Origin: Bacteroidota bacterium
GTDB taxonomy: Bacteria > Bacteroidota > Ignavibacteria > UBA10030 > SZUA-254
DNA length: 56,880 bases
NCBI GenBank assembly: GCA_020056225.1
Contig: JAGVIE010000021.1
Location: 1 to 56,880 of the forward strand
Direction of reading: 5' to 3'
Shown: in pieces, positions 1 to 56,880 of the stretch
Layout: the number at the start of each line of letters is the position of its first letter
Numbering within the stretch: the first letter of the stretch is position 1
The notes under the pieces: generated by a model
What the model was told of the DNA's origin: nothing
What the model saw: only the letters and a program-made list of their open reading frames with translations
Database searches by the model: none
Made by a program: the position numbers and the translations under genes

Positions 1-492
1 GAACATGAAATAGAGAATACCGATAATGGTGAAGACATCGCTAAACACCATCACGATACCCGATGAAAACATTTCGTTCAACACCTCAACATCGTTTGTA
101 ACACGGGTAATGAGACGACCGATCGGGTTTTTATCGTAGAACTTGATGCTGAGATTCTGCAAATGTGTAAATACCTGCATTCTCAGATCGAAAATTGTTT
201 TTTGACCGATCCACTGGGTAAGATATGCGCTGGCATATTGGACAAGTCCACGGAAAACGAGCAATCCTAAAAATGCAATCGCAGTAATGAGCAAGCCATG
301 TTTATCGTTATTGGCAATATTTGTATCGACGGCGTACTTCGTGAACCAGGGACGCACCGCTTCCATTCCTGAAACGATCACGCTCAGGAAAATGCCAAGG
401 ACAACATGCCACCTGTACGGCTTCAAATACTTTATGAGCCGCTTCATCAAGCGGGTGTCGTATGCCTTGCCTAATATTTCTTCATCGTGCAT
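1..492 (-). CDS. ABC exporter subunit, N-terminal part (cut by window edge)
   Basis: Reading leftward from the ATG at 492 gives an open frame starting MHDEEILGKAYDTRLMKRLI that runs off the window edge. About 164 residues are visible, all within the type-1 ABC exporter transmembrane domain: several hydrophobic helices, a 'PIGRLITRVTNDVE' coupling-helix region and 'FDLRMQVFTHLQNL'. The nucleotide-binding domain lies outside the window. The ATG is only 3 bases after the stop of the upstream ABC gene, so the two are almost certainly co-translated and form a heterodimeric MdlAB/TM287-288-type multidrug or lipid exporter in the inner membrane. The substrate cannot be read from sequence. Confidence 0.85.
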   Translation of the reverse strand, partial: MHDEEILGKAYDTRLMKRLIKYLKPYRWHVVLGIFLSVIVSGMEAVRPWFTKYAVDTNIANNDKHGLLITAIAFLGLLVFRGLVQYASAYLTQWIGQKTIFDLRMQVFTHLQNLSIKFYDKNPIGRLITRVTNDVEVLNEMFSSGIVMVFSDVFTIIGILYFMF

Positions 493-495
493 GGC

Positions 496-2295
496 TCAGA
501 GTTGCTCCAGTTCTTCTTCCAATAATTGTTTTTCATATAGATCGGCATAGATTCCGCCGATTGCAACAAGTTCATCATGGTTTCCGCGTTCTACGATCTC
601 TCCGTTATTCAGCACAACGATCAAATCCGCATCTTTCACTGTGGATATGCGGTGGCTGATTATAATGCTTGTTCGATCTTTCATGACATTGCGGAGACGT
701 TTTAAAATTTCTTCTTCGGTATAAGTATCAACCGCCGAAAGAGCATCGTCGAGAATTAAAATCTTCGGATTGCGCATCACTGCGCGGGCGATACTGGTTC
801 GTTGCTTCTGCCCGCCCGAAAGCGTAATACCGCGTTCGCCTAACATTGTTTCATACTCTTTCGGGAATTCTCTCACGTCCTTTGCTATCTGGGAAACATC
901 TGCCGCCGCAACAACGTCCTCCATTACTCCATCATTCCATTTTCCATCCCTTATTTTCTCTTCCTCATTTTCTAAAATTCCATACAAAATATTTTCATTT
1001 AGTGTATCTGAGAAAAGAAACGTTTCCTGCTGAACATAACCGATGTTTGAGCGTAAAACTTCAAGCGGAATCTTTTTGATATTTATTCCATCAATCAGCA
1101 GTTCACCGTCTGTAACATCGTACAAACGCGGGATGAGATTTATTATTGTAGATTTACCGGAACCTGTATATCCAACGATCGCTATGGTTGTGCCCTGGGG
1201 AATTTTAATATTGATATTTTTCAGTGTCGGCGCGTCGACATTTTTATGCGTAAAGAAGACATTGCGAAATTCGATGCTTCCCTGAATCTCCTTGATTGAA
1301 TCATCCGTTTTTTCGGTATCCTGAATATCCGGCGTGGTGTCCATAATCTTCATCAGTCGTCCCATCGAAGCCGCGCCTTGCTGGAGAAGATTTGTAACCC
1401 AGCCGAATGCAATCATGGGCCAAATCAAAAGCGTGAGATATCCGAAGAATGCCGTGAGTGTGCCGATAGAAATTTCACCGTTAATGACTTGCAATCCGCC
1501 GACATAAACGGTGATGACGAGCGAGCTTCCGACAAGCGTAAACATCAGGGGCCAGAGGATCGATTGTATTTTTGCAAGGACGAGATTTTTCTTAAGATAT
1601 TCCCAGCTCAATTTTTTAAAGCGATCTATCTCATATTCCTCTCGCACATAAGCTTTCACAATTCGTATCCCCGATAGATTTTCCTGCGCACGGGTCGTTA
1701 GCAGTGAAAATTGTTCCTGCCGCTCCTCAAATTTTTTATGGATTTGTTTTCCAAGTTTGTAAACAGCATAAGAAACAAGCGGCATAGGGATAAGAGTGTA
1801 GAGTGTCAACTGCCAGTCTGTTAGAAACATCATAACGAGCACCATTGAGAGTGTCATGATTGTGTCGCTGGGATACATGATGCCGGGACCTACGACGTTG
1901 CGCACCGAGCCTATGTCGTTTGTTGCGTGCGCCATCAGATCACCGGTTGGCGTGTTTTGGAAATACGAGAGCGAAAGTTTTTGTATATGTTTCAGGAAAT
2001 CGTTCCGCAGATCAAACTCGATATGGCGTGAGACCACAATGATGGTTTGCCGCGTGAGGTATGTGAAAATTCCGGCAATAAGATTCAACGCTACAAGAAC
2101 GGCGGCATAAATGAGCAGACTTGTTCCATCTATGTTTTTTGTTTCAAGTCCGATTTTCAATTTATCGATAGCGTTACCGACAATCTTTGGCTGGAAGACG
2201 GTAAAAACATTGCTCATCACAACCGTGAGGAGTCCCCACAACAGCGTGCGTTTGTATTTTCTAAGATATGGAAGTAAGCGAAGTAATGATTTCAT
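496..2295 (-). CDS. ABC exporter, transmembrane-NBD fusion, degenerate-site subunit
   Basis: A 599-residue half-transporter. The N-terminal six-helix ABC membrane domain spans roughly residues 15-310, and the nucleotide-binding domain roughly 340-590. Visible NBD motifs are Walker A 'GYTGSGKST', Q-loop 'YVQQETFLF', signature 'LSGGQKQR', Walker B 'ILILDD' and the switch histidine in 'IISHRIS' (about H548). The usual catalytic glutamate after Walker B is aspartate (about D517). This is the hallmark of the degenerate ATP site in heterodimeric exporters, where the second subunit completes the active site. The next gene, 3 bases downstream, is a second ABC membrane domain, which fits. Upstream lie a small hairpin repeat and a 57-bp direct repeat rather than another ABC gene. 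Confidence 0.9.
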   Translation of the reverse strand: MKSLLRLLPYLRKYKRTLLWGLLTVVMSNVFTVFQPKIVGNAIDKLKIGLETKNIDGTSLLIYAAVLVALNLIAGIFTYLTRQTIIVVSRHIEFDLRNDFLKHIQKLSLSYFQNTPTGDLMAHATNDIGSVRNVVGPGIMYPSDTIMTLSMVLVMMFLTDWQLTLYTLIPMPLVSYAVYKLGKQIHKKFEERQEQFSLLTTRAQENLSGIRIVKAYVREEYEIDRFKKLSWEYLKKNLVLAKIQSILWPLMFTLVGSSLVITVYVGGLQVINGEISIGTLTAFFGYLTLLIWPMIAFGWVTNLLQQGAASMGRLMKIMDTTPDIQDTEKTDDSIKEIQGSIEFRNVFFTHKNVDAPTLKNINIKIPQGTTIAIVGYTGSGKSTIINLIPRLYDVTDGELLIDGINIKKIPLEVLRSNIGYVQQETFLFSDTLNENILYGILENEEEKIRDGKWNDGVMEDVVAAADVSQIAKDVREFPKEYETMLGERGITLSGGQKQRTSIARAVMRNPKILILDDALSAVDTYTEEEILKRLRNVMKDRTSIIISHRISTVKDADLIVVLNNGEIVERGNHDELVAIGGIYADLYEKQLLEEELEQL

Positions 2296-2345
2296 AAATA
2301 AGCAACTGCTTGAGGTGGGGTCACGATATAATAATTACTTTTTAG

Positions 2346-2386
2346 ACCTCACCTATAATCCTCTCCTAAAAGGAGAGGATGTTAAA
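2346..2386. repeat. Palindromic repeat, solo copy of the DUF559-flanking element
   Basis: The core is a 10-bp stem, ATCCTCTCCT (2358-2367) and AGGAGAGGAT (2371-2380), with an AAA loop. The preceding 'acctcaccta' tail resembles the 'acacccctaa' tail of the element at 6357-6395, in the same orientation. It lies between the acyl synthetase and the ABC exporter and could also act as a terminator, although no clear T-tract follows on either strand. Family membership is inferred from the matching stem and tail. Confidence 0.55.
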
Positions 2387-2400
2387 GCCACGAACATAAA

Positions 2401-2457
2401 ATTGGTCGCACTTTAAAGATACGAAACTATAACATAATTTTCTTGGCGGGAGTTTCA
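2401..2457. repeat. 57-bp direct repeat, copy 1 (3' end of acyl synthetase)
   Basis: It matches 4063-4119 at about 44 of 57 positions without gaps, with an exact core 'gatacgaaactataaca'. It ends at the stop codon of the acyl synthetase. Together with copy 2 it brackets that gene as a unit of about 1.66 kb. Read on the minus strand it contains 'TTATAGTTTCGTATCTT', which could also be a promoter -10 region for the ABC genes. Confidence 0.7.
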
Positions 2458-3975
2458 GGTTATCTGAATAATATCTCGTACTCTTTCGGTAATTGTTCTG
2501 AAGTCAATCTTGCCGCTACCTGTTTTCGGCATCTCTGAGAGAACAATAAACTTGCTCGGGATTGCAATCTTGGGAAGTTGTGTCGACATTTTTTGAAGAA
2601 TTGCTTTCTCATCAATCTGTTGTGTAACGGCAGCAATAATCCGGGATCCACGCAAGGCATCCGGCACTTCGACAACACAGCACTCAACATCGACAGGAAG
2701 CAGATGTTCAAGAACATCTTCCACTTTTATCAGAGACACCATCTCTCCGCCGATCTTAAGAAATCGTTTCAATCTTCCAACATGCCATAGATAACCATCC
2801 GTATCCATATATCCCATATCGCCGGTATCGTACCAGCCATGACGAATGCTCAGTGATGTTTGCTCAAAATCATCAAAGTATCCTTTCATCACATTATCGC
2901 CTTTGACAAGTATCTTACCGATTTCTCCAACTTTGCACTCTTCACTGGTTTCATAATTTTCAACTCTTATCTTGACGCCGACAATCGGTCTGCCAACACT
3001 ACCGGGACGATTATATTCTAATGTATTAACAGTAATCGCAGGACTCGTTTCGGTCGTGCCGTATGCTTCGAGTAAAACTTTATTATGCTTTTTCATGAAT
3101 TCCTCCCTTAATGCATCCGGACACTTGTCAGCACCCGATAGAAGTATGCGTGCAGATTTGAAATCGCCCGGCTTCGAATTCCTGAGATATCCCCAGAAGA
3201 ACGTAGGTGTTCCAGCCATCAACGTGACATTTTCTTCACGAACGATATCACATATAGTTTTAAAATCCAACGGGTTGGCGTATGTTACAATTGTCATCCC
3301 GACTATCAGCGGAACCCACAGATTTGCAGTCTGACCGAATACATGAAAGTATGGAAGGTTTGCCAGAAAAATATCATCTGGTGAAAAAGAATATGCTTTT
3401 AACAAGCTTTCATAGTTGGAGAAAATATTTCTATGTGTAAGCTGAACAGCCTTCGGATCTTTTTCGCTTCCACTGGTAAATAGAATCAGAAGAGTATCAT
3501 TTTCATTTCCGCGATGAATTCTTTTTAGGAGGCGCTCAACCGGAAGGCCTATGGTTAAAATTGCCTTCATTTTATCTAATAGGGTCACGGATTTCATGAT
3601 ATCTTCGAGATAAATCATACCATCAACGTGAGGACAATTGATTTTAGCGAGAAGTGCTTTTGAGGTGATAATAGTCTTGAATGCGCATTTCTTTTGAGCG
3701 AATTCACAGTTCATTGCGGCGCCGGTCGAGTAGTTGATCATAACAGGAATCCGACCGCTCATAAGCGTACCTAATATCGATAAAACTGATCCGGCTGAGT
3801 TTGGCAGCATGATTCCGATAAAACCCGGAGCGTATTTCTGAAATTTTTTCAAAAGAATAAGTGCACCAATCAATGCGCGTTTGTAGGTCACCCGGCGATC
3901 GAGAGTTCTATCTATAATTGCTAATTTCTTCTCGTATTGTTTTGCAATTCGGACAAATTGTTGATGTAATAACAT
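2455..3975 (-). CDS. AMP-dependent acyl-ACP/acyl-CoA synthetase
   Basis: A 506-residue ANL-superfamily adenylate-forming enzyme, the usual length for a stand-alone fatty-acid ligase. The P-loop-like motif reads 'LFTSGSEKDPKAVQLTHRN'. 'TSGSE' with Glu, rather than 'TSGTTG', is typical of the acyl-ACP synthetase domain of Aas-type proteins. Other motifs are 'YGTTETSP', 'GWYDTGDMGYMDTDGYL', the hinge 'GRLKRFLKIGGEMVSL' and the C-terminal lysine motif 'KTGSGKIDFR'. It should activate a fatty acid with ATP and load it onto ACP or CoA, possibly to recycle membrane lipids. No acyltransferase domain is attached. The gene is bracketed by 57-bp direct repeats and lies in the module-built region downstream of serS. 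Acyl-ACP versus acyl-CoA specificity is inference. Confidence 0.8.
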   Translation of the reverse strand: MLLHQQFVRIAKQYEKKLAIIDRTLDRRVTYKRALIGALILLKKFQKYAPGFIGIMLPNSAGSVLSILGTLMSGRIPVMINYSTGAAMNCEFAQKKCAFKTIITSKALLAKINCPHVDGMIYLEDIMKSVTLLDKMKAILTIGLPVERLLKRIHRGNENDTLLILFTSGSEKDPKAVQLTHRNIFSNYESLLKAYSFSPDDIFLANLPYFHVFGQTANLWVPLIVGMTIVTYANPLDFKTICDIVREENVTLMAGTPTFFWGYLRNSKPGDFKSARILLSGADKCPDALREEFMKKHNKVLLEAYGTTETSPAITVNTLEYNRPGSVGRPIVGVKIRVENYETSEECKVGEIGKILVKGDNVMKGYFDDFEQTSLSIRHGWYDTGDMGYMDTDGYLWHVGRLKRFLKIGGEMVSLIKVEDVLEHLLPVDVECCVVEVPDALRGSRIIAAVTQQIDEKAILQKMSTQLPKIAIPSKFIVLSEMPKTGSGKIDFRTITERVRDIIQIT

Positions 3976-4062
3976 AGTCTATTTTATTTAATTAATCGTT
4001 TGTTTGATCTAAATTTCAACAGATATTTCCAACTGAGAAAGAAAAGACCGCTAACTAGTATC

Positions 4063-4119
4063 ATTGGTACACTTAATAAGATACGAAACTATAACATTAA
4101 TTTCTTGAAGGGAGTTTGA
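4063..4119. repeat. 57-bp direct repeat, copy 2 (3' side of TIR gene)
   Basis: Second copy of the repeat at 2401-2457, in the same orientation. It lies just past the stop of the TIR gene and about 90 bases upstream of the acyl synthetase start. Each copy therefore has the same geometry: the 3' end of one gene, the repeat, roughly 90-105 bases, then the next gene. Confidence 0.7.
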
Positions 4120-4126
4120 AGGATTA

Positions 4127-5143
4127 TTATTTGGTTTTTGTTTCTGCTTTCAAATCTCTCATCAATCGCTCGAACGCTTTTTGGTACGCGTCGTGCTTTT
4201 TCCATTCCTTGAAATCTCCAATATGCCTTGTTCTCCTGATATCGGCCGCCCAGACAACATCTGTTTCCATGACCGTATCGTCTAAGCGGATCGGGAAGAG
4301 AACTATTCGTTTTTCTTTTCGTTCTTTCTCCATGGCGGTTTCCACTTCCTTTTCCACCCAATCACTATTGACAGATTGCTCGGAAAGAATTATCAACAAT
4401 TTGTCATACAGTCGTATTGACTCATCTATTCGGGGACGTATTTTGTCACCTATTTTCATATGCTCGGGTGCGAACCAGCAGCGCACTCCTTTATTCTGCA
4501 AATCGGCATATAAGCGGTCGGCAAAATCTTTATCTTTGCTCGAGTAACTGATGAAGCAAGAGTAATATTCAATGGCTTTACCGACCAGCGAGCCAATGTA
4601 TTCTATCATTGTATCCGGCACACCAGCGCCACGAAGAAATTTTTCAGGTATTTTCCCTTTTGATTTATAAATGGTGTCGATACCTATCGTCGAGGGTCCA
4701 TCATGGATTACAGTTTCAAGATTCTTGGCGGTACTAAGATCGCTTTCTGCAATAGTGATGTAAGCTATTACCGCCTTCTTAAAATCCGTGTTTGTTAATT
4801 TTGCCACGTTGAGGTTTACAACGGAAAGGTTTGCTCCGCTAATGTTTGCAAAGCTGAGATCTGCATCAATGAGATTTACAAAGCTAAGGTATGCACCACT
4901 AAGGTTTGCTTTGACAAGAGATGCACCGTTGAGCTCTGCAAAGACAAGCTGTGCACCACTGAGGTTTGCATTGAAGAAGTTTGTATCATTAAGGTTTGCA
5001 TGATAAAGATTCGCGCCTTTGAGGTTTGTGCCACTAAGGTCAACCTCGCTGAGGTCGGTTTGTATTATATTATTTTTTTCTCTCCATTTATTCCAAGCAT
5101 CAGCACCTTTTTTTAGTATTTTAAGATGTTCTTTGTTTGCCAT
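4127..5143 (-). CDS. Pentapeptide-repeat / TIR-domain protein (putative NADase effector)
   Basis: 338 residues. After a short N-terminal helix, residues about 26-128 are pentapeptide repeats of the A(D/N)LXX type (DLSGTNLKGANLYHANL...), predicted to form a right-handed quadrilateral beta-helix. Residues about 193-335 are a TIR domain starting 'YYSCFISYSSKDKDFADRLY', with 'GVRCWFAPEHMKIGD' and 'SDWVEKEV'. The WxxxE glutamate (about E266) sits where catalytic TIR NADases have their glutamate. Many bacterial TIR proteins degrade NAD in anti-phage defence, which makes an immune or toxic effector role likely but unproven. There is no partner gene such as a cyclic-nucleotide synthase beside it. It begins 17 bases downstream of a decayed serS 3'-end copy and is followed by a 57-bp direct repeat, which suggests acquisition as a module. 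Confidence 0.85.
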   Translation of the reverse strand: MANKEHLKILKKGADAWNKWREKNNIIQTDLSEVDLSGTNLKGANLYHANLNDTNFFNANLSGAQLVFAELNGASLVKANLSGAYLSFVNLIDADLSFANISGANLSVVNLNVAKLTNTDFKKAVIAYITIAESDLSTAKNLETVIHDGPSTIGIDTIYKSKGKIPEKFLRGAGVPDTMIEYIGSLVGKAIEYYSCFISYSSKDKDFADRLYADLQNKGVRCWFAPEHMKIGDKIRPRIDESIRLYDKLLIILSEQSVNSDWVEKEVETAMEKERKEKRIVLFPIRLDDTVMETDVVWAADIRRTRHIGDFKEWKKHDAYQKAFERLMRDLKAETKTK

Positions 5144-5160
5144 ACATCCTCCTTATCATG

Positions 5161-5256
5161 TTATCCAATCACTTCGAACCCGGTGTATTTATGCAGAACT
5201 TTTTGTATAACCACTTTTCCTTCCGGCGTTTGGTAATGTTCGTACAATTCATTCAT
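5161..5256 (-). pseudogene. Duplicated serS 3' end, fragment 1
   Basis: Read on the minus strand this encodes [12 protein letters not shown] then [16 protein letters not shown] and a stop. It matches the last 28 residues of the serS product at 23 positions (about 47 of 60 bases over the last 20 codons). A small open frame of 31 codons (ATG at 5256) happens to cover it. It lies between the TIR gene and the toxin gene. It is not a gene but a copy of the seryl-tRNA synthetase 3' end, probably a target or attachment-site duplication left by insertion of a neighbouring module. Confidence 0.85.
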
Positions 5257-5281
5257 TGAATAAACTCATGCAAGCCTTGTT

Positions 5282-5578
5282 TTAGCGTTTTGATTTTTTC
5301 TTTAGAATATCTCGCGATGTATGAAGCACGGCAAGAATATCGATTTGATCCGGTTTGATGTAATAAATTATTCGAAATGGATGTTCAATTACTTCGCGAA
5401 TCTGTTTGATATTAAATTCCGGTACCTGTTTGCCAGAGAGAGGAAAGTCTGCAATCTGTTGTGAGCGTTTTGTTATGCGATCAACTATTCTTGTTGCGTA
5501 ATCGGCAGATGTATGAGAGATGTAATCGTGGATGCTTTGCAGATGATCGGTGGCTGTATCTGTCCAATGGACATTCAC
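5282..5578 (-). CDS. Type II toxin, RelE/ParE superfamily
   Basis: A 98-residue protein of the RelE/ParE fold, as shown by 'WTDTATDHLQSIHDYIS', 'RIVDRITKRSQQIADFP', 'REVIEHPFRIIYYIKPD' and the closing 'ILAVLHTSRDI'. It is the toxin of a type II pair: ParE members poison gyrase and RelE members cleave mRNA at the ribosome. Sequence alone does not decide which; the 'IHDYIS' N-terminal helix looks more ParE-like. It starts at a GTG overlapping the antitoxin TGA (GTGA), so it is translationally coupled. The pair lies between two decayed serS 3'-end copies, one captured module. Confidence 0.85.
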   Translation of the reverse strand: MNVHWTDTATDHLQSIHDYISHTSADYATRIVDRITKRSQQIADFPLSGKQVPEFNIKQIREVIEHPFRIIYYIKPDQIDILAVLHTSRDILKKKSKR

Positions 5579-5757
5579 TTTTGCAAACCGAACTTTGCGC
5601 GGATTTCTTTTACGTCTTTCGTTCGCCCTGCCTTGCTATCTGCTAACCCGGCTTCAATTGCCTGGCGAACATAGATTTCATACATGAGATCATCCCAAGT
5701 CGCCTTGCTGGGAAGTTTTTCCACTATCTTTTGCGCTTCTTCTTTTACCAAACCCAT
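5575..5757 (-). CDS. Antitoxin partner of the RelE/ParE toxin
   Basis: Starting at the ATG at 5757 this is a 60-residue protein, MGLVKEEAQKIVEKLPSK and onward, ending 'DVKEIRAKFGLQK'. The 'YVRQAIEAGLADSKAGRT' segment is typical of small antitoxins found upstream of RelE/ParE toxins. A longer open frame begins at 5781, but the promoter at 5789-5817 would put transcription start near there, and 'AAGG' stands at good spacing before 5757, so the shorter form is preferred. It should bind and neutralise the toxin and probably repress its own promoter. Confidence 0.8.
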   Translation of the reverse strand: MGLVKEEAQKIVEKLPSKATWDDLMYEIYVRQAIEAGLADSKAGRTKDVKEIRAKFGLQK

Positions 5758-5788
5758 AAAAAAATCCTTATAAATATTCACTCACAGT

Positions 5789-5817
5789 ATAATACAAAAA
5801 TATTGTGTTTGTTTCAA
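5789..5817 (-). promoter_or_regulatory. Promoter of the toxin-antitoxin operon
   Basis: On the minus strand, TTGAAA (5817-5812), a 17-base spacer, then TATTAT (5794-5789), giving transcription from about 5782. Good sigma-70-type spacing directly before the antitoxin start. Confidence 0.6.
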
Positions 5818-5867
5818 GATTATGTATGCCGTGAGATACAGAATGAAGATGGTTATCGTTTTTCTTG

Positions 5868-5930
5868 TTAACCAATCACCTCAAACCTCGTATATTTATG
5901 AAGAACCTTTGGCACAATAACTTTTCCTTC
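5868..5930 (-). pseudogene. Duplicated serS 3' end, fragment 2
   Basis: On the minus strand this encodes EGKVIVPKVLHKYTRFEVIG followed by TAA. It matches 18 of the last 20 residues of the serS product and about 50 of 60 bases. Homology stops upstream of the EGK codons. It separates the toxin-antitoxin unit from the DUF559 unit. All copies point the same way as serS and all end exactly at the stop codon. Confidence 0.85.
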
Positions 5931-5945
5931 AATCCATTGCTTTCT

Positions 5946-6356
5946 TCACAACATTATTTTAAATTCCCCTCCTTTGGAGGGGTTAGGGGTGGGTGCATGT
6001 GCATCAATCCAATCTTCAATTGTCATAACCACACCGAGTAGATTTGTTTTTACTTCTCGATCTGTAAATCGTAGAAACCTCACACCAAGAGATTCTAACT
6101 TTTGCTGTCGATTCTCATCTAACGCAATCTTTTCATCATGACTTGATCCATCAATTTCAATCGCCAATAAAAGATCGGGACAATAAAAATCAACAATATA
6201 TTTATCTATCGGTCTCTGTCGGTGGAAGTCATACCCGCGAACCTGTTTTCCTTTCAGCTCTCTCCAGAGCAAGACTTCGGCGAGCGTACTGTTGTTCCGA
6301 AGATTACGCGCAAGTTGTTTTAAGTTGTGATCGTATGGAATTATTTTGCGTCGCAT
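5946..6356 (-). CDS. DUF559 family endonuclease-like protein (Vsr-like fold)
   Basis: 136 residues from the ATG at 6356 (a GTG at 6362 is also possible). Typical DUF559 features: 'ARNLRNNSTLAEVLLWRELKGKQ', 'YDFHRQRPIDKYIVDFYCPDLLLAIEIDGSSH' with the D-x(n)-E-x-D nuclease core, and 'LGVRFLRFTDREV'. The fold is that of very-short-patch-repair and restriction nucleases; the cellular role is unknown. The gene is framed by inverted copies of a palindromic element. The upstream copy carries the AGGGGTG ribosome-binding site, and the downstream copy encodes the C-terminal 'TPNPSKGGE'. That arrangement suggests gene and repeats travel together. Confidence 0.85.
   Translation of the reverse strand: MRRKIIPYDHNLKQLARNLRNNSTLAEVLLWRELKGKQVRGYDFHRQRPIDKYIVDFYCPDLLLAIEIDGSSHDEKIALDENRQQKLESLGVRFLRFTDREVKTNLLGVVMTIEDWIDAHAPTPNPSKGGEFKIML
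5961..6000. repeat. Palindromic element, 3' side of DUF559
   Basis: CCCCTCC-TTT-GGAGGGG hairpin (5966-5982) followed by 'ttaggggtgggtgca'. It is the inverted counterpart of 6357-6395 and overlaps the last codons of the DUF559 gene. Confidence 0.75.
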
Positions 6357-6395
6357 GAACACACCCCTAAATCCCCTCTCAAGAGGGGATTTTTA
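6357..6395. repeat. Palindromic element, 5' side of DUF559
   Basis: ATCCCCTCT (6371-6379) pairs with AGAGGGGAT (6382-6390), preceded by 'acacccctaa'. On the minus strand its tail 'TTTAGGGGTGTGTTC' abuts the DUF559 ATG and provides the Shine-Dalgarno sequence. Confidence 0.75.
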
Positions 6396-6407
6396 GTTCG
6401 GGCTCCG

Positions 6408-7673
6408 CTATCCAATAATTTCAAACCCGGTATACTTATGCAGAACCTTCGGCACAATAACCTTTCCTTCCGGCGTTTGGTAATGCTCTATGAGTGCCGC
6501 AACAACTCTTGGCAGCGCAAGCGCTGAGCCGTTGAGTGTGTGAACAAATTCCGGCTTTCCTTCCCCTCGCGGACGGAAGCGGATATTCATCCGCCGTGCC
6601 TGAAACGATTCAAAGTTACTGATAGAGGAAACCTCAAGCCATCTCTGCTGCCCGATAGACCAAACTTCCAAATCGTATTTCTTTGTTTGAGTGAATCCCA
6701 TATCGCCCGTACACATTAGAAGTGTGTGATAATGTAATCCAAGTTTTTGTAGTAGCAGTTCCGCGTCTTCGCGCAAACTCTCAAGTTCGTTGTACGAGAC
6801 ACCCGGGTGGACAAATTTTACTAATTCAACTTTATCGAACTGGTGCAGTCTGTTTAAACCGCGCACATCTTTGCCGTACGAACCTGCTTCACGCCTGAAG
6901 CATGGTGTGTAAGCGCAATATTTTACAGGGAGCTGGTCTTCTTTCAGAATTTCATCGCGGTGAATGTTTGTTACCGGAACTTCCGCTGTCGGAACGAGAT
7001 ACAATTCATCCTTCGTGGCAACGTACATCAAATCTTCTTTATCTGGAAGTTGTCCTGTGCCTGTTGCGCTGTTTGCATTCACCATAAGCGGCGGCTGAAT
7101 TTCTTTGTATCCGCGCTTCGCAGCTTCATCAAGAAAGAAATTAATCAACGCGCGCTGAAGCTGTGCACCTTGTCCTTTATACAGAGGAAAACCTGCGCCT
7201 GAAATCTTTACACCTCTTTCAAAGTCGATGATATCGAGTTTCTCGGCAAGCTCCCAATGAGGTTTCGGCTTGAAATCGATTACAGGTGCTTCACCCCATT
7301 TTGCAATCTCTTGATTGTCGGTTGGCAGTTTTCCAACCGGGACGGACGGATGCGGAATGTTTGGAATCGTCAGTAAAAATTGGTTGAGCGATTTCTCGAT
7401 AACAGCAAGTTCATCATCGATCGACTTGATCTCTGTTTTCACTTCATCCATTTGCGAGATCGCTGTTGCGGCATCTTTCTTTTCACGCTTTAGCTTTCCG
7501 ATTTCATCTGAAACTACGTTGCGTTTGTTTTTCAGGACCTCGACCTTTTGAAGAAGTTCTCTTCGTTGTAAATCCAGATTCAGAACTTCATCAATATTAT
7601 TCCCGGCTCCTTTTTTCAGGATGCCTTCTTTTACCATATCGGGGTGTTCACGTATGAATTTAATATCAAGCAT
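6408..7673 (-). CDS. serS: Seryl-tRNA synthetase
   Basis: 421 residues, normal length for a class II bacterial SerRS. The N-terminal coiled-coil tRNA-binding arm covers about residues 25-105. Motif 2 is 'CFRREAGSYGKDVRGLNRLHQF' in part, and motif 3 is 'GSALALPRVVAALIEHYQ'. It charges tRNA-Ser with serine in the cytoplasm. The 3' end is intact and ends [20 protein letters not shown]. Downstream lie two partial copies of this same end, each next to accessory genes, so the 3' end of serS appears to be an insertion hot spot. Upstream is an AT-rich repeat region of about 200 bases. Confidence 0.97.
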   Translation of the reverse strand: MLDIKFIREHPDMVKEGILKKGAGNNIDEVLNLDLQRRELLQKVEVLKNKRNVVSDEIGKLKREKKDAATAISQMDEVKTEIKSIDDELAVIEKSLNQFLLTIPNIPHPSVPVGKLPTDNQEIAKWGEAPVIDFKPKPHWELAEKLDIIDFERGVKISGAGFPLYKGQGAQLQRALINFFLDEAAKRGYKEIQPPLMVNANSATGTGQLPDKEDLMYVATKDELYLVPTAEVPVTNIHRDEILKEDQLPVKYCAYTPCFRREAGSYGKDVRGLNRLHQFDKVELVKFVHPGVSYNELESLREDAELLLQKLGLHYHTLLMCTGDMGFTQTKKYDLEVWSIGQQRWLEVSSISNFESFQARRMNIRFRPRGEGKPEFVHTLNGSALALPRVVAALIEHYQTPEGKVIVPKVLHKYTGFEIIG

Positions 7674-7776
7674 CTATTTCTTTAGTCCTTTTCAGTGTTA
7701 ATGTTTCTTCTCGTTAAGTATATATAATGTTGTTATTGATCTACAAGGAAAATCCGAAGCGCGAAATACTAATCTC

Positions 7777-7885
7777 TAAATAACATTAAAATCCAAATTC
7801 TCCAAACCGGCATTTAAAATATGTATTTTGAAATTAGATTTTAGAATTTGTTTAGGATTTAGATGTTGGGATTTAGAATTTTCAC
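7777..7885. repeat. AT-rich dispersed repeat, copy A
   Basis: Noncoding stretch between serS and the rmlD-like gene, full of 'aaatccaaattct', 'ttagaatttgtttaggattt' and 'gggatttagaatttt' words. Its two arms are loosely complementary. The right arm resembles 23087-23146. It looks like a decayed palindromic intergenic repeat. No gene is visible in 7674-7887. Confidence 0.5.
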
Positions 7886-7887
7886 GC

Positions 7888-8835
7888 TCATAATTTCCGA
7901 TGCAAATTGTTTTCGTTTTGATACCTAAACGTATCGAGTTGGTTTTTTAAGACTGTAAGACCATGTTCAATGCCGGACATTTTCACATCGAGTTCGGTTT
8001 GCGCTTTAAGTATTATCAATCCGGATTTTAAAGGGCGCGGAGCCGGTTGGATAAAAGTAGAAGACTTGACCGGAGTAATCAGCTTTTTGTTGAAATTAAA
8101 TACGCGTGCAAGCGCAAGAGCAAAATCATATCGACTAATCATGTCGGAACCGGCGATATGATAGACGCCTGTCCGCTCAAGCTCGATGATTTTTAAGATC
8201 GCGTATGCGAGATCATCGGCAAGAGTCGGATTGCCGATCTGATCGTCAACCACACAAATGGGCTTGCCGTCTTTCAGATTATTATACAGCCAGAGCGCGA
8301 AGTTCGATTTAACATTCAGTCCGAGTCCGTAGAGTACCATTGTGCGGATGATAGCGTTTTGCACCCCACTGGTTAGCAAAAGGTTTTCGCTGGCAAGTTT
8401 TGTTCTTCCGTAATAGCTGATCGGGTTGGGCCTGTCAAGTTCGTTGTATGGTCCGCTCTTGCCGTCAAAGACGTAATCTGTTGAAAGGTGAATAATTTTT
8501 GCACCTGTGAGTTTTGCGGCATAAGATAAATTTTCTACTGCGCCCACATTCACCTGCCATGCAAGCCCGCGTTCCTTTTCGCACAGATCAACATCGGTCA
8601 CCGCGGCTGTGTGCACAATAACATCCGGTTCAAATTCATCGACAACCTTTCTTACTTCCTGTCTTCGGGTTAAATCGATTGACCTGTACGGCAAAATTGC
8701 CGGGTCGAAAACGGAATGTTCTTCCAGCGACAATAATAAGAGGGGATAACGTGTTCGTGAAAAAAACTCAACAGATTTCTGTCCGAGCAAGCCATTACTG
8801 CCGGTGACGATGATGCGTTTCGTTGGAGCGTTTAT
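7888..8835 (-). CDS. RmlD-like NAD(P)-dependent sugar-nucleotide reductase, non-canonical start
   Basis: Extended short-chain dehydrogenase of the dTDP-4-dehydrorhamnose reductase (RmlD) type: '[11 protein letters not shown]' Rossmann loop, '[12 protein letters not shown]', '[13 protein letters not shown]', the catalytic 'YGRTKLASE' YxxxK, and '[11 protein letters not shown]'. The Rossmann glycines lie upstream of the first in-frame TTG (8790). No ATG, GTG or TTG precedes them in frame back to the dapD stop. The best candidate start is an ATA at 8835-8833, with GGAGGAG 8 bases upstream, overlapping the dapD TAA. About 315 residues from there. It is the last gene of the dap operon. A cell-envelope sugar role is likely, the exact substrate unknown. 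A recent ATG-to-ATA change or an assembly error would also explain the start. Confidence 0.8.
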
Positions 8836-9665
8836 CGTAAACTCTCCTCCAATAACGTTGAAACATCTGTTTTATCATCGCGATACTTTATAATAACAGG
8901 AGTGTATATCGAGAGTTTGTTTTCCTGCGCAAAGGGATTATTAATTTGTCTGTTCCCGGCAACAACAACTGCGCCTTCCGGGATAATGAGTTGTGAGGTG
9001 CCGGATTTTTTGTAGATTGATCTACGAACCAGATCATATACGGGCATGCCGCCGGTGAGAACGACGCCTGCGCCGATAACTGCTCGTTGTTTGACGATGG
9101 TGCCTTCATAAATTCCACAGTTGCCTCCAATGAATACGTCATCCTCAATAATCACCGGCATAGAGCCGATCGGTTCCAACACACCGCCGATCTGCACTGC
9201 GGCGCTACAATGAACTCTTTTACCGATTTGCGCGCACGACCCGACGAGAGCGTGTGAATCGATCATCGTTCCTTCATCAATGTACGCACCGATGTTCACG
9301 TAAGATGGCGGCATCATAACAACTCCCTTGGCTATAAATGCGCCGTCTCTCACGACGCTTCCGCCCGGAACAATTCTAACACCCTGATTGACGGTAAATT
9401 GCCGCACACCCATTGTGTCTTTATCAAAGAAACTAAATACATCGTCACCGGGGAATTCGCGAAGCTCACCGGCGCGAAAAGCGAGCAGTATTCCTTTTTT
9501 TACCCACGTGTTGACCTGCCATGAATCATTCTGAAAATCTGCCGAACGGATTTCACCGCGATTCAGGGCAAGCTTCAATTGATCTACTACCTGCTGTACT
9601 TCCTCTCTGTCGATTTTGTCTATAGGAATTTCAAACAGCCGCTCAATGGTTTGTTGTAGGATCAT
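8832..9665 (-). CDS. dapD: 2,3,4,5-tetrahydropyridine-2,6-dicarboxylate N-succinyltransferase
   Basis: 277 residues, usual length for DapD. The C-terminal two thirds is a left-handed beta-helix of hexapeptide repeats ('[20 protein letters not shown]', '[21 protein letters not shown]', '[18 protein letters not shown]'). It succinylates tetrahydrodipicolinate using succinyl-CoA in the diaminopimelate/lysine route. ATGA overlap with dapA upstream, and the rmlD-like gene overlaps its stop downstream. Its presence indicates the succinylase variant rather than the DapL aminotransferase route. dapC and dapE are not in this window. Confidence 0.95.
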
Positions 9666-10555
9666 ATTAACTTCAACCCTTTCAATATCTTTTTCATCAG
9701 AGGTCTGTGTTTATCGCTTAAGGGAACAAGCGGTAAGCGATTGAGTTCTTTTATAAATCCCATTTGCGCAAGAGCTGCTTTCACGGGAATCGGGCTTGAT
9801 TCGATGAAGTTGAAGTTCATCAAATCTAAAAGTTTGTATTGAATTTTTGATGCCTGTGAAAAATTTCCTTTCAAGCACAGCCGGATCATATCGGAAAAAA
9901 GTTTTGGCGCTTCGTTTGAAACCACGGAAACAATTCCATCAGCTCCGAGTGCGATTAACGGGAGGGCTATGGCGTCATCGCCCGACCATACGCCGAATCC
10001 TTTAGGTCGGCGGTGTATTATTTCCATTATTTGTACGAAATTACCCGATGCTTCTTTAATACCGGCGATGTTCGGGAATTTTTCTGCCAGGCGGAGCGTG
10101 GTTGCGGATTCTATATTGCTGGAAGTTCTTCCGGGAACATTGTACATAACAATTGGCGCATTGATTTCATTCGCTAACGCAGCATAATGCCGGTAGAAAC
10201 CTTCCTGCGTGGGTTTATTATAGTACGGAGCGACGGATAATATTCCATCGGCTCCCGCTTTTAGCGCGTTCTTTGCGTGGTCGATCGCTTTGCTCGTTGA
10301 ATTACTGCCGGCTCCGGCAATTATTTTCACGCGAGCCTTTGCATGTTTGACGACGATGTAGATAACTTGTTCCTGCTCTTCTTCGGTTAGCGTAACGCTT
10401 TCACCGGTTGTGCCGGTAGGAAGAATTGCTTCCACACCGCCTTTAATCTGATGCTCAACAAGTTTTTTAAGGGCGGCTTCATCAACCTTGCCGTTAGTGG
10501 TGAATGGTGTGACGAGAGCTGTACCTGTTCCTTTAAATAATAATGTTCGTTTCAT
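9662..10555 (-). CDS. dapA: 4-hydroxy-tetrahydrodipicolinate synthase
   Basis: 297-residue TIM barrel. The N-terminal '[21 protein letters not shown]', '[15 protein letters not shown]' substrate loop, '[14 protein letters not shown]', 'MYNVPGRTS' with the catalytic tyrosine region, and the Schiff-base lysine in 'GIKEASGNF' are all present. It condenses pyruvate with aspartate semialdehyde, the first committed step toward DAP/lysine. It lies 6 bases after dapB and overlaps dapD by 4. Confidence 0.97.
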
Positions 10556-10561
10556 AATAGT

Positions 10562-11299
10562 TTAGATTGAAGTGATGACATCTTTCATTGTAAAGATTCC
10601 TTTTTTACCTTTGAGCCATTCTGCGGCAATGAGGGCGCCGAGCGCAAATCCGGTTCTATTCTTAGCGGTGTGAACAAGCTCGATAGTGTCGCCGTCGGAA
10701 TCGAACAGTACCCTGTGTGTTCCCACAACGCTTCCAACTCTTGTTGAAGTAACATGAAGTTGTTCGGGCTTTATTTGTTTGTGTGATGTTTCTTGTAAAA
10801 ATTCTTTCTTTCGCCTGATATTCTGAAATATAATCTGCCCTAATGTAAGAGATGTACCACTGGGGCTGTCTGCTTTTGCTTTATGATGTGTTTCGTGGAT
10901 TGCAATGTCGTAGCAATCAAATTGATCGAATATGTGCGACGTAGACGATAGAATCTGATAAAATATATTCATGCCCAGCGAAAAGTTAGGCGAATAGAGA
11001 AATCCGATTTTCTTTTCTTTTACAATTTTTTCGATCTCCTTCAATTTATCGTACCAGCCGGTTGTTCCGACAATAATGTTCTTCTTGCAGTCCGCCGCCG
11101 CCGCAATGTTATGAACCACTGCCGTTGGTGTGGAGAAATCGATGCATACATCAACGTCCTTCATAGTTTCCGGAGTTATAGCCATACCGTTAAGATTATT
11201 TTTAATATCTAATGATAACTTAACGTTGATCTTACGTTCTTTAGCAACCCTCTCAATTTCCTGTCCCATTTTCCCGTAACCGATAATCGCAATATTCAT
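10562..11299 (-). CDS. dapB: 4-hydroxy-tetrahydrodipicolinate reductase
   Basis: 245 residues. N-terminal Rossmann motif 'IIGYGKMGQEI', 'FSTPTAVV', 'GTTGW' and the DapB signature 'ETHHKAKADSPSGT' with the catalytic His-His and Lys. It reduces the DapA product with NAD(P)H. The start overlaps the stop of the upstream kinase by 4 bases, indicating coupled translation in the hisA-like - pfkB - dapBAD operon. Confidence 0.96.
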   Translation of the reverse strand: MNIAIIGYGKMGQEIERVAKERKINVKLSLDIKNNLNGMAITPETMKDVDVCIDFSTPTAVVHNIAAAADCKKNIIVGTTGWYDKLKEIEKIVKEKKIGFLYSPNFSLGMNIFYQILSSTSHIFDQFDCYDIAIHETHHKAKADSPSGTSLTLGQIIFQNIRRKKEFLQETSHKQIKPEQLHVTSTRVGSVVGTHRVLFDSDGDTIELVHTAKNRTGFALGALIAAEWLKGKKGIFTMKDVITSI

Positions 11300-12234
11300 A
11301 CTCTTTGCTCCTGACTTACATATTTATCGAGATTAAATATAGAAAGTTTATCGATTTCTTTAGAGCCGGGGATCTGTGTATTATAAGATGCAACCCGGTT
11401 GGCAAATTCCGTTGAGGAGACAACATCTTTTTTCTTTAAATAATAAGCACAATAGGCGGCTCCAAAAACGTCGCCGCACCCGGTTGTATCTGCCGCTTTT
11501 TCGGGTTCTATTCCATCAAAATCGAATCGCTTCATGTTTTTATGTTCATCGATGAAAACAGTACTGCCGCGCTCGCCATGCGTAATATGCAATGCTTTTG
11601 TATTTAACGCAAGTACATGCTTTGCAAGCGTAACGTCGTCAAATTTTTCTGTCCCGATATTCGCCGCTTCATCATCGTTCATCTGAACACCGTGAAGCAT
11701 GAAAAACCACCGACGCCATCTGTCAACCGGACGATAAAACCTTGTAAAGTCTGGATTGATTCCACATGCAAGACAATGAACGTCCAGATATATCGGGACG
11801 AGTTTTTCTCTGACTTCCATCCTTATCTCGTCAAGCGTTTCCAATGTAATGTCGAACCCGGAGATCATGTTCAGGAGAACCATGTCGGTATCAAGAAACG
11901 GGTGAATTTTCTTCCAGGAGATCGGTTCGGAAATATGCTTTGAGCACTCGATCCGTTTTTCTTTTGATGAATATACCAGCCTGACTTGATTGGTTTGACC
12001 GGCGAGGCGAAAAATTCCCGATGTATCTACATTCGGATATATTTTCAAACGCTCGACAAACGAATCGTATTCTGTTTTTCCGACACCCAATACGGGAAGT
12101 ATGGTATCGCCGGATCCCAGAAGATTCGCAAGCGTGGCAATAGAAAAAAAGATTCCGCCGTAGCTATTTGATTCTCTTCCATCGGGAAATTGAATAATAT
12201 CGAGACACATGTGCCCTATTACGGTTAAGGTCAT
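11296..12234 (-). CDS. PfkB/ribokinase-family carbohydrate kinase
   Basis: 312 residues from the ATG at 12234, which begins MTLTVIGHMCLDIIQFPDG and lies 1 base after the upstream stop. A longer frame to 12312 would run into the hisA-like gene and is rejected. Family features are the N-terminal 'SNSYGGIFFSIATLANLLG' Gly-Gly region and the C-terminal anion-hole and catalytic motif 'DTTGCGDVFGAAYCAYY'. It should phosphorylate a sugar or nucleoside with ATP. The substrate is unknown. A pfkB gene between a HisA homologue and dapB is not part of standard lysine synthesis. Confidence 0.85.
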   Translation of the reverse strand: MTLTVIGHMCLDIIQFPDGRESNSYGGIFFSIATLANLLGSGDTILPVLGVGKTEYDSFVERLKIYPNVDTSGIFRLAGQTNQVRLVYSSKEKRIECSKHISEPISWKKIHPFLDTDMVLLNMISGFDITLETLDEIRMEVREKLVPIYLDVHCLACGINPDFTRFYRPVDRWRRWFFMLHGVQMNDDEAANIGTEKFDDVTLAKHVLALNTKALHITHGERGSTVFIDEHKNMKRFDFDGIEPEKAADTTGCGDVFGAAYCAYYLKKKDVVSSTEFANRVASYNTQIPGSKEIDKLSIFNLDKYVSQEQRV

Positions 12235-12235
12235 C

Positions 12236-12988
12236 TTATACTTTCGCAGTGTAAGGAAAGTTACCCGCCTCGCACAGCCGCCATAATCTCTGACAGGAAA
12301 AATTATTATCATACAGTGCCCTGCCTATTATTACCGAATCGATTCCAAGTGGTTCAAACTCTTGCAGTTTTAAGAGGTCGTCGAGATTTAAAATCCCCCC
12401 GGAGACAGTTATTTTCAGGCGAGTTTTTTCAGTAAGGAGTTTAATCGCTTCAAAATTGGGCCGGTACACAGTTCCGCTTGTTAGGATATCGGTATAGATA
12501 ATTCGTCGGAAACCGATTTGTTCTGCTTCAGCCGCAACAGATAAAGGAGTTCGCGGGGCGGCATTGAACTCTTCTTTTGAGATTTTTATTAAATGTTTTG
12601 TATCGATTCCGACAACAACTTTGCTGGGTCCGAATGTGTCGAGAGTTTTCCGGGCTTCATCAGGATTTTCGATCAGCATTCGTCCGATTGTGATTCGATA
12701 AATTCCATTATCGAAAGCTTTTTGTGCATCCTCAAATTTTCTAATACCGCCGCCAAGTTCAATCGGTATATCAACGGTCTTAACCATCCTGCATACGGCT
12801 TCGAAATTTACGGGTTTGCCTGCGGCTATTCCATCGCGATCAGTTACATGGAGCGACTTTGCATTTTCCTTGCGCCAAAGCTTGGCAATCTCGATAGGGT
12901 CATCGCTGTAGATAAACTCCCCGGTGCCCCGAATTTTTCTGGCGCACCTTCCATTTTCGATTTCGATAGATGGGATAATTAAGAGCAT
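12236..12988 (-). CDS. HisA-like ProFAR isomerase paralogue
   Basis: 250-residue HisA/HisF TIM barrel. Phosphate-binding motifs are kept: 'ELGGGIRK' in the first half, 'VSGGILNLDDL' and 'SVIIGRALYDN' in the second. The first catalytic aspartate, usually in 'PAID', is replaced by glutamate ('IPSIEIENG', E9). The second-half aspartate remains ('GIDTK') but the following 'GW' loop is missing. It may be a true ProFAR isomerase with a relaxed site or a HisA-derived enzyme with another phosphoribosyl substrate. No other his gene is nearby, and it heads an operon with a sugar kinase and dap genes, which favours the second reading. Confidence 0.75.
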   Translation of the reverse strand: MLLIIPSIEIENGRCARKIRGTGEFIYSDDPIEIAKLWRKENAKSLHVTDRDGIAAGKPVNFEAVCRMVKTVDIPIELGGGIRKFEDAQKAFDNGIYRITIGRMLIENPDEARKTLDTFGPSKVVVGIDTKHLIKISKEEFNAAPRTPLSVAAEAEQIGFRRIIYTDILTSGTVYRPNFEAIKLLTEKTRLKITVSGGILNLDDLLKLQEFEPLGIDSVIIGRALYDNNFSCQRLWRLCEAGNFPYTAKV

Positions 12989-13255
12989 AAACTCATGATT
13001 TACATGTTTTAAACAATCCTAAAATGCAGAAAATTTTTCTGAAATTCAAACGGTAGACATAAAATTAACCCGGGCAAGATTGAAGCTATGCGGTTTAATG
13101 CCGGATGCGTAGATTCAGCCTGGAATTGTGAAAGAATAGGATCGATATTGATATTTCGGCATTTCGAATTTGAAGAAAATTTTCGTATTATTATTCTAAT
13201 ATAATCAGATATACAATACATTCTTAATCAATAAGCGACCGGGTTCTTTTTCGTT
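12989..13255. other. Divergent intergenic region
   Basis: 267 bases between the minus-strand hisA operon and the plus-strand 13256 gene. It is AT-rich and must hold promoters in both directions, but I see no convincing -35/-10 pair. A 70-codon minus-strand frame inside it has no homology signs and is not called. Confidence 0.5.
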
Positions 13256-14035
13256 ATGCTTCAAGGATGGAAAATATTTTTACTGTTAGCTATAACAAGC
13301 GCTCTAAACATTAACCAGATTTTTGCACAGGGTTCTGCCGGCACCGATGCGAAGATCGAGCCTCGCTATTTGATTGATCTGCCAACAGCCGGCATGATAC
13401 CACACGGTAATCTCGCGCTTGACATGGATGTTTATCAGGGGGGCGGGCTGCTTGTCGGGACATCTATCGGTTTGTTCGATAGGCTTCTAATCGGAATATC
13501 GTACGGTGGCGCAAACCTGATCGGAAATGAAAAACCAAAGTGGAATGAAACCCCCGGTTTTCAGATACGAGTGAGACTGTTTAATGAAACCGTTGTTGTT
13601 CCTGCTATTGCGCTTGGCTTCGATTCGCAGGGGAAGGAAATATATAACCCCCGGCTTGATAGATATATGATTAAATCGTTAGGTTTTTTTGCGGTTGCCA
13701 GTAAAAATTATGAAGTGCTTGGTTATCTAAGCTTTCATGGAGGTATCAATTACAGTCTCGAGCGAAGCGATGGCGATAAAGATCCGAATGTATTTGTAGG
13801 CGCTGAAAAATCTGTTGGTCCTATCATGTCAATCCTTGGTGAATATAATATTGGGTGGAATGACAGCAATGAAAAAGCGCTCGGCAGAGGAAGAGGTTAT
13901 CTCAATATTGGTATTCGTCTTTCGGTTGGCAAGGGTTTTTCTGTCGGTGTGAATCTGAAGGACGTTCTGAAAAACCAACGAGAGATTACCGTCGGAAATC
14001 GCACGATGATAATCGAGTACGTTAAATCGCTGTAA
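13256..14035 (+). CDS. Exported barrel-like envelope protein of unknown function
   Basis: 259 residues with an N-terminal signal peptide ('IFLLLAITSALNINQIFAQG', cleavage near residue 25). The mature part has alternating hydrophobic and Gly/aromatic strands ('GGLLVGTSIGLFDRLLIGISYGG', 'YLSFHGGINYSLE', 'GYLNIGIRLSVGKGFSVGVNL') as in outer-membrane beta-barrels. It resembles uncharacterised barrel proteins of FCB bacteria. The gene stands alone between a divergent operon and the sigma-54-type unit downstream. Function not recognised. Confidence 0.7.
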   Translation: MLQGWKIFLLLAITSALNINQIFAQGSAGTDAKIEPRYLIDLPTAGMIPHGNLALDMDVYQGGGLLVGTSIGLFDRLLIGISYGGANLIGNEKPKWNETPGFQIRVRLFNETVVVPAIALGFDSQGKEIYNPRLDRYMIKSLGFFAVASKNYEVLGYLSFHGGINYSLERSDGDKDPNVFVGAEKSVGPIMSILGEYNIGWNDSNEKALGRGRGYLNIGIRLSVGKGFSVGVNLKDVLKNQREITVGNRTMIIEYVKSL

Positions 14036-14172
14036 TGTGCTGAAAACTAAACGTTTATAAGATTTTCTGTCCACTTCCCAGAACACTAATCTCCCTTCTC
14101 AGTATTTTAATAGAAAATGTCTTGTTTTCTTATCGGTATATGAGTAAATTTAGATTGAAGGTAATTGCACTC

Positions 14173-14188
14173 TGGCACCAATGTTGCC
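14173..14188 (+). promoter_or_regulatory. Sigma-54 (-24/-12) type promoter
   Basis: 'TGGCACCAATGTTGCC': GG at -24 and GC at -12 are exactly 10 bases apart, close to the consensus TGGCAC-N5-TTGC. Transcription would begin near 14199, about 30 bases before the lipoprotein start. It is the only match of this quality I noticed in the window. Confidence 0.6.
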
Positions 14189-14229
14189 TTTAAAATTGTA
14201 GTCAATTCTTTTGAAAGTGAAGGTTCACC

Positions 14230-15177
14230 ATGAAAACGAAAATAACTCTTCTTGCATTGTTAAGCATACTCGGTATGATACTGATAATGTTTTCCGGATG
14301 CTATACACAGCTTGGCTCACAATACAATGAGAAAGAAGGTGATGAAGAATATACGGCAACCGATCAGCAAAATGACGATACGTATACGGAGGAAAACGAA
14401 AGCGATGATTATACTTATAATTCGGAATACAGTGATGATTTCTATCATCCGCGTGTAGGCTTTTCTTATTACTATCCATCCAGCTATTGGCCCTCAACTG
14501 CATTCAGCATGGCTTACGCAGATCCATGGTTCTATGATTACGCGTGGGGATATAACTCGTGGTATAATTATTATTCACCTTTTGGGAATCCATACTATGG
14601 ATATCATCCGTATTCATATTATTCACCGTACTACTCAGGTTATTACGGATATTACTATGGCTATCCCGGATCAGGCACAATAAATGGTAAACGTGATGTA
14701 GGAGAAGTTCGCGCACAAAGCAACGGGATCGAGACAAGTGGACGTACGTACGAGGTTCAGGGTGTACGCGATTACAATTTACCAACGGGCGCAGCTATAG
14801 GAACATCTTCGAGTGGTACTGCTTCATCGAATAAGAACTCAACTACAGTAAGAAGTAATTCTCGCCGCACGGGAAATACCCGCGGATATGCGACACGAGA
14901 ATCCAGAGTATCGGGTCGGTCAGCCGATAATGCTACACGCGCTACAAGCAAGCGTACGAGCACTCGTCCTGAACGGCGCAGAGATGCTCAGCCGCAATAT
15001 CGTCCGGCAGAAACGAGCACTCCTTCAGCTCCAACTTATAGTGCGCCGCCAAGAGAAAATCGCGGCAGTGCCCCCAGTTCTCCGGCACCAGCCGCACGAC
15101 CATCATCGTCCAATAACGGATCAAGTCGGTCGGGAAGTGATCGCAGCAGCGGCGAGTCAAGAGGACGAAAGCCCTAA
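14230..15177 (+). CDS. Tyr-rich, low-complexity lipoprotein
   Basis: 315 residues. The signal peptide ends in a lipobox 'FSGC' (lipidated C24). Then comes an acidic stretch (EKEGDEEYTATDQQNDD), a strongly Tyr/Gly/Pro-rich segment at about residues 75-150 ('YYSPYYSGYYGYYYGYPG'), and a basic Ser/Arg/Pro-rich disordered tail rich in 'RSGSDRSSGESRGRKP'-like sequence. Such composition suggests a surface-exposed, possibly crosslinked or adhesive envelope component. It is probably transcribed with the PorV/FadL-like gene 30 bases downstream, from the sigma-54-type promoter. No enzymatic domain is visible. Confidence 0.75.
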   Translation: MKTKITLLALLSILGMILIMFSGCYTQLGSQYNEKEGDEEYTATDQQNDDTYTEENESDDYTYNSEYSDDFYHPRVGFSYYYPSSYWPSTAFSMAYADPWFYDYAWGYNSWYNYYSPFGNPYYGYHPYSYYSPYYSGYYGYYYGYPGSGTINGKRDVGEVRAQSNGIETSGRTYEVQGVRDYNLPTGAAIGTSSSGTASSNKNSTTVRSNSRRTGNTRGYATRESRVSGRSADNATRATSKRTSTRPERRRDAQPQYRPAETSTPSAPTYSAPPRENRGSAPSSPAPAARPSSSNNGSSRSGSDRSSGESRGRKP

Positions 15178-15207
15178 GTATAATCAACTAATATCAGGTA
15201 AGTGAAT

Positions 15208-16515
15208 ATGAAAAACATCATCAAAGCATTACTATATATATTTGTAGGAATAGCAATTTTTTGGAATACAGGTTCAGCGCAAACTGAGGTAGATGCCTAC
15301 CGTCTTTCTTATTTCGGATTGGGATATGGGGCGAGATCTCTCGGCTTAGGCACAGCATATAGCGGAGTGGCAAACGATTTTTCTGCCGTATATTGGAATC
15401 CCGCAGGGCTTGGACAAATAAAACAAAACGAATTTTCTCTCGGGCTTTCACATATGTCGTTCGATAATACGAGCACATTGTACGGGACTAAAGAAGCGTT
15501 TTCAAACAGCGGAACCAAGCTGAACACATTCGGCCTCGTTTATCCGTTCCCGGTCACGAGAGGAAGTCTGGTGTTTGCCATCGGATACGGAAGAGAAAAC
15601 GATTATGTCGGCGCTTTAAAATTTCGGGGATTTAATTTTATGGGCAGTACCATAAGCTACCCGGATAATGTCGACATGGAAGGAAAGATATTAAGGAGCG
15701 GCGGTATTAATAGCTGGGTTGTAGCCGGTGCTGTTGAGGCGGCGAAAAATCTATATTTGGGATTATCGATAAATTTCCTCTCGGGTTCATATTCGTACAA
15801 CCGGCATTACGTTGAAACAGATACTAAAAACCTTTACACTTTAGATCAATTTATTCAGAAGTATACTATCGAAGAAGATATCGGCGGTTTTACCGGCAGG
15901 CTCGGGATGTTGTATGAATTCAATAATCACAATGGCCGCGTGGGGATCAACATTAAATTCCCGACTTACTATACCGTTCGCCGCAACTATGCTATCGATG
16001 AAACTGAATATTACGATACGCCCGACAGCATTCTTTTCTATCAATCAAACGGCACTCCGGAATATGATCTGACAACGCCGTTCGTATTCAATGCAGGTTT
16101 ATCGTACACATTCGGTGACCTCCTGCTCAGCGGAAATATTGATTTTACAGATTGGACGCAGATGGAGTTCAGCAATACTACAGACGCAGATCTAATAGAT
16201 GAGAACACCTACATCAAAGAAGATTTCAAGGCGACCGTCAACTTCAGGTTTGGAGCGGAATACGCCGTGCCCAGAACCGACCTAAGATTGCGCGCCGGTT
16301 TTGTATATCTTCCCTCACCGTATACTTTTGATTCATCGCCGAACGCACAAAAGTACATAACCGGCGGTCTCGGTTGGGTAATCGATAACGTGCTTAAATT
16401 CGATTTCGGCTATGCGTACGGATTCTGGAATACTAATGAAATCGTCGAGTATGCGATGCCCGATGAAAAGATACATACCAATACCGTTATCGGAACTGTA
16501 TCGTACATGTTTTAA
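15208..16515 (+). CDS. PorV/FadL-like (UPF0164) outer-membrane protein
   Basis: 435 residues from the ATG at 15208; a GTG two codons earlier is also open, but the AGG at 15196 fits the ATG better. Signal peptide to about residue 25 ('SAQTE'). The mature N-terminus has the family signature 'YGARSLGLGTAYSGVANDFSAVYWNPAGLG', followed by repeated amphipathic strands to a C-terminal '...TNTVIGTVSYMF' ending in phenylalanine, as in outer-membrane barrels. Related proteins include FadL-type transporters and PorV of the type IX system. Which role applies here is not shown by sequence. Followed by a strong terminator. Confidence 0.8.
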   Translation: MKNIIKALLYIFVGIAIFWNTGSAQTEVDAYRLSYFGLGYGARSLGLGTAYSGVANDFSAVYWNPAGLGQIKQNEFSLGLSHMSFDNTSTLYGTKEAFSNSGTKLNTFGLVYPFPVTRGSLVFAIGYGRENDYVGALKFRGFNFMGSTISYPDNVDMEGKILRSGGINSWVVAGAVEAAKNLYLGLSINFLSGSYSYNRHYVETDTKNLYTLDQFIQKYTIEEDIGGFTGRLGMLYEFNNHNGRVGINIKFPTYYTVRRNYAIDETEYYDTPDSILFYQSNGTPEYDLTTPFVFNAGLSYTFGDLLLSGNIDFTDWTQMEFSNTTDADLIDENTYIKEDFKATVNFRFGAEYAVPRTDLRLRAGFVYLPSPYTFDSSPNAQKYITGGLGWVIDNVLKFDFGYAYGFWNTNEIVEYAMPDEKIHTNTVIGTVSYMF

Positions 16516-16548
16516 TTTATTGAAATAAAAGCGTCAAAGCTGTATATT

Positions 16549-16587
16549 ATCCCGTCCCGGTAATTATCGGGACGGGATTTTTATTTA
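16549..16587 (+). terminator. Rho-independent terminator
   Basis: An 11-bp stem built on CCCGTCCCG / CGGGACGGG with an 8-base loop (16549-16578), followed by a T-rich tract 'tttttattt'. It closes the 14230-16515 unit. Confidence 0.85.
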
Positions 16588-16642
16588 TATAATGTCCCGT
16601 GTGAATTAGACATCTTGAAAATACCTCTATAATAAAACAACA

Positions 16643-19069
16643 ATGTCGAACTTTGCCAAGATAAGCATCAGTGTCGGGATCACTCTGGCGGTTGTTATTA
16701 TCGCCGGAATAATTTTCCTCCGGTACCTCGTGACTAAATCGTACCCTGTGACTAACGGATCGCTGGAGTTAAGCGGGTTGCACGGTACAATTGATATTTA
16801 TCACGATAAGTTCGGAGTACCGCATATCTCAGCCCGCGATGAACACGACCTGATGTACGCAGTCGGTTATGTGCAGGCACAGGATCGCCTGTGGCAGATG
16901 GATATGGGAAGGCGAATCGGACAGGGGAGACTATCGGAGATTTTAGATACTGCTACGGTTAAGTTCGACAAACTTTTCCGCACATTGCAATTTACATCGC
17001 TCGCTGATTCGCTTGAAAAACATCTTCATCCGAACTCGCGTCGTTTGCTTGAAGATTATACCGAAGGCGTGAACGAATTCATCGCCACTCATAAGGGGAA
17101 ATATCCGATCGAGTTCGATATGCTAAACTATGAGCCGGAACCGTGGACGGTTCAGCACAGCCTGATTATAGGCAGACTTATGGCGTGGGAATTAAACTTC
17201 GCATGGTGGGTCGATCTGACATACGCGGAGATTGAAAAATTAGTGCCTGAAGAAAAATACAAAGAATTATTTCTTTCCTATCCGGAAAACATTCAACCTG
17301 CAGCACAAAAGCCGCAAACAGGTATATCACCCGGTGATATCGGCGGATTTCTTACGGCGTTCAGAGACTACCGCGAATATTTTCACATGGGATCGTTTTC
17401 GCCGGGCAGCAACGCCTGGGTAATAAATTCATCAAAGTCGATGAGCGGCAAACCGATTCTCGCAAACGATCCGCACCTTCTGATATCGCTTCCGGCTAAA
17501 TGGTATGAGCTTCATCTCACAACGGCGGGATGGAATGTTGCAGGCGTTTCAGTCCCCGGCATTCCGCTGGTGCTAATCGGGCAGAACGATTCGCTCGCGT
17601 GGGGATTCACCAATGCCATGCTCGACGATGCAGATTTTTATGTCGAAGAAGAAGATACGCTCAAACCGAACCATTACCGCTTCAAGAATAATCTGTTGCC
17701 GATGCGGGTTCGTGAAGAGGTAATTTATATCGGTTCATCGGACAGTGTTGAGATTACAGTTCGATCAACCCATCACGGTCCCATCGTCAACGATGTGCAT
17801 CCAATGTCTCAGCACTATCGTGCAGATTCGATGCATCAGAAGTCACCCATATCAATGCGATGGACCGGATTTGATATGAGCGATGAGATTTTGGGGTTTT
17901 ACCGGATTGACCGTGCAAGAAATAAAATCGAGTTTGAGGAAGGATTGAAGCAATTAACCGTTCCCGGACAGTGTGCCGTGTATGCGGACGTTCAGAATAA
18001 TATTGGACAGTGGACAACCGGACGAGTGCCGATCCGTGGTAAACATAACGGCGCCGAGCTGATGTCAGGCAATAACGAAGAAGATGAATGGCAGGGATAT
18101 TTACCATTCGAGAAACTGCCGCGTATCTGGAATCCGCCGGATGGCGTTATCATTTCGGCGAATCACCAGCTTGCAGATAAATCGTATCCCTATTATCTCT
18201 CGACATTGTGGGAACCGTGGTCGCGCTATGACCGGATTAAAGAACTGCTTTCGCTGGAAAAAATCTCGACGGAAGATTTCCAGCAATTCCAGCAAGATGT
18301 AGTGTCGTACTATTCAAGAGATCTCGCTCAGGAAATATTGTGGGCTTTCAGTCGTGACAGCATCGTGGAAGCCGATGTAAACACCTCTCTTGTATATCTG
18401 CGGAATTGGAACAACCGGTGTACGCCGACCGATATCGCCTCGACTATAGTGAATACTTTTTTCGTGAAGTTGATACATAATACGTATGAAGATGAAATGG
18501 GACCCGAGGTATTCCACGATTTTGTCTATTCGCTTTTGGTGCCGTATCGTGTCACACAGCGACTGCTTCAGAAAGAAAACTCGCCGTGGTTCGATGACAT
18601 TTGCACCGATACTATAGAGACAAAAGGAATGATCGCTCGAAAAAGTTTCATCGAGGCAGTCTATGAATTGCGCGATAAACTCGGAAGCGAGACGAAGACA
18701 TGGCAATGGGGAAAAGTTCATCAGGTGATATTCGAGCACCCAATGGGAAGACGCAAGCCGCTTGATAAAGTTTTTAATATTGGACCGTATCCTATCGGCG
18801 GCGGTGAACAAACGATAAACAAAGGAGCTTTTAAGCTTACCGATCCGTTCCGGTTATTCGCCGCGCCTTCGATGAGGCAGATTGTCGATCTTGCCGATCC
18901 GAAACACGCTTACAGGATTTTATCGCTCGGGCAATCAGGCCAGCCGATGTATGAACATTATGATGATCAGGTTTCCTTATGGCTGAACGGCGGTTACCGC
19001 CAGACTACTATCGACTGGAAAGAAATCTACGAGCAGAACTGGGAACACCTCGTATTGAAACCGAAGTGA
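16643..19069 (+). CDS. Penicillin acylase family (Ntn) amidohydrolase
   Basis: 808 residues with an N-terminal membrane anchor or signal (residues about 8-30). The alpha-chain part contains 'DKFGVPHISARDEHDLMYAVGYVQAQDRLWQMDMGRR'-type sequence, typical of S45 peptidases. The autocatalytic cleavage point is 'SPGSNAWV', giving the N-terminal nucleophile S256 of the beta chain, followed by 'KPILANDPHL'. It is probably a periplasmic Ntn hydrolase cleaving acyl amides; relatives act on beta-lactams or acyl-homoserine lactones (quorum quenching). The substrate is not predictable. The sirtuin gene follows after 8 bases. Confidence 0.92.
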   Translation: MSNFAKISISVGITLAVVIIAGIIFLRYLVTKSYPVTNGSLELSGLHGTIDIYHDKFGVPHISARDEHDLMYAVGYVQAQDRLWQMDMGRRIGQGRLSEILDTATVKFDKLFRTLQFTSLADSLEKHLHPNSRRLLEDYTEGVNEFIATHKGKYPIEFDMLNYEPEPWTVQHSLIIGRLMAWELNFAWWVDLTYAEIEKLVPEEKYKELFLSYPENIQPAAQKPQTGISPGDIGGFLTAFRDYREYFHMGSFSPGSNAWVINSSKSMSGKPILANDPHLLISLPAKWYELHLTTAGWNVAGVSVPGIPLVLIGQNDSLAWGFTNAMLDDADFYVEEEDTLKPNHYRFKNNLLPMRVREEVIYIGSSDSVEITVRSTHHGPIVNDVHPMSQHYRADSMHQKSPISMRWTGFDMSDEILGFYRIDRARNKIEFEEGLKQLTVPGQCAVYADVQNNIGQWTTGRVPIRGKHNGAELMSGNNEEDEWQGYLPFEKLPRIWNPPDGVIISANHQLADKSYPYYLSTLWEPWSRYDRIKELLSLEKISTEDFQQFQQDVVSYYSRDLAQEILWAFSRDSIVEADVNTSLVYLRNWNNRCTPTDIASTIVNTFFVKLIHNTYEDEMGPEVFHDFVYSLLVPYRVTQRLLQKENSPWFDDICTDTIETKGMIARKSFIEAVYELRDKLGSETKTWQWGKVHQVIFEHPMGRRKPLDKVFNIGPYPIGGGEQTINKGAFKLTDPFRLFAAPSMRQIVDLADPKHAYRILSLGQSGQPMYEHYDDQVSLWLNGGYRQTTIDWKEIYEQNWEHLVLKPK

Positions 19070-19077
19070 GTTATTTT

Positions 19078-19812
19078 ATGTTTTCCGATAAATTAATATC
19101 AAGACTAAAAGATGCGAAATTGGTCGCAGTCTTCACGGGCGCAGGCATCTCTGCCGAAAGCGGTGTGCCGACATTCAGAGGTGAAGACGGACTCTGGAAA
19201 AAATTCCGCCCAGAAGAGCTTGCCAACTTCGATGCTTTTATCCGTAATCCCGATCTTGTGTGGGAGTGGTACCGGTACCGAAAGAAGATTATAGCCGACA
19301 TAAAACCGAATCCCGGGCATTATGCACTGGCAGAGATGGAAAAGAGGCACGAACATTTTGCAATCATCACACAGAACATCGACAATCTTCATCGCAGGGC
19401 TGGAAGTAAAACTGTTTACGAGCTTCATGGAAACATTGAGCGAAATTATTGCATCGATTGCCGAAAGAGCTACTCCAACAAAGAAATAATCGCACAAGAA
19501 AAAGCGCCTCGCTGTACCTGCGGCGGATTGATACGACCGGATGTTGTGTGGTTCGGTGAATTTCTTCCTCAGGATCAGTGGGATGCCGGAGAAGCGGCGG
19601 CTGAGAGAGCCGAAGTATTTTTCTCGGTCGGGACATCGGCAGTAGTTTATCCTGCCGCATCGCTTCCGATGATTGCAAAGCGCGCAGGGGCTTACGTGGT
19701 AGAAATTAATTTAGAGAGAACTGAGTTGAGCCATCAAGCCGATGAAGTGCTGCTTGGTAAATCCGGCGAGATTCTCCCAAAACTTATTAATGCCTGCTAT
19801 CAAAACAAATAA
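19078..19812 (+). CDS. cobB: NAD-dependent protein deacylase (sirtuin, SIRT5/CobB class III)
   Basis: 244 residues from the ATG at 19078. A longer frame starting at 18979 lies inside the acylase gene and is rejected. Motifs: 'VFTGAGISAESGVPTFRG' (NAD binding), 'ITQNIDNLHRRAGSKTVYELHGN' with catalytic His, and zinc cysteines in 'CIDC' and 'CTCGG'. 'WYRYR' supplies the Tyr and Arg (YxxR) that class III sirtuins use to accept succinyl, malonyl or glutaryl lysine. It therefore likely removes acidic acyl groups as well as acetyl groups from cytosolic proteins. Confidence 0.95.
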   Translation: MFSDKLISRLKDAKLVAVFTGAGISAESGVPTFRGEDGLWKKFRPEELANFDAFIRNPDLVWEWYRYRKKIIADIKPNPGHYALAEMEKRHEHFAIITQNIDNLHRRAGSKTVYELHGNIERNYCIDCRKSYSNKEIIAQEKAPRCTCGGLIRPDVVWFGEFLPQDQWDAGEAAAERAEVFFSVGTSAVVYPAASLPMIAKRAGAYVVEINLERTELSHQADEVLLGKSGEILPKLINACYQNK

Positions 19813-20307
19813 ACTTGGTTAAGACAAATAGAATTTATATATGAGGCTGTCTCAAAAATAAAGAAGCCCGTCATCCCGCTCCGCTCTGCGAGCGGTTTGG
19901 TCGGAATTTGACACGACAGCGTCATCCCGACACGTTTTTAGTCGGGATCTATACCAGGCTATCTCAGCATAGATGCTAACCAAGAGCATGTCAGCATGAC
20001 GCAGAGCTTTTTGATGCATTCCCAGCGTGAGGTCAAAAAAACTTTGACTTTTACCTTGACAAGTTCTATATTCTTGCTGAAGTTTTTTTGCTTTGATGAC
20101 TTGGAGCGGTTACGGTGAATAGGTTTTCGATTTGGTGCTTTTCTAGTTTATATTGATTCTAGATAATGAAAGATGGACATAAAATACCAGATGAAGCACA
20201 GAAATTGCTTAAATAAGACAAAACTAAAAACAGTTTATTCTGTTCAGAGAGCTGGACAATATTAAGTAATTAAAAATGTTATATGAAATTGTTTTTGTTA
20301 ATACTAT
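19813..20307. other. Gene-free stretch with IS-like and REP-like remnants
   Basis: 495 bases without a convincing gene. 19843-19857 'gaggctgtctcaaaa' resembles the terminal inverted repeat of insertion sequences, but no matching second end or transposase is visible. 19868-19955 holds repeated 'gtcatcccg' / 'cgggat' words that can pair as small hairpins, as in dispersed palindromes. A strong promoter-like site lies at 20044-20072. A 16-codon frame (20166-20216, MKDGHKIPDEAQKLLK) follows it; I cannot say whether it is translated. Confidence 0.5.
20044..20072 (+). promoter_or_regulatory. Promoter with long untranslated leader
   Basis: TTGACT (20044-20049), 17-base spacer, TATATT (20067-20072). 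Transcription would start near 20079, about 230 bases before the next called gene. The leader could hold a small RNA or leader peptide. Confidence 0.55.
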
Positions 20308-21009
20308 ATGGATAGCTTTAACTTTTACCAAAAACACTACTTCCATGAATTGGAACGGAAAGCACAAATAACCAATTCGTTGTCGATACCAGTAGGTGTG
20401 CTATCACTTCTTTGTGGAGTATTGGGTTTTTATGTCTCAGATTTTCATTTTTCTCTTCAACCAATTCCTCTTGTCTTTCCGTTTCTATTGCTATGTTCGG
20501 CAATTGTAATAGTTTTGACGGTTTATTTTCTCTTCCGTTCATATTGGAGCTACACTTATAGATATATCAGCAATCCAGATGAGCTGCTGACTTTCCAGAA
20601 AGATCTCGAAAAATACTATCAATCCATAGGCAACAATAATCCCGTAGATCACGCATTGACGGAATTTGAAGAAACCTTGATTCGTAAATACTCAAACTCT
20701 GCTACTCAAAATGCCATTAATAATGATAACAAATCTTCTTATCTACACAAAGCGAACTCTTCACTTGTATGGCTCGTGGCATTAGTTTTTTTGTGTACTC
20801 CTATTTTTTTTTGGAATAAGAATACTGTTTCTAAAATGGAATCTAAATACAATATTATTAACAACAGTGGAGATAATCAAATGGCGAAGGACTCAAAAGA
20901 CACCCCACAGGAAAAACCGGCTGAGAAACCAACTAACGTTGAAAAACCGAAAGAACCGCCCGATAAGATAATGAGAGAAGGTGATGAAGGTAAGAAACGG
21001 AATCATTAG
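20308..21009 (+). CDS. Predicted three-helix membrane protein, unknown
   Basis: 233 residues. Two closely spaced transmembrane helices (about 25-45 and 52-74), a charged middle region, a third helix (about 153-171, 'SLVWLVALVFLCTPIFFW'), then a Lys/Pro/Glu-rich disordered tail ('EKPAEKPTNVEKPKEPPDK'). No known domain recognised. The gene is more AT-rich than its neighbours and contains a T9 run at about 20804. It lies in an accessory patch together with a palindromic element and unknown small genes, so recent acquisition is plausible. Confidence 0.65.
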   Translation: MDSFNFYQKHYFHELERKAQITNSLSIPVGVLSLLCGVLGFYVSDFHFSLQPIPLVFPFLLLCSAIVIVLTVYFLFRSYWSYTYRYISNPDELLTFQKDLEKYYQSIGNNNPVDHALTEFEETLIRKYSNSATQNAINNDNKSSYLHKANSSLVWLVALVFLCTPIFFWNKNTVSKMESKYNIINNSGDNQMAKDSKDTPQEKPAEKPTNVEKPKEPPDKIMREGDEGKKRNH

Positions 21010-21038
21010 TTGTTTACAAAAACAACTTCCATGAATAA

Positions 21039-21165
21039 GCGTGTTTACGACACTCAGTTTTTTCAAAGAGATATTATTGAGTTTACCCCCTGCGGTTGCA
21101 TAGCAAATCAATTGCTCGATTTATAGCTCGCAACCGTGCGGGCGTAAACACGCCAGACGTTAGGC
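21039..21165 (+). repeat. Large imperfect palindrome, attC-like recombination site?
   Basis: GCGTGTTTACG (21039-21049) is perfectly complementary to CGTAAACACGC (21143-21153). Nested inside, 21087-21099 pairs with 21130-21142 at 10 of 13 positions, and the centre holds another small hairpin. Six bases after the outer arm comes GTTAGGC (21159-21165), matching the GTTRRRY core of integron attC sites, and the next gene starts 35 bases on. The left partner core (RYYYAAC) is not found and no integrase is present, so the attC label is tentative. Confidence 0.4.
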
Positions 21166-21200
21166 GGCAGCATACCATAGATACCGAAGGAGATCAGAAA

Positions 21201-21509
21201 ATGAAATCGTTGCTTGATAACGCTTACACTAATTCCCGACGGAGCTACAATTCCGACGAACTGGTGGATGCACAATATTATGCGAAGAAGGCTATGAATG
21301 CTGCTGAAGATGCAGCTAGAGCGGCAAAACGGTCTGATTGTCCAAAGGCAGAACGATATGCAAAGAATGCCTATGATTACGCTCGAAAGGCGTATAACTC
21401 AGACAACATTGACGATGCACGATACTATTCCCACAAGTCGATGCGAGCCACTGAGGATGCTATTTCCGAGGCGAAGAAGTGCAAGAACAATCGAAAAGAA
21501 GAACAATAA
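21201..21509 (+). CDS. Small helical protein with internal duplication, unknown
   Basis: 102 residues from the ATG at 21201, chosen for the GGAG 9 bases upstream; a longer frame to 21096 runs into the palindrome. Two similar units of about 41 residues follow each other: 'AYTNSRRSYNSDELVDAQYY' and 'AYDYARKAYNSDNIDDARYY', each continuing K(K/S)xMxAxEDA and ending in Lys-rich Cys. The helix-turn-helix hairpins resemble TPR-like repeats. Hydrophilic, no signal peptide. Function unknown. Possibly in one transcript with the CPBP gene 79 bases downstream. Confidence 0.65.
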   Translation: MKSLLDNAYTNSRRSYNSDELVDAQYYAKKAMNAAEDAARAAKRSDCPKAERYAKNAYDYARKAYNSDNIDDARYYSHKSMRATEDAISEAKKCKNNRKEEQ

Positions 21510-21588
21510 ATTGATTTGCTTCTCACGGAGAACTACCTTATACCAACAGACTACGTGGCTATATTGCAAAAGGAAGGACAACACAGTA

Positions 21589-22329
21589 TTGAATAAGTCC
21601 ATACTCTCGATGCTCAAATTGCACAAGGGGATTGATGGCAGCTTCGTGGTAGCCATTGTTATTCTGATTGTATCGACTGAATACTTCTTCAGACATTACT
21701 TTCTCTTTTGGTTTCCGGTAATTGGCACTATGCGTGTCAATGACATGATATCTTTGCTTTTTGCGTACTCCTTGTTGGTTAGTGTCTTAGGGTTCATCGC
21801 ATCTGTTGAGTGGAACAAGGAATGGAATGCATTGCGCCAAGCAGTTTATGATTGCGTGACGAGCTGGAGTTATACGCCGTGGATAATAGCACTGGCTCTG
21901 AACATCGGTATAGTGTCCATGCTCGATAGATTGCTCTTTTCCAACATCATGCTGCCAGTGTTTGAATGTACTCATCACAACTCAACTCTATGGTTGCTCG
22001 GACTTGCCCCGACCATAAAGGTCATATCACTAATAGTTGTAAATGGATTGTGTATCCCGGTCGCCGAGGAATTTCTCTGGCGTGGACTGGTGCAACCTCG
22101 TCTCGTGCGCATTCTTTCACTGCCGCTCGGCATTGGCATTACAGCTATTCTCTTTTCGCTCAAACACGTTATCGTTGATGGCAATTTTGATCGATTTCTG
22201 ATGATTGTTGGCTTCGGGGTAATATGTGGGATGTTTGCTCATCGCAAGGGCTGGAGTGCATCGGCGGCTCTTCACGTTCTTATCAATACCGTAAGTTCTA
22301 TCATGGCCCTCACTTTAGGGGCTGTTTGA
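21589..22329 (+). CDS. CPBP family intramembrane protease
   Basis: 246 residues from a TTG at 21589 behind AAGGAAGG, or 239 from the ATG at 21610; the TTG has the better ribosome-binding site. About six hydrophobic helices. The CPBP/Abi motifs are present: 'PVAEEFLWRGLVQPRL' (EExxxR), 'FSLKHVIVDG' with the second-motif His, and 'AALHVLINTV' with His and Asn. This inner-membrane glutamyl-type protease family includes CAAX processing enzymes and bacteriocin-immunity proteins. The adjacent gene of unknown function could be a partner, but nothing in sequence proves it. Confidence 0.8.
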   Translation: MNKSILSMLKLHKGIDGSFVVAIVILIVSTEYFFRHYFLFWFPVIGTMRVNDMISLLFAYSLLVSVLGFIASVEWNKEWNALRQAVYDCVTSWSYTPWIIALALNIGIVSMLDRLLFSNIMLPVFECTHHNSTLWLLGLAPTIKVISLIVVNGLCIPVAEEFLWRGLVQPRLVRILSLPLGIGITAILFSLKHVIVDGNFDRFLMIVGFGVICGMFAHRKGWSASAALHVLINTVSSIMALTLGAV

Positions 22330-22365
22330 AGCCATAGGTTACATTGTTCTAGACTTTTTCGAACC

Positions 22366-22941
22366 TTAAGCTTTCCACTTAATCGTACATCCAATCGAGA
22401 ACGTTTCTGGAGTTTTCACCCCTTTACCTGTCAGCAGTGCATCCAGCGCATCGCGGAGGTAATTTTCTTTTACCACTTTGGAGTTTTCCCAGTTGTCGTC
22501 CATCTTGCCTGAGTACCGGAGTTTTCTTCTCTGGTCTCCGCCAGAGGCGGATCCGCCTTCGACGGAAAATACAAAGAACTGCGGCGTGTGTGTCGCACCG
22601 AACGCTTCAGCAGTTTGTTGATCCGCATCCCGGAGGTATTTAAAGTTGAACCCCTTTGCTTTTGCCCGCTTAACCATCTCATTAAAATTATCATCGGGAT
22701 AGTTTCTTTCATCGTTCGAGTTTATTGCAACAAGCTGGACTCCCTTACCGGCGTAATCTTTTTGCACTGCGATCATTCTGTCTTCGTATGCCTTTACATA
22801 CGGGCAGTGGTTGCATGAGAAGACGATAATCAAAATGCTTGCATCCTTGAAATCGGAAGAAGAATATTTTTTACCATCGACACCGGGAAGGTTTTTAAAC
22901 TCCGGCATCGGGTCGTTTATGTTAAGTTTATTACCTTTCAT
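22366..22941 (-). CDS. Thioredoxin-fold (AhpC/TSA-like) thiol-disulfide protein
   Basis: 191 residues, no signal peptide, so cytoplasmic. N-terminal 'LNINDPMPEFKNLPGVDGKKYSS' of the AhpC/TSA type, and active-site 'CNHCPYVKAYEDRM' (CxxC) after strand 'ILIIVF'. Also 'FGATHTPQFFVF' with the cis-proline and 'KLRYSGKMDDNW'. The family is common and usually annotated as thioredoxin-family or redoxin-domain protein. The segment VEGGSASGGDQRR between strand and turn is an insertion created by an in-frame palindromic repeat (22537-22566). Confidence 0.85.
   Translation of the reverse strand: MKGNKLNINDPMPEFKNLPGVDGKKYSSSDFKDASILIIVFSCNHCPYVKAYEDRMIAVQKDYAGKGVQLVAINSNDERNYPDDNFNEMVKRAKAKGFNFKYLRDADQQTAEAFGATHTPQFFVFSVEGGSASGGDQRRKLRYSGKMDDNWENSKVVKENYLRDALDALLTGKGVKTPETFSIGCTIKWKA
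22537..22566. repeat. Tandem 15-bp hairpins inserted in frame in a CDS
   Basis: TCCGCC-AGA-GGCGGA (22537-22551) is followed at once by TCCG-CCTTCGA-CGGA (22552-22566). Together they are 30 bases, or 10 codons, and lie within the redoxin gene, adding a Gly/Ser-rich loop without breaking the frame. They look like a REP-type dispersed element. Confidence 0.65.
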
Positions 22942-22984
22942 TTTATCTCCTAAAAAATTAACAACTCATGTTATGCAAAATGGC

Positions 22985-23146
22985 GGCGGCGCAGTTAAAA
23001 GTTCGAATCTTTAAATCCGAAATTCTAAATAAATTCGAATTTCCTAAATCCAAAACTGCTATAAAAATACCAATTTTCAGAATTTTGAGAATTCGAATTT
23101 GTGGTTTGTTTAGTGCTTAGATATTCGTGCTTAGAATTTTTTTACA
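22985..23146. repeat. AT-rich dispersed repeat, copy B
   Basis: Noncoding region between the redoxin gene and the TIGR03987 gene, rich in 'aaattcgaattt', 'cctaaatccaaaa' and 'gtgcttagaatttt'. The left and right arms are partly complementary. The right arm resembles that of 7777-7885. Confidence 0.5.
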
Positions 23147-23213
23147 ACAAATCATAACCGCGCATTACATCAGTTGATAAGATTAGATTATCCATCACAC
23201 CGAATAGCCGTCT

Positions 23214-23594
23214 TTATTTGGTCATACCAATATACATTCCGCCAAAATAAGGAACCAACCAAATCAGCCAAACTATCAAACTGTACCGATGGAATCTTGT
23301 TCGCGCCGCTTCGCTTCCCCTTCGTACCACAAAGGTTGCCCATATCGCATGAGTTAACATAAGCCAAAGAGCTATCTGCCCTGTAAGTGTGTGTGATGCC
23401 AGAAGGTCGAAAGGTCCCTTAGCCAACAGGTGCATAGCCCATGTGCCCGTGACATCGAAGAAGAAACCGGTCCAGAAAGATGCAACATGCCAGGGTTTAA
23501 GGTAACGAGCGATCCGCTCCGCCCAAACGCCGAGTGAGTAGAAAACTAATGCAAGCGTTATTAGAGTTGTAGATATAATCATTAAGGCAGACAT
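23214..23594 (-). CDS. TIGR03987-family membrane protein
   Basis: 126 residues, four predicted transmembrane helices. It matches the pattern of the uncharacterised TIGR03987 family: 'FYSLGVWAERI', 'LKPWHVASFWTGFFFDVTGTWAM', 'HTLTGQIALWLMLTHAIWA' and 'RFHRYSLIVWLIWLVPY'. Conserved His and Trp residues inside helices suggest haem or metal binding, but that is inference. It lies 39 bases after trmH on the same strand. No function is established. Confidence 0.8.
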   Translation of the reverse strand: MSALMIISTTLITLALVFYSLGVWAERIARYLKPWHVASFWTGFFFDVTGTWAMHLLAKGPFDLLASHTLTGQIALWLMLTHAIWATFVVRRGSEAARTRFHRYSLIVWLIWLVPYFGGMYIGMTK

Positions 23595-23633
23595 TATTCT
23601 CGTTTCATAAGGTTTATAAGAAATCTCGTTTAC

Positions 23634-24206
23634 CTATTTCTTCAGCCATTCATTGAACAATTTTTTGATGTCTGCTTCGTTGAGGTGCTTCGTATTACCA
23701 GCCAATTGCCGTTGGCGCAGAGCTTCATATAACGAAACAGCGCAGGCGACAGAAACGTTCAAGCTCTCGATCATACCAAGCATCGGTATCTGGAAATTTT
23801 CATCGGCAAGTTTTGCCGCCTCGGCGGAAACACCCCGGTGCTCGTTGCCGAAGACAAGGGCGACCTTTTTCGTCAGGTCAAGTTCGTAGAGTGATTTAGA
23901 TTTTTTGCCAAGATGTGTCGCGTAAATTGTAAAGCCGTCGCGGTGAAGCTGGTCGTAACACTCGGGTATGGATTTAAAGTTACGCCGCTTTACCCATTTC
24001 GTAGCGCTGGCAGAGCTTTTCTTGCCGAGCTTCGGAAACTCTTCATTAACATAAAGCAGTTGAACCTCGAGTATTCCAACGGCGTCTGCGGTGCGCAATA
24101 CTGCGCTAACATTATGAGGATCGAAAATGTCTTCCATTACGACCGTCAGGTTGGGTTGCCGCTGATGCAGAACAGATAAAAATTTTTCTTTTCGGCGTTC
24201 TGTCAT
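23634..24206 (-). CDS. trmH: tRNA (guanosine-2'-O-)-methyltransferase, SPOUT family
   Basis: 190 residues, the size of classic TrmH (Gm18). N-terminal 'RRKEKFLSVLHQRQPNLTVVMEDIFDPHNVSAVLRTADAVG' region with the catalytic Asn/Arg. C-terminal SPOUT knot motifs are 'ALVFGNEHRGVS' and 'IPMLGMIESLNVSVA'. It methylates the 2'-O of a guanosine in the tRNA D-loop using AdoMet. It follows the EamA gene after 1 base, so the two are co-transcribed. Confidence 0.92.
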   Translation of the reverse strand: MTERRKEKFLSVLHQRQPNLTVVMEDIFDPHNVSAVLRTADAVGILEVQLLYVNEEFPKLGKKSSASATKWVKRRNFKSIPECYDQLHRDGFTIYATHLGKKSKSLYELDLTKKVALVFGNEHRGVSAEAAKLADENFQIPMLGMIESLNVSVACAVSLYEALRQRQLAGNTKHLNEADIKKLFNEWLKK

Positions 24207-24207
24207 T

Positions 24208-25095
24208 TTAGCTCTGCGGTTCCTCTTGTCTTATTTGGAGAATGGCAATCGCCGTGATTACGAGGATAGCGCCGACGATTTGAATCGGCGTCAGCACTTC
24301 ATTGACAATAAAGAATGCCGATGCGATTGCGACAATCGGTTCGAACGTTGCAGTGATAATGCCGCGCGAAGCAGTCAGGTACCGCATACCGGAAAAATAC
24401 AGTGAGTGCGGAATAAGAATCGAGATCATCGCAAATCCAAAAAACATTTCCCACGTTTCAAGTGAATAGTTAGCATCGATAATTTCGGAGGGAGGGTTGA
24501 TTATTATCCAGAACAGTACGCCGGAAATAAATGCGTAGACAAGGCAAGTCCAAACATTGTATTGCTTCAGCAAACGTTTCAGCCAGATATTGGTGAAGCT
24601 CCAGCAAAATGCCGACGCTAATCCTGTAAGTAATCCGAGATGATTAATTGTGATGATCGAGAAATCTTTTCCCGCCACTGCAAGATAACAGCCGGCCAAT
24701 GATACTGTTCCCGCGATTACTTTTGTGGAAGTCACTTTTTCTTCGCGTGAGATAACTGCATATAACAGCACCAACAACGGAGCTAAGTATTGAAGAAGAA
24801 TTGCCGTTGCAACGTTTGTTGTCGCAATTGTGAAGTAGTATGTAAAGTTAGAGCCTGCGATTCCGAGAATTCCCAGGAGAGCAAACTTATAAAGGTCTTT
24901 GATTTTAACGATAAGCAGATGACGTTTGAAAATCAGAAAATAAGTCACCAGCAGAACGCACGAAATCGTTATGCGCATTTGCACAAGAATGAGAGTATCG
25001 ACATGCTGGATGAAGAGAAATTTCGCAATCGTTGCGGAGATGCCCCAGAAGGTGGTGGCGCCTATGATGAAGAAATAACCTTTGAGTGATTTCAT
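24208..25095 (-). CDS. EamA/DMT superfamily transporter
   Basis: 295 residues, ten predicted transmembrane helices in two EamA repeats of about 140 residues. Typical features are 'GATTFWGISATIAKFL' at the start, 'YLAPLLVLLYAVISREE' at the end of repeat one, and 'TATFEPIVAIASAFFIVNEVLTPIQIVGAILVITAI' (shown in part) closing repeat two. An inner-membrane drug/metabolite exporter of unknown substrate. ATGA overlap with the upstream TPR gene. Confidence 0.9.
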   Translation of the reverse strand: MKSLKGYFFIIGATTFWGISATIAKFLFIQHVDTLILVQMRITISCVLLVTYFLIFKRHLLIVKIKDLYKFALLGILGIAGSNFTYYFTIATTNVATAILLQYLAPLLVLLYAVISREEKVTSTKVIAGTVSLAGCYLAVAGKDFSIITINHLGLLTGLASAFCWSFTNIWLKRLLKQYNVWTCLVYAFISGVLFWIIINPPSEIIDANYSLETWEMFFGFAMISILIPHSLYFSGMRYLTASRGIITATFEPIVAIASAFFIVNEVLTPIQIVGAILVITAIAILQIRQEEPQS

Positions 25096-25649
25096 CTATC
25101 GGGGGGTAGATCGGGAGGCTGAGGTGTGCCCTCTTCCGCTTTTCGTTTGAAATATTTACTCATCTCGTCGTTGCCCGCAAGTTCATAAAGATTAGCAAGT
25201 CTCTTGTGAAGCACGTAGGGCTGTGGAACTGTTCCGGCGCCTTGTTTTAAAAAGTCTATTAGCGAGTGAAGCGGCGGAATTTTCAAATCGTGCTCATAAC
25301 AATCCGCGGCATCGAGATATGGCTCCGGCACATCGGGTTTTGCGTCAGCGGCTTTACGGTAATATCTCAGTGCGAGTTCGTAATTGTCGTAGACCGAGTG
25401 TGTCACTTCGAAGACATTAGCGAGCCACATGTAAGCGTCGTACGAGATATGAGTGAATTCCTTGGCGAGTTTTTCGCCGAAGAGGCAAAGCTCTTCCGCT
25501 TTCAGGGAATTATTCCAGAAAAGAAGTTTATATACTTCGATATCATCGACGTGCTGTTCGAGTGCTTGTTCGAACGCATCAAAGATTTCGTTGAACTCTT
25601 TCGATGAATCGAACCGTTTCCGTATTTCGTCAATAGTTAGTTTAGACAT
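25092..25649 (-). CDS. TPR-like cytoplasmic protein
   Basis: 185 residues, all-helical and acidic, with TPR-like units such as 'YELALRYYRKAADAKPDVPEPYLDAADCYE' in part and 'VLHKRLANLYELAGNDEMSKYFKRKAEE'. No signal peptide. TPR proteins act as protein-binding scaffolds; no enzymatic domain is seen. First gene of a three-gene operon with the EamA transporter and trmH, with a 4-base overlap to the transporter. Partner unknown. Confidence 0.75.
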   Translation of the reverse strand: MSKLTIDEIRKRFDSSKEFNEIFDAFEQALEQHVDDIEVYKLLFWNNSLKAEELCLFGEKLAKEFTHISYDAYMWLANVFEVTHSVYDNYELALRYYRKAADAKPDVPEPYLDAADCYEHDLKIPPLHSLIDFLKQGAGTVPQPYVLHKRLANLYELAGNDEMSKYFKRKAEEGTPQPPDLPPDR

Positions 25650-25721
25650 GCAATATATAAAAAGCCGCCATTGCCAAAATAAGAAAGCATTCGCTGAAAA
25701 TCAAGGTTTTGAAAATAAAAG

Positions 25722-25750
25722 TTGACACTTTCGATTTATTTCCGTATTTT
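25722..25750 (+). promoter_or_regulatory. Promoter of the Yip1 gene
   Basis: TTGACA (25722-25727), 17-base spacer, TATTTT (25745-25750). An AAAGGAG ribosome-binding site follows before the ATG at 25774. Near-consensus sigma-70-type layout. Confidence 0.65.
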
Positions 25751-25773
25751 CATGCAAAATAAAGGAGATTGTT

Positions 25774-26526
25774 ATGGAAGATAAACCGGTTGTAGCAGTA
25801 GAAGATACTAAAGTTTCTTCGTTCGTGGAACGGGCAGCAGATATCTTTTCCGCGCCCGGAAAGTTATACAGTGAAGTTGCGGTATCGCCTGTCCAATCGT
25901 CGTCATGGGTGATGCCGTACATTCTATCAATGATTGTCGCCGTAGTTTTTACAATTGCTCTTTTCTCAAATCAATCCCTGAGAGATCAGACTATGGAGCC
26001 GCAGCGCCAGCAAATGCAGGAGCGTGTGCAAAAAGGCGAGATGACGCAGGAGCAAGCCGATCGTGCCGAAGAATTCATCGGGTCTTCATCGATGATGTTG
26101 GTTACAGGCGCGGTTGGGGCGGTCGTTGTCGTCACGGTTTCGGTTTTTGGAATTGCCTTGATACTCTGGCTCATCGTGAAGTTTGCCCTCAAGTCGACGG
26201 CAGGATACAAGAAGATGCTGGAAGTTTACGGGCTTTCTTCGCTCATCGGAATATTGAGCGCAATCGTAACTCTGATAATGATGCACCTGTTCGATTCGAT
26301 ACGCGCGACTCCGGGCGCTTCGCTGTTGTTGATGAACAGTTTTGATAACCATAACTTTGCACATAAAGTTATTGCATCTCTAAATGTTCTCACTATCTGG
26401 CAGACGGCTGTTGTCGGAATTGGTATGGCTAAAGTTTCGAACAAGTCTGTGGGAACAGGTATCGGTTTCGCATTCGGCTTGTGGCTGGTTTATGTTCTCC
26501 TCGCTTCGGCGATTGGTTGGGGATGA
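25774..26526 (+). CDS. Yip1-domain membrane protein
   Basis: 250 residues. A cytoplasmic N-terminus with 'FVERAADIFSAPGKLYSEVAVSP' (the usual Yip1-domain entry), then about five hydrophobic helices: 'MPYILSMIVAVVFTIALF', 'LVTGAVGAVVVVTVSVFGIALILWLIV', 'LSSLIGILSAIVTLIMMHL' and others. Between helices 1 and 2 is a charged helix rich in Gln, Glu and Arg. The family is widespread and uncharacterised in bacteria. It has its own promoter and shares a terminator with the convergent carboxypeptidase gene. Confidence 0.85.
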   Translation: MEDKPVVAVEDTKVSSFVERAADIFSAPGKLYSEVAVSPVQSSSWVMPYILSMIVAVVFTIALFSNQSLRDQTMEPQRQQMQERVQKGEMTQEQADRAEEFIGSSSMMLVTGAVGAVVVVTVSVFGIALILWLIVKFALKSTAGYKKMLEVYGLSSLIGILSAIVTLIMMHLFDSIRATPGASLLLMNSFDNHNFAHKVIASLNVLTIWQTAVVGIGMAKVSNKSVGTGIGFAFGLWLVYVLLASAIGWG

Positions 26527-26546
26527 GTTAAGTAGAATCCTTAAGG

Positions 26547-26576
26547 CGTAGAGTCCGGTTAATATCGGACTCTACG
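26547..26576. terminator. Bidirectional terminator
   Basis: Perfect 11-bp stem CGTAGAGTCCG / CGGACTCTACG around an 8-base loop, with A-run before and T-run after, midway between convergent genes. Confidence 0.85.
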
Positions 26577-26577
26577 T

Positions 26578-27729
26578 TTAAAAATATCTCTCCCACTCAA
26601 ACACCCGGTTTAACGACAGTGAAGATTGCGATATGCTTTTACCTTTCCCATCAATCTCTCTCAAGCCGACAAAAGTATGCAAGTCGCCGATATCGATAAG
26701 CTTCGGAGGCAGTTCCGAGTGTGTATCAACCTGATAAGAAATTCCAAGATCGACCGGCGATCTCTTTCCGTTAGGATGTTCGACAAAAATATTTCTGATA
26801 ATTACATCGTAAGCGCGCTTACCGTTGAAGGGCAGGGTTTCGTATGCTGCTGTTTCAAATTTATCATACACATTTACGGCGATTGCGTATAGAGTTGTCA
26901 GTATCCCGACAAAATTTAACTTGCGTATAAAATTCTTTTCAGGATCGTTAAGCAGATGGCCGGATTCGACAAGAAGCGTGCTTGTTCCCCATAGCTGCAT
27001 GTTATCGCCGAACGCTCGCGGCTCAAAACTGTCATCGTATTTTGTAATCTTCCCCGGTATGAATTGATTCATTACGGTTACAAATTCAGAAGCCATGTAT
27101 TTAGATCTGGTTCGAACGTCATTATTTGTTTTCTCATGGTCAAGCGATGGTGAGAGCAAGCCGATAGCCGCGATTTCTTTGGTGGAACCGACAGTCGATA
27201 ATTCCTGATCGTGCAGGTTGAATCCGAACACGGGCTGTAATTCTTCTCTTATGGATTTTAACAATCTTGCTTCGGGTGTTGCCAGCGAAAGTGCATCGCG
27301 ATTCATATCGATTCCTTGGGCGGTCCGGCGCAGGAAGAGGGCGGCGCCATCGGGGTTCAGCATGGGAACAAAATACAGTTCAAGTGATAAGAGGATTTCC
27401 CCCGTGATTTTTTCACTCTTCGTCTTTTTAAAATAATTCAGGATGTCGCATATCGCCATCGTCGCGGTCGATTCGTCGCCATGCATCTGCGACCAAAGGA
27501 GAACTGAAATGGTTCCTCCCCCCACTTTTATCAATCGGAGGTTCCGTTCTTCAAACGATTTCCCGATTGTGCGAAGGTGTAGAAATCCCGATGAATCTTC
27601 GGCAAGTTCTCCGAGTGTATTTTGTAATGTTTCGGGGGTAAATGATCGCCGCGAGAAGGTACCTACCCGATATCCATCGTATTCTTTGAATAATTTCCTT
27701 GAATAATCTAATATTGCTTGAGCATTCAT
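26578..27729 (-). CDS. M14 family zinc carboxypeptidase
   Basis: 383 residues from the ATG at 27729 (MNAQAILDYSRKLFKEYDGY). An extra 32 upstream codons are open but would run over the likely promoter zone. M14 features: zinc ligands in 'SQMHGDESTAT' (HxxE) and the later His in 'FGFNLHDQE', substrate-binding 'PDGA' and 'IDMNRD', and the catalytic Glu in 'LLVESGH'. No signal peptide is seen, so it is predicted cytoplasmic, unusual for digestive M14 enzymes; peptidoglycan-peptide or protein-deglutamylation roles are possible. Divergent from lon. Confidence 0.87.
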   Translation of the reverse strand: MNAQAILDYSRKLFKEYDGYRVGTFSRRSFTPETLQNTLGELAEDSSGFLHLRTIGKSFEERNLRLIKVGGGTISVLLWSQMHGDESTATMAICDILNYFKKTKSEKITGEILLSLELYFVPMLNPDGAALFLRRTAQGIDMNRDALSLATPEARLLKSIREELQPVFGFNLHDQELSTVGSTKEIAAIGLLSPSLDHEKTNNDVRTRSKYMASEFVTVMNQFIPGKITKYDDSFEPRAFGDNMQLWGTSTLLVESGHLLNDPEKNFIRKLNFVGILTTLYAIAVNVYDKFETAAYETLPFNGKRAYDVIIRNIFVEHPNGKRSPVDLGISYQVDTHSELPPKLIDIGDLHTFVGLREIDGKGKSISQSSLSLNRVFEWERYF

Positions 27730-27791
27730 TATTTTTCGATCCAGATTAATGTTGATTGGGATTGCGGTAATATAACAAAATCTTCTTTTCC

Positions 27792-27820
27792 TTGCATCCA
27801 TTCTGTAAACTTCGTATATT
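27792..27820 (+). promoter_or_regulatory. Promoter of lon
   Basis: TTGCAT (27792-27797), 17-base spacer, TATATT (27815-27820), about 70 bases before the lon ATG. No heat-shock operator (CIRCE) is evident. Confidence 0.55.
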
Positions 27821-27891
27821 TTCACTCGGAGTTATAATTATCATATTGAACATAATACTGCCCATTAGGGCATTTTTTATCTTATCGAACT

Positions 27892-30282
27892 ATGAATCAG
27901 CCAGAATTTAATATTACAGAAAACGAGCCTCATCCGATAGCAAATATTCCCGACAAGCTTCCGGTGCTTGCGCTTCGCGATGTAGTTGTTTTTCCATATA
28001 TGATCTATCCGGTTTTGCTCGGCAGGGAATCGTCGCTTAAAGCCGCAACGGTTGCAATCGAACGCGACAAATTGGTGTTCCTTACGGCACAGAGGAATCC
28101 GGCAATCGAAGAACCCACTATAGACGATATATATAGAGAAGGAACCGTCGCAAAGATTATACAAATCATGAAATTGCCGAACGGTTTGATGAAAATTCTC
28201 GTAAGCGGTGTCGTGCAGGGATTTATAAAAACTTATATCGGTTACGATCCGTTCATCGAAGCAGAGGTTACGGTAAATCTGCCCAAAGAAGAGATCAGCC
28301 CGGAGATTGAAGCTCTGATGCGCCACTCTTCACAGTTATTCGCCGAGTATATTAATCTTAGCCGGAATGTTCCGGCAGAAATATTAGCGGCGTACGAAGC
28401 AATCAAAGAGCCACAGCGAAAACTTTATTTCATAGCGGCGAACATTAATCAGGTTGTCGCATCGAAACAGAAGATACTCCAATATCGTTTGTTGAAGGAT
28501 CAGTATTTTGAAATTGCTAAACTGCTAACCTCGGAACTGGATGTTCTGAGAATCGAGAAAGACATCGACACGAAACTTCATGAGAGCATACAGAAGTCGC
28601 AGAGGAAATTTCTTATTCAGGAACAAATCCGCATCATGCAGGACGAGCTTGGCTCGGAGGAAATAGTTACTCCCGAGTTAATGAAGCTGAAACAACAGAT
28701 CAAAGACGCAAAGATGCCCCGCGACGTCAACGAGAAAGCGATGGAAGAATTCAACAAGCTCAAAAAGACGATGCCGCAGTCGCCCGAGTTCGGGGTCAGC
28801 CGTAATTACCTCGATTGGATGGTTAGCGTTCCATGGAATAAGCGCACAAAGGATGATCTGAATGTAAAACACGTTCAGAATATTTTAGACGAGGATCACT
28901 TCGGCCTTGAAAAACCCAAAGAAAGAATACTCGAACATATAGCAGTGCTGAACCTCGTTAAAGAAATGAAGGGTCAAATTCTCTGTTTCGTGGGACCCCC
29001 CGGTGTTGGTAAAACCTCGCTTGGGAAATCGATTGCACGCGCACTGGGGCGAAAGTTTGTGCGTATCTCTCTTGGCGGAGTTCGCGATGAAGCGGAGATA
29101 CGCGGACATCGGCGGACATACATTGGTTCTATGCCTGGAAAAATTATTCAGTCGATGAAACGCGCCGGCGTAATTAATCCGGTTATTCTGATGGATGAAG
29201 TTGATAAGATGAGTATGGATTTCAGGGGCGATCCGTCATCCGCGCTTCTTGAAGTTCTCGATCCTGAACAGAACGTCACGTTTAACGATCATTATCTTGA
29301 TGTGGATTACGATCTATCGCACGTTATGTTCATCACGACGGCGAACGTAAGATACCAGATTCCATTGCCGCTGCAGGATAGAATGGAGATCATCGAATTG
29401 CCGGGATATTTGGAATATGATAAGCGTGAGATTGCAAAGCGGCACATCATACCCAAACAGTTGTCCGAGCACGGATTAAATAATGATATGGTAAAGCTTC
29501 CAGATTCCGCGATCATAAAAGTTATCAGACAATATACACGCGAAGCAGGTGTAAGAAATCTGGAACGTGAGATTGCGTCGATTTGCCGAAAAGTGGCAAA
29601 AGATATTGTTTTACTCAAACAGAAAAACGGCAGACGAACAGAACAAAAATCGATTAACGTAGATGAAAAGAAAATTGAAGGTTACCTCGGCGTGCCTAAA
29701 TTTAGAAGCCGCTCAGCCAGCATAGAAAGAAAAATCGGCTCGGTGATAGGTTTAGCATGGACCAGTGTCGGCGGTGAAATTCTGAATGTCGATGTAACAA
29801 TCATGAACGGTCACGAGAAGCTTACACTTACCGGACAACTCGGCGATGTCATGAAGGAATCAGCACAGGCGGCGCTAAGTTATATTCGTTCGAATGCAAA
29901 GCGGCTTGGGGTTCCCGCGAACTTTTACCAAAAAAAAGAAATCCATATACACTTGCCGGAAGGCGCAATTCCAAAAGACGGTCCATCCGCCGGCGTTACT
30001 CTTGCTATGGCTATTATCTCGGCGGCTTCCAACCGCCCCGCGCGCAACGATGTTGCAATGACGGGTGAAATAACGCTTCGTGGAAATGTACTTGCCATCG
30101 GCGGATTAAACGAGAAGCTTTTAGCGGCACAGCGCGGCGGGATAAAGACAGTCCTCATCCCCAAAGAAAACGAAAAAGATTTGACCGAAATTCAATCCAA
30201 AGTAAAAGAGGGACTAAAAATTGTCAGTATAGAACAGATTGCCGATGCATTGCCATGGTTATTCGGCACAAAAAAGAAATGA
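27892..30282 (+). CDS. lon: ATP-dependent protease La (Lon)
   Basis: 796 residues, full-length LonA. N-terminal substrate domain ('[23 protein letters not shown]'), AAA+ module with Walker A '[13 protein letters not shown]' (about 366), Walker B '[10 protein letters not shown]', and a C-terminal protease domain with the Ser-Lys dyad: serine in '[10 protein letters not shown]' (about 699) and lysine in '[10 protein letters not shown]' (about 741). It degrades misfolded and regulatory proteins in the cytoplasm. Single gene with its own promoter, no ribosome-binding site of note. Confidence 0.98.
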
Positions 30283-30306
30283 GCTGAAAAAATTCATTAC
30301 AAAGTC

Positions 30307-30335
30307 TTGAAACTCATCCAAGATTAGATTATATT
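30307..30335 (+). promoter_or_regulatory. Promoter of dnaX
   Basis: TTGAAA (30307-30312), 17-base spacer, TATATT (30330-30335), about 45 bases before the dnaX ATG. Confidence 0.6.
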
Positions 30336-30380
30336 AAATACACTTTTTTGATTGAATAATTTTAGGGATAAGAGTAACTG

Positions 30381-32090
30381 ATGGCATACCTCGTTACAGC
30401 CCGCAAATGGCGGCCCATGGTTTTCGAAGATATCGTCGGACAATCGCACATCGCCACGACGCTACGCAATGCGATTTCTACCAACCGGTTATCGCACTCC
30501 TATATCTTCAGCGGACCGCGCGGTGTGGGGAAAACAACAACAGCACGCATCCTGGCAAAAGCAATCAACTGTTTACATCCTAAAGATATTAATCCGGATA
30601 ACGAATGCGAACTTTGCAGGGAGATAACCGAAGGTCGAAGCGTAAATGTTTTCGAGATAGACGGCGCTTCCAATCGCGGCGTAGAAGAAATTAGGAATCT
30701 AAGAGAAGCCGTTCGCTATGGACCGGCTAAAGGTAAATACAAAGTCTACATTATAGATGAAGTGCACATGCTTACGAAAGAGGCGTTTAACGCGCTTCTG
30801 AAAACACTGGAAGAGCCGCCGTCTTATGTTGTGTTCATCTTTGCAACGACCGAGATCCACAAAGTACCATTGACAATTCTTTCCAGATGCCAGCGCTTCG
30901 ATTTCAGGCGAATTACTATTGACGAAATTACCAATAAACTCCGGCTCATCGCAACCGAAGACCGTATCAGCATCAGCGATGACGCACTCTTTCTTATTGC
31001 AAGGAAAGGTGATGGATCCCTCAGGGACGCCCAGAGCATTTTCGATCAGGTCGTTTCATATTGCGGCGAGAAGATAGACGCGAAACAGATAGCCGAGATG
31101 CTGAATATTGTCGATGAAGAAGTTTATTTCCGAGTGACAGATTTAATTAAAACAAAAGACATCAAATCCGGATTACTTCTTGTTCAGGAAGTAATAAACC
31201 GCGGTTATGATATAAGGGAATTTCTTAACGGACTGATGGAACACTTCCGTAACATGCTGGTATCGAGCACAACAAAATCCACTGCTCTGATAGAAACATC
31301 GGAATTTTACCGTAAACGGTATGATGAGGAAGCAAAAAGTTTTTCTGAAATGGATATTCTGCGTCTTATTAAAATTGCAAGCGAAACCGATTCAGCAATT
31401 CGCTGGAACCAGCAGCCCCGCTTGAAATTGGAAATAGGTTTGGTGCAGATGATAAAACTCGACAGCAGCATAGAGATCAGCCAGCTTATAGAACAACTCC
31501 GAGAGTTAAAAAAAAACATTCTGAACCCGGCTGATAAAAAAACAATACTCTCTACCGAGATTTCTCCCCCCCAAGCAACGGAAGCCCCAATCAAAGGCAC
31601 TGTAAAAGCATCGCCACCAACATTGCGTGCAGAGCAGGTTGTTACGATGACAATACCGCTTTCCGAACCGTCGCAGGTATATCAACGAGTTTCATTATCT
31701 TCATCGCTTTCCAACGAGGAAGCGTTCAGCAAATGGCCAGCGCTCGTCAATGAAACCCTGAAACAGCGCATCGCGTTGGGCACGATGCTCAGTGAAACAT
31801 CGCTTGTAGAGGTTCGTGACGGCAGGCTCCGGATCGGCTGTCCCGATGATTTTCACCGCGATACATTGACGATGAAACGTAATCACCAATTTTTACAAGA
31901 GCTTGCTGAAAAGATTTACGGCGCTAAAGTCCAACTCGATGCAATCATATCTCATACCGTTACGCCTAAAAATCAAGCAAGCTACACCTCTACTCAACAT
32001 GAGACTTCCGCTGAGCAAACGAAAACAAACCAGCATCCAGTAGTACTTGCGTTAATAAGGGAATTCGGAGCGAAACCAATCAATCGTTGA
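30381..32090 (+). CDS. dnaX: DNA polymerase III subunit gamma/tau
   Basis: 569 residues. AAA+ clamp-loader domain: 'GQSHIATTLRNAI', Walker A 'GPRGVGKTTTARIL' (about residue 44), zinc-module cysteines in 'NCLHPKDINPDNECELC', Walker B 'YIIDEVHML', and 'ATTEIHKVPLTILSRCQRF' with the SRC sensor. The C-terminal third (after about 375) is less conserved and would form the tau-specific part contacting polymerase and helicase. At codons 376-378 there is an A9 run (31508-31516) where slippage either way stops translation within about 10 codons, suggesting a gamma product of about 380 residues. Confidence 0.96.
   Translation: MAYLVTARKWRPMVFEDIVGQSHIATTLRNAISTNRLSHSYIFSGPRGVGKTTTARILAKAINCLHPKDINPDNECELCREITEGRSVNVFEIDGASNRGVEEIRNLREAVRYGPAKGKYKVYIIDEVHMLTKEAFNALLKTLEEPPSYVVFIFATTEIHKVPLTILSRCQRFDFRRITIDEITNKLRLIATEDRISISDDALFLIARKGDGSLRDAQSIFDQVVSYCGEKIDAKQIAEMLNIVDEEVYFRVTDLIKTKDIKSGLLLVQEVINRGYDIREFLNGLMEHFRNMLVSSTTKSTALIETSEFYRKRYDEEAKSFSEMDILRLIKIASETDSAIRWNQQPRLKLEIGLVQMIKLDSSIEISQLIEQLRELKKNILNPADKKTILSTEISPPQATEAPIKGTVKASPPTLRAEQVVTMTIPLSEPSQVYQRVSLSSSLSNEEAFSKWPALVNETLKQRIALGTMLSETSLVEVRDGRLRIGCPDDFHRDTLTMKRNHQFLQELAEKIYGAKVQLDAIISHTVTPKNQASYTSTQHETSAEQTKTNQHPVVLALIREFGAKPINR
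31508..31516 (+). promoter_or_regulatory. A9 slippery run in dnaX
   Basis: Nine A's after 'gagtt', and a second run of seven A's at 31536-31542. One extra A gives KKKHSEPG then stop; one A fewer gives KKTF then stop. Both lie at the end of the clamp-loader part, where other bacteria truncate DnaX to gamma. Confidence 0.5.
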
Positions 32091-32264
32091 TTCATTCTGA
32101 GACCTTGTCCTTTTGCATTTTTCCATTTGCTTTTTATATCAATTTTCTAAATATTAAATCAGTAACAAAACTATTCACTGAAAATATATCGATTATTGAT
32201 ACTGAATTAACATTATCGTTCTCTATAGCACCGTTTCAAGAAAATATTTTTATGAGGTAATGAT

Positions 32265-33329
32265 ATGAAGGTATCAATTTTAATCGGGCAAAATAAGCAT
32301 CTTAAAACTTTTTGTGTTCTTCTCCTTTTCGTCTGTTCCTCTCCCGATATAATCGCGGCATCTAAAGCAAAATACGCCGGTGAATTCATTGCCATCGGTG
32401 TAGGCGGGCGTGCACTCGGACTTGGCGGTGCGTATTCTGCCATAGCCAACGATATTACTGCCGGTTACTGGAATCCTGCAGGACTTTCTTCTCTTATGTA
32501 TCCACAAATTTCACTTATGCACGACGAGCGTTTTGCAGGGTTGGTGAACTATGACTATGGCGCAGTCGCTATTCCGGTTGGAACAGTAACAACGCTTGCC
32601 GTTAGTGTTATTCGTTTGGGTGTGGATAATATTCCTAACACGCAAAATGCCGGAATCGATGTGAACGGAAATCTGTTACCGCCGGATCAATGGCAGAACT
32701 TCGATCATCTCGATCAGAGCCGTATCACTTATTTCAACAGCGCAGATTGGGCATTCTATCTGTCGTACGCGAAGAAGGTAAAAGACAATTTTTCTTATGG
32801 CGCGAATCTAAAAGTAATACGCCGCGAAATGGGAGCAGCCTCGGCTACCGGAATCGGGTTCGATGTTGCAGCAAAATATCTGCCTTACGAAAATATCGCG
32901 CTTGGCGTTAATCTTCAAGATGTTACTACAACGCTCATCGCCTGGAGCAACGGCACGAACCAGCTTGTCACCCCGACGCTTAAAATTGGATCTGCATATT
33001 TCATCGATGCGTTGAGCGGTCGGTTTACACCCGCTTTCGATGTCGATGTGAGATTCGAAAACAGAAAATATTCTTCCAACGCCCATCTTGGTTCTATGAG
33101 TTTTGATTTCCACGGCGGTCTTGAATTTGATTATAAAAATCTTGTTGCGCTTCGTGCGGGCTACAGCGATATAGGATCGCTCAATTTCGGCGCTGGAATA
33201 CATCTCCCGAAATTCGACATCGATTATTCTTTTGTCAAATTCAATAACGAAGACCAATTGGGAAACACTCATCGTATCTCATTGACATTTACTCTACAAG
33301 CCGATCAATTCAAGCGGAGCCTCGAATAA
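32265..33329 (+). CDS. PorV/PorQ-family outer-membrane protein
   Basis: 354 residues with GAGG before the ATG. Signal peptide to about residue 33 ('SSPDIIAASKAKYAG'). Family motif 'IGVGGRALGLGGAYSAIANDITAGYWNPAGL', then alternating barrel strands to 'NTHRISLTFTLQADQ'. In Bacteroidota such UPF0164 proteins are outer-membrane barrels, some serving the type IX secretion system as PorV/PorQ. The assignment to T9SS is not proven here; no other por gene is present. The lipoprotein gene follows after 3 bases. Confidence 0.8.
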   Translation: MKVSILIGQNKHLKTFCVLLLFVCSSPDIIAASKAKYAGEFIAIGVGGRALGLGGAYSAIANDITAGYWNPAGLSSLMYPQISLMHDERFAGLVNYDYGAVAIPVGTVTTLAVSVIRLGVDNIPNTQNAGIDVNGNLLPPDQWQNFDHLDQSRITYFNSADWAFYLSYAKKVKDNFSYGANLKVIRREMGAASATGIGFDVAAKYLPYENIALGVNLQDVTTTLIAWSNGTNQLVTPTLKIGSAYFIDALSGRFTPAFDVDVRFENRKYSSNAHLGSMSFDFHGGLEFDYKNLVALRAGYSDIGSLNFGAGIHLPKFDIDYSFVKFNNEDQLGNTHRISLTFTLQADQFKRSLE

Positions 33330-33332
33330 TCG

Positions 33333-33881
33333 ATGAGAGATCGCTTTCTTCTTATTGTTCTTTCAATCATTCTTGCATCATGTGCCGCTAAACTTCCGTA
33401 CACATCAAATATTCCGTTGACCAAGCAGATATTTTATTCGCGTGACGGCGTTGTAGGAGGCAGAGTTCCTCAAGGATGGTTCTCATCCACCGAGGATACA
33501 TTGGCACCGGCTGTGTTGGTTTGGCTTATTAAAGAAGATTTTTCTGCTACCCTTACACTAAAAGAGTTAATCCCCGATCAGCTTGCCAAACAGCAGATAA
33601 ACAAAGAAGGATTAAGGTTGTTGGCTGAAGTTAGCTCAAAATTTCAGGCTGAAACCTTCTCTGAACAAGTAAATGCATTTCAAGAGTTCGATATACGGGG
33701 AAGAAAATTTTGCAGTTATGAAGTAGGAGCCGGAAACGAACGAAAGCGCCTCGTTGTTTTTGCCGCAGGTGGAAAATATTATGAGTGTGAAATACGAACA
33801 ATGAAGGGACTTTGGACAGCCGCTGAGCTTACCCAGCTATTCAACACACAACAGACAGTTCTTTCAACCCTAACCTATTGA
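33333..33881 (+). CDS. Lipoprotein of unknown function
   Basis: 182 residues. The signal peptide ends in the lipobox 'LASC' (lipidated C17). Mature part: 'VGGRVPQGWFSSTEDTLAPAVLVWLIKEDFSATL', a helical middle, and 'GNERKRLVVFAAGGKYYECEIR', giving an alpha/beta PsbP/Mog1-like look, though no family is firmly recognised. It is 3 bases downstream of the PorV-like gene, so it is probably an outer-membrane accessory to that barrel. Confidence 0.75.
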   Translation: MRDRFLLIVLSIILASCAAKLPYTSNIPLTKQIFYSRDGVVGGRVPQGWFSSTEDTLAPAVLVWLIKEDFSATLTLKELIPDQLAKQQINKEGLRLLAEVSSKFQAETFSEQVNAFQEFDIRGRKFCSYEVGAGNERKRLVVFAAGGKYYECEIRTMKGLWTAAELTQLFNTQQTVLSTLTY

Positions 33882-33885
33882 AAAT

Positions 33886-36084
33886 TTATTTTGTTTTTAA
33901 GATGAACACGCCGTTCCATTCATCCGGCGGCGGCGATGCTTTAAAGATATGTGACCGCTCGATGTATATTTGAGACGGGTAGTCGTTGGGTATTAATTCC
34001 AGAGATTTCCCGAACATCTGAACCGCCCGATCCCACTCCCGCTGTCTATACAATTGAAGAGCATTGCAATATACCTCTATGAATTTCTGCTTGTCGGACG
34101 CAATACCATCCTCAACCGTTCCAATAAGCTCATATACACGGATTGGCTCGGTCTTTCCGGCTACTACAAGTAGATCAAGTTCTCTTACGTAAACATGGTT
34201 TTGAACTTTTCTGTATGTACTTTCGCTGATCATGAGACGGGTCTTATACTGTTTATTCGCGCTTTCCAGCCGTGCACCTAAATTCACGCTGTCTCCGATG
34301 ACTGTATAATCGAATCGGTTAGCGCCGCCCATATTACCCACGATAACTTCGCCTGTATTTATTCCGATTCGCGTATTGAGTATGGGTTTTCCTTCAAGCT
34401 GCCAAATCTTAAGCAAGCCGTTTAGAGTGCTTTGCATTTGTACTGCCGCTTTACAAGCACGAAGAGCGTGGTCGTTTTGCGGCACGGGCGCTCCCCAAAA
34501 AGCGACGATGGCATCGCCTTCGTATTTATCAAGTGTTCCATCGTTATGAAGAATGATAGCTGTCATCGAGTTAAGATATTCGTTTAATATTGTAACGAGC
34601 GATTCCGGCGCCATTTTTTCCGATATCTGCGTAAAATTTTCAATATCGCTGAAGAATATTGTTAGTTCCTTTCTCTCGCCGCCCAATCTCAATTTTTCAG
34701 GATGGGCTACCAACTCATCGACTATGGTCGGATTCACATAGCGGCTGAACATACTCTTGATCATAATTTTTTGCTTGCGCTCTGCTACATAGTTATAAAC
34801 GGTACTTCCGATATAGCTGATGATAATAGCGAGGAAAGGACTCATCATATCTGCAAGGATATTTTTATCGATGAATAGTTTAAGTGATATCCAATATATG
34901 ATGTAGATCTCAGCGAGAATAATAGCAACACCGAATACCTCTATAAGTGCGCTGAACTTCGTGCGGATCGCCTTAAGTCTTTCGGTGAAAACAAAGGTGA
35001 AGAGAGTCAAACCGAAAACAATACATGCCGTCATCCAGAACGGTTCTCTTGTGATGAAATTACCGTCTATGACGCTTTGAATTACATTCGCGTGCATCTC
35101 GACACCGTACATCATTTTATTTCCCTGCTTGTCGTTAACAAGCGGAGAGAGAAATAAATCTTTATCCTCCGGAACTCGTGATCCGACGAGTACGATCTTT
35201 CCGTTCAGTATGCTGTCGTGCATAATTCCATAATCGGGATTATCGAAGGTGTTGATATCGGAATTATATTCCAGCTCTTCGGCGGTTTTGAAATCACTGT
35301 CGTCAAGAATATCCGTGATGTTGATTATTCGGAAGGTACTGTCGGGTCCATAATAGTTGATGAGAAACGATCTTCGGTCGTACTGAGGGATCGCTTTGGT
35401 ATAATAATAAAAATGGTCATCGCTTACACTTGACGTATAAGATCTATCAAGATTATAATAGGCGTTTAATACTGCCATGGAAAATGATGGAATAAATTTT
35501 TCCTGGTTGTCATCGTAATACAAAGACATGTAGCGCCGGCATCCGGCATCCATGTCTTGAGGGATGTTCGCTATGCCGAAGCCGGTTGTAGTATCGATAA
35601 ACCTGTTGTAGTAGCCTGGATTTTGTTCATGTATAGTGAATTGAAATTTTTCCGATTTCAACCTGCCTGCGAGAACAATATTCCCGGATTCTTTGATTTC
35701 TTTTCGAAATTGGTCGTCTTCAATTCTATCCGTGTCGTAACCGGGAGAAAGTAGAATATCAATCCCGATAACTTTTGCTCCGGCACGATTCAAATTATTT
35801 ACCAGCCGGGTGTAATACGATTGCGGCCAGGGCCATTTTGCAGGCAACGATTTGAACGATTCACCGTTTATATCAACGACGACAACTTTTGAACTATTTT
35901 TCAATTTATGGTTCACTCCGCGCTGCTGGAATCGCAGATCGATAAGGGAAAGTTCGGCGCTTTTTAGCGGAGGGAATTCGAATAAAATATTTTGTGTCAA
36001 CAACAGAACAAATACGGCGACAAAAATACTTATGCTAATGTGAAGAAAAAATAATCGGACTGGTTTGGACAGCATTTGCTCCAT
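33886..36084 (-). CDS. CHASE2-domain class III adenylate cyclase
   Basis: 732 residues. An N-terminal transmembrane helix (12-30), a periplasmic CHASE2 sensor (about 40-345, 'SLIDLRFQQRG', 'VVVVDINGESFKSLPAKWPW', 'VIGIDILLSPGYD', 'GKIVLVGS'), three helices (about 350-430), then a class III cyclase domain (about 470-650). Metal aspartates are D480 ('FFSDIENFT') and D524; base-specifying residues are K520 and T594 ('DKYEGD', 'FDYTVIGD'), and N601/R605 are transition-state residues ('NLGARLE'). All catalytic residues are present, and Lys/Thr indicate ATP as substrate. The C-terminal tail is TPR-like and ends 'PPPDEWNGVFILKTK'. Last gene of the FecR operon. Confidence 0.9.
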   Translation of the reverse strand: MEQMLSKPVRLFFLHISISIFVAVFVLLLTQNILFEFPPLKSAELSLIDLRFQQRGVNHKLKNSSKVVVVDINGESFKSLPAKWPWPQSYYTRLVNNLNRAGAKVIGIDILLSPGYDTDRIEDDQFRKEIKESGNIVLAGRLKSEKFQFTIHEQNPGYYNRFIDTTTGFGIANIPQDMDAGCRRYMSLYYDDNQEKFIPSFSMAVLNAYYNLDRSYTSSVSDDHFYYYTKAIPQYDRRSFLINYYGPDSTFRIINITDILDDSDFKTAEELEYNSDINTFDNPDYGIMHDSILNGKIVLVGSRVPEDKDLFLSPLVNDKQGNKMMYGVEMHANVIQSVIDGNFITREPFWMTACIVFGLTLFTFVFTERLKAIRTKFSALIEVFGVAIILAEIYIIYWISLKLFIDKNILADMMSPFLAIIISYIGSTVYNYVAERKQKIMIKSMFSRYVNPTIVDELVAHPEKLRLGGERKELTIFFSDIENFTQISEKMAPESLVTILNEYLNSMTAIILHNDGTLDKYEGDAIVAFWGAPVPQNDHALRACKAAVQMQSTLNGLLKIWQLEGKPILNTRIGINTGEVIVGNMGGANRFDYTVIGDSVNLGARLESANKQYKTRLMISESTYRKVQNHVYVRELDLLVVAGKTEPIRVYELIGTVEDGIASDKQKFIEVYCNALQLYRQREWDRAVQMFGKSLELIPNDYPSQIYIERSHIFKASPPPDEWNGVFILKTK

Positions 36085-36091
36085 GTGTTAA

Positions 36092-38530
36092 TCAGACGTC
36101 TGCACGCAGTATCAGGTTCCAGACAATATCGGTATTGGTGTTCGAAGAGTTGTACATCCTTTTATTGAAATAGCAATTAAATTGCGTCTGAGCGCTGAGA
36201 TTCCTCCAGAAATAATATTGTGCCCCGGCATTGACCAGCACCCGCTGGATATCGCCGAATGTCGGACTCAACGAACTATTTAAACGAAGTTTATCGTCAA
36301 GTAAACGGTACTGCCCATTTGCGTAAAGTGTAGTGTATGTGAAACTTGCCGGAACGTCCGGCGTACCGCCTACGGAGACAAATTTATTCGAATTAACCGT
36401 AAAACTAACAATTGTTTGTAATGGAATGTTGAATTTCGATATTGCGCTTAATGTTACAGCGGTACCGCGCGTATCGAAATCCCGGATTGTGTTATCGTTT
36501 TTAACAGATGTGCTGATGCTCAGCATGGCATTATGACGAATACCGTATATAAATTCTTTTCCGATCTGTACAAGTATTCGATTTGTTTTATCGTCGATCG
36601 CATAAAGTGAATCGTCTATCTTCATGTCATTGTTGTTAGCGTTACGGAGATAGGCGACACTGATATTCGGGAAATTGATGCTCGGATAGTATGAAATTCC
36701 GATATTTGCCGTTGTACTCGTTGTTGTGGAAGCTTTTATTTTAGTCGTGTTATCCTGAAGTCGTTCAAAACCGCCTGAGAGGAACACCTGATTTCCGATA
36801 AGGCGCTGCCGGTCTGAAATGTTATATCCGACCACATCTGTTCGTAGAAAAGATTGTCCGAACGATTCGTAACTCGCACCGTGTCTGAGATAGTTGAACC
36901 TGAAATTATTATCGAAGTAATTTAAAGCTATTCCAGCCTCATATGAAAGAGTTGGAAGATTTTTCATCGCTAAAGGAATAAGATGCTCGTTCACCGTAAT
37001 GACCCGGGAAAATACATCGCGTATACTGCGTATGGTATTTCTGTCTGATTCTGCATAAGCTGGTTCAGCGAAAATACGATCTATATCCGCATTACTGAAC
37101 GATCCCTTTGAGATATCTTTGTTGGTTGCGCTAAAAGCCGCTTGTCCTGTGACCTCAATGTTTCTGCTATCGAACGCTAATAAGAAATCCGTTGCGAGCG
37201 CAATATTTTCCATCGGTCTGATTCCGTATTCAATTGAATTCTTGTCGTCAGACGATTTTAAAAAAGTAAATCCTAAATGGGAATCGTCCCTCTTACCAAA
37301 ACCGGTCCTGACAACAAAGAGGCGGCGGTCAAAAGTACCCGGATTTACCTTAACCCATCTCTTACCGCTCGCGGTGGAATCAAAAAATACAAATGTTGCG
37401 TTAGTATTATCGGAATTTTGTTGTGCAATCAGCATGCTGTCCGGGAAAGGTGTGCCGACAACGCTTCCGACGCGCCGTGTAACCAATCCGGTTACGATAT
37501 CGACATTAAACTTTCCTAAGTCTAAACTTCCCACGAATCCCCGGATGCGTTTGCCATTCATGATTAAGTCTGAGAATACGGGATAACTATCTCCGTATCC
37601 CAGTTTTATCCAGGGGGATTCACCGCCGATAAAAAACCTGTTTTGGGGTTGTAAATATTTTTTTTCTTCGCTGGTGATGTACAAATTTCCGCGAACACGA
37701 AATTCATTATAACTGCCTTTTGCCGTTATCGTTGCGCGATTATAAGCTGTTGTATTGTCCGATATATTTTCCTGCCGGGTTTCTATTTGTGCCGAAGCTC
37801 CATAAAGCCATGGAGAAAATACTACGGCTGGTTTCTTTTCAGCCATGCCGGATACTGAAAAATTCCAATCGAAGCTATCAATCTCTTTTCCCGATGTATC
37901 GAATAAAACAACTCGTACTATGTGAGTACCTGATTCGAGAAAGATTGAAGCATTCTCGGGTCTGACCACAATAATATCTCCCGCCCGCACGGAACTACTC
38001 GACAAATCAATATCATCGAGAAAAACTTTTGTCAAATTCATACCGATCAAACTGTCATCCTGCGATACTGAAAATGAGATCAGTACATCATTCGGTGAAA
38101 GCTTGTCCCCCTCATTCGGACTCAGAACAACAAAATCATATGGTTTGATTGGAATATCCTGTAATGAAATCCGAAATGGTTGTTGCTCGGGATTCTCCAT
38201 GGGATATGTTTCCGGATCGGTTTTTCCGGTTAATGTCAGGATGAAATAATATTCAAGAAATGGAGGGAGGATTATTTCCGCAGGCAGAGTAATAGAAGCG
38301 GAATTTCCGATGACGGGCATTTCGTTCCGTTTGAAATCGCGTTCACCGAATTGTCTATATGCGATTTCAATACGGTCTATCTGGTTGGATTGAAATAGAT
38401 CTACCTGAATAGTCAAGGGTTGGCTGGCATTGGCGCTACCAACATTGACTTTCGTTATTTTATCGCTTACCTGTGCAGTAGCAACATGCACAACGAGGCA
38501 ACATAACGCAGCAAAAAATAAATTACGCAC
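36092..38530 (-). CDS. Large outer-membrane-type protein of the FecR-CHASE2 operon
   Basis: 812 residues with a signal peptide cleaved near 'VATAQVSD'. Residues about 25-230 look like two Ig/fibronectin-like beta domains ('PLTIQVDLFQSNQIDRIEIAYRQFG', 'SGTHIVRVVLFDTSGKEIDSF'). From about 240 there are many alternating amphipathic strands ('YGASAQIETRQ', 'NEFRVRGNLYITSE', 'FNVDIVTGLVTRR') to the end, as in a large beta-barrel. No known family recognised. It lies 7 bases upstream of the cyclase gene, so it is probably the outer-membrane partner of the signalling module. Confidence 0.7.
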   Translation of the reverse strand: MRNLFFAALCCLVVHVATAQVSDKITKVNVGSANASQPLTIQVDLFQSNQIDRIEIAYRQFGERDFKRNEMPVIGNSASITLPAEIILPPFLEYYFILTLTGKTDPETYPMENPEQQPFRISLQDIPIKPYDFVVLSPNEGDKLSPNDVLISFSVSQDDSLIGMNLTKVFLDDIDLSSSSVRAGDIIVVRPENASIFLESGTHIVRVVLFDTSGKEIDSFDWNFSVSGMAEKKPAVVFSPWLYGASAQIETRQENISDNTTAYNRATITAKGSYNEFRVRGNLYITSEEKKYLQPQNRFFIGGESPWIKLGYGDSYPVFSDLIMNGKRIRGFVGSLDLGKFNVDIVTGLVTRRVGSVVGTPFPDSMLIAQQNSDNTNATFVFFDSTASGKRWVKVNPGTFDRRLFVVRTGFGKRDDSHLGFTFLKSSDDKNSIEYGIRPMENIALATDFLLAFDSRNIEVTGQAAFSATNKDISKGSFSNADIDRIFAEPAYAESDRNTIRSIRDVFSRVITVNEHLIPLAMKNLPTLSYEAGIALNYFDNNFRFNYLRHGASYESFGQSFLRTDVVGYNISDRQRLIGNQVFLSGGFERLQDNTTKIKASTTTSTTANIGISYYPSINFPNISVAYLRNANNNDMKIDDSLYAIDDKTNRILVQIGKEFIYGIRHNAMLSISTSVKNDNTIRDFDTRGTAVTLSAISKFNIPLQTIVSFTVNSNKFVSVGGTPDVPASFTYTTLYANGQYRLLDDKLRLNSSLSPTFGDIQRVLVNAGAQYYFWRNLSAQTQFNCYFNKRMYNSSNTNTDIVWNLILRADV

Positions 38531-38600
38531 AGTCCGATTATCGTTAATTGAACATATTCATAACGATGACAAGATACGAAAATTACAATTAATACGCATA

Positions 38601-39308
38601 TTATTGTTGCTTATAACGCAACTTCAATTCTTTTTTATTGCCTTTCGAATCCTGCATTTCGAGCTTCAGCTCGTTTGTCTTAGCGTCTGAAGCGGCACTG
38701 ATTGCGTCTGCTAGTTCTTCATCCGTTGCTATCCTGGAATAGACGGAGCCATCCTCATTAGAAAACCCGATTGACCCGGCATCGACGTCTGTTTCATTGC
38801 CGGAGATCTTGTTTTTAAGATTGACGCGCCCTTCAGTAACAACAAGTGTATCGTGTCCCTGTCCGCCGCTCCATTTTCCCTTTGTACCGCGGATAGATGC
38901 AACCGAAGTCGGCGATGTGAGACGAAACAGTTCCGCCTTTTGTTTTTGCACTTCGAATTCTAACGAGCCTTGGGTTAAATGATTTTCCTTTATGAATGAA
39001 TTTTGTTTGCCAGCGCCATTCATCGTCAGAACAGATTGTTCTCTCAAGCGAACAAGGCTTTTATCCTTAAACTTGATCAGCGCAAGCGATCCTTTTCCTG
39101 TCTGGACCTGATCGCCGACGAATAATACATCGCCGGTGCTTGCCGGCGTATAATCGTTTTGAGAAGATTTTTTCTTGACGTCTTTTATAATCTTTTGAAT
39201 AACCGCAAGATCGATATTGTCAGCGGCGATTGTAAAGTTAGACAACAAAGAACTCGTTAAAAGTATAAGAATTAATGCTTTTAAAATATATGAATGTTGG
39301 TTTTTCAT
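38601..39308 (-). CDS. FecR-domain periplasmic protein
   Basis: 235 residues with a signal peptide (cleavage near 'FTIAADN'). The FecR domain spans about residues 50-165: 'GDVLFVGDQVQTGKGSLALIKFKDKSLVRLREQSVLTM', 'GSLEFEVQKQKAELFRLTSPTSVASIRGTKGKW' (shown in part), and 'LVVTEGRVNLKN'. Unlike classical FecR it has no N-terminal cytoplasmic anti-sigma segment and no sigma factor beside it. The C-terminal tail is charged and helical. It probably serves as a periplasmic binding or sensing element for the CHASE2 cyclase encoded two genes downstream. Confidence 0.85.
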   Translation of the reverse strand: MKNQHSYILKALILILLTSSLLSNFTIAADNIDLAVIQKIIKDVKKKSSQNDYTPASTGDVLFVGDQVQTGKGSLALIKFKDKSLVRLREQSVLTMNGAGKQNSFIKENHLTQGSLEFEVQKQKAELFRLTSPTSVASIRGTKGKWSGGQGHDTLVVTEGRVNLKNKISGNETDVDAGSIGFSNEDGSVYSRIATDEELADAISAASDAKTNELKLEMQDSKGNKKELKLRYKQQ

Positions 39309-39334
39309 GTTAATTCTCCTTTATCAATCAATTG

Positions 39335-40405
39335 TTACTCGAAGCTCAATTCGATAGAATCACTTGTTGAACGTAATTCGTTCAGTAGTTTCAGTAAATC
39401 TTCTTTTGAGTAAGTGCTGCCATTAAGCAAATATGTTCCTGTGAGGATATAATTATCTTTATCAATATCCTGAAAAATCTTCGGATATCTATTGCCATAT
39501 GTATCTTTGAGATATGTAAGAATAAAATCTTCCGAACGAATCTGCGGAGAGCTTGAAACGGTAAAGAGACGTATTGGGCTTGAGACTTCCACTTCTGTCC
39601 CGCCCGGTCCTGCTGTTTTACTCACAACCTTCCATGCGTAGGTCTTTCCGAATTCAAGGGGACGTCCGCCTGAATAAAGAAATGAATTTTGTCCCAATAA
39701 TTCTGTTTCGACCATTGGCGGCTCATGAGATATTGCGTCTTCGCGGGATTGGTCGGGATTTATTTCAGCAACCGTTAATACGGCTTTATTCCCGTCGTGG
39801 AAGAATTCAAAGAGCGGAAATTCATTTGTTGTTTCACCTTCCCTCGGAGAAAGGAGATCAACCCTGGATGAATTTAGCAGTACAATATCAATCGATGGAC
39901 CGTTTAATGGAATATTATCTGAGCAGATGATTGCAATTTGGAATGTATATTTACCAGCAGGAAATTTACCTGTTGCAAGAGCGACATCTTGCACATCTTC
40001 CTTTGCGCGGGAATCGAGCGTGAAATCTTGCCTTTGAATCGAACGTCCGATATCTAAATTTGTATACGTCGCGCCTGCCTGTGGGACGAAGAAACCCTTA
40101 GATGTAAAATCGGCGGCATTGGGATATGTGCTGCCATTTGCGAGATTTATATTCAATACAATGTGCAGTCGCACTGTATCACCGCCCGCGCTCGGACCCA
40201 ATCTCACTGTAAATAACAATGTCGCGCTCTCAAAATGATCAAAGTCTATGTCGGCTATTGTCAGTTGTTGAACCGGGGCAGGTATAATATCAATAATAGA
40301 CGTCTCACACTGTGCCTGTATTTCTGTATTGACGGCAAAACTGAGTATTGTCAAGATTAGAATAACAACAGGCAGTATGGCAATAGTAAAACACTTCATT
40401 TTCAT
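39335..40405 (-). CDS. Secreted Ig-like protein heading the FecR-CHASE2 operon
   Basis: 356 residues with a long signal peptide ('ILPVVILILTILSFAVNTEIQAQ'). The mature protein has an N-terminal beta-rich domain ('FESATLLFTVRLGPSAGGDTVRLHIVLNINL') and an Ig/fibronectin-like domain ('RVDLLSPREGETTNEFPLFEFFHDG', 'FGKTYAWKVVSKTAGPGGTEVEVSSPIRLF') common in FCB exported proteins. A helical C-terminal part ends 'EELRSTSDSIELSFE'-like. No catalytic motif. It has a good promoter 40 bases upstream and is 26 bases before the FecR gene. Confidence 0.7.
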   Translation of the reverse strand: MKMKCFTIAILPVVILILTILSFAVNTEIQAQCETSIIDIIPAPVQQLTIADIDFDHFESATLLFTVRLGPSAGGDTVRLHIVLNINLANGSTYPNAADFTSKGFFVPQAGATYTNLDIGRSIQRQDFTLDSRAKEDVQDVALATGKFPAGKYTFQIAIICSDNIPLNGPSIDIVLLNSSRVDLLSPREGETTNEFPLFEFFHDGNKAVLTVAEINPDQSREDAISHEPPMVETELLGQNSFLYSGGRPLEFGKTYAWKVVSKTAGPGGTEVEVSSPIRLFTVSSSPQIRSEDFILTYLKDTYGNRYPKIFQDIDKDNYILTGTYLLNGSTYSKEDLLKLLNELRSTSDSIELSFE

Positions 40406-40443
40406 AGATACTCCATTTATAGTGCTAATATAATTAATGCAAA

Positions 40444-40472
40444 AGTATAATGAATTCTCTGTATTTAATCAA
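40444..40472 (-). promoter_or_regulatory. Promoter of the FecR-CHASE2 operon
   Basis: Minus strand: TTGATT (40472-40467), 17-base spacer, TATACT (40449-40444), about 38 bases before the first ATG of the operon. Confidence 0.65.
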
Positions 40473-40533
40473 TACCCAATATATTATAGAACACATCCTA
40501 TAAACGCAACGCGGGCAATATCACTAAATTTGC

Positions 40534-41847
40534 TTAGAATCGCGAGATATCGTTGTAAATGATGAAAGCCATAAAAGCCAGTAATAAAATAAAGCCCGCC
40601 TGCTGGATAGCAATTTTTACTCTGTGCGGGATATCTCTCCTGAAGATTTTTTCATACCCTAACATTAACAAATGTCCGCCATCAAGAGCAGGGATTGGAA
40701 GGATGTTGAGAATTGCCAGGCTCATACTCAACTGTGCCATAAACCAGATGAACGTCAGTAAACCCATCTCGGCGCTCTGTGTTGCGAGTTGGGCTATTGC
40801 AACCGGTCCTCCCAACGATTCTTTTATGGAAGCTTTTCCCGTAAAGACTTTGCTGAATGTTAGATAAAAAAGATATACAGATTGCTTAATATCGTTAATC
40901 CCTTCACCGAGTGCTTCGATAATCGAATACTCAACATGCTTTGACGGTCCTGTATAGCGGCTTCCGACAATAATTCCAATTCTCCCGGAAGCAGTCACTG
41001 TTACAGTGTCGGAGATAATGTTATTTCCCCGTTTCCATTTAAGAGTGATTTGCTTGCCGGCATTTCTATTTATGAGAGCAATAGCAATAGGCTGATTCAC
41101 GGCTGTATCGTTAACCGCGATGAGCGTGTCGCCAGCCATCAAACCGATTTTTGATGCGGGCATTTTCGGATCAATACCCTCTACTGTTGCCACCGTGTGC
41201 CCCAGCATGATTCCGGGTTGATTGCTCGAGAGTGAAGGCATGGTTTTCGCGGGCACGAAAACCTGAAGATGTTGACCGCGGCGATCGAGATCTATCGTAA
41301 TATCGTTTCCCAAATTTTCTATATAAATTAAATTCTGAACTTGATCCCAGTGTGAAACCTGCGCGTGGTTGATCGATAGAATCTTATCCCCTGCCATCAA
41401 TCCTGCTTTTTCAAATGCGCTTCCTTCTGCAACGAAACCGATATCCGTTGTCTCGGCAGTATAAGACCCTTGCTTGAAATGAATAGTCCAGAAGATTACC
41501 ACAGCAAGCAGAACATTCATAATTACACCGGCAGAGATGACGAGCATTCTTGCCCACATAGGCTGCGAACGAAATTCCCATGGTTGAGGCGCTTGATTTG
41601 CGAAATCCGTATCCATGCTCTCGTCGACCATGCCGGCTATTTTTACATAACCGCCGATCGGTATCCATGAAACGCAGTAATCAGTATCGCCGATTTTTTT
41701 CCCGAATGCTCGAGGAGGAAATCCGATAGAAAACCGATCGACACGCATCCCGGTTAGTTTTGCGGCTATGAAATGGCCGAATTCATGGATGAAGACTAAA
41801 ACGCCCAAAGTGATTGCAGTATAAAATAACATGCTGAGAACTTGCAT
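40534..41847 (-). CDS. rseP: Site-2 zinc metalloprotease RseP
   Basis: 437 residues. The zinc motif 'HEFGH' is at residues 21-25 in the first helix. Two PDZ domains follow (about 130-200 and 205-290: 'GFVAEGSAFEKAGLMAGDKILSIN', 'PKMPASKIGLMAGDTLIAVN'), then the third ligand in 'PIPALDGGHLL'. It cleaves membrane-embedded anti-sigma factors and signal peptides in regulated intramembrane proteolysis. The start overlaps the dxr stop (TAATG), the usual dxr-rseP arrangement. Confidence 0.95.
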   Translation of the reverse strand: MQVLSMLFYTAITLGVLVFIHEFGHFIAAKLTGMRVDRFSIGFPPRAFGKKIGDTDYCVSWIPIGGYVKIAGMVDESMDTDFANQAPQPWEFRSQPMWARMLVISAGVIMNVLLAVVIFWTIHFKQGSYTAETTDIGFVAEGSAFEKAGLMAGDKILSINHAQVSHWDQVQNLIYIENLGNDITIDLDRRGQHLQVFVPAKTMPSLSSNQPGIMLGHTVATVEGIDPKMPASKIGLMAGDTLIAVNDTAVNQPIAIALINRNAGKQITLKWKRGNNIISDTVTVTASGRIGIIVGSRYTGPSKHVEYSIIEALGEGINDIKQSVYLFYLTFSKVFTGKASIKESLGGPVAIAQLATQSAEMGLLTFIWFMAQLSMSLAILNILPIPALDGGHLLMLGYEKIFRRDIPHRVKIAIQQAGFILLLAFMAFIIYNDISRF

Positions 41848-43016
41848 TATAATTTCCTATTTCTTTTTTTTAGAGTTTCGATATAGATACGTGTTGCATT
41901 GTCGGTATCAATGATATCATCGAGCGAAGGAGAATGTTTTATGGGAATTTTTTCCAACGCTTTTCGTATAAGTTGAGGAATCCTATTGAATGAAATCTTT
42001 CCGCCGAGAAATAATTCTACCGCGATCTCATTTGCAGCGTTTAGTATTGCCGGCGCGGTTCCGCCTATCCTTAAAGCATCATAGGCGAGCTTGAGGCATT
42101 CGAATTTTTTTATGTCTGGCTTTAAAAATGTCAGTTTATGCTGTTTGACGAAATCAATCCTGTCGAAATTCGAAACGGCGCGCTCCGGATGAGTAAGCGC
42201 AAACTGAATCGGAATTTTCATATCTGGGACGCCCATTTGTGCTTTCACAGAGCCGTCAACAAATTCGACCATCGAGTGAATTATCGATTCCGGATGTATG
42301 AGAACATCAATTTTTTCTGGCGGCAGCTTAAAGAGCCAATGAGCCTCAATCACTTCCAATCCTTTATTCATGAGGGTCGCCGAATCGATCGTGATTTTAT
42401 TGCCCATTTTCCAATTGGGGTGTTTGAGCGCCTTCGCGACTGTGACGTCCTTAAAATTCTTTTTGTCGAGATGAAGAAACGGTCCACCTGATGCGGTCAA
42501 TATGAGGCGATTGATTTTATCATGGTTTTCTCCCATGAGACATTGGAGTATAGCGCTGTGTTCGCTGTCGATTGGGATAAGAGGAGCATTGTGTTTTTCG
42601 ATCAAAGCCGTGATAATTTCACCGGCAACGACAAGAGTCTCTTTATTTGCGAGCGCGACTGTTTTTCCATTTTTGATCGCCTCAATTGTCGGTCTCAAAC
42701 CTGCAAATCCGACGAGTGAATTGATCAGGATATCAAAATCTTTTTGATTGACAAGCTCTCTTAATCCTTCTTCACCGGAGAAAATTTTAATGGAACCGTT
42801 CAAAGAATGTATCAGATTTGCGGCGGATAATTTGTCCAGTACTGCGACAGCCTTTGGATGGAAACGATCGATTTGTTCTTTTAGTGCGCAGGTATTTGTG
42901 TTTGCGGAAAGATACTGAACACGGAACCTGTTTGGAAAATTTGCGATAACTTCCAAACTGTTTTTTCCGATTGAACCGGTTGATCCTAGAATGCAGATAT
43001 TTTTCATTTCAGCCAT
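41847..43016 (-). CDS. dxr: 1-deoxy-D-xylulose-5-phosphate reductoisomerase
   Basis: 389 residues from the ATG at 43016 (MAEMKN); an in-frame TTG at 43025 is less likely. NADPH motif 'LGSTGSIGKNSLEV', metal and substrate region 'PIDSEHSAILQCLMG', 'LTASGGPF', 'KHPNWKMGNKITIDSATLMNKG' (in part), and 'HPESIIHSMVEF'. It makes methylerythritol phosphate, committing the cell to the MEP isoprenoid route. A hairpin with a T-run directly precedes the start. Confidence 0.97.
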   Translation of the reverse strand: MAEMKNICILGSTGSIGKNSLEVIANFPNRFRVQYLSANTNTCALKEQIDRFHPKAVAVLDKLSAANLIHSLNGSIKIFSGEEGLRELVNQKDFDILINSLVGFAGLRPTIEAIKNGKTVALANKETLVVAGEIITALIEKHNAPLIPIDSEHSAILQCLMGENHDKINRLILTASGGPFLHLDKKNFKDVTVAKALKHPNWKMGNKITIDSATLMNKGLEVIEAHWLFKLPPEKIDVLIHPESIIHSMVEFVDGSVKAQMGVPDMKIPIQFALTHPERAVSNFDRIDFVKQHKLTFLKPDIKKFECLKLAYDALRIGGTAPAILNAANEIAVELFLGGKISFNRIPQLIRKALEKIPIKHSPSLDDIIDTDNATRIYIETLKKRNRKL

Positions 43017-43027
43017 AAAAAACAATA

Positions 43028-43047
43028 TGCCCCATTATAGCGGGGCA
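43028..43047 (-). terminator. Possible terminator or attenuator between dnaB and dxr
   Basis: TGCCCC / GGGGCA 6-bp stem with an 8-base loop. On the minus strand it is followed by 'tattgtttttt', which runs directly into the dxr start. It may end dnaB transcription or attenuate dxr. Confidence 0.5.
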
Positions 43048-43109
43048 ATTCTTTACATAAAGTAATGAAATATCGTGCCGAAAACAAACGGAAACAAGTA
43101 TCGATTCGG

Positions 43110-44540
43110 TTAGAATGGTGTTTCCTCTGGCAAGGAAATAGGAGGTGCAATCATTGATTCTAATTTTTCAAAACCTGCATATTCTTTTATAAAAGCTAAT
43201 TCAATCATACCTGTTGGACCATTACGTTGTTTGCCAATAATAATTTCGGCTTTTCCTTCAAGATCAGCTTTTTTTCTCTCATCGGTTTCGTACATTTCAG
43301 GTCTATTAACGAAAATTACAACGTCGGCATCTTGCTCAATCGCACCTGATTCCCTTAGATCAGCTAACACTGGTCTCTTATCTCCTCGTGTCTCTACTGA
43401 TCTGTTTAATTGCGAAAGTGCAATAACTGGAATATTTAGCTCTTTTGATAGGGCTTTTAATGAGCGCGATATCCAGGAAATTTCTCGCTCGCGTGATTCT
43501 GCATTTCTTGGGCCCTGTATAAGTTGGAGATAGTCAATTACAATAAGCCCAACATTATGTTCAGCCTTCAGACGCCTTGCTTTAGCTCGAAGTTCTAATA
43601 TTCCGAGTGCTGCTGAATCGTCAATGAAGATTTTAGCATCATTTAATTTCCCGATATTTTTACTTAATTTTTTCCAATCGTCATCGGGCAATCTCCCCGT
43701 TCTCAATTTTTGTGCGCTTATCTTTGCTTCAGCTGATAACATTCTAATAATCAACTGTTGCTCCGACATCTCCAAGCTGAATAATCCGATTGTTGTTGGT
43801 TTATGTGGATGGAGCGCAGCATTCCTGGCTAATGTTAGAGCAAAAGCTGTTTTCCCGTGACTAGGGCGACCAGCAACAATAACTAGATCCGAGTTTTGAA
43901 AACCACCTGTCATGTCGTCAAGTTGTGGAAAACCACAAGGGACTCCCGTTATACCGCCATGTTTGCCATGAATAGCTTCCAGCATTTCCCAAGTATCATG
44001 AATTGCTATTTTAATTGGAGTGAACGACCGCTTCATTCTTCGTTCTGAGATTTGGAATATCTTTGTTTCAGCTTCATCAAGCAGGTCAAGCGCATCTTCA
44101 GTATCGTTGTATGCTCGGGTTAATACTTCTGAAGACGAGCTGATCAAACTCCGCATCAGAGCTTTTTCAAGAACGATGCGGCTGTGGTACTCAACATTGG
44201 CTGAAGATGTTGCACCCATTGTAAGTTCGGTAATATAGACGGGATCCTCGGTTGCATTCAACTGACCACGGCGCCGAAGTTCTTCAACGAGCGTCACAGC
44301 ATCGATTGGATCGCCTTTTTCAAAAAGCGCCATCATTGCCTGGAATATTTTTTGATGCGTAGGATTGTAAAAACTTGCAGGATCAAGCAGTTCCAATACT
44401 TTCGGCACCGCTTCTTTATCAATCAGTATAGCGCCCAGAACAGATTTCTCGACATCAACCGCCTGCGGTGGAATGCGCCCTCCAAAATTTGCCGGTTCAG
44501 TTGGAGTAGAAAACGCTGTATTCTTTTTCGTCCTTGCCAT
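43110..44540 (-). CDS. dnaB: Replicative DNA helicase
   Basis: 476 residues, normal size, no intein. N-terminal DnaB domain ('PPQAVDVEKSVLGAILIDKEAV'), linker, and RecA-like C-terminal domain with Walker A 'AGRPSHGKTAF', 'IGLFSLEMSEQQLIIRMLSAEA', Walker B 'GLIVIDYLQLI', and 'VIALSQLNRSVETRGDKRPVLADLRESGAIEQDAD' (in part). It unwinds DNA at the replication fork as a hexamer. The start overlaps the UDG stop by one base. Confidence 0.97.
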   Translation of the reverse strand: MARTKKNTAFSTPTEPANFGGRIPPQAVDVEKSVLGAILIDKEAVPKVLELLDPASFYNPTHQKIFQAMMALFEKGDPIDAVTLVEELRRRGQLNATEDPVYITELTMGATSSANVEYHSRIVLEKALMRSLISSSSEVLTRAYNDTEDALDLLDEAETKIFQISERRMKRSFTPIKIAIHDTWEMLEAIHGKHGGITGVPCGFPQLDDMTGGFQNSDLVIVAGRPSHGKTAFALTLARNAALHPHKPTTIGLFSLEMSEQQLIIRMLSAEAKISAQKLRTGRLPDDDWKKLSKNIGKLNDAKIFIDDSAALGILELRAKARRLKAEHNVGLIVIDYLQLIQGPRNAESREREISWISRSLKALSKELNIPVIALSQLNRSVETRGDKRPVLADLRESGAIEQDADVVIFVNRPEMYETDERKKADLEGKAEIIIGKQRNGPTGMIELAFIKEYAGFEKLESMIAPPISLPEETPF

Positions 44541-45265
44541 TATTCACCAGCTTTCATTTCGTCATATGCTTTACGGAACATTTTCATGTCTTCCCATGCA
44601 GGATATTTCCAATTCGGGTTTCTCAATAATGCGGCAGGGTGATATGTTACCATAAGTTTTGTACCACGGAAATCGTGAAATTTGCCCCGTAACGATGTAA
44701 GAGTGTTGTTGGTTTGCATCAGCCATTGGCCCGCAATTCTTCCGAGACATATGATGAATTTTGGTTTAATGAGTTCAATTTGCCTGTAAAGATACGGAGT
44801 GCATGTCTCCATCTCCGTCGATTCCGGGTCACGGTTGTTCGGCGGGCGACATTTAAGGATGTTGCATATATACACTTCTTCTCTCTTTAACTCGACTGCC
44901 GAAAGAATTTTGTTTAAGAGTTGTCCGGCTCTGCCAACAAACGGCTCACCCTGTGCATCCTCGTCAGCTCCGGGCGCTTCGCCTATGAACATAACGTCAG
45001 CCGCTGGATTTCCTATACCAAAAACAAAATTAGTCCGTGTATGTCCAAGCGGGCATTTTAAGCAGGTATTTATCTCCTTGTTAAAATCACTCAACGACTT
45101 GGAGCTAACCAATAGTTCTTCTGGTAATTTAATTTTTTCCCCGACCGCGCTCTTTTTCAAATTTTGTTCTTCTTCATGATAGATGGTATTACCGAATAAA
45201 TCCTGCTGCTGCATAAAATACCGCTCGGTATTGTTTATGAATTCCAAGAGATCTTTTGAAGACAC
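44540..45265 (-). CDS. Family 4 uracil-DNA glycosylase (Fe-S)
   Basis: 241 residues. The first 45 form a variable N-terminal extension. The core has the 4Fe-4S cysteines in 'CLKCPLG' and '[11 protein letters not shown]', the family 4 motif '[23 protein letters not shown]' (in part), and '[15 protein letters not shown]' with the catalytic-loop His. It removes uracil from DNA in base-excision repair. Twelve bases after coaBC, one-base overlap with dnaB. Confidence 0.93.
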
Positions 45266-45277
45266 AATATTTTCTAT

Positions 45278-46492
45278 TTAAAAAAGTTTAGATACTCGGT
45301 TTAATATTGCGTGGGCGACCTCATGTTTCGACATTTTCTTCAACTTCTGAATTTTACCGCCGTTCGAGATAATCGTTACAATATTCGTATCTGTATCAAA
45401 CCCGGCGCCTTCACTTAATGGATTGTTGAGAACTATGAGATCGAGATTTTTATCTTTTAGTTTTGATTTAGCATTATTGATTTCATTATCCGTTTCGACG
45501 GCAAAACCGACAAGAATATCTCTATCCTTTATGCTACCTAAGTGTTGGAGGATGTCCTTTGTTTCCCTTGTCTCAATAATAAAGCGATTGCTTTTCGATT
45601 TATTCTTCTTAATTTTTTTATTAGAAGCAGTTATCGGTGTAAAATCAGCGACTGCCGCCGCCATAATCGTTACATCCATTCCTTTATGATGCTTCATCAT
45701 AGCCGTATACATCTGTAGCGCCGTTTCGACATTGACACGTTTAACGTTCCGCGGGGTTTGCAGATGAACATGCCCGGCAACTAACGTTACATCGGCGCCT
45801 CGCTGGGTTGCCGCATTCGCAATTGCAAAGCCCATTTTTCCAGAAGATCGATTTCCGATATATCTAACCGGATCGATAGGCTCGTATGTGGGACCAGCGC
45901 TGACGAGTATTTTCTTACCAAGAAAATCTTTCCGATTCGATCCCAAAATATCTTCAACTGCTTTTTGAATTCGAGGAAGATCGGGTAAGCGGCCCGTTCC
46001 TGTTAAACCGCTGGCGAGTTCACCCTCGGCAGGCGGAAGAACGATATATCCAGCTTCTCGCAGAGTATTAATGTTTTGTTGAGTTGTGGAGCGGAGCCAC
46101 ATGTCGGTATCCATCGATGGAGAAATAATCACCGGACATCGCATGGCGAGGGCAAGTATGGTAACAGCATTATCGGCATAGCCGTGTGCAATTTTCGCGA
46201 TTGTGTTCGCAGTAGCCGGAGCTATAAGCATTGCATCAGCCCATTGGGCAAGCGTGATGTGCCATGTGCCGGCATTTAAAATGCCGGATGATTGTTCTGG
46301 GAAAGTTCCGATGATAACTTCATCCCCGGATACAGTTGATAGCGTTAAAGGTGTAACGAACTCCTTAGCAGAGTCGGTCATTACAACGCGTATGTCTGAG
46401 CCGGTTTTTTTAAAATCCCTGATGAGCTGCGGGATTTTATATGCAGCGATGCCTCCGGTAATTCCGATCAAAATCCTTTTACCTGTGAGCAT
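45278..46492 (-). CDS. coaBC: Bifunctional phosphopantothenoylcysteine decarboxylase / synthetase
   Basis: 404 residues. The N-terminal flavoprotein CoaC domain (1-185) has 'ITGGIAAYKIPQLIR', the catalytic His in 'TWHITLAQWAD', and 'PSMDTDMW'. The C-terminal CoaB domain has 'VSAGPTYEPIDPVRYIGNRSSGKMG' (in part) and 'AAAVADFTP'. Two successive steps in coenzyme A synthesis. Part of the conserved yicC-gmk-rpoZ-coaBC run. Confidence 0.96.
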   Translation of the reverse strand: MLTGKRILIGITGGIAAYKIPQLIRDFKKTGSDIRVVMTDSAKEFVTPLTLSTVSGDEVIIGTFPEQSSGILNAGTWHITLAQWADAMLIAPATANTIAKIAHGYADNAVTILALAMRCPVIISPSMDTDMWLRSTTQQNINTLREAGYIVLPPAEGELASGLTGTGRLPDLPRIQKAVEDILGSNRKDFLGKKILVSAGPTYEPIDPVRYIGNRSSGKMGFAIANAATQRGADVTLVAGHVHLQTPRNVKRVNVETALQMYTAMMKHHKGMDVTIMAAAVADFTPITASNKKIKKNKSKSNRFIIETRETKDILQHLGSIKDRDILVGFAVETDNEINNAKSKLKDKNLDLIVLNNPLSEGAGFDTDTNIVTIISNGGKIQKLKKMSKHEVAHAILNRVSKLF

Positions 46493-46513
46493 TGAATACC
46501 TAATTGTATTGGT

Positions 46514-46837
46514 TTAGGGTTCGGTGATCGGGCGGTCGTCTTCTTTGTAACGATATTTAAGTTTTCCGGTCAATAATTCATTTATTGAAGTTTCGGTCGG
46601 TTTGGGCCTTTTCTCGAATTCTTGAGCGATAAGAATCTGGTCGGGATTTGTTTGCGGCTGTTCACCTTCTTCTTCCGGTTCGAATATCTTCGATTGCAGC
46701 ATTTCTACGCGCTGGTTGAATTCGATCTTCATCTCTTCGTTGATCTGACGCGCACGCTTCAGTAACACGACGATTGCTTCGTAAATGTTTTCGGCAGTGC
46801 CTGTAAGATGTTCGATGTCTATTGGTTTTAATGGCAT
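46514..46837 (-). CDS. rpoZ: RNA polymerase omega subunit
   Basis: 107 residues. 'GTAENIYEAIVVLLKRARQINEEM' is the omega core helix region, followed by an acidic linker and 'ETSINELLTGKLKYRYKE', the typical Bacteroidota/Chlorobiota-type tail. It assists beta' folding and polymerase assembly and contributes to ppGpp binding in some groups. Position between gmk and coaBC supports the assignment. Confidence 0.9.
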   Translation of the reverse strand: MPLKPIDIEHLTGTAENIYEAIVVLLKRARQINEEMKIEFNQRVEMLQSKIFEPEEEGEQPQTNPDQILIAQEFEKRPKPTETSINELLTGKLKYRYKEDDRPITEP

Positions 46838-46901
46838 TGATGTTTCCTTTTATGATGAATCTTATTTTGTTTTCAATTTAAATTTTGATCCAGTCGTCGT
46901 T

Positions 46902-47471
46902 TTACGCCGATTGAAGCGCACGGTCTATGATCTCATCGACCTTATCGACGGCTTGCTCAAGCGTTTCGTTAATGATAGTATAATCAAACTTTACTGCAAG
47001 TCCGAGTTCCATCTCAACCCGCTCCATTCGTTTTGCGAATGTTTCGGGAGTTTCCGTTTTACGATTCTTCAACCGCTCAGTAAGAAGTTCTATGCTCGGC
47101 GGTTTAATGAAAATTAGTAAAGCAGCTTGCGGATATTTTCTTTTAATAGAAAGCGCGCCGTTTACATCCACATCGAACAATATCGATGTGGATGCGCTGA
47201 ATGCGCGCTCGATTTCACTTTTTAGTGAACCGTAATAATCGCCGTAAATTTGTTCCCATTCAGCGAGTTCGTCATGCTGGATCTTATACTCGAATTGTTC
47301 CTTAGTTAAAAAAAAATAATCTTTACCGTCAATTTCCGCCAATCGCTTCGTTCGAGTTGTTCCCGACACAGAGAAAAAATAATCGGGATGCCGCCGTAAA
47401 ATTTCCGTAGCAATAGTAGTTTTTCCGCATCCGCTTGGTCCAGAAATAACAATCAATTTTGTCTTTGACAT
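46902..47471 (-). CDS. gmk: Guanylate kinase
   Basis: 189 residues from the ATG at 47471 (MSKTKLIVISG); five extra codons from a TTG are open but unneeded. P-loop 'SGPSGCGKTTIATEIL', 'SVSGTTRTKRLAEIDGKDYFF' GMP-binding region (in part), 'DVDVNGALSIK', and 'LTERLKNRKTE' lid. It phosphorylates GMP to GDP. Twenty-nine bases or more after yicC. Confidence 0.96.
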   Translation of the reverse strand: MSKTKLIVISGPSGCGKTTIATEILRRHPDYFFSVSGTTRTKRLAEIDGKDYFFLTKEQFEYKIQHDELAEWEQIYGDYYGSLKSEIERAFSASTSILFDVDVNGALSIKRKYPQAALLIFIKPPSIELLTERLKNRKTETPETFAKRMERVEMELGLAVKFDYTIINETLEQAVDKVDEIIDRALQSA

Positions 47472-47515
47472 AATATTATTCAACAACTCATTGGCTGAGT
47501 TATTATCATGATTGC

Positions 47516-48397
47516 TTACTCTATATTCTGCAATTGTTCCCGTATTTTTTCAAGCTCTTCCTTTATTGCGACGACGAGATGAGCAATTTCAGAACTATCG
47601 GATTTTGCGCCTATTGTATTTGCCTCACGGTTCATCTCCTGAACGAGAAAGTTTAACTTACGCCCGACACCGTCTTCTTTTTTAAGAGCATCCAGAAAGA
47701 ATTTATTGTGACTTTGGAAGCGGACAGATTCTTCGGTTACATCGAGTTTATCGACTAATAATGCAAACTCAAGTTCCAATCGATTTTGATCAATGATTGA
47801 CTGATCGGTGACAAGTTCTTTAATTCGCTCTGTCAATCTTAAACGCTCTTCGGGTACTCGCTGTTTTGCGATACGCTCTATTTCAGTAAGCTTCGTATTT
47901 ATAATTTCAATTCGATGCACCAAATCGTTCAGCAACTCACCGCCTTCTCTTTGACGCATGAGTTCGGCTTCGTTCAGCGCGGTATCTAGCGCTTTTTTAA
48001 CCAACCGCCATTCTTTTTCATCGCCCTTTTCAAATTCGTCGATCTCAAGAACCTCAGGAAAATTTAAAAGATGCTCCAATGAAACTTTGCTTTGAATTTT
48101 TACGGCTTTCCTTAAATCGTTCAATAATTTGTAATATGCTTTTGCGGCGGCGATATTAATTTTTAGGGGAACTTCGTTCGCGTTTTCATGTACCACGTTC
48201 AGAGAAATACTTATCTTTCCCCGGGCAAATTTAGCGCGAACTAATTCTTTCACTTCGTTTTCACGCAGTGTCAGTGTGCGCGGGAGTCGTGAATTCACTT
48301 CGAGGTAGCGGCTGTTGACGGAACGAACTTCTGCTGTGGCAGTAGTTCTGTCCTCAGTCGTTTCACCGCGTCCATATCCAGTCATACTTGAAATCAT
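47516..48397 (-). CDS. YicC/YloC family endoribonuclease
   Basis: 293 residues. The diagnostic N-terminus 'SMTGYGRGE' and 'EVRSVNSRYLEVNSRLPRTL', a helical middle, and the C-terminal metal-binding region 'KLNFLVQEMNREANTIGAKS'. YicC proteins are hairpin-specific endoribonucleases implicated in small-RNA decay. First gene of the yicC-gmk-rpoZ-coaBC-udg-dnaB block and divergent from rqcH. Confidence 0.92.
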   Translation of the reverse strand: MISSMTGYGRGETTEDRTTATAEVRSVNSRYLEVNSRLPRTLTLRENEVKELVRAKFARGKISISLNVVHENANEVPLKINIAAAKAYYKLLNDLRKAVKIQSKVSLEHLLNFPEVLEIDEFEKGDEKEWRLVKKALDTALNEAELMRQREGGELLNDLVHRIEIINTKLTEIERIAKQRVPEERLRLTERIKELVTDQSIIDQNRLELEFALLVDKLDVTEESVRFQSHNKFFLDALKKEDGVGRKLNFLVQEMNREANTIGAKSDSSEIAHLVVAIKEELEKIREQLQNIE

Positions 48398-48587
48398 TTC
48401 ATTTTAGCCATTTATTGGAAAATTTCCCATATTAAGGTACGAAATATTCGTTCGTGCGTCAAGGGAAACCTTTGCACAACCTTTTCACTCTAATGTCCAC
48501 ACTTATATTGTGTAATTTTATCCCGTTATTGAGAAACAACCGCATTTTAAATATATTGTGTACATCTGTTTAATGTTTCTACCAAAG

Positions 48588-50273
48588 ATGATAACAAATT
48601 ATTTTACACTTCAGGCATTGACCGCCGAACTGAACACCGTCATTCATGGCGGCAGAATCCACGAGGTTTTTTCACAGCGAAAAAACGAATTGTTGATTTC
48701 AATTGAAAATCTATCCTCGGCACTGGAGACTCAATCAGACTTGACGCTATGTGTTTCTGTTGATCCGAAGCTCAATTATGTTTATCTGCGGGATAGAGTT
48801 ACACGCGCGCGTAAGAATTCGGTTGATCTGTTTGACGATGTACTGCAACGTTCAATTGAAAGCATCGGCATTCATCAATCGGATCGCCTGATTGTAATTA
48901 CGCTTGAGAACGGAAAAAGGATACTGTTTCAAATTTATAATACTGTTGCCAGCAATATCCTCTTAGTAGATGAGAATTATGTAATCGTCGAAGCATTTAA
49001 AAATAATGATAAGCTTAAAGGGACAACCTATAAGATCGAAGAACATGGACCGGGAATAGATTATATTGGAAACGATGAATCATTTATTTCTCAAGTACTT
49101 AAACAGCACAACGTGCCGATCTATAATGCGTTGAAAAGAACACTGCCTTTATTGGGTCCGGTATTTTGCCGCGAGATACTATTTCGCTCCGAAATAGCTG
49201 AAAAAACAATTACAGAAGCTGTCGGTGAAAATCGGATGCTTAGGATGCATAAAGAAATTCAGAATTTATATTATCAAATATCCCATCCGGAACCGAGAAT
49301 TAATATTTTGCAGGATCATCAAGAGATATTTTCCATATTACCGATTGATCATTTAAGAAATAAGACTGAAAAAATCTGCTCAACAATAAACGAAGGGATA
49401 AAAAAGATCATAATAGATAAATTTAAGAAATCAAAGTTCTCAGGTGAGAAAGATCCTGTTTTAGATAAAGCCGAACATGAATTAGGACGACTCAGGCAAC
49501 TTCTCAGCAAGAAAGCCTCTGCTAAGCCGAGCGGTCCGGAAGAATATGAATTGCTTGGCAAAATACTTATTGCTAATTTGCCGCTGCTGAAAAAAGGAAT
49601 GAAACACATTGAACTGCACTCGCCTATAGAAGAATCTTCACAGATGCGGATATCGCTTGATCCCGCACTTACAGCGGTGCAGAACGCAGAGCGGTATTTT
49701 GATAAAGCGAAAAAGGCAAAGGGGGCGCGCGAAGAATCTGCTGAACGCTTGAAGCAGCTTACCGGTAAACTAACCTGGCTGGAGACGCTCGTTGACGCAC
49801 TGCATCGTTGCGAAACTGAAGAAGATTTGAAAAACATAATAGAAGAACATAAGGATAAATTAAGATCAATGAAATTAATTGATGAACCGCCGGGACGAGA
49901 ACTGCCGCCGTTTAGGATATTTACTGTGGCGGGTGGGTATGAAGTGTGGGTTGGTAAAAGCAGCGCCAACAACGATCTTCTTACAATGAAATATGCCAAG
50001 CCGAACGATCTCTGGTTTCATGTGCGCGGCGCGGGAGGTTCACATACGGTGCTGAAGGTTAAAGGTGATGCCCAATCTGTTCCGAAGGAAGCAATCCGGC
50101 AGGCAGCAGGCATTGCGGCATATTATAGTAAAATGAGAAATGCCGGCACCGTACCGGTTGCATACTGTGAACGGAAATATGTCAAAAAACCAAAACACTT
50201 AAAAGAGGGAGCTGTTTTGCTTGAGCGTGAACATGTTGTATTTGTGAAGCCAAAACTTCTTGGAAATACATAA
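48588..50273 (+). CDS. rqcH: Ribosome-quality-control protein RqcH (NFACT family)
   Basis: 561 residues from the ATG at 48588 (MITNYFTLQALTAELN); ten upstream codons are open but not homologous-looking. NFACT-N domain ('GGRIHEVFSQRKNELLISIE', 'VASNILLVDENYVIVEAFK'), a long coiled-coil middle (about 290-430), and a C-terminal NFACT-R domain with 'KPNDLWFHVRGAGGSHTVLK'. RqcH binds stalled 50S-peptidyl-tRNA complexes and adds C-terminal alanine tails that mark nascent chains for degradation. Older annotation calls it fibronectin-binding protein. Confidence 0.92.
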   Translation: MITNYFTLQALTAELNTVIHGGRIHEVFSQRKNELLISIENLSSALETQSDLTLCVSVDPKLNYVYLRDRVTRARKNSVDLFDDVLQRSIESIGIHQSDRLIVITLENGKRILFQIYNTVASNILLVDENYVIVEAFKNNDKLKGTTYKIEEHGPGIDYIGNDESFISQVLKQHNVPIYNALKRTLPLLGPVFCREILFRSEIAEKTITEAVGENRMLRMHKEIQNLYYQISHPEPRINILQDHQEIFSILPIDHLRNKTEKICSTINEGIKKIIIDKFKKSKFSGEKDPVLDKAEHELGRLRQLLSKKASAKPSGPEEYELLGKILIANLPLLKKGMKHIELHSPIEESSQMRISLDPALTAVQNAERYFDKAKKAKGAREESAERLKQLTGKLTWLETLVDALHRCETEEDLKNIIEEHKDKLRSMKLIDEPPGRELPPFRIFTVAGGYEVWVGKSSANNDLLTMKYAKPNDLWFHVRGAGGSHTVLKVKGDAQSVPKEAIRQAAGIAAYYSKMRNAGTVPVAYCERKYVKKPKHLKEGAVLLEREHVVFVKPKLLGNT

Positions 50274-50368
50274 AAATCTTCGTATACTCTAAATATTCTT
50301 TGAGCAGCGGCACCCCCGGCTGCGAGCCATACATTACATCGTATAACCAAACATTAAAGGAACCACCT

Positions 50369-51001
50369 ATGAAGTCGTTATTCCATCTGTTATTACTTGG
50401 CATTATTTGTTCAACTTTTGTTTTCAGCCAAACCGATTCTATAAATATTGAAGATCAATCTACGCCGCTTAGCTATGAAGTTGTAGCTTACGGAGGCGGT
50501 GCATTGCCGTACCTGCCAACATATTTCAAAAACAATTGGAGATCTGCTTGGAGCGCGGGAATTGGCTGCGGTATTTCTTTCCCACCGGGTGAGTTAGGTT
50601 ATATCACTCTTTATCAAACAATTGATTACAACAAAATGAAATTCCAGCAGTCAAGTTCCTACGATGGAAACTACTTGAATAGCGGTGCCGTACATATTAC
50701 GAATATCATGGTAAATCTTAAAGGGAATATTTATCTGAGAGTATTAAAAATGGAACCGTATTTCCTTTTAGGTGTTGGTGCGATGAATTATGTATCGAGC
50801 GGCGTGAAAATTAATGAGCAGGGGATAACCACTGTTAAGAACAGGCATCAGTTAGCTTTTGCGTGGACGTTCGGGCTTGGCATCGAAGTTCCTGTTAATC
50901 AGCGTATCGGCGTTTTCGTCGAGGGGAAATCGATGTTAGGTGTTGTTGAACCGGCAAAACAAATTTTCCCGCTGCATGCAGGCGTACATCTGAGCTTCTG
51001 A
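50369..51001 (+). CDS. Outer-membrane beta-barrel protein
   Basis: 210 residues from the ATG at 50369, preceded by AAAGGAA; the longer open frame to 50300 is not needed. Signal peptide 'MKSLFHLLLLGIICSTFVFS' with cleavage after 'SQT'. The mature part is a small barrel with paired strands ('WSAGIGCGISFPPGELGYITLYQ', 'FLLGVGAMNYVSSG', 'FAWTFGLGIEVPVNQRIGVFVEG') and the closing 'LHAGVHLSF' ending in Phe. OmpA/OmpW-like size, no specific family recognised. Own terminator. Confidence 0.8.
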   Translation: MKSLFHLLLLGIICSTFVFSQTDSINIEDQSTPLSYEVVAYGGGALPYLPTYFKNNWRSAWSAGIGCGISFPPGELGYITLYQTIDYNKMKFQQSSSYDGNYLNSGAVHITNIMVNLKGNIYLRVLKMEPYFLLGVGAMNYVSSGVKINEQGITTVKNRHQLAFAWTFGLGIEVPVNQRIGVFVEGKSMLGVVEPAKQIFPLHAGVHLSF

Positions 51002-51026
51002 TAGAGATAACTTTTTATATAAATGC

Positions 51027-51058
51027 GGTATGCTCTTGGGGGTGTACCGCTTTTTTAT
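51027..51058 (+). terminator. Rho-independent terminator
   Basis: GCGGTA / TACCGC stem (51027-51032, 51047-51052) with a 14-base loop and a run of T's, after the barrel gene and before a convergent gene. Confidence 0.7.
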
Positions 51059-51882
51059 TTTACTCCTAATCCATTCTTTCCGATCTTGCATTGTGAAACT
51101 GCACGGTTGAATAATTCCATGTAAGCGGTTTTTTCAAAAAGCATAGCACTTGTAATGTAGCTCTGTTTTTCGCCGAGCGGGTAATAAGGGATGCCTGAAT
51201 TTGTACGAATAATTGTTTCGTGTTCTGTTAGGATGTTGTCTCGGAAAGCCCACGCGTCGTTTGGCGCGCCGTAGAAATTAGCACTGCGGGCAACGATCAT
51301 TCGTTCCACCCAGTCGCGCATTGGATCCATATCTATGTGAACGACGCCGTCAATCTTCCCGTCGTAATTATCGTCAGCCCAGTGATTAAAAATCAATTTG
51401 CAGTGAGCAATAAAATATTCTAATTGTTTCAATGTAGGTTTGTTCCCGCGGGCAGGAAAATTTTCAGACTGTTGTTCTTCTTTAAATGCCGCGGCGCCTC
51501 CGACTAAAGCCATGTAATCGATCTTTCCGTCGTTGTTGCGGTCGAAAACATATCCCCATGTTGCAGTCTTGCCAAGCGATGGTCGAGTTTCGTTAAAAAC
51601 AACAGTACGCGAAATTTCTTTATCCGGATCGGTAATCGGTTTTCTGGTAACAGCCGCGATGAAAATTTTCTTTTGATCTTTGTATCCCATGAGAGTTACA
51701 TAAAGACTGTCGATTTTTTGCTGGCACTGAATCGTTATCTTCCGATGGAGTTCGGGATATTGACAGGTAGAATCTGCCGCCGGATAAAAATGTGAAATAT
51801 CGTTTTTCATTTGCCCGTTCGTTATAAAAGGGGAGAGCAAAATAATTATGAACAGCGTAGATAGAATTTGTTTCATTTCCAT
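51055..51882 (-). CDS. Secreted protein with two EF-hand-like calcium loops
   Basis: 275 residues with a signal peptide ('LFIIILLSPFITNGQMK'). Two loops match the D-x-N-x-D-G-x-x-D pattern of EF-hand/dockerin calcium sites: 'DRNNDGKIDYMALVGG' and 'DDNYDGKIDGVVHID'. No catalytic family recognised. It is 15 bases downstream of the pseudo-peptidase lipoprotein gene on the same strand, so the two are probably co-expressed at the cell envelope. Confidence 0.75.
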   Translation of the reverse strand: MEMKQILSTLFIIILLSPFITNGQMKNDISHFYPAADSTCQYPELHRKITIQCQQKIDSLYVTLMGYKDQKKIFIAAVTRKPITDPDKEISRTVVFNETRPSLGKTATWGYVFDRNNDGKIDYMALVGGAAAFKEEQQSENFPARGNKPTLKQLEYFIAHCKLIFNHWADDNYDGKIDGVVHIDMDPMRDWVERMIVARSANFYGAPNDAWAFRDNILTEHETIIRTNSGIPYYPLGEKQSYITSAMLFEKTAYMELFNRAVSQCKIGKNGLGVK

Positions 51883-51897
51883 ATGTTGGGCTTTAAA

Positions 51898-53556
51898 CTA
51901 TTGCTTTGCTTCTTTTGTAATAAAAGTAGTTTGTTCTACGTTGAGTTTTCGCAGATACGCGCCCGGCTCAAGATATTTGCCGGTAGCGTTCCGGATTCGC
52001 TCGTACCACTCAATCGATTCACCCGGCATGTAAAGGTATTCAATCATCCATTTTGACACAGCAGGATTTGATATCTTCTCGTTTCCGAACTTGCTTGCCA
52101 GTGCTTCATGCAGTTGGGCTGAAATCATTTCACGCACCAGCGCAGAATGATTACCACAGGCGTTTTCGATATTCTGAATCGAGGGCGAAAATATGAACGT
52201 CGTTTTTTGAGTATCGTTAAAAAATATATATTTGTTCGATACCGACTGTGCGAGCGAGTCTAAATTCCGGTTTGGGTTTTTATATATTTCATATTCAGTA
52301 AAATAATCTGCCAGCATACTGCGCATACGAAATAATGTCGTGTTATTTCGTTTCAAGAAATATTGTCTTAAATCTTTCTCTTTTACCTTTGTAAATCTGG
52401 AAATCCACAGTGAATCGCCCGTATAATCTCCATGCATTTGCGCCACGCCATTATCATAAGCGGTGGTAGATGTTCCCGGTATCGTTGTATAACCTTTCAG
52501 GATCGGAAAATCGACTTTCGTATGTGCCGCCATCAAAGCGTAACCATATCCGTATAATCCCGCTCTGTAAAATCCTACGCCTTTCCCTTGCGGTATGATG
52601 ACCCGCAGGTCTTTCGGGATATTTACAGAGAAACACATACCTTTTTGTCCGGAATTTACCGATGTTGCCGCTATAGGAAGTGAATCGATGTTGAAACCGA
52701 TCCCTTTCTCAAACCGTTGAATAATGGTTGATGTGGAATCGGCTGGGAAATATTTGTCGGGCAGTGATGCGGTATTGCGCAGTACGAAATCTAAATCCCA
52801 CGGAGAAAAATCTTTCAAACGAAGTTTCTTCCTGGTTGATGCGGTAAGCTTTTCATAATCCGGGCGGGTAAAAGTTTCCAGGCTCGTCATCGTTTTATAC
52901 AGCCACATCTCATCGATTGCTTCGAGGTAAAGCTGGAGTGAATAATAATTTGGGAAACCGAGCGTTTGTGCCTTCGTGTTGTACGCTTTAACGAGATTGA
53001 GGTAATCGGTTGTCACTGATGCTGTAAATTGAGAAGCGGTGATCCACAGTTTACGCCGGCGCGTTCGCTTCTTTTCTTCCCGAAGTGCAGGTATCAGCGT
53101 TTGCGGCGTGTACTGTTTACCGTCGATTGTAAATTTGAGATTAAAATATTTTTGTTCCAGAGAATTTTTTAGTGATTCGATTTCTTGGTCGGCATAAATC
53201 GCGCCGCCGAGAAAGCATCGGTGCCATAATTCAAGCCGGCGCGCGAGCATTTTATCAGCAAGCGAGGCAGATCGGCTTCGCCATTCTTCGATTATATTAA
53301 ACGCCGTCGTATCAAGAAAAATACCTGCCAGCCTGCCACGTGCCGCCACTGCATCGCTCGAACTATCTTTTGAATACAGGCTCCAGTCTGATATCTGCAC
53401 CTGTGAACATGCGGTTTCATACCGCTTCTCGAGAGAATCGAGGTAGGCGTAAAGTTCATCTTTCGATGCGACTCGCTGTTTCAGCTCTTTCTTGCAGGAA
53501 GTAAATGCAAGAAGCAACGCAACAACGAAAAACGCCGGTGAAATTTTCAGGGTCAT
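51898..53556 (-). CDS. Lipoprotein homologous to M2/M3 peptidases, zinc site lost
   Basis: 552 residues. The signal peptide ends in 'LAFTSCKK' (lipidated C21). The body follows the M2/M3 (ACE/oligoendopeptidase-like) pattern: 'RRLELWHRCFLGGAI', 'RRRKLWITASQFTASVTTDYLNLVKAYN' (in part), 'LGFPNYYSL', 'DFSPWDLDF'. Where HExGH is expected the sequence reads 'YGYGYALMAAH' (Y335-G-Y-G-Y339), and the third-ligand Glu (usual 'EG') is N369 ('AYDNGVAQM'). All zinc ligands are therefore missing. Probably a binding or scaffolding pseudoenzyme at the outer membrane. Confidence 0.75.
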   Translation of the reverse strand: MTLKISPAFFVVALLLAFTSCKKELKQRVASKDELYAYLDSLEKRYETACSQVQISDWSLYSKDSSSDAVAARGRLAGIFLDTTAFNIIEEWRSRSASLADKMLARRLELWHRCFLGGAIYADQEIESLKNSLEQKYFNLKFTIDGKQYTPQTLIPALREEKKRTRRRKLWITASQFTASVTTDYLNLVKAYNTKAQTLGFPNYYSLQLYLEAIDEMWLYKTMTSLETFTRPDYEKLTASTRKKLRLKDFSPWDLDFVLRNTASLPDKYFPADSTSTIIQRFEKGIGFNIDSLPIAATSVNSGQKGMCFSVNIPKDLRVIIPQGKGVGFYRAGLYGYGYALMAAHTKVDFPILKGYTTIPGTSTTAYDNGVAQMHGDYTGDSLWISRFTKVKEKDLRQYFLKRNNTTLFRMRSMLADYFTEYEIYKNPNRNLDSLAQSVSNKYIFFNDTQKTTFIFSPSIQNIENACGNHSALVREMISAQLHEALASKFGNEKISNPAVSKWMIEYLYMPGESIEWYERIRNATGKYLEPGAYLRKLNVEQTTFITKEAKQ

Positions 53557-53628
53557 GCAGGTTTTTGAGGATTTTTTTTCTTGGATAATAAGATAATAAA
53601 TATTTTATGGAATTGCCAAGAATCCGTT

Positions 53629-53916
53629 TCAGATGCCTTCTACGACGATCATCTTGCTCCGGGCTGTTTCATGCCGCAGCTTTTTTGGTTCACTGTATTC
53701 GGAAGAAGCCCACCATTGCTTCGCGCGCGACAGGCTTTCGAATTCTAGAATCACCAACCGATTCGGTATCCAGTCGCCCTCAAGCACTTCAACCGGATTA
53801 CCCCGGACTATGTATCTGCCCCCGAATACTGTAACGGTTTCAGCGGCTGACTTTTTATATTCTTCGTACCTGACAGGATCGGTAACGATAATGTCAACAA
53901 TAACATATGCCGGCAT
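53629..53916 (-). CDS. DUF1330 domain protein
   Basis: 95 residues from the ATG at 53916 (MPAYVIVDIIVTDPVRYEEY), preceded by GAGG; a longer frame to 53979 is not supported. The DUF1330 pattern is clear: 'YEEYKKSAAETVTVFGGRYIVRG', 'EVLEGDWIPNRLVILEFESLSRAKQWW' (in part), 'YSEPKKLRHETARSKMIVVEG'. Dimeric alpha-beta-barrel ferredoxin-like fold, function unknown. Single gene. Confidence 0.9.
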   Translation of the reverse strand: MPAYVIVDIIVTDPVRYEEYKKSAAETVTVFGGRYIVRGNPVEVLEGDWIPNRLVILEFESLSRAKQWWASSEYSEPKKLRHETARSKMIVVEGI

Positions 53917-54008
53917 AGGATGTTCCTCTTTTATCTTTGAATAGAAAAAATATTGTTGAGAATTAAGCAAATATAGCAAGATTACTGCTGATTACAAATC
54001 TCTTTGAT

Positions 54009-54575
54009 TCATAAAGGTTGGATGTGAAAATTATTCGGGGGATGGTGTGCCTCAAACCACCGGTAATCTCTGACGGCGAAAATTATTCCAACAATAATTG
54101 ATACGGCACAGAGCAGAACACCGGCAATGAACACGGCATCTCCGAGAGGTTCAGCGGCTTCGAGGTTATTGGAGAGAAGCCAGTTCCAGTCGTGAATCAA
54201 CCCCTTACCTATGAGATGAAGTTTGCGGACCGGTGCGTCTTTGATGTAAACACTCACATTCACCATATTCTCGCCCATCCAAAAACCCGCTGCCCCGATG
54301 TACCAGTTCCGCTGACGCGCTATAACAAGCATGAGTGCAAGCGGCAGGAAGATCTGCGTTAATGAACCGCCGAGGAAATACATCCAGCGTCCGAAAAGTT
54401 TAAAAAGAAGATGACCCGCTTCGTGTATATATAAATTCATCCAGTCGGTTACCCAGAGAAGGAACGGCGGTCTGGATGTGCCCGATGCGGGATCGTATTC
54501 TACCGTTAAAAAATATAAGAGGTATGCAAGATACGCATAGAGAAGAAGCTTGAGTGTGAGAAGTATGTATTTCAT
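54009..54575 (-). CDS. Membrane protein with HEAGH zinc-protease motif
   Basis: 188 residues from the ATG at 54575 (MKYILLTLKLLLYAYL). About four helices. 'YIHEAGHLLFKLFGRW' gives a HExxH motif (H51, E52, H55) at the edge of a membrane helix, as in intramembrane or membrane-bound metalloproteases. A possible further ligand is H128/D129 in 'LIHDWNWLL'. It lacks the PDZ and the NPDG-type motif of standard site-2 proteases, so family and activity are uncertain. Single gene, no partner nearby. Confidence 0.7.
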   Translation of the reverse strand: MKYILLTLKLLLYAYLAYLLYFLTVEYDPASGTSRPPFLLWVTDWMNLYIHEAGHLLFKLFGRWMYFLGGSLTQIFLPLALMLVIARQRNWYIGAAGFWMGENMVNVSVYIKDAPVRKLHLIGKGLIHDWNWLLSNNLEAAEPLGDAVFIAGVLLCAVSIIVGIIFAVRDYRWFEAHHPPNNFHIQPL

Positions 54576-54677
54576 AAGACATTTGAAAATAAGAACGTTT
54601 AATGTAAATGGCAAATTGAGTGAAGAGATATAGAATTAAAGAAATATTTAATAAATTTTACATTTGAATAAATAAGA

Positions 54678-54705
54678 TTGACTTTTATTTTTTATCTCAT
54701 ATATT
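54678..54705 (+). promoter_or_regulatory. Promoter of the BNR-repeat protein gene
   Basis: TTGACT (54678-54683), 16-base spacer, TATATT (54700-54705), about 38 bases before the ATG. Two purine-rich stretches (AAAGGAGGG and GGGGAAA) precede the start. Confidence 0.6.
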
Positions 54706-54743
54706 AGCATATAAAGGAGGGATAATCTATAGGGGAAACTATT

Positions 54744-56780
54744 ATGCGTCTTACCATTTTTATCGCGTTCGTTATAGTATCTTGTCTGAGCGCTTTTAGC
54801 CAAGGTATTAGTGACAATCTTATAGGAAAACAGTTTGAGGGGGTAACTTCAGATAGCATTCAGGTGAATGTTTCTGTGGGCTGGAATTTGATTTCGCTTC
54901 CTCTGGAAATACCGGGCGGCAGTAGGAGTACACTCTTTCCAAATGCAATATCGGATGCATTTGAGTATAACGGCAGCTACCAACCGAAAGATACATTAGA
55001 ATTTGGAAAAGCATACTGGCTGAAGTTTGCTGTACCAGAGACAATCACAGTGGTAGGTAAAGGCACTGCAATCTGCTCTGTTGCTGTACAATCCGGATGG
55101 AACATGATAGGCACCACGAGTTTACCAATCTCATCATCGCTTCTTAAAACTAATCCAATGGGAATAATTTCTTCCGAGCTGTTTCTCTACAATACCGACA
55201 GTGGAATATATCAAACCACAACAATGCTTGAACCGGGGAAAGGTTACTGGGTAAAGGTATCGCAGTCGGGAACATTAGTGCAAAACTGTTGGGGTGGACC
55301 TTCGGAAGTGCTGCGTACACCGGTAAATGAATCTCGATCGCTCAGCGCACCCCGACTTTCATGGCTCCGCTCACAGTGCGGCGCATCGTATCATCTTCAG
55401 ATTGCACGCGATACGCTATTCCAATCTATTCTCGTTGATACTTCTATTACTGATACAAGCTTCCAGGCACACTTCAATTGTGTTGATACTGTTTACAATT
55501 GGCGTGTTGGCATTGATGTGCAAGATAGTTTGACGATCTGGTCTGATGGAAGAAAATTTACATGGACTTTTTATCAGGATGAGCAGATCACACCGACTGA
55601 AGGTGGCGGCACAACATTGACTCCACCACTTCTATGGCATGCAGTAAGTTGTGCCCCGAATTATCATTTGCAAATATCCGGTGATTCAAGTTTCAATGTG
55701 TTGCAATTTGATTCTCTCCTCAGTGATACGACTTATCAATGTTCTGAACTGGATAGCGCACAAACATATTACTGGCGAGTTGGGATTGGTGGTGAAGAGC
55801 CAAATCTCTGGTCAAGAAAGAAAAGTTTTACAGCGGCGTGGAGATACCTCGGTCTTGGGAATGAGGCAATCACAGCATTGGCAGTCGATTGGTCGAATTC
55901 TGATGTTATGTATGCAGGCAGTTCGAGTAACTTCAGTGCTGGTACTGTTGGTGGTATTTTTAAATCTACAAATGGCGGAGCTTCATGGGATACATTGATT
56001 CGTGGAATGACTGCAAGAGATTTAGATATTCATACAACTGATCCAAATATTATTTATGCAACAGCCGGAATCAACGTTTTGACTCCTACGGGAATCGTAA
56101 AATCCACAGATGCAGGCGCTCATTGGGAGTGGGCAGATTCAGGTATTTATAGAAGTTGGGAAGAAGGACCTGGTGTGCTTGTAATTGATCAGCACTATCC
56201 AGAAACGCTATACACTGGCACTGGTGGTCCGATGGGGGGAGCGATCTATAAAAGTACAAATGGTGGCAACTATTGGTTTCGTGTTAGTCCTAATACTGGT
56301 GGTCTCATTAGCAGCACCATGTCACTCGCAATAAATCCCACAAATTCCAACATAGTTTATGCAGGAACGGACCAAGACGGGAATGTTTATAAAACTACCG
56401 ATGGCGGCTCAACCTGGAATGAAACGGGTTTAAAAAATAAAGGGATGATCTATGATATTGCTATCAATCCATTATCACCGGAGACTTTGTTTGTCGGTTC
56501 ATGGGCATTCGGTTTATATATGAGCACGGATGGCGGAGCTACTTGGTTTAGATATGATAGTAATTTCAATATCATACATGGGTTTGTTTATAGAATTATT
56601 GTAGATACAACAAATAGTGGAAGAATTATCTGTTTTGCCTCAGGTGGAGTATATAAGGAGAGGATAAATAATTACTGGGAGAGAATTGGTATCGACACTT
56701 ATGGAGCGGCGGGTGCACTGATATTACAAAGGAACACTTTATATGCGGGGCTTCACGGAGTCCATCGATATTTAAAATGA
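54744..56780 (+). CDS. Large secreted protein with BNR/Asp-box repeats
   Basis: 678 residues. Signal peptide ('FIAFVIVSCLSAFSQ'). Residues about 30-180 hold two units of an Ignavibacteria-type domain: 'VGWNLISLPLEIPGG' and 'SGWNMIGTTSLPI', each followed by a 'GKAYWLKF'/'GKGYWVKV' turn. Residues about 185-375 hold two repeats with 'YHLQIARDTLFQSILVD' and 'YHLQISGDSSFNVLQFD'. From about 380 there is a sialidase-like beta-propeller with Asp boxes ('STNGGASWD', 'STDAGAHWE', 'TTDGGSTWN', 'STDGGATWF'). Extracellular or surface-bound. No C-terminal T9SS sorting domain is seen. Confidence 0.85.
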   Translation: MRLTIFIAFVIVSCLSAFSQGISDNLIGKQFEGVTSDSIQVNVSVGWNLISLPLEIPGGSRSTLFPNAISDAFEYNGSYQPKDTLEFGKAYWLKFAVPETITVVGKGTAICSVAVQSGWNMIGTTSLPISSSLLKTNPMGIISSELFLYNTDSGIYQTTTMLEPGKGYWVKVSQSGTLVQNCWGGPSEVLRTPVNESRSLSAPRLSWLRSQCGASYHLQIARDTLFQSILVDTSITDTSFQAHFNCVDTVYNWRVGIDVQDSLTIWSDGRKFTWTFYQDEQITPTEGGGTTLTPPLLWHAVSCAPNYHLQISGDSSFNVLQFDSLLSDTTYQCSELDSAQTYYWRVGIGGEEPNLWSRKKSFTAAWRYLGLGNEAITALAVDWSNSDVMYAGSSSNFSAGTVGGIFKSTNGGASWDTLIRGMTARDLDIHTTDPNIIYATAGINVLTPTGIVKSTDAGAHWEWADSGIYRSWEEGPGVLVIDQHYPETLYTGTGGPMGGAIYKSTNGGNYWFRVSPNTGGLISSTMSLAINPTNSNIVYAGTDQDGNVYKTTDGGSTWNETGLKNKGMIYDIAINPLSPETLFVGSWAFGLYMSTDGGATWFRYDSNFNIIHGFVYRIIVDTTNSGRIICFASGGVYKERINNYWERIGIDTYGAAGALILQRNTLYAGLHGVHRYLK

Positions 56781-56880
56781 TACATGATCTTCCCCCTAAT
56801 TTTCGGACAGAGAGAAAAGCCAGTATATTAGAGAAAAGGAGAAGTCCGAAATGGAAGCAGAACAAGTCAGAAGAAGAAGA
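56776..56880 (+). mobile_element. Probable left end of an insertion sequence
   Basis: After the BNR gene stop, 'cttccccctaattttcggac' (about 56790-56809) resembles IS3-type terminal repeats (CCCCC...TTTTCGGACAG). It is followed by AAAGGAG and a new ATG. The other end is outside the window. Confidence 0.4.
56851..56880 (+). CDS. Start of a gene cut by the window edge, possibly transposase
   Basis: ATG at 56851 with AAAGGAGAAG at good spacing; only MEAEQVRRRR is visible. The basic N-terminus next to an IS-like terminus suggests a transposase orfA, but ten residues cannot prove it. Confidence 0.4.
   Translation, partial: MEAEQVRRRR

Follow-up and report, generated by a model that had tools for sequence, protein, structure and literature searches.

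The question raised by this locus is whether a CHASE2 domain, here part of a nucleotide cyclase, reads a FecR-domain protein tied to an outer-membrane barrel, which can be tested directly. The input of CHASE2 receptors is mostly unknown, and a 2016 paper states that the factors recognized by CHASE2 domains were not known. In the window analyzed here, a stretch of 56,880 nucleotides of one Bacteroidota contig, four open reading frames (ORFs) lie on the same strand, separated by only 7 bases (cyclase/barrel), 70 bases (barrel/FecR) and 26 bases (FecR/Sec356, the latter being the first gene of the set). They are the four genes of the first-pass annotation, and their coordinates and domains are provided in Table 1. 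The one good promoter attributed to them did not hold, as the promoter-like site upstream of the set matched 9/12 positions and the 24 such sites between positions 33300 and 42000 were not above the number in shuffled sequence (22.0 ± 4.6).

Table 1. Coordinates of the four-gene set and of its domains in the window
Feature	Position	Strand	Basis
Sec356, exported protein (predicted signal-like N-terminal segment, two Ig/FnIII-like domains and small helical C-terminal part)	39335..40405	-	356 aa ORF
FecR-domain protein, signal-like N-terminal segment, without later membrane segment	38601..39308	-	235 aa ORF, PF04773
FecR domain of the 235-aa protein	38823-39113	-	PF04773
Predicted outer-membrane barrel protein	36092..38530	-	812 aa ORF, GTG start; structure model
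First Ig-like domain of the barrel protein, residues 22-128	38147..38467	-	profile matches
CHASE2 class III nucleotide cyclase	33886..36084	-	732 aa ORF, PF05226 + PF00211
CHASE2 domain of the cyclase, predicted periplasmic	35014..36009	-	PF05226
Catalytic domain of the cyclase	34147..34671	-	PF00211
Gap between rseP and the gene set, with promoter-like site 40472-40444 (minus strand)	40406..40533	.	scan

The cyclase matched CHASE2 (PF05226, E 1.2e-46 to 1.7e-47) and Guanylate_cyc (PF00211, E 1.3e-24 to 1.4e-25) in Pfam. The PF05226 domain sits between an N-terminal hydrophobic segment (residues 7-40) and the later ones (348-367, 372-406 with two overlapping segments, and 409-427), which is the layout of a CHASE2 receptor. 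Residues D480, K520, D524, T594, N601 and R605, which we take to be the catalytic positions of class III cyclases (the two metal Asp, the Lys-Thr substrate pair, Asn and Arg), were invariant in an alignment of 31 sequences, and all six were present in 27/27 cyclases from outside the order, in agreement with the catalytic residues noted in the first-pass annotation. By its PF00211 domain and these residues the protein belongs, at the level of sequence, to class III (IIIb type), and its product is expected to be cAMP. A PF00211-type search of the assembly returned this protein alone, and the set thus also holds the sole cyclase of this type. Five cNMP-binding proteins are encoded in the genome, one of them with a Crp-type helix-turn-helix (cNMP_binding plus HTH_Crp_2); a CRP-type protein, for which the first-pass annotation suggested a search, is thus encoded elsewhere in the genome. 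In addition, a weak TPR match, below the Pfam cut-off, was observed in the C-terminal part of the cyclase.

The 235-residue protein carries a FecR domain (E 1.1e-13) and its sole hydrophobic segment is N-terminal (residues 7-30). No cytoplasmic anti-sigma part was found, with no other Pfam domain above the cut-off and no later membrane segment. Its direct neighbors in the window are the genes of the set and no sigma factor gene lies beside it, in agreement with its initial description as a FecR-domain protein without the usual sigma factor. RseP cuts anti-sigma factors and its gene lies upstream in many loci; a link to RseP was dropped because, beyond its signal region, this FecR protein contains no membrane segment and because rseP was not detected beside the set in families f2, f9, f15, f34 and f23 (in f2, one of five loci was too short to tell). 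Regarding Sec356, it had no significant match in Pfam or NCBIfam. Its AlphaFold2 model had a mean pLDDT of 87.8, the protein gave FnIII/Ig matches, and its only hydrophobic segment spans residues 1-31; the two predicted Ig/FnIII-like domains and this N-terminal segment accord with the exported Ig-like protein proposed at first.

The barrel protein was also without a significant match in Pfam or NCBIfam. At E values up to 1, its only Pfam row was a galactose-binding domain (0.18), with no Plug, STN or TonB-receptor match. The barrel-like character attributed to it was recovered in the structure model (mean pLDDT 83.3), in which a signal-like segment is followed by a pair of predicted Ig-like domains at about residues 24-226 and by 26 predicted barrel strands (241-811), counted from the strand list of the model. 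FimD headed the Foldseek rows and Cir, PapC and TonB-dependent receptors were among the next, with TM-scores of about 0.3. When the candidates were re-ranked, in a comparison limited to the 1000 best chains of Foldseek, MtrB (PDB 6r2q) was the best (Z 20.8, rmsd 4.7 over 465 residues) and the next reached Z 17.4. Pilus ushers export proteins; an usher identity of the barrel was considered and dropped because the re-ranking of these 1000 chains puts MtrB, and not the FimD-led rows of low TM-score, in first place. MtrB, of the Mtr complex, has 26 strands as well, but here two Ig-like domains precede the barrel. The protein did not match the MtrB/PioB family in Pfam, no MtrB chain appeared in the PDB profile search, and the CxxCH haem motif expected of a multihaem cytochrome partner was found in none of the four proteins.

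These structural matches bear on a different explanation, namely a feedback on envelope stress or assembly with no external ligand. In this view, the barrel would join the FecR and Ig-like proteins in a complex with a structural or export role, and the CHASE2 cyclase would sense whether this complex is correctly assembled or loaded. The pilus ushers among the first Foldseek rows would fit it, the re-ranking led by MtrB speaks somewhat against it, and we regard it as rather unlikely.

The first-pass annotation had proposed co-conservation of the four genes as a first test of the set, and this was carried out on 114 loci picked by barrel match, 82 of which had enough flank. The sample comprised 80 of the 85 relatives with a match other than the own genome (G083, G086, G039, G095 and G093 were left out). 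Outside the order, it comprised 40 of the 122 genomes with any match, six loci with partial or weak barrel matches (L241-L246) being left out of the counts. Sec356, FecR, barrel and cyclase genes were found in this order in 73 of the 82 neighborhoods; the remaining nine were one locus with all four genes but over-long frames, one without an adjacent cyclase and seven with the barrel alone. The set was also found in other classes of the phylum. The scan of named genomes relied on a single peptide pattern, of whose 92 results the best 80 were kept. The genes are therefore strongly co-conserved, so that the refuting outcome named in the first-pass annotation, a set that does not stay together, was not observed, and the gene set is more than a chance assembly.

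It must be noted that the flanking genes dxr, rseP, porV and dnaX are likewise conserved in many loci, as would be expected if the set were leftover synteny from slow rearrangement with no functional linkage. We consider this highly improbable because relocated sets exist: the four genes lie at another chromosomal place in family f2, and they are intact where the flanks differ (f2, f9, f15 and f34). Moreover, the three proteins tend to be lost jointly: in each of the eight barrel-less genomes of the order with a completeness of 85% or more, which represent four genera, this FecR protein and this cyclase were missing as well. A PorV2-like neighbor was not counted as a member of the set because it is convergent and present in only part of the loci.

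The departures from the common arrangement are also informative. The loci with the barrel alone belong to families f26, f41 and f53, and therefore the barrel family also works without the cyclase. In genomes G003 and G011 the cyclase is kept but away from the other three genes, and some genomes of the order, such as G035, have a CHASE2 cyclase with neither FecR nor barrel. A barrel with a function of its own in three families and a cyclase kept, though unlinked, in two genomes would both suit the feedback on assembly described above; against it, the parallel NsrA system of Sinorhizobium meliloti is reported to respond to an outside protein.

A more specific tie between two of the proteins came from the first Ig-like domain of the barrel. 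In 120 non-repeated loci, counted without the named loci that repeat unnamed ones, it gave 109 matches in 109 barrel ORFs and 36 matches in 30 of 100 FecR ORFs, and it was absent from all other ORFs of these pooled loci (6239 ORFs). The additional copies sit in longer FecR proteins of relatives, and the FecR protein of the window has none. As Sec356 showed no meaningful match to the barrel profile (probability 2.7), the shared domain is confined to the FecR and barrel proteins of the set. The domain is not exclusive to them, given that a 1207-aa ORF of G308 matches it (3.1e-10) and that solved peptidylarginine deiminases match the Ig-like region as well (3.8e-4).

Distance matrices were compared using only loci with complete copies of every gene; L064, L091, L099 and L105 were dropped owing to split or merged reading frames. 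With rseP and dxr controlled, the correlation was 0.74 for barrel and cyclase and 0.70 for FecR and barrel, values that 0/2000 permutations reached. When porV was controlled as well they were 0.75 and 0.60, respectively (0/1000 permutations). However, porV, an outside gene, also showed a residual correlation of 0.22 to 0.53 with the proteins of the set, and background therefore accounts for some of the distance signal.

These results must be weighed against the view that the genes are only co-transcribed, the barrel, FecR and Ig-like proteins and the cyclase acting in separate processes and cAMP regulating the expression of the envelope parts. It draws on the unlinked cyclase of G003 and G011 and on S. 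meliloti, in which the gene of the FecR-domain protein SMc02177 is reported to be a target of the cAMP regulator Clr and the protein to be dispensable for the perception of the plant signal, which counts against a receptor role of FecR. A shared function agrees better with the joint loss of the three genes (barrel, FecR and cyclase) and with the correlation of barrel and cyclase distances, and we judge separate processes to be improbable.

That these genes stay together in many related environmental bacteria suggests a single system for carrying surface signals into the cell. In the FecA-FecR-FecI route, an outer-membrane barrel and a FecR domain carry a surface signal inward. The set described here shares these two parts with it but differs in that it has no sigma factor gene, its FecR protein has no later membrane segment, its barrel has no TonB-receptor match and a cyclase is predicted at the inner membrane. 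A contact between FecR and FecA is stated in PMC5498481. In S. meliloti, the predicted outer-membrane beta-barrel receptor NsrA acts upstream of the CHASE2 adenylate cyclases CyaD1, CyaD2 and CyaK, with the CRP-type regulator Clr downstream (PMC13001267, PMC7529298). Barrel, CHASE2 adenylate cyclase and CRP-type regulator recur here by prediction (model and Pfam), and in our set the barrel gene clusters with that of its cyclase and with FecR and Ig-like genes; the likeness lies in the kinds of parts.

Clusters with FecR and CHASE2 genes are known as well. In Campylobacterota, a CHASE2 adenylate cyclase, a phosphodiesterase, a FecR-domain outer-membrane protein and a TPR protein are encoded in one cluster (PMC9239204), which pairs FecR and CHASE2 cyclase genes as here; our four genes include neither a phosphodiesterase nor a separate TPR gene, and neither a large barrel nor a Sec356-like protein appears in the available text of that report. 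In magnetotactic bacteria, mtxA precedes a CHASE2 adenylate cyclase gene (PMC4439547), so that an exported-protein gene again lies ahead of the cyclase, although no barrel is reported in the accessible part of that paper; the FecR profile matched MtxA weakly (E 0.027), which is no proof of homology. The Burkholderia BiofilmReg operon encodes a response regulator, a LysM-FecR protein and a CHASE2 histidine kinase (PMC5192318); it also places a periplasmic FecR-domain protein beside a CHASE2 receptor, but its output is a histidine kinase instead of a cyclase and the available description includes no barrel. For Ignavibacteria together with adenylate cyclase or CHASE2, no relevant report was found among open-licence PMC papers. 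In attention to the above, the claim that these components are undescribed stands for the 812- and 356-residue families, as judged by Pfam and NCBIfam, and not for the kind of system, which is already known from NsrA, the Campylobacterota clusters and the mtxA arrangement; the set described here would be a further version of it, with a barrel family that has no Pfam match.

Taking together the co-conservation, relocation and co-loss of the genes, the shared Ig-like domain, the distance correlation, the catalytic residues and the NsrA parallel, we propose, with moderate confidence, that the four genes make up a single conserved unit that signals across the envelope, from the barrel through FecR and CHASE2 to cAMP. 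The surface-exposed receptor or sensor part would be the predicted 26-strand barrel of the outer membrane together with the Ig-like domains that it carries. Its state would reach the other side of the periplasm through the soluble FecR-domain protein, to which the exported Ig-like protein would be an accessory. At the inner membrane, the CHASE2 domain of the cyclase would receive the relayed state, the cytoplasmic class III cyclase would change its rate of cAMP synthesis, and cAMP may then act via the cyclic-nucleotide-binding proteins, the CRP-type regulator among them. Hence, the envelope-to-cAMP route of the first-pass annotation persists as the best-supported reading, in view of co-conservation and the NsrA parallel, with the membrane locations, physical contacts, flow and direction of the signal, cAMP product and ligand as we infer them. 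The loci with the barrel alone, the unlinked cyclase of G003 and G011, the lone CHASE2 cyclases, the non-exclusive Ig-like domain and the dispensable SMc02177 are points against this signaling unit.

A more detailed version, which we put forward only tentatively, is that an MtrB-like barrel holds a soluble FecR protein by its Ig-like domains and that FecR docks on CHASE2, a cAMP-making enzyme thus replacing the sigma factor of a FecA-FecR-like route that would be widespread and ancient in Ignavibacteria and other classes of the phylum. Kept over several classes, the set narrows the partners of one CHASE2 receptor to a definite group, among them a large outer-membrane barrel family without a Pfam match. 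The C-terminal tail of the cyclase is also conserved, with the alignment consensus PPPxxWNGVFxLxTK.

The four genes of the module (33886-40405, minus strand) are separated by gaps of 26, 70 and 7 bases in gene order. Neither Sec356, the exported Ig-like protein, nor the barrel protein had a significant match in Pfam or NCBIfam. The good promoter that the first-pass annotation had placed ahead of the module was not confirmed, as promoter-like sites were not above chance in the scan used here.

Module genes and other features observed in the window
Feature	Positions	Strand	Place in gene order	Basis
Sec356	39335-40405	minus	first	ORF
FecR	38601-39308	minus	second	Pfam FecR
Barrel protein	36092-38530	minus	third	ORF
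CHASE2 cyclase	33886-36084	minus	fourth	Pfam CHASE2 and Guanylate_cyc
PorV2-like protein and 182-aa protein with lipoprotein-like N-terminus	32265-33881	plus		NF052325, below its cut-off, for the PorV2-like protein
ORF with pentapeptide-like repeats, then a TIR-like stretch	4127-5143	minus		translation read by eye

The gene of the 182-aa protein is convergent with that of the cyclase, their ends lying 4 bases apart.

Of 120 neighbourhoods fetched by barrel match, 114 were used and 82 had enough flank around the barrel gene (at least 3 kb upstream and at least 2.6 kb downstream); a same-strand ORF of at least 250 residues directly upstream of FecR was counted as Sec. The four genes were adjacent and in order in 73 of these 82 barrel-selected loci, bearing out the co-conservation put forward for checking in the first-pass annotation. 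Three loci were missed by the first Sec profile; a profile built without them recovers Sec at 2.3e-34 or better. Families f26, f41 and f53 account for seven of the nine exceptions, all of them barrel-only; the other two are locus L099, in which all four genes are there with over-long reading frames, and L051, without an adjacent cyclase. In the genomes of L051 (G003) and L055 (G011) the cyclase is encoded elsewhere. Given that the module lies at a different chromosomal place in family f2, and that no rseP was detected next to it in f9, f15, f34 and f23, the association is not only leftover synteny. In L051, an ORF reading as an ECF-type sigma factor (14712-15260, plus) lies several genes upstream of the module on the opposite strand. 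Translations read by eye placed a short HIT-like protein near six of the seven barrel-only loci (L217-L219, L221-L223 and L225; not L218).

A barrel match was absent from twelve genomes of the order. Eight of these, from four genera, are at least 85% complete (G016, G035, G042, G050, G054, G057, G061 and G075); the module FecR was found in none of the eight, nor did any of them score above 490 bits against the cyclase profile, versus 1069 and 1060 in G003 and G011, both with the module. Among the four less complete genomes, the module FecR was found only in G012, where it lies at a contig edge.

The pairwise distances of the four module proteins correlate with one another after rseP and dxr are controlled for (39 loci and the window). 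In a 30-locus control, the outside gene porV was itself correlated with the module proteins (residual values of 0.22 to 0.53), and the six module protein pairs kept 0.48-0.75 with porV controlled too. In addition, among the 6239 ORFs of the 120 non-repeated loci, a profile of the first Ig-like domain of the barrel protein matched 109 barrel ORFs and, with 36 hits, 30 of the 100 FecR ORFs, but no other ORF; with repeated loci included, there were 183 barrel and 54 FecR hits. FecR proteins with Ig-like copies are longer than that of the window, which has no copy. It must be noted that this domain type is not exclusive to the module: a 1207-aa ORF of genome G308 matches the region (3.1e-10), as do solved peptidylarginine deiminases (3.8e-4). 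FecR proteins of 562-568 aa with the Ig-like domain occur in L092, L093 and L105, with three copies listed for L093 and two for L105.

The Sec356 model (mean pLDDT 87.8) has two Ig/FnIII-like domains. The barrel protein was modelled with a mean pLDDT of 83.3 and a pTM of 0.62; its model shows two Ig-like domains, and 26 strands were counted from the strand list. Foldseek placed usher and TonB-receptor barrels at the top with low TM-scores. VIA, which re-compares 1000 of Foldseek's chains, gave its highest score to MtrB of the Mtr complex, with Z 20.8 (17.4 for the row below) and an rmsd of 4.7 over 465 aligned residues. The predicted likeness to MtrB would be one of fold: Pfam and PDB profile searches found no sequence relation between the two, and the haem motif is absent from the four module proteins.

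The cyclase is the sole PF00211 protein of the genome. Six positions (D480, K520, D524, T594, N601 and R605), which we take to be catalytic, are invariant in 31 aligned sequences and present in 27 of 27 cyclases from outside the order, in agreement with the earlier claim that the catalytic residues are present. The Lys-Thr pair among them is typical of the IIIb class of adenylate cyclases. The genome also codes for five cNMP-binding proteins. Among the four scanned with Pfam, one carries a Crp-type helix-turn-helix and is the sort of CRP-family regulator that the first-pass annotation had proposed to look for; a second has a SpoIIE domain and a third a histidine-kinase domain. The second CHASE2 protein of the genome (L004, G000:C22) is fused to a sigma-54 interaction domain, with no cyclase, and its gene adjoins that of a 399-aa protein reading as coiled-coil-like. 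At L002 (G000:C36), a FecR domain is combined with a type IX sorting tail (Por_Secre_tail) in a protein of 727 aa.

The most likely route, from the combined analyses, would run from the surface barrel through FecR and CHASE2 to the cyclase. The barrel and its Ig-like domains would sense or bind something at the cell surface, FecR would relay the barrel state in the periplasm, and CHASE2 would receive it, changing the cyclase output. A parallel is the NsrA system of S. meliloti, in which NsrA, an outer-membrane receptor acting upstream of CHASE2 cyclases, is reported to be required (PMC13001267, PMC7529298). However, a FecR-domain protein of S. meliloti, SMc02177, is reported to be dispensable for perception, and the barrel-only families imply some function of the barrel without the cyclase, both of which count against a simple transfer of the NsrA picture. 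Published work also describes a CHASE2 adenylate cyclase clustered with a FecR-domain gene in Campylobacterota (PMC9239204), a LysM-FecR gene adjoining a CHASE2 kinase gene in Burkholderiales (PMC5192318), and mtxA followed by a CHASE2 cyclase gene (PMC4439547). As far as Pfam and NCBIfam go, "undescribed" holds for the 812- and 356-residue proteins, but it does not hold for CHASE2-cyclase/FecR clustering. No report of the four-gene set in Ignavibacteria was found in the open-licence PMC literature; what would be new here is the four-part composition and a barrel family without Pfam match.

The host genome comprises 3.50 Mb in 62 contigs. In the relatives set of 100 genomes, its own included, a barrel homologue was present in 86, CHASE2 in 98 and a FecR domain in 87. 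Named genomes were scanned with the barrel alignment as one peptide pattern; the best 80 of 92 relatives were mostly labelled Ignavibacteria, Ignavibacteriales or Bacteroidota/Bacteroidetes, with a few Chlorobi, Chlorobiaceae, Bacteroidia and unclassified, and included one Stygiobacter electus strain and one MAG labelled Melioribacter roseus. The barrel profile matched 138 of 395 genomes drawn from the phylum, a good part of these matches being partial or weak. The barrels of L242-L246 are 557-588 aa long and partially similar to the profile; the ORF that follows is in each case about 1500-2300 aa long.
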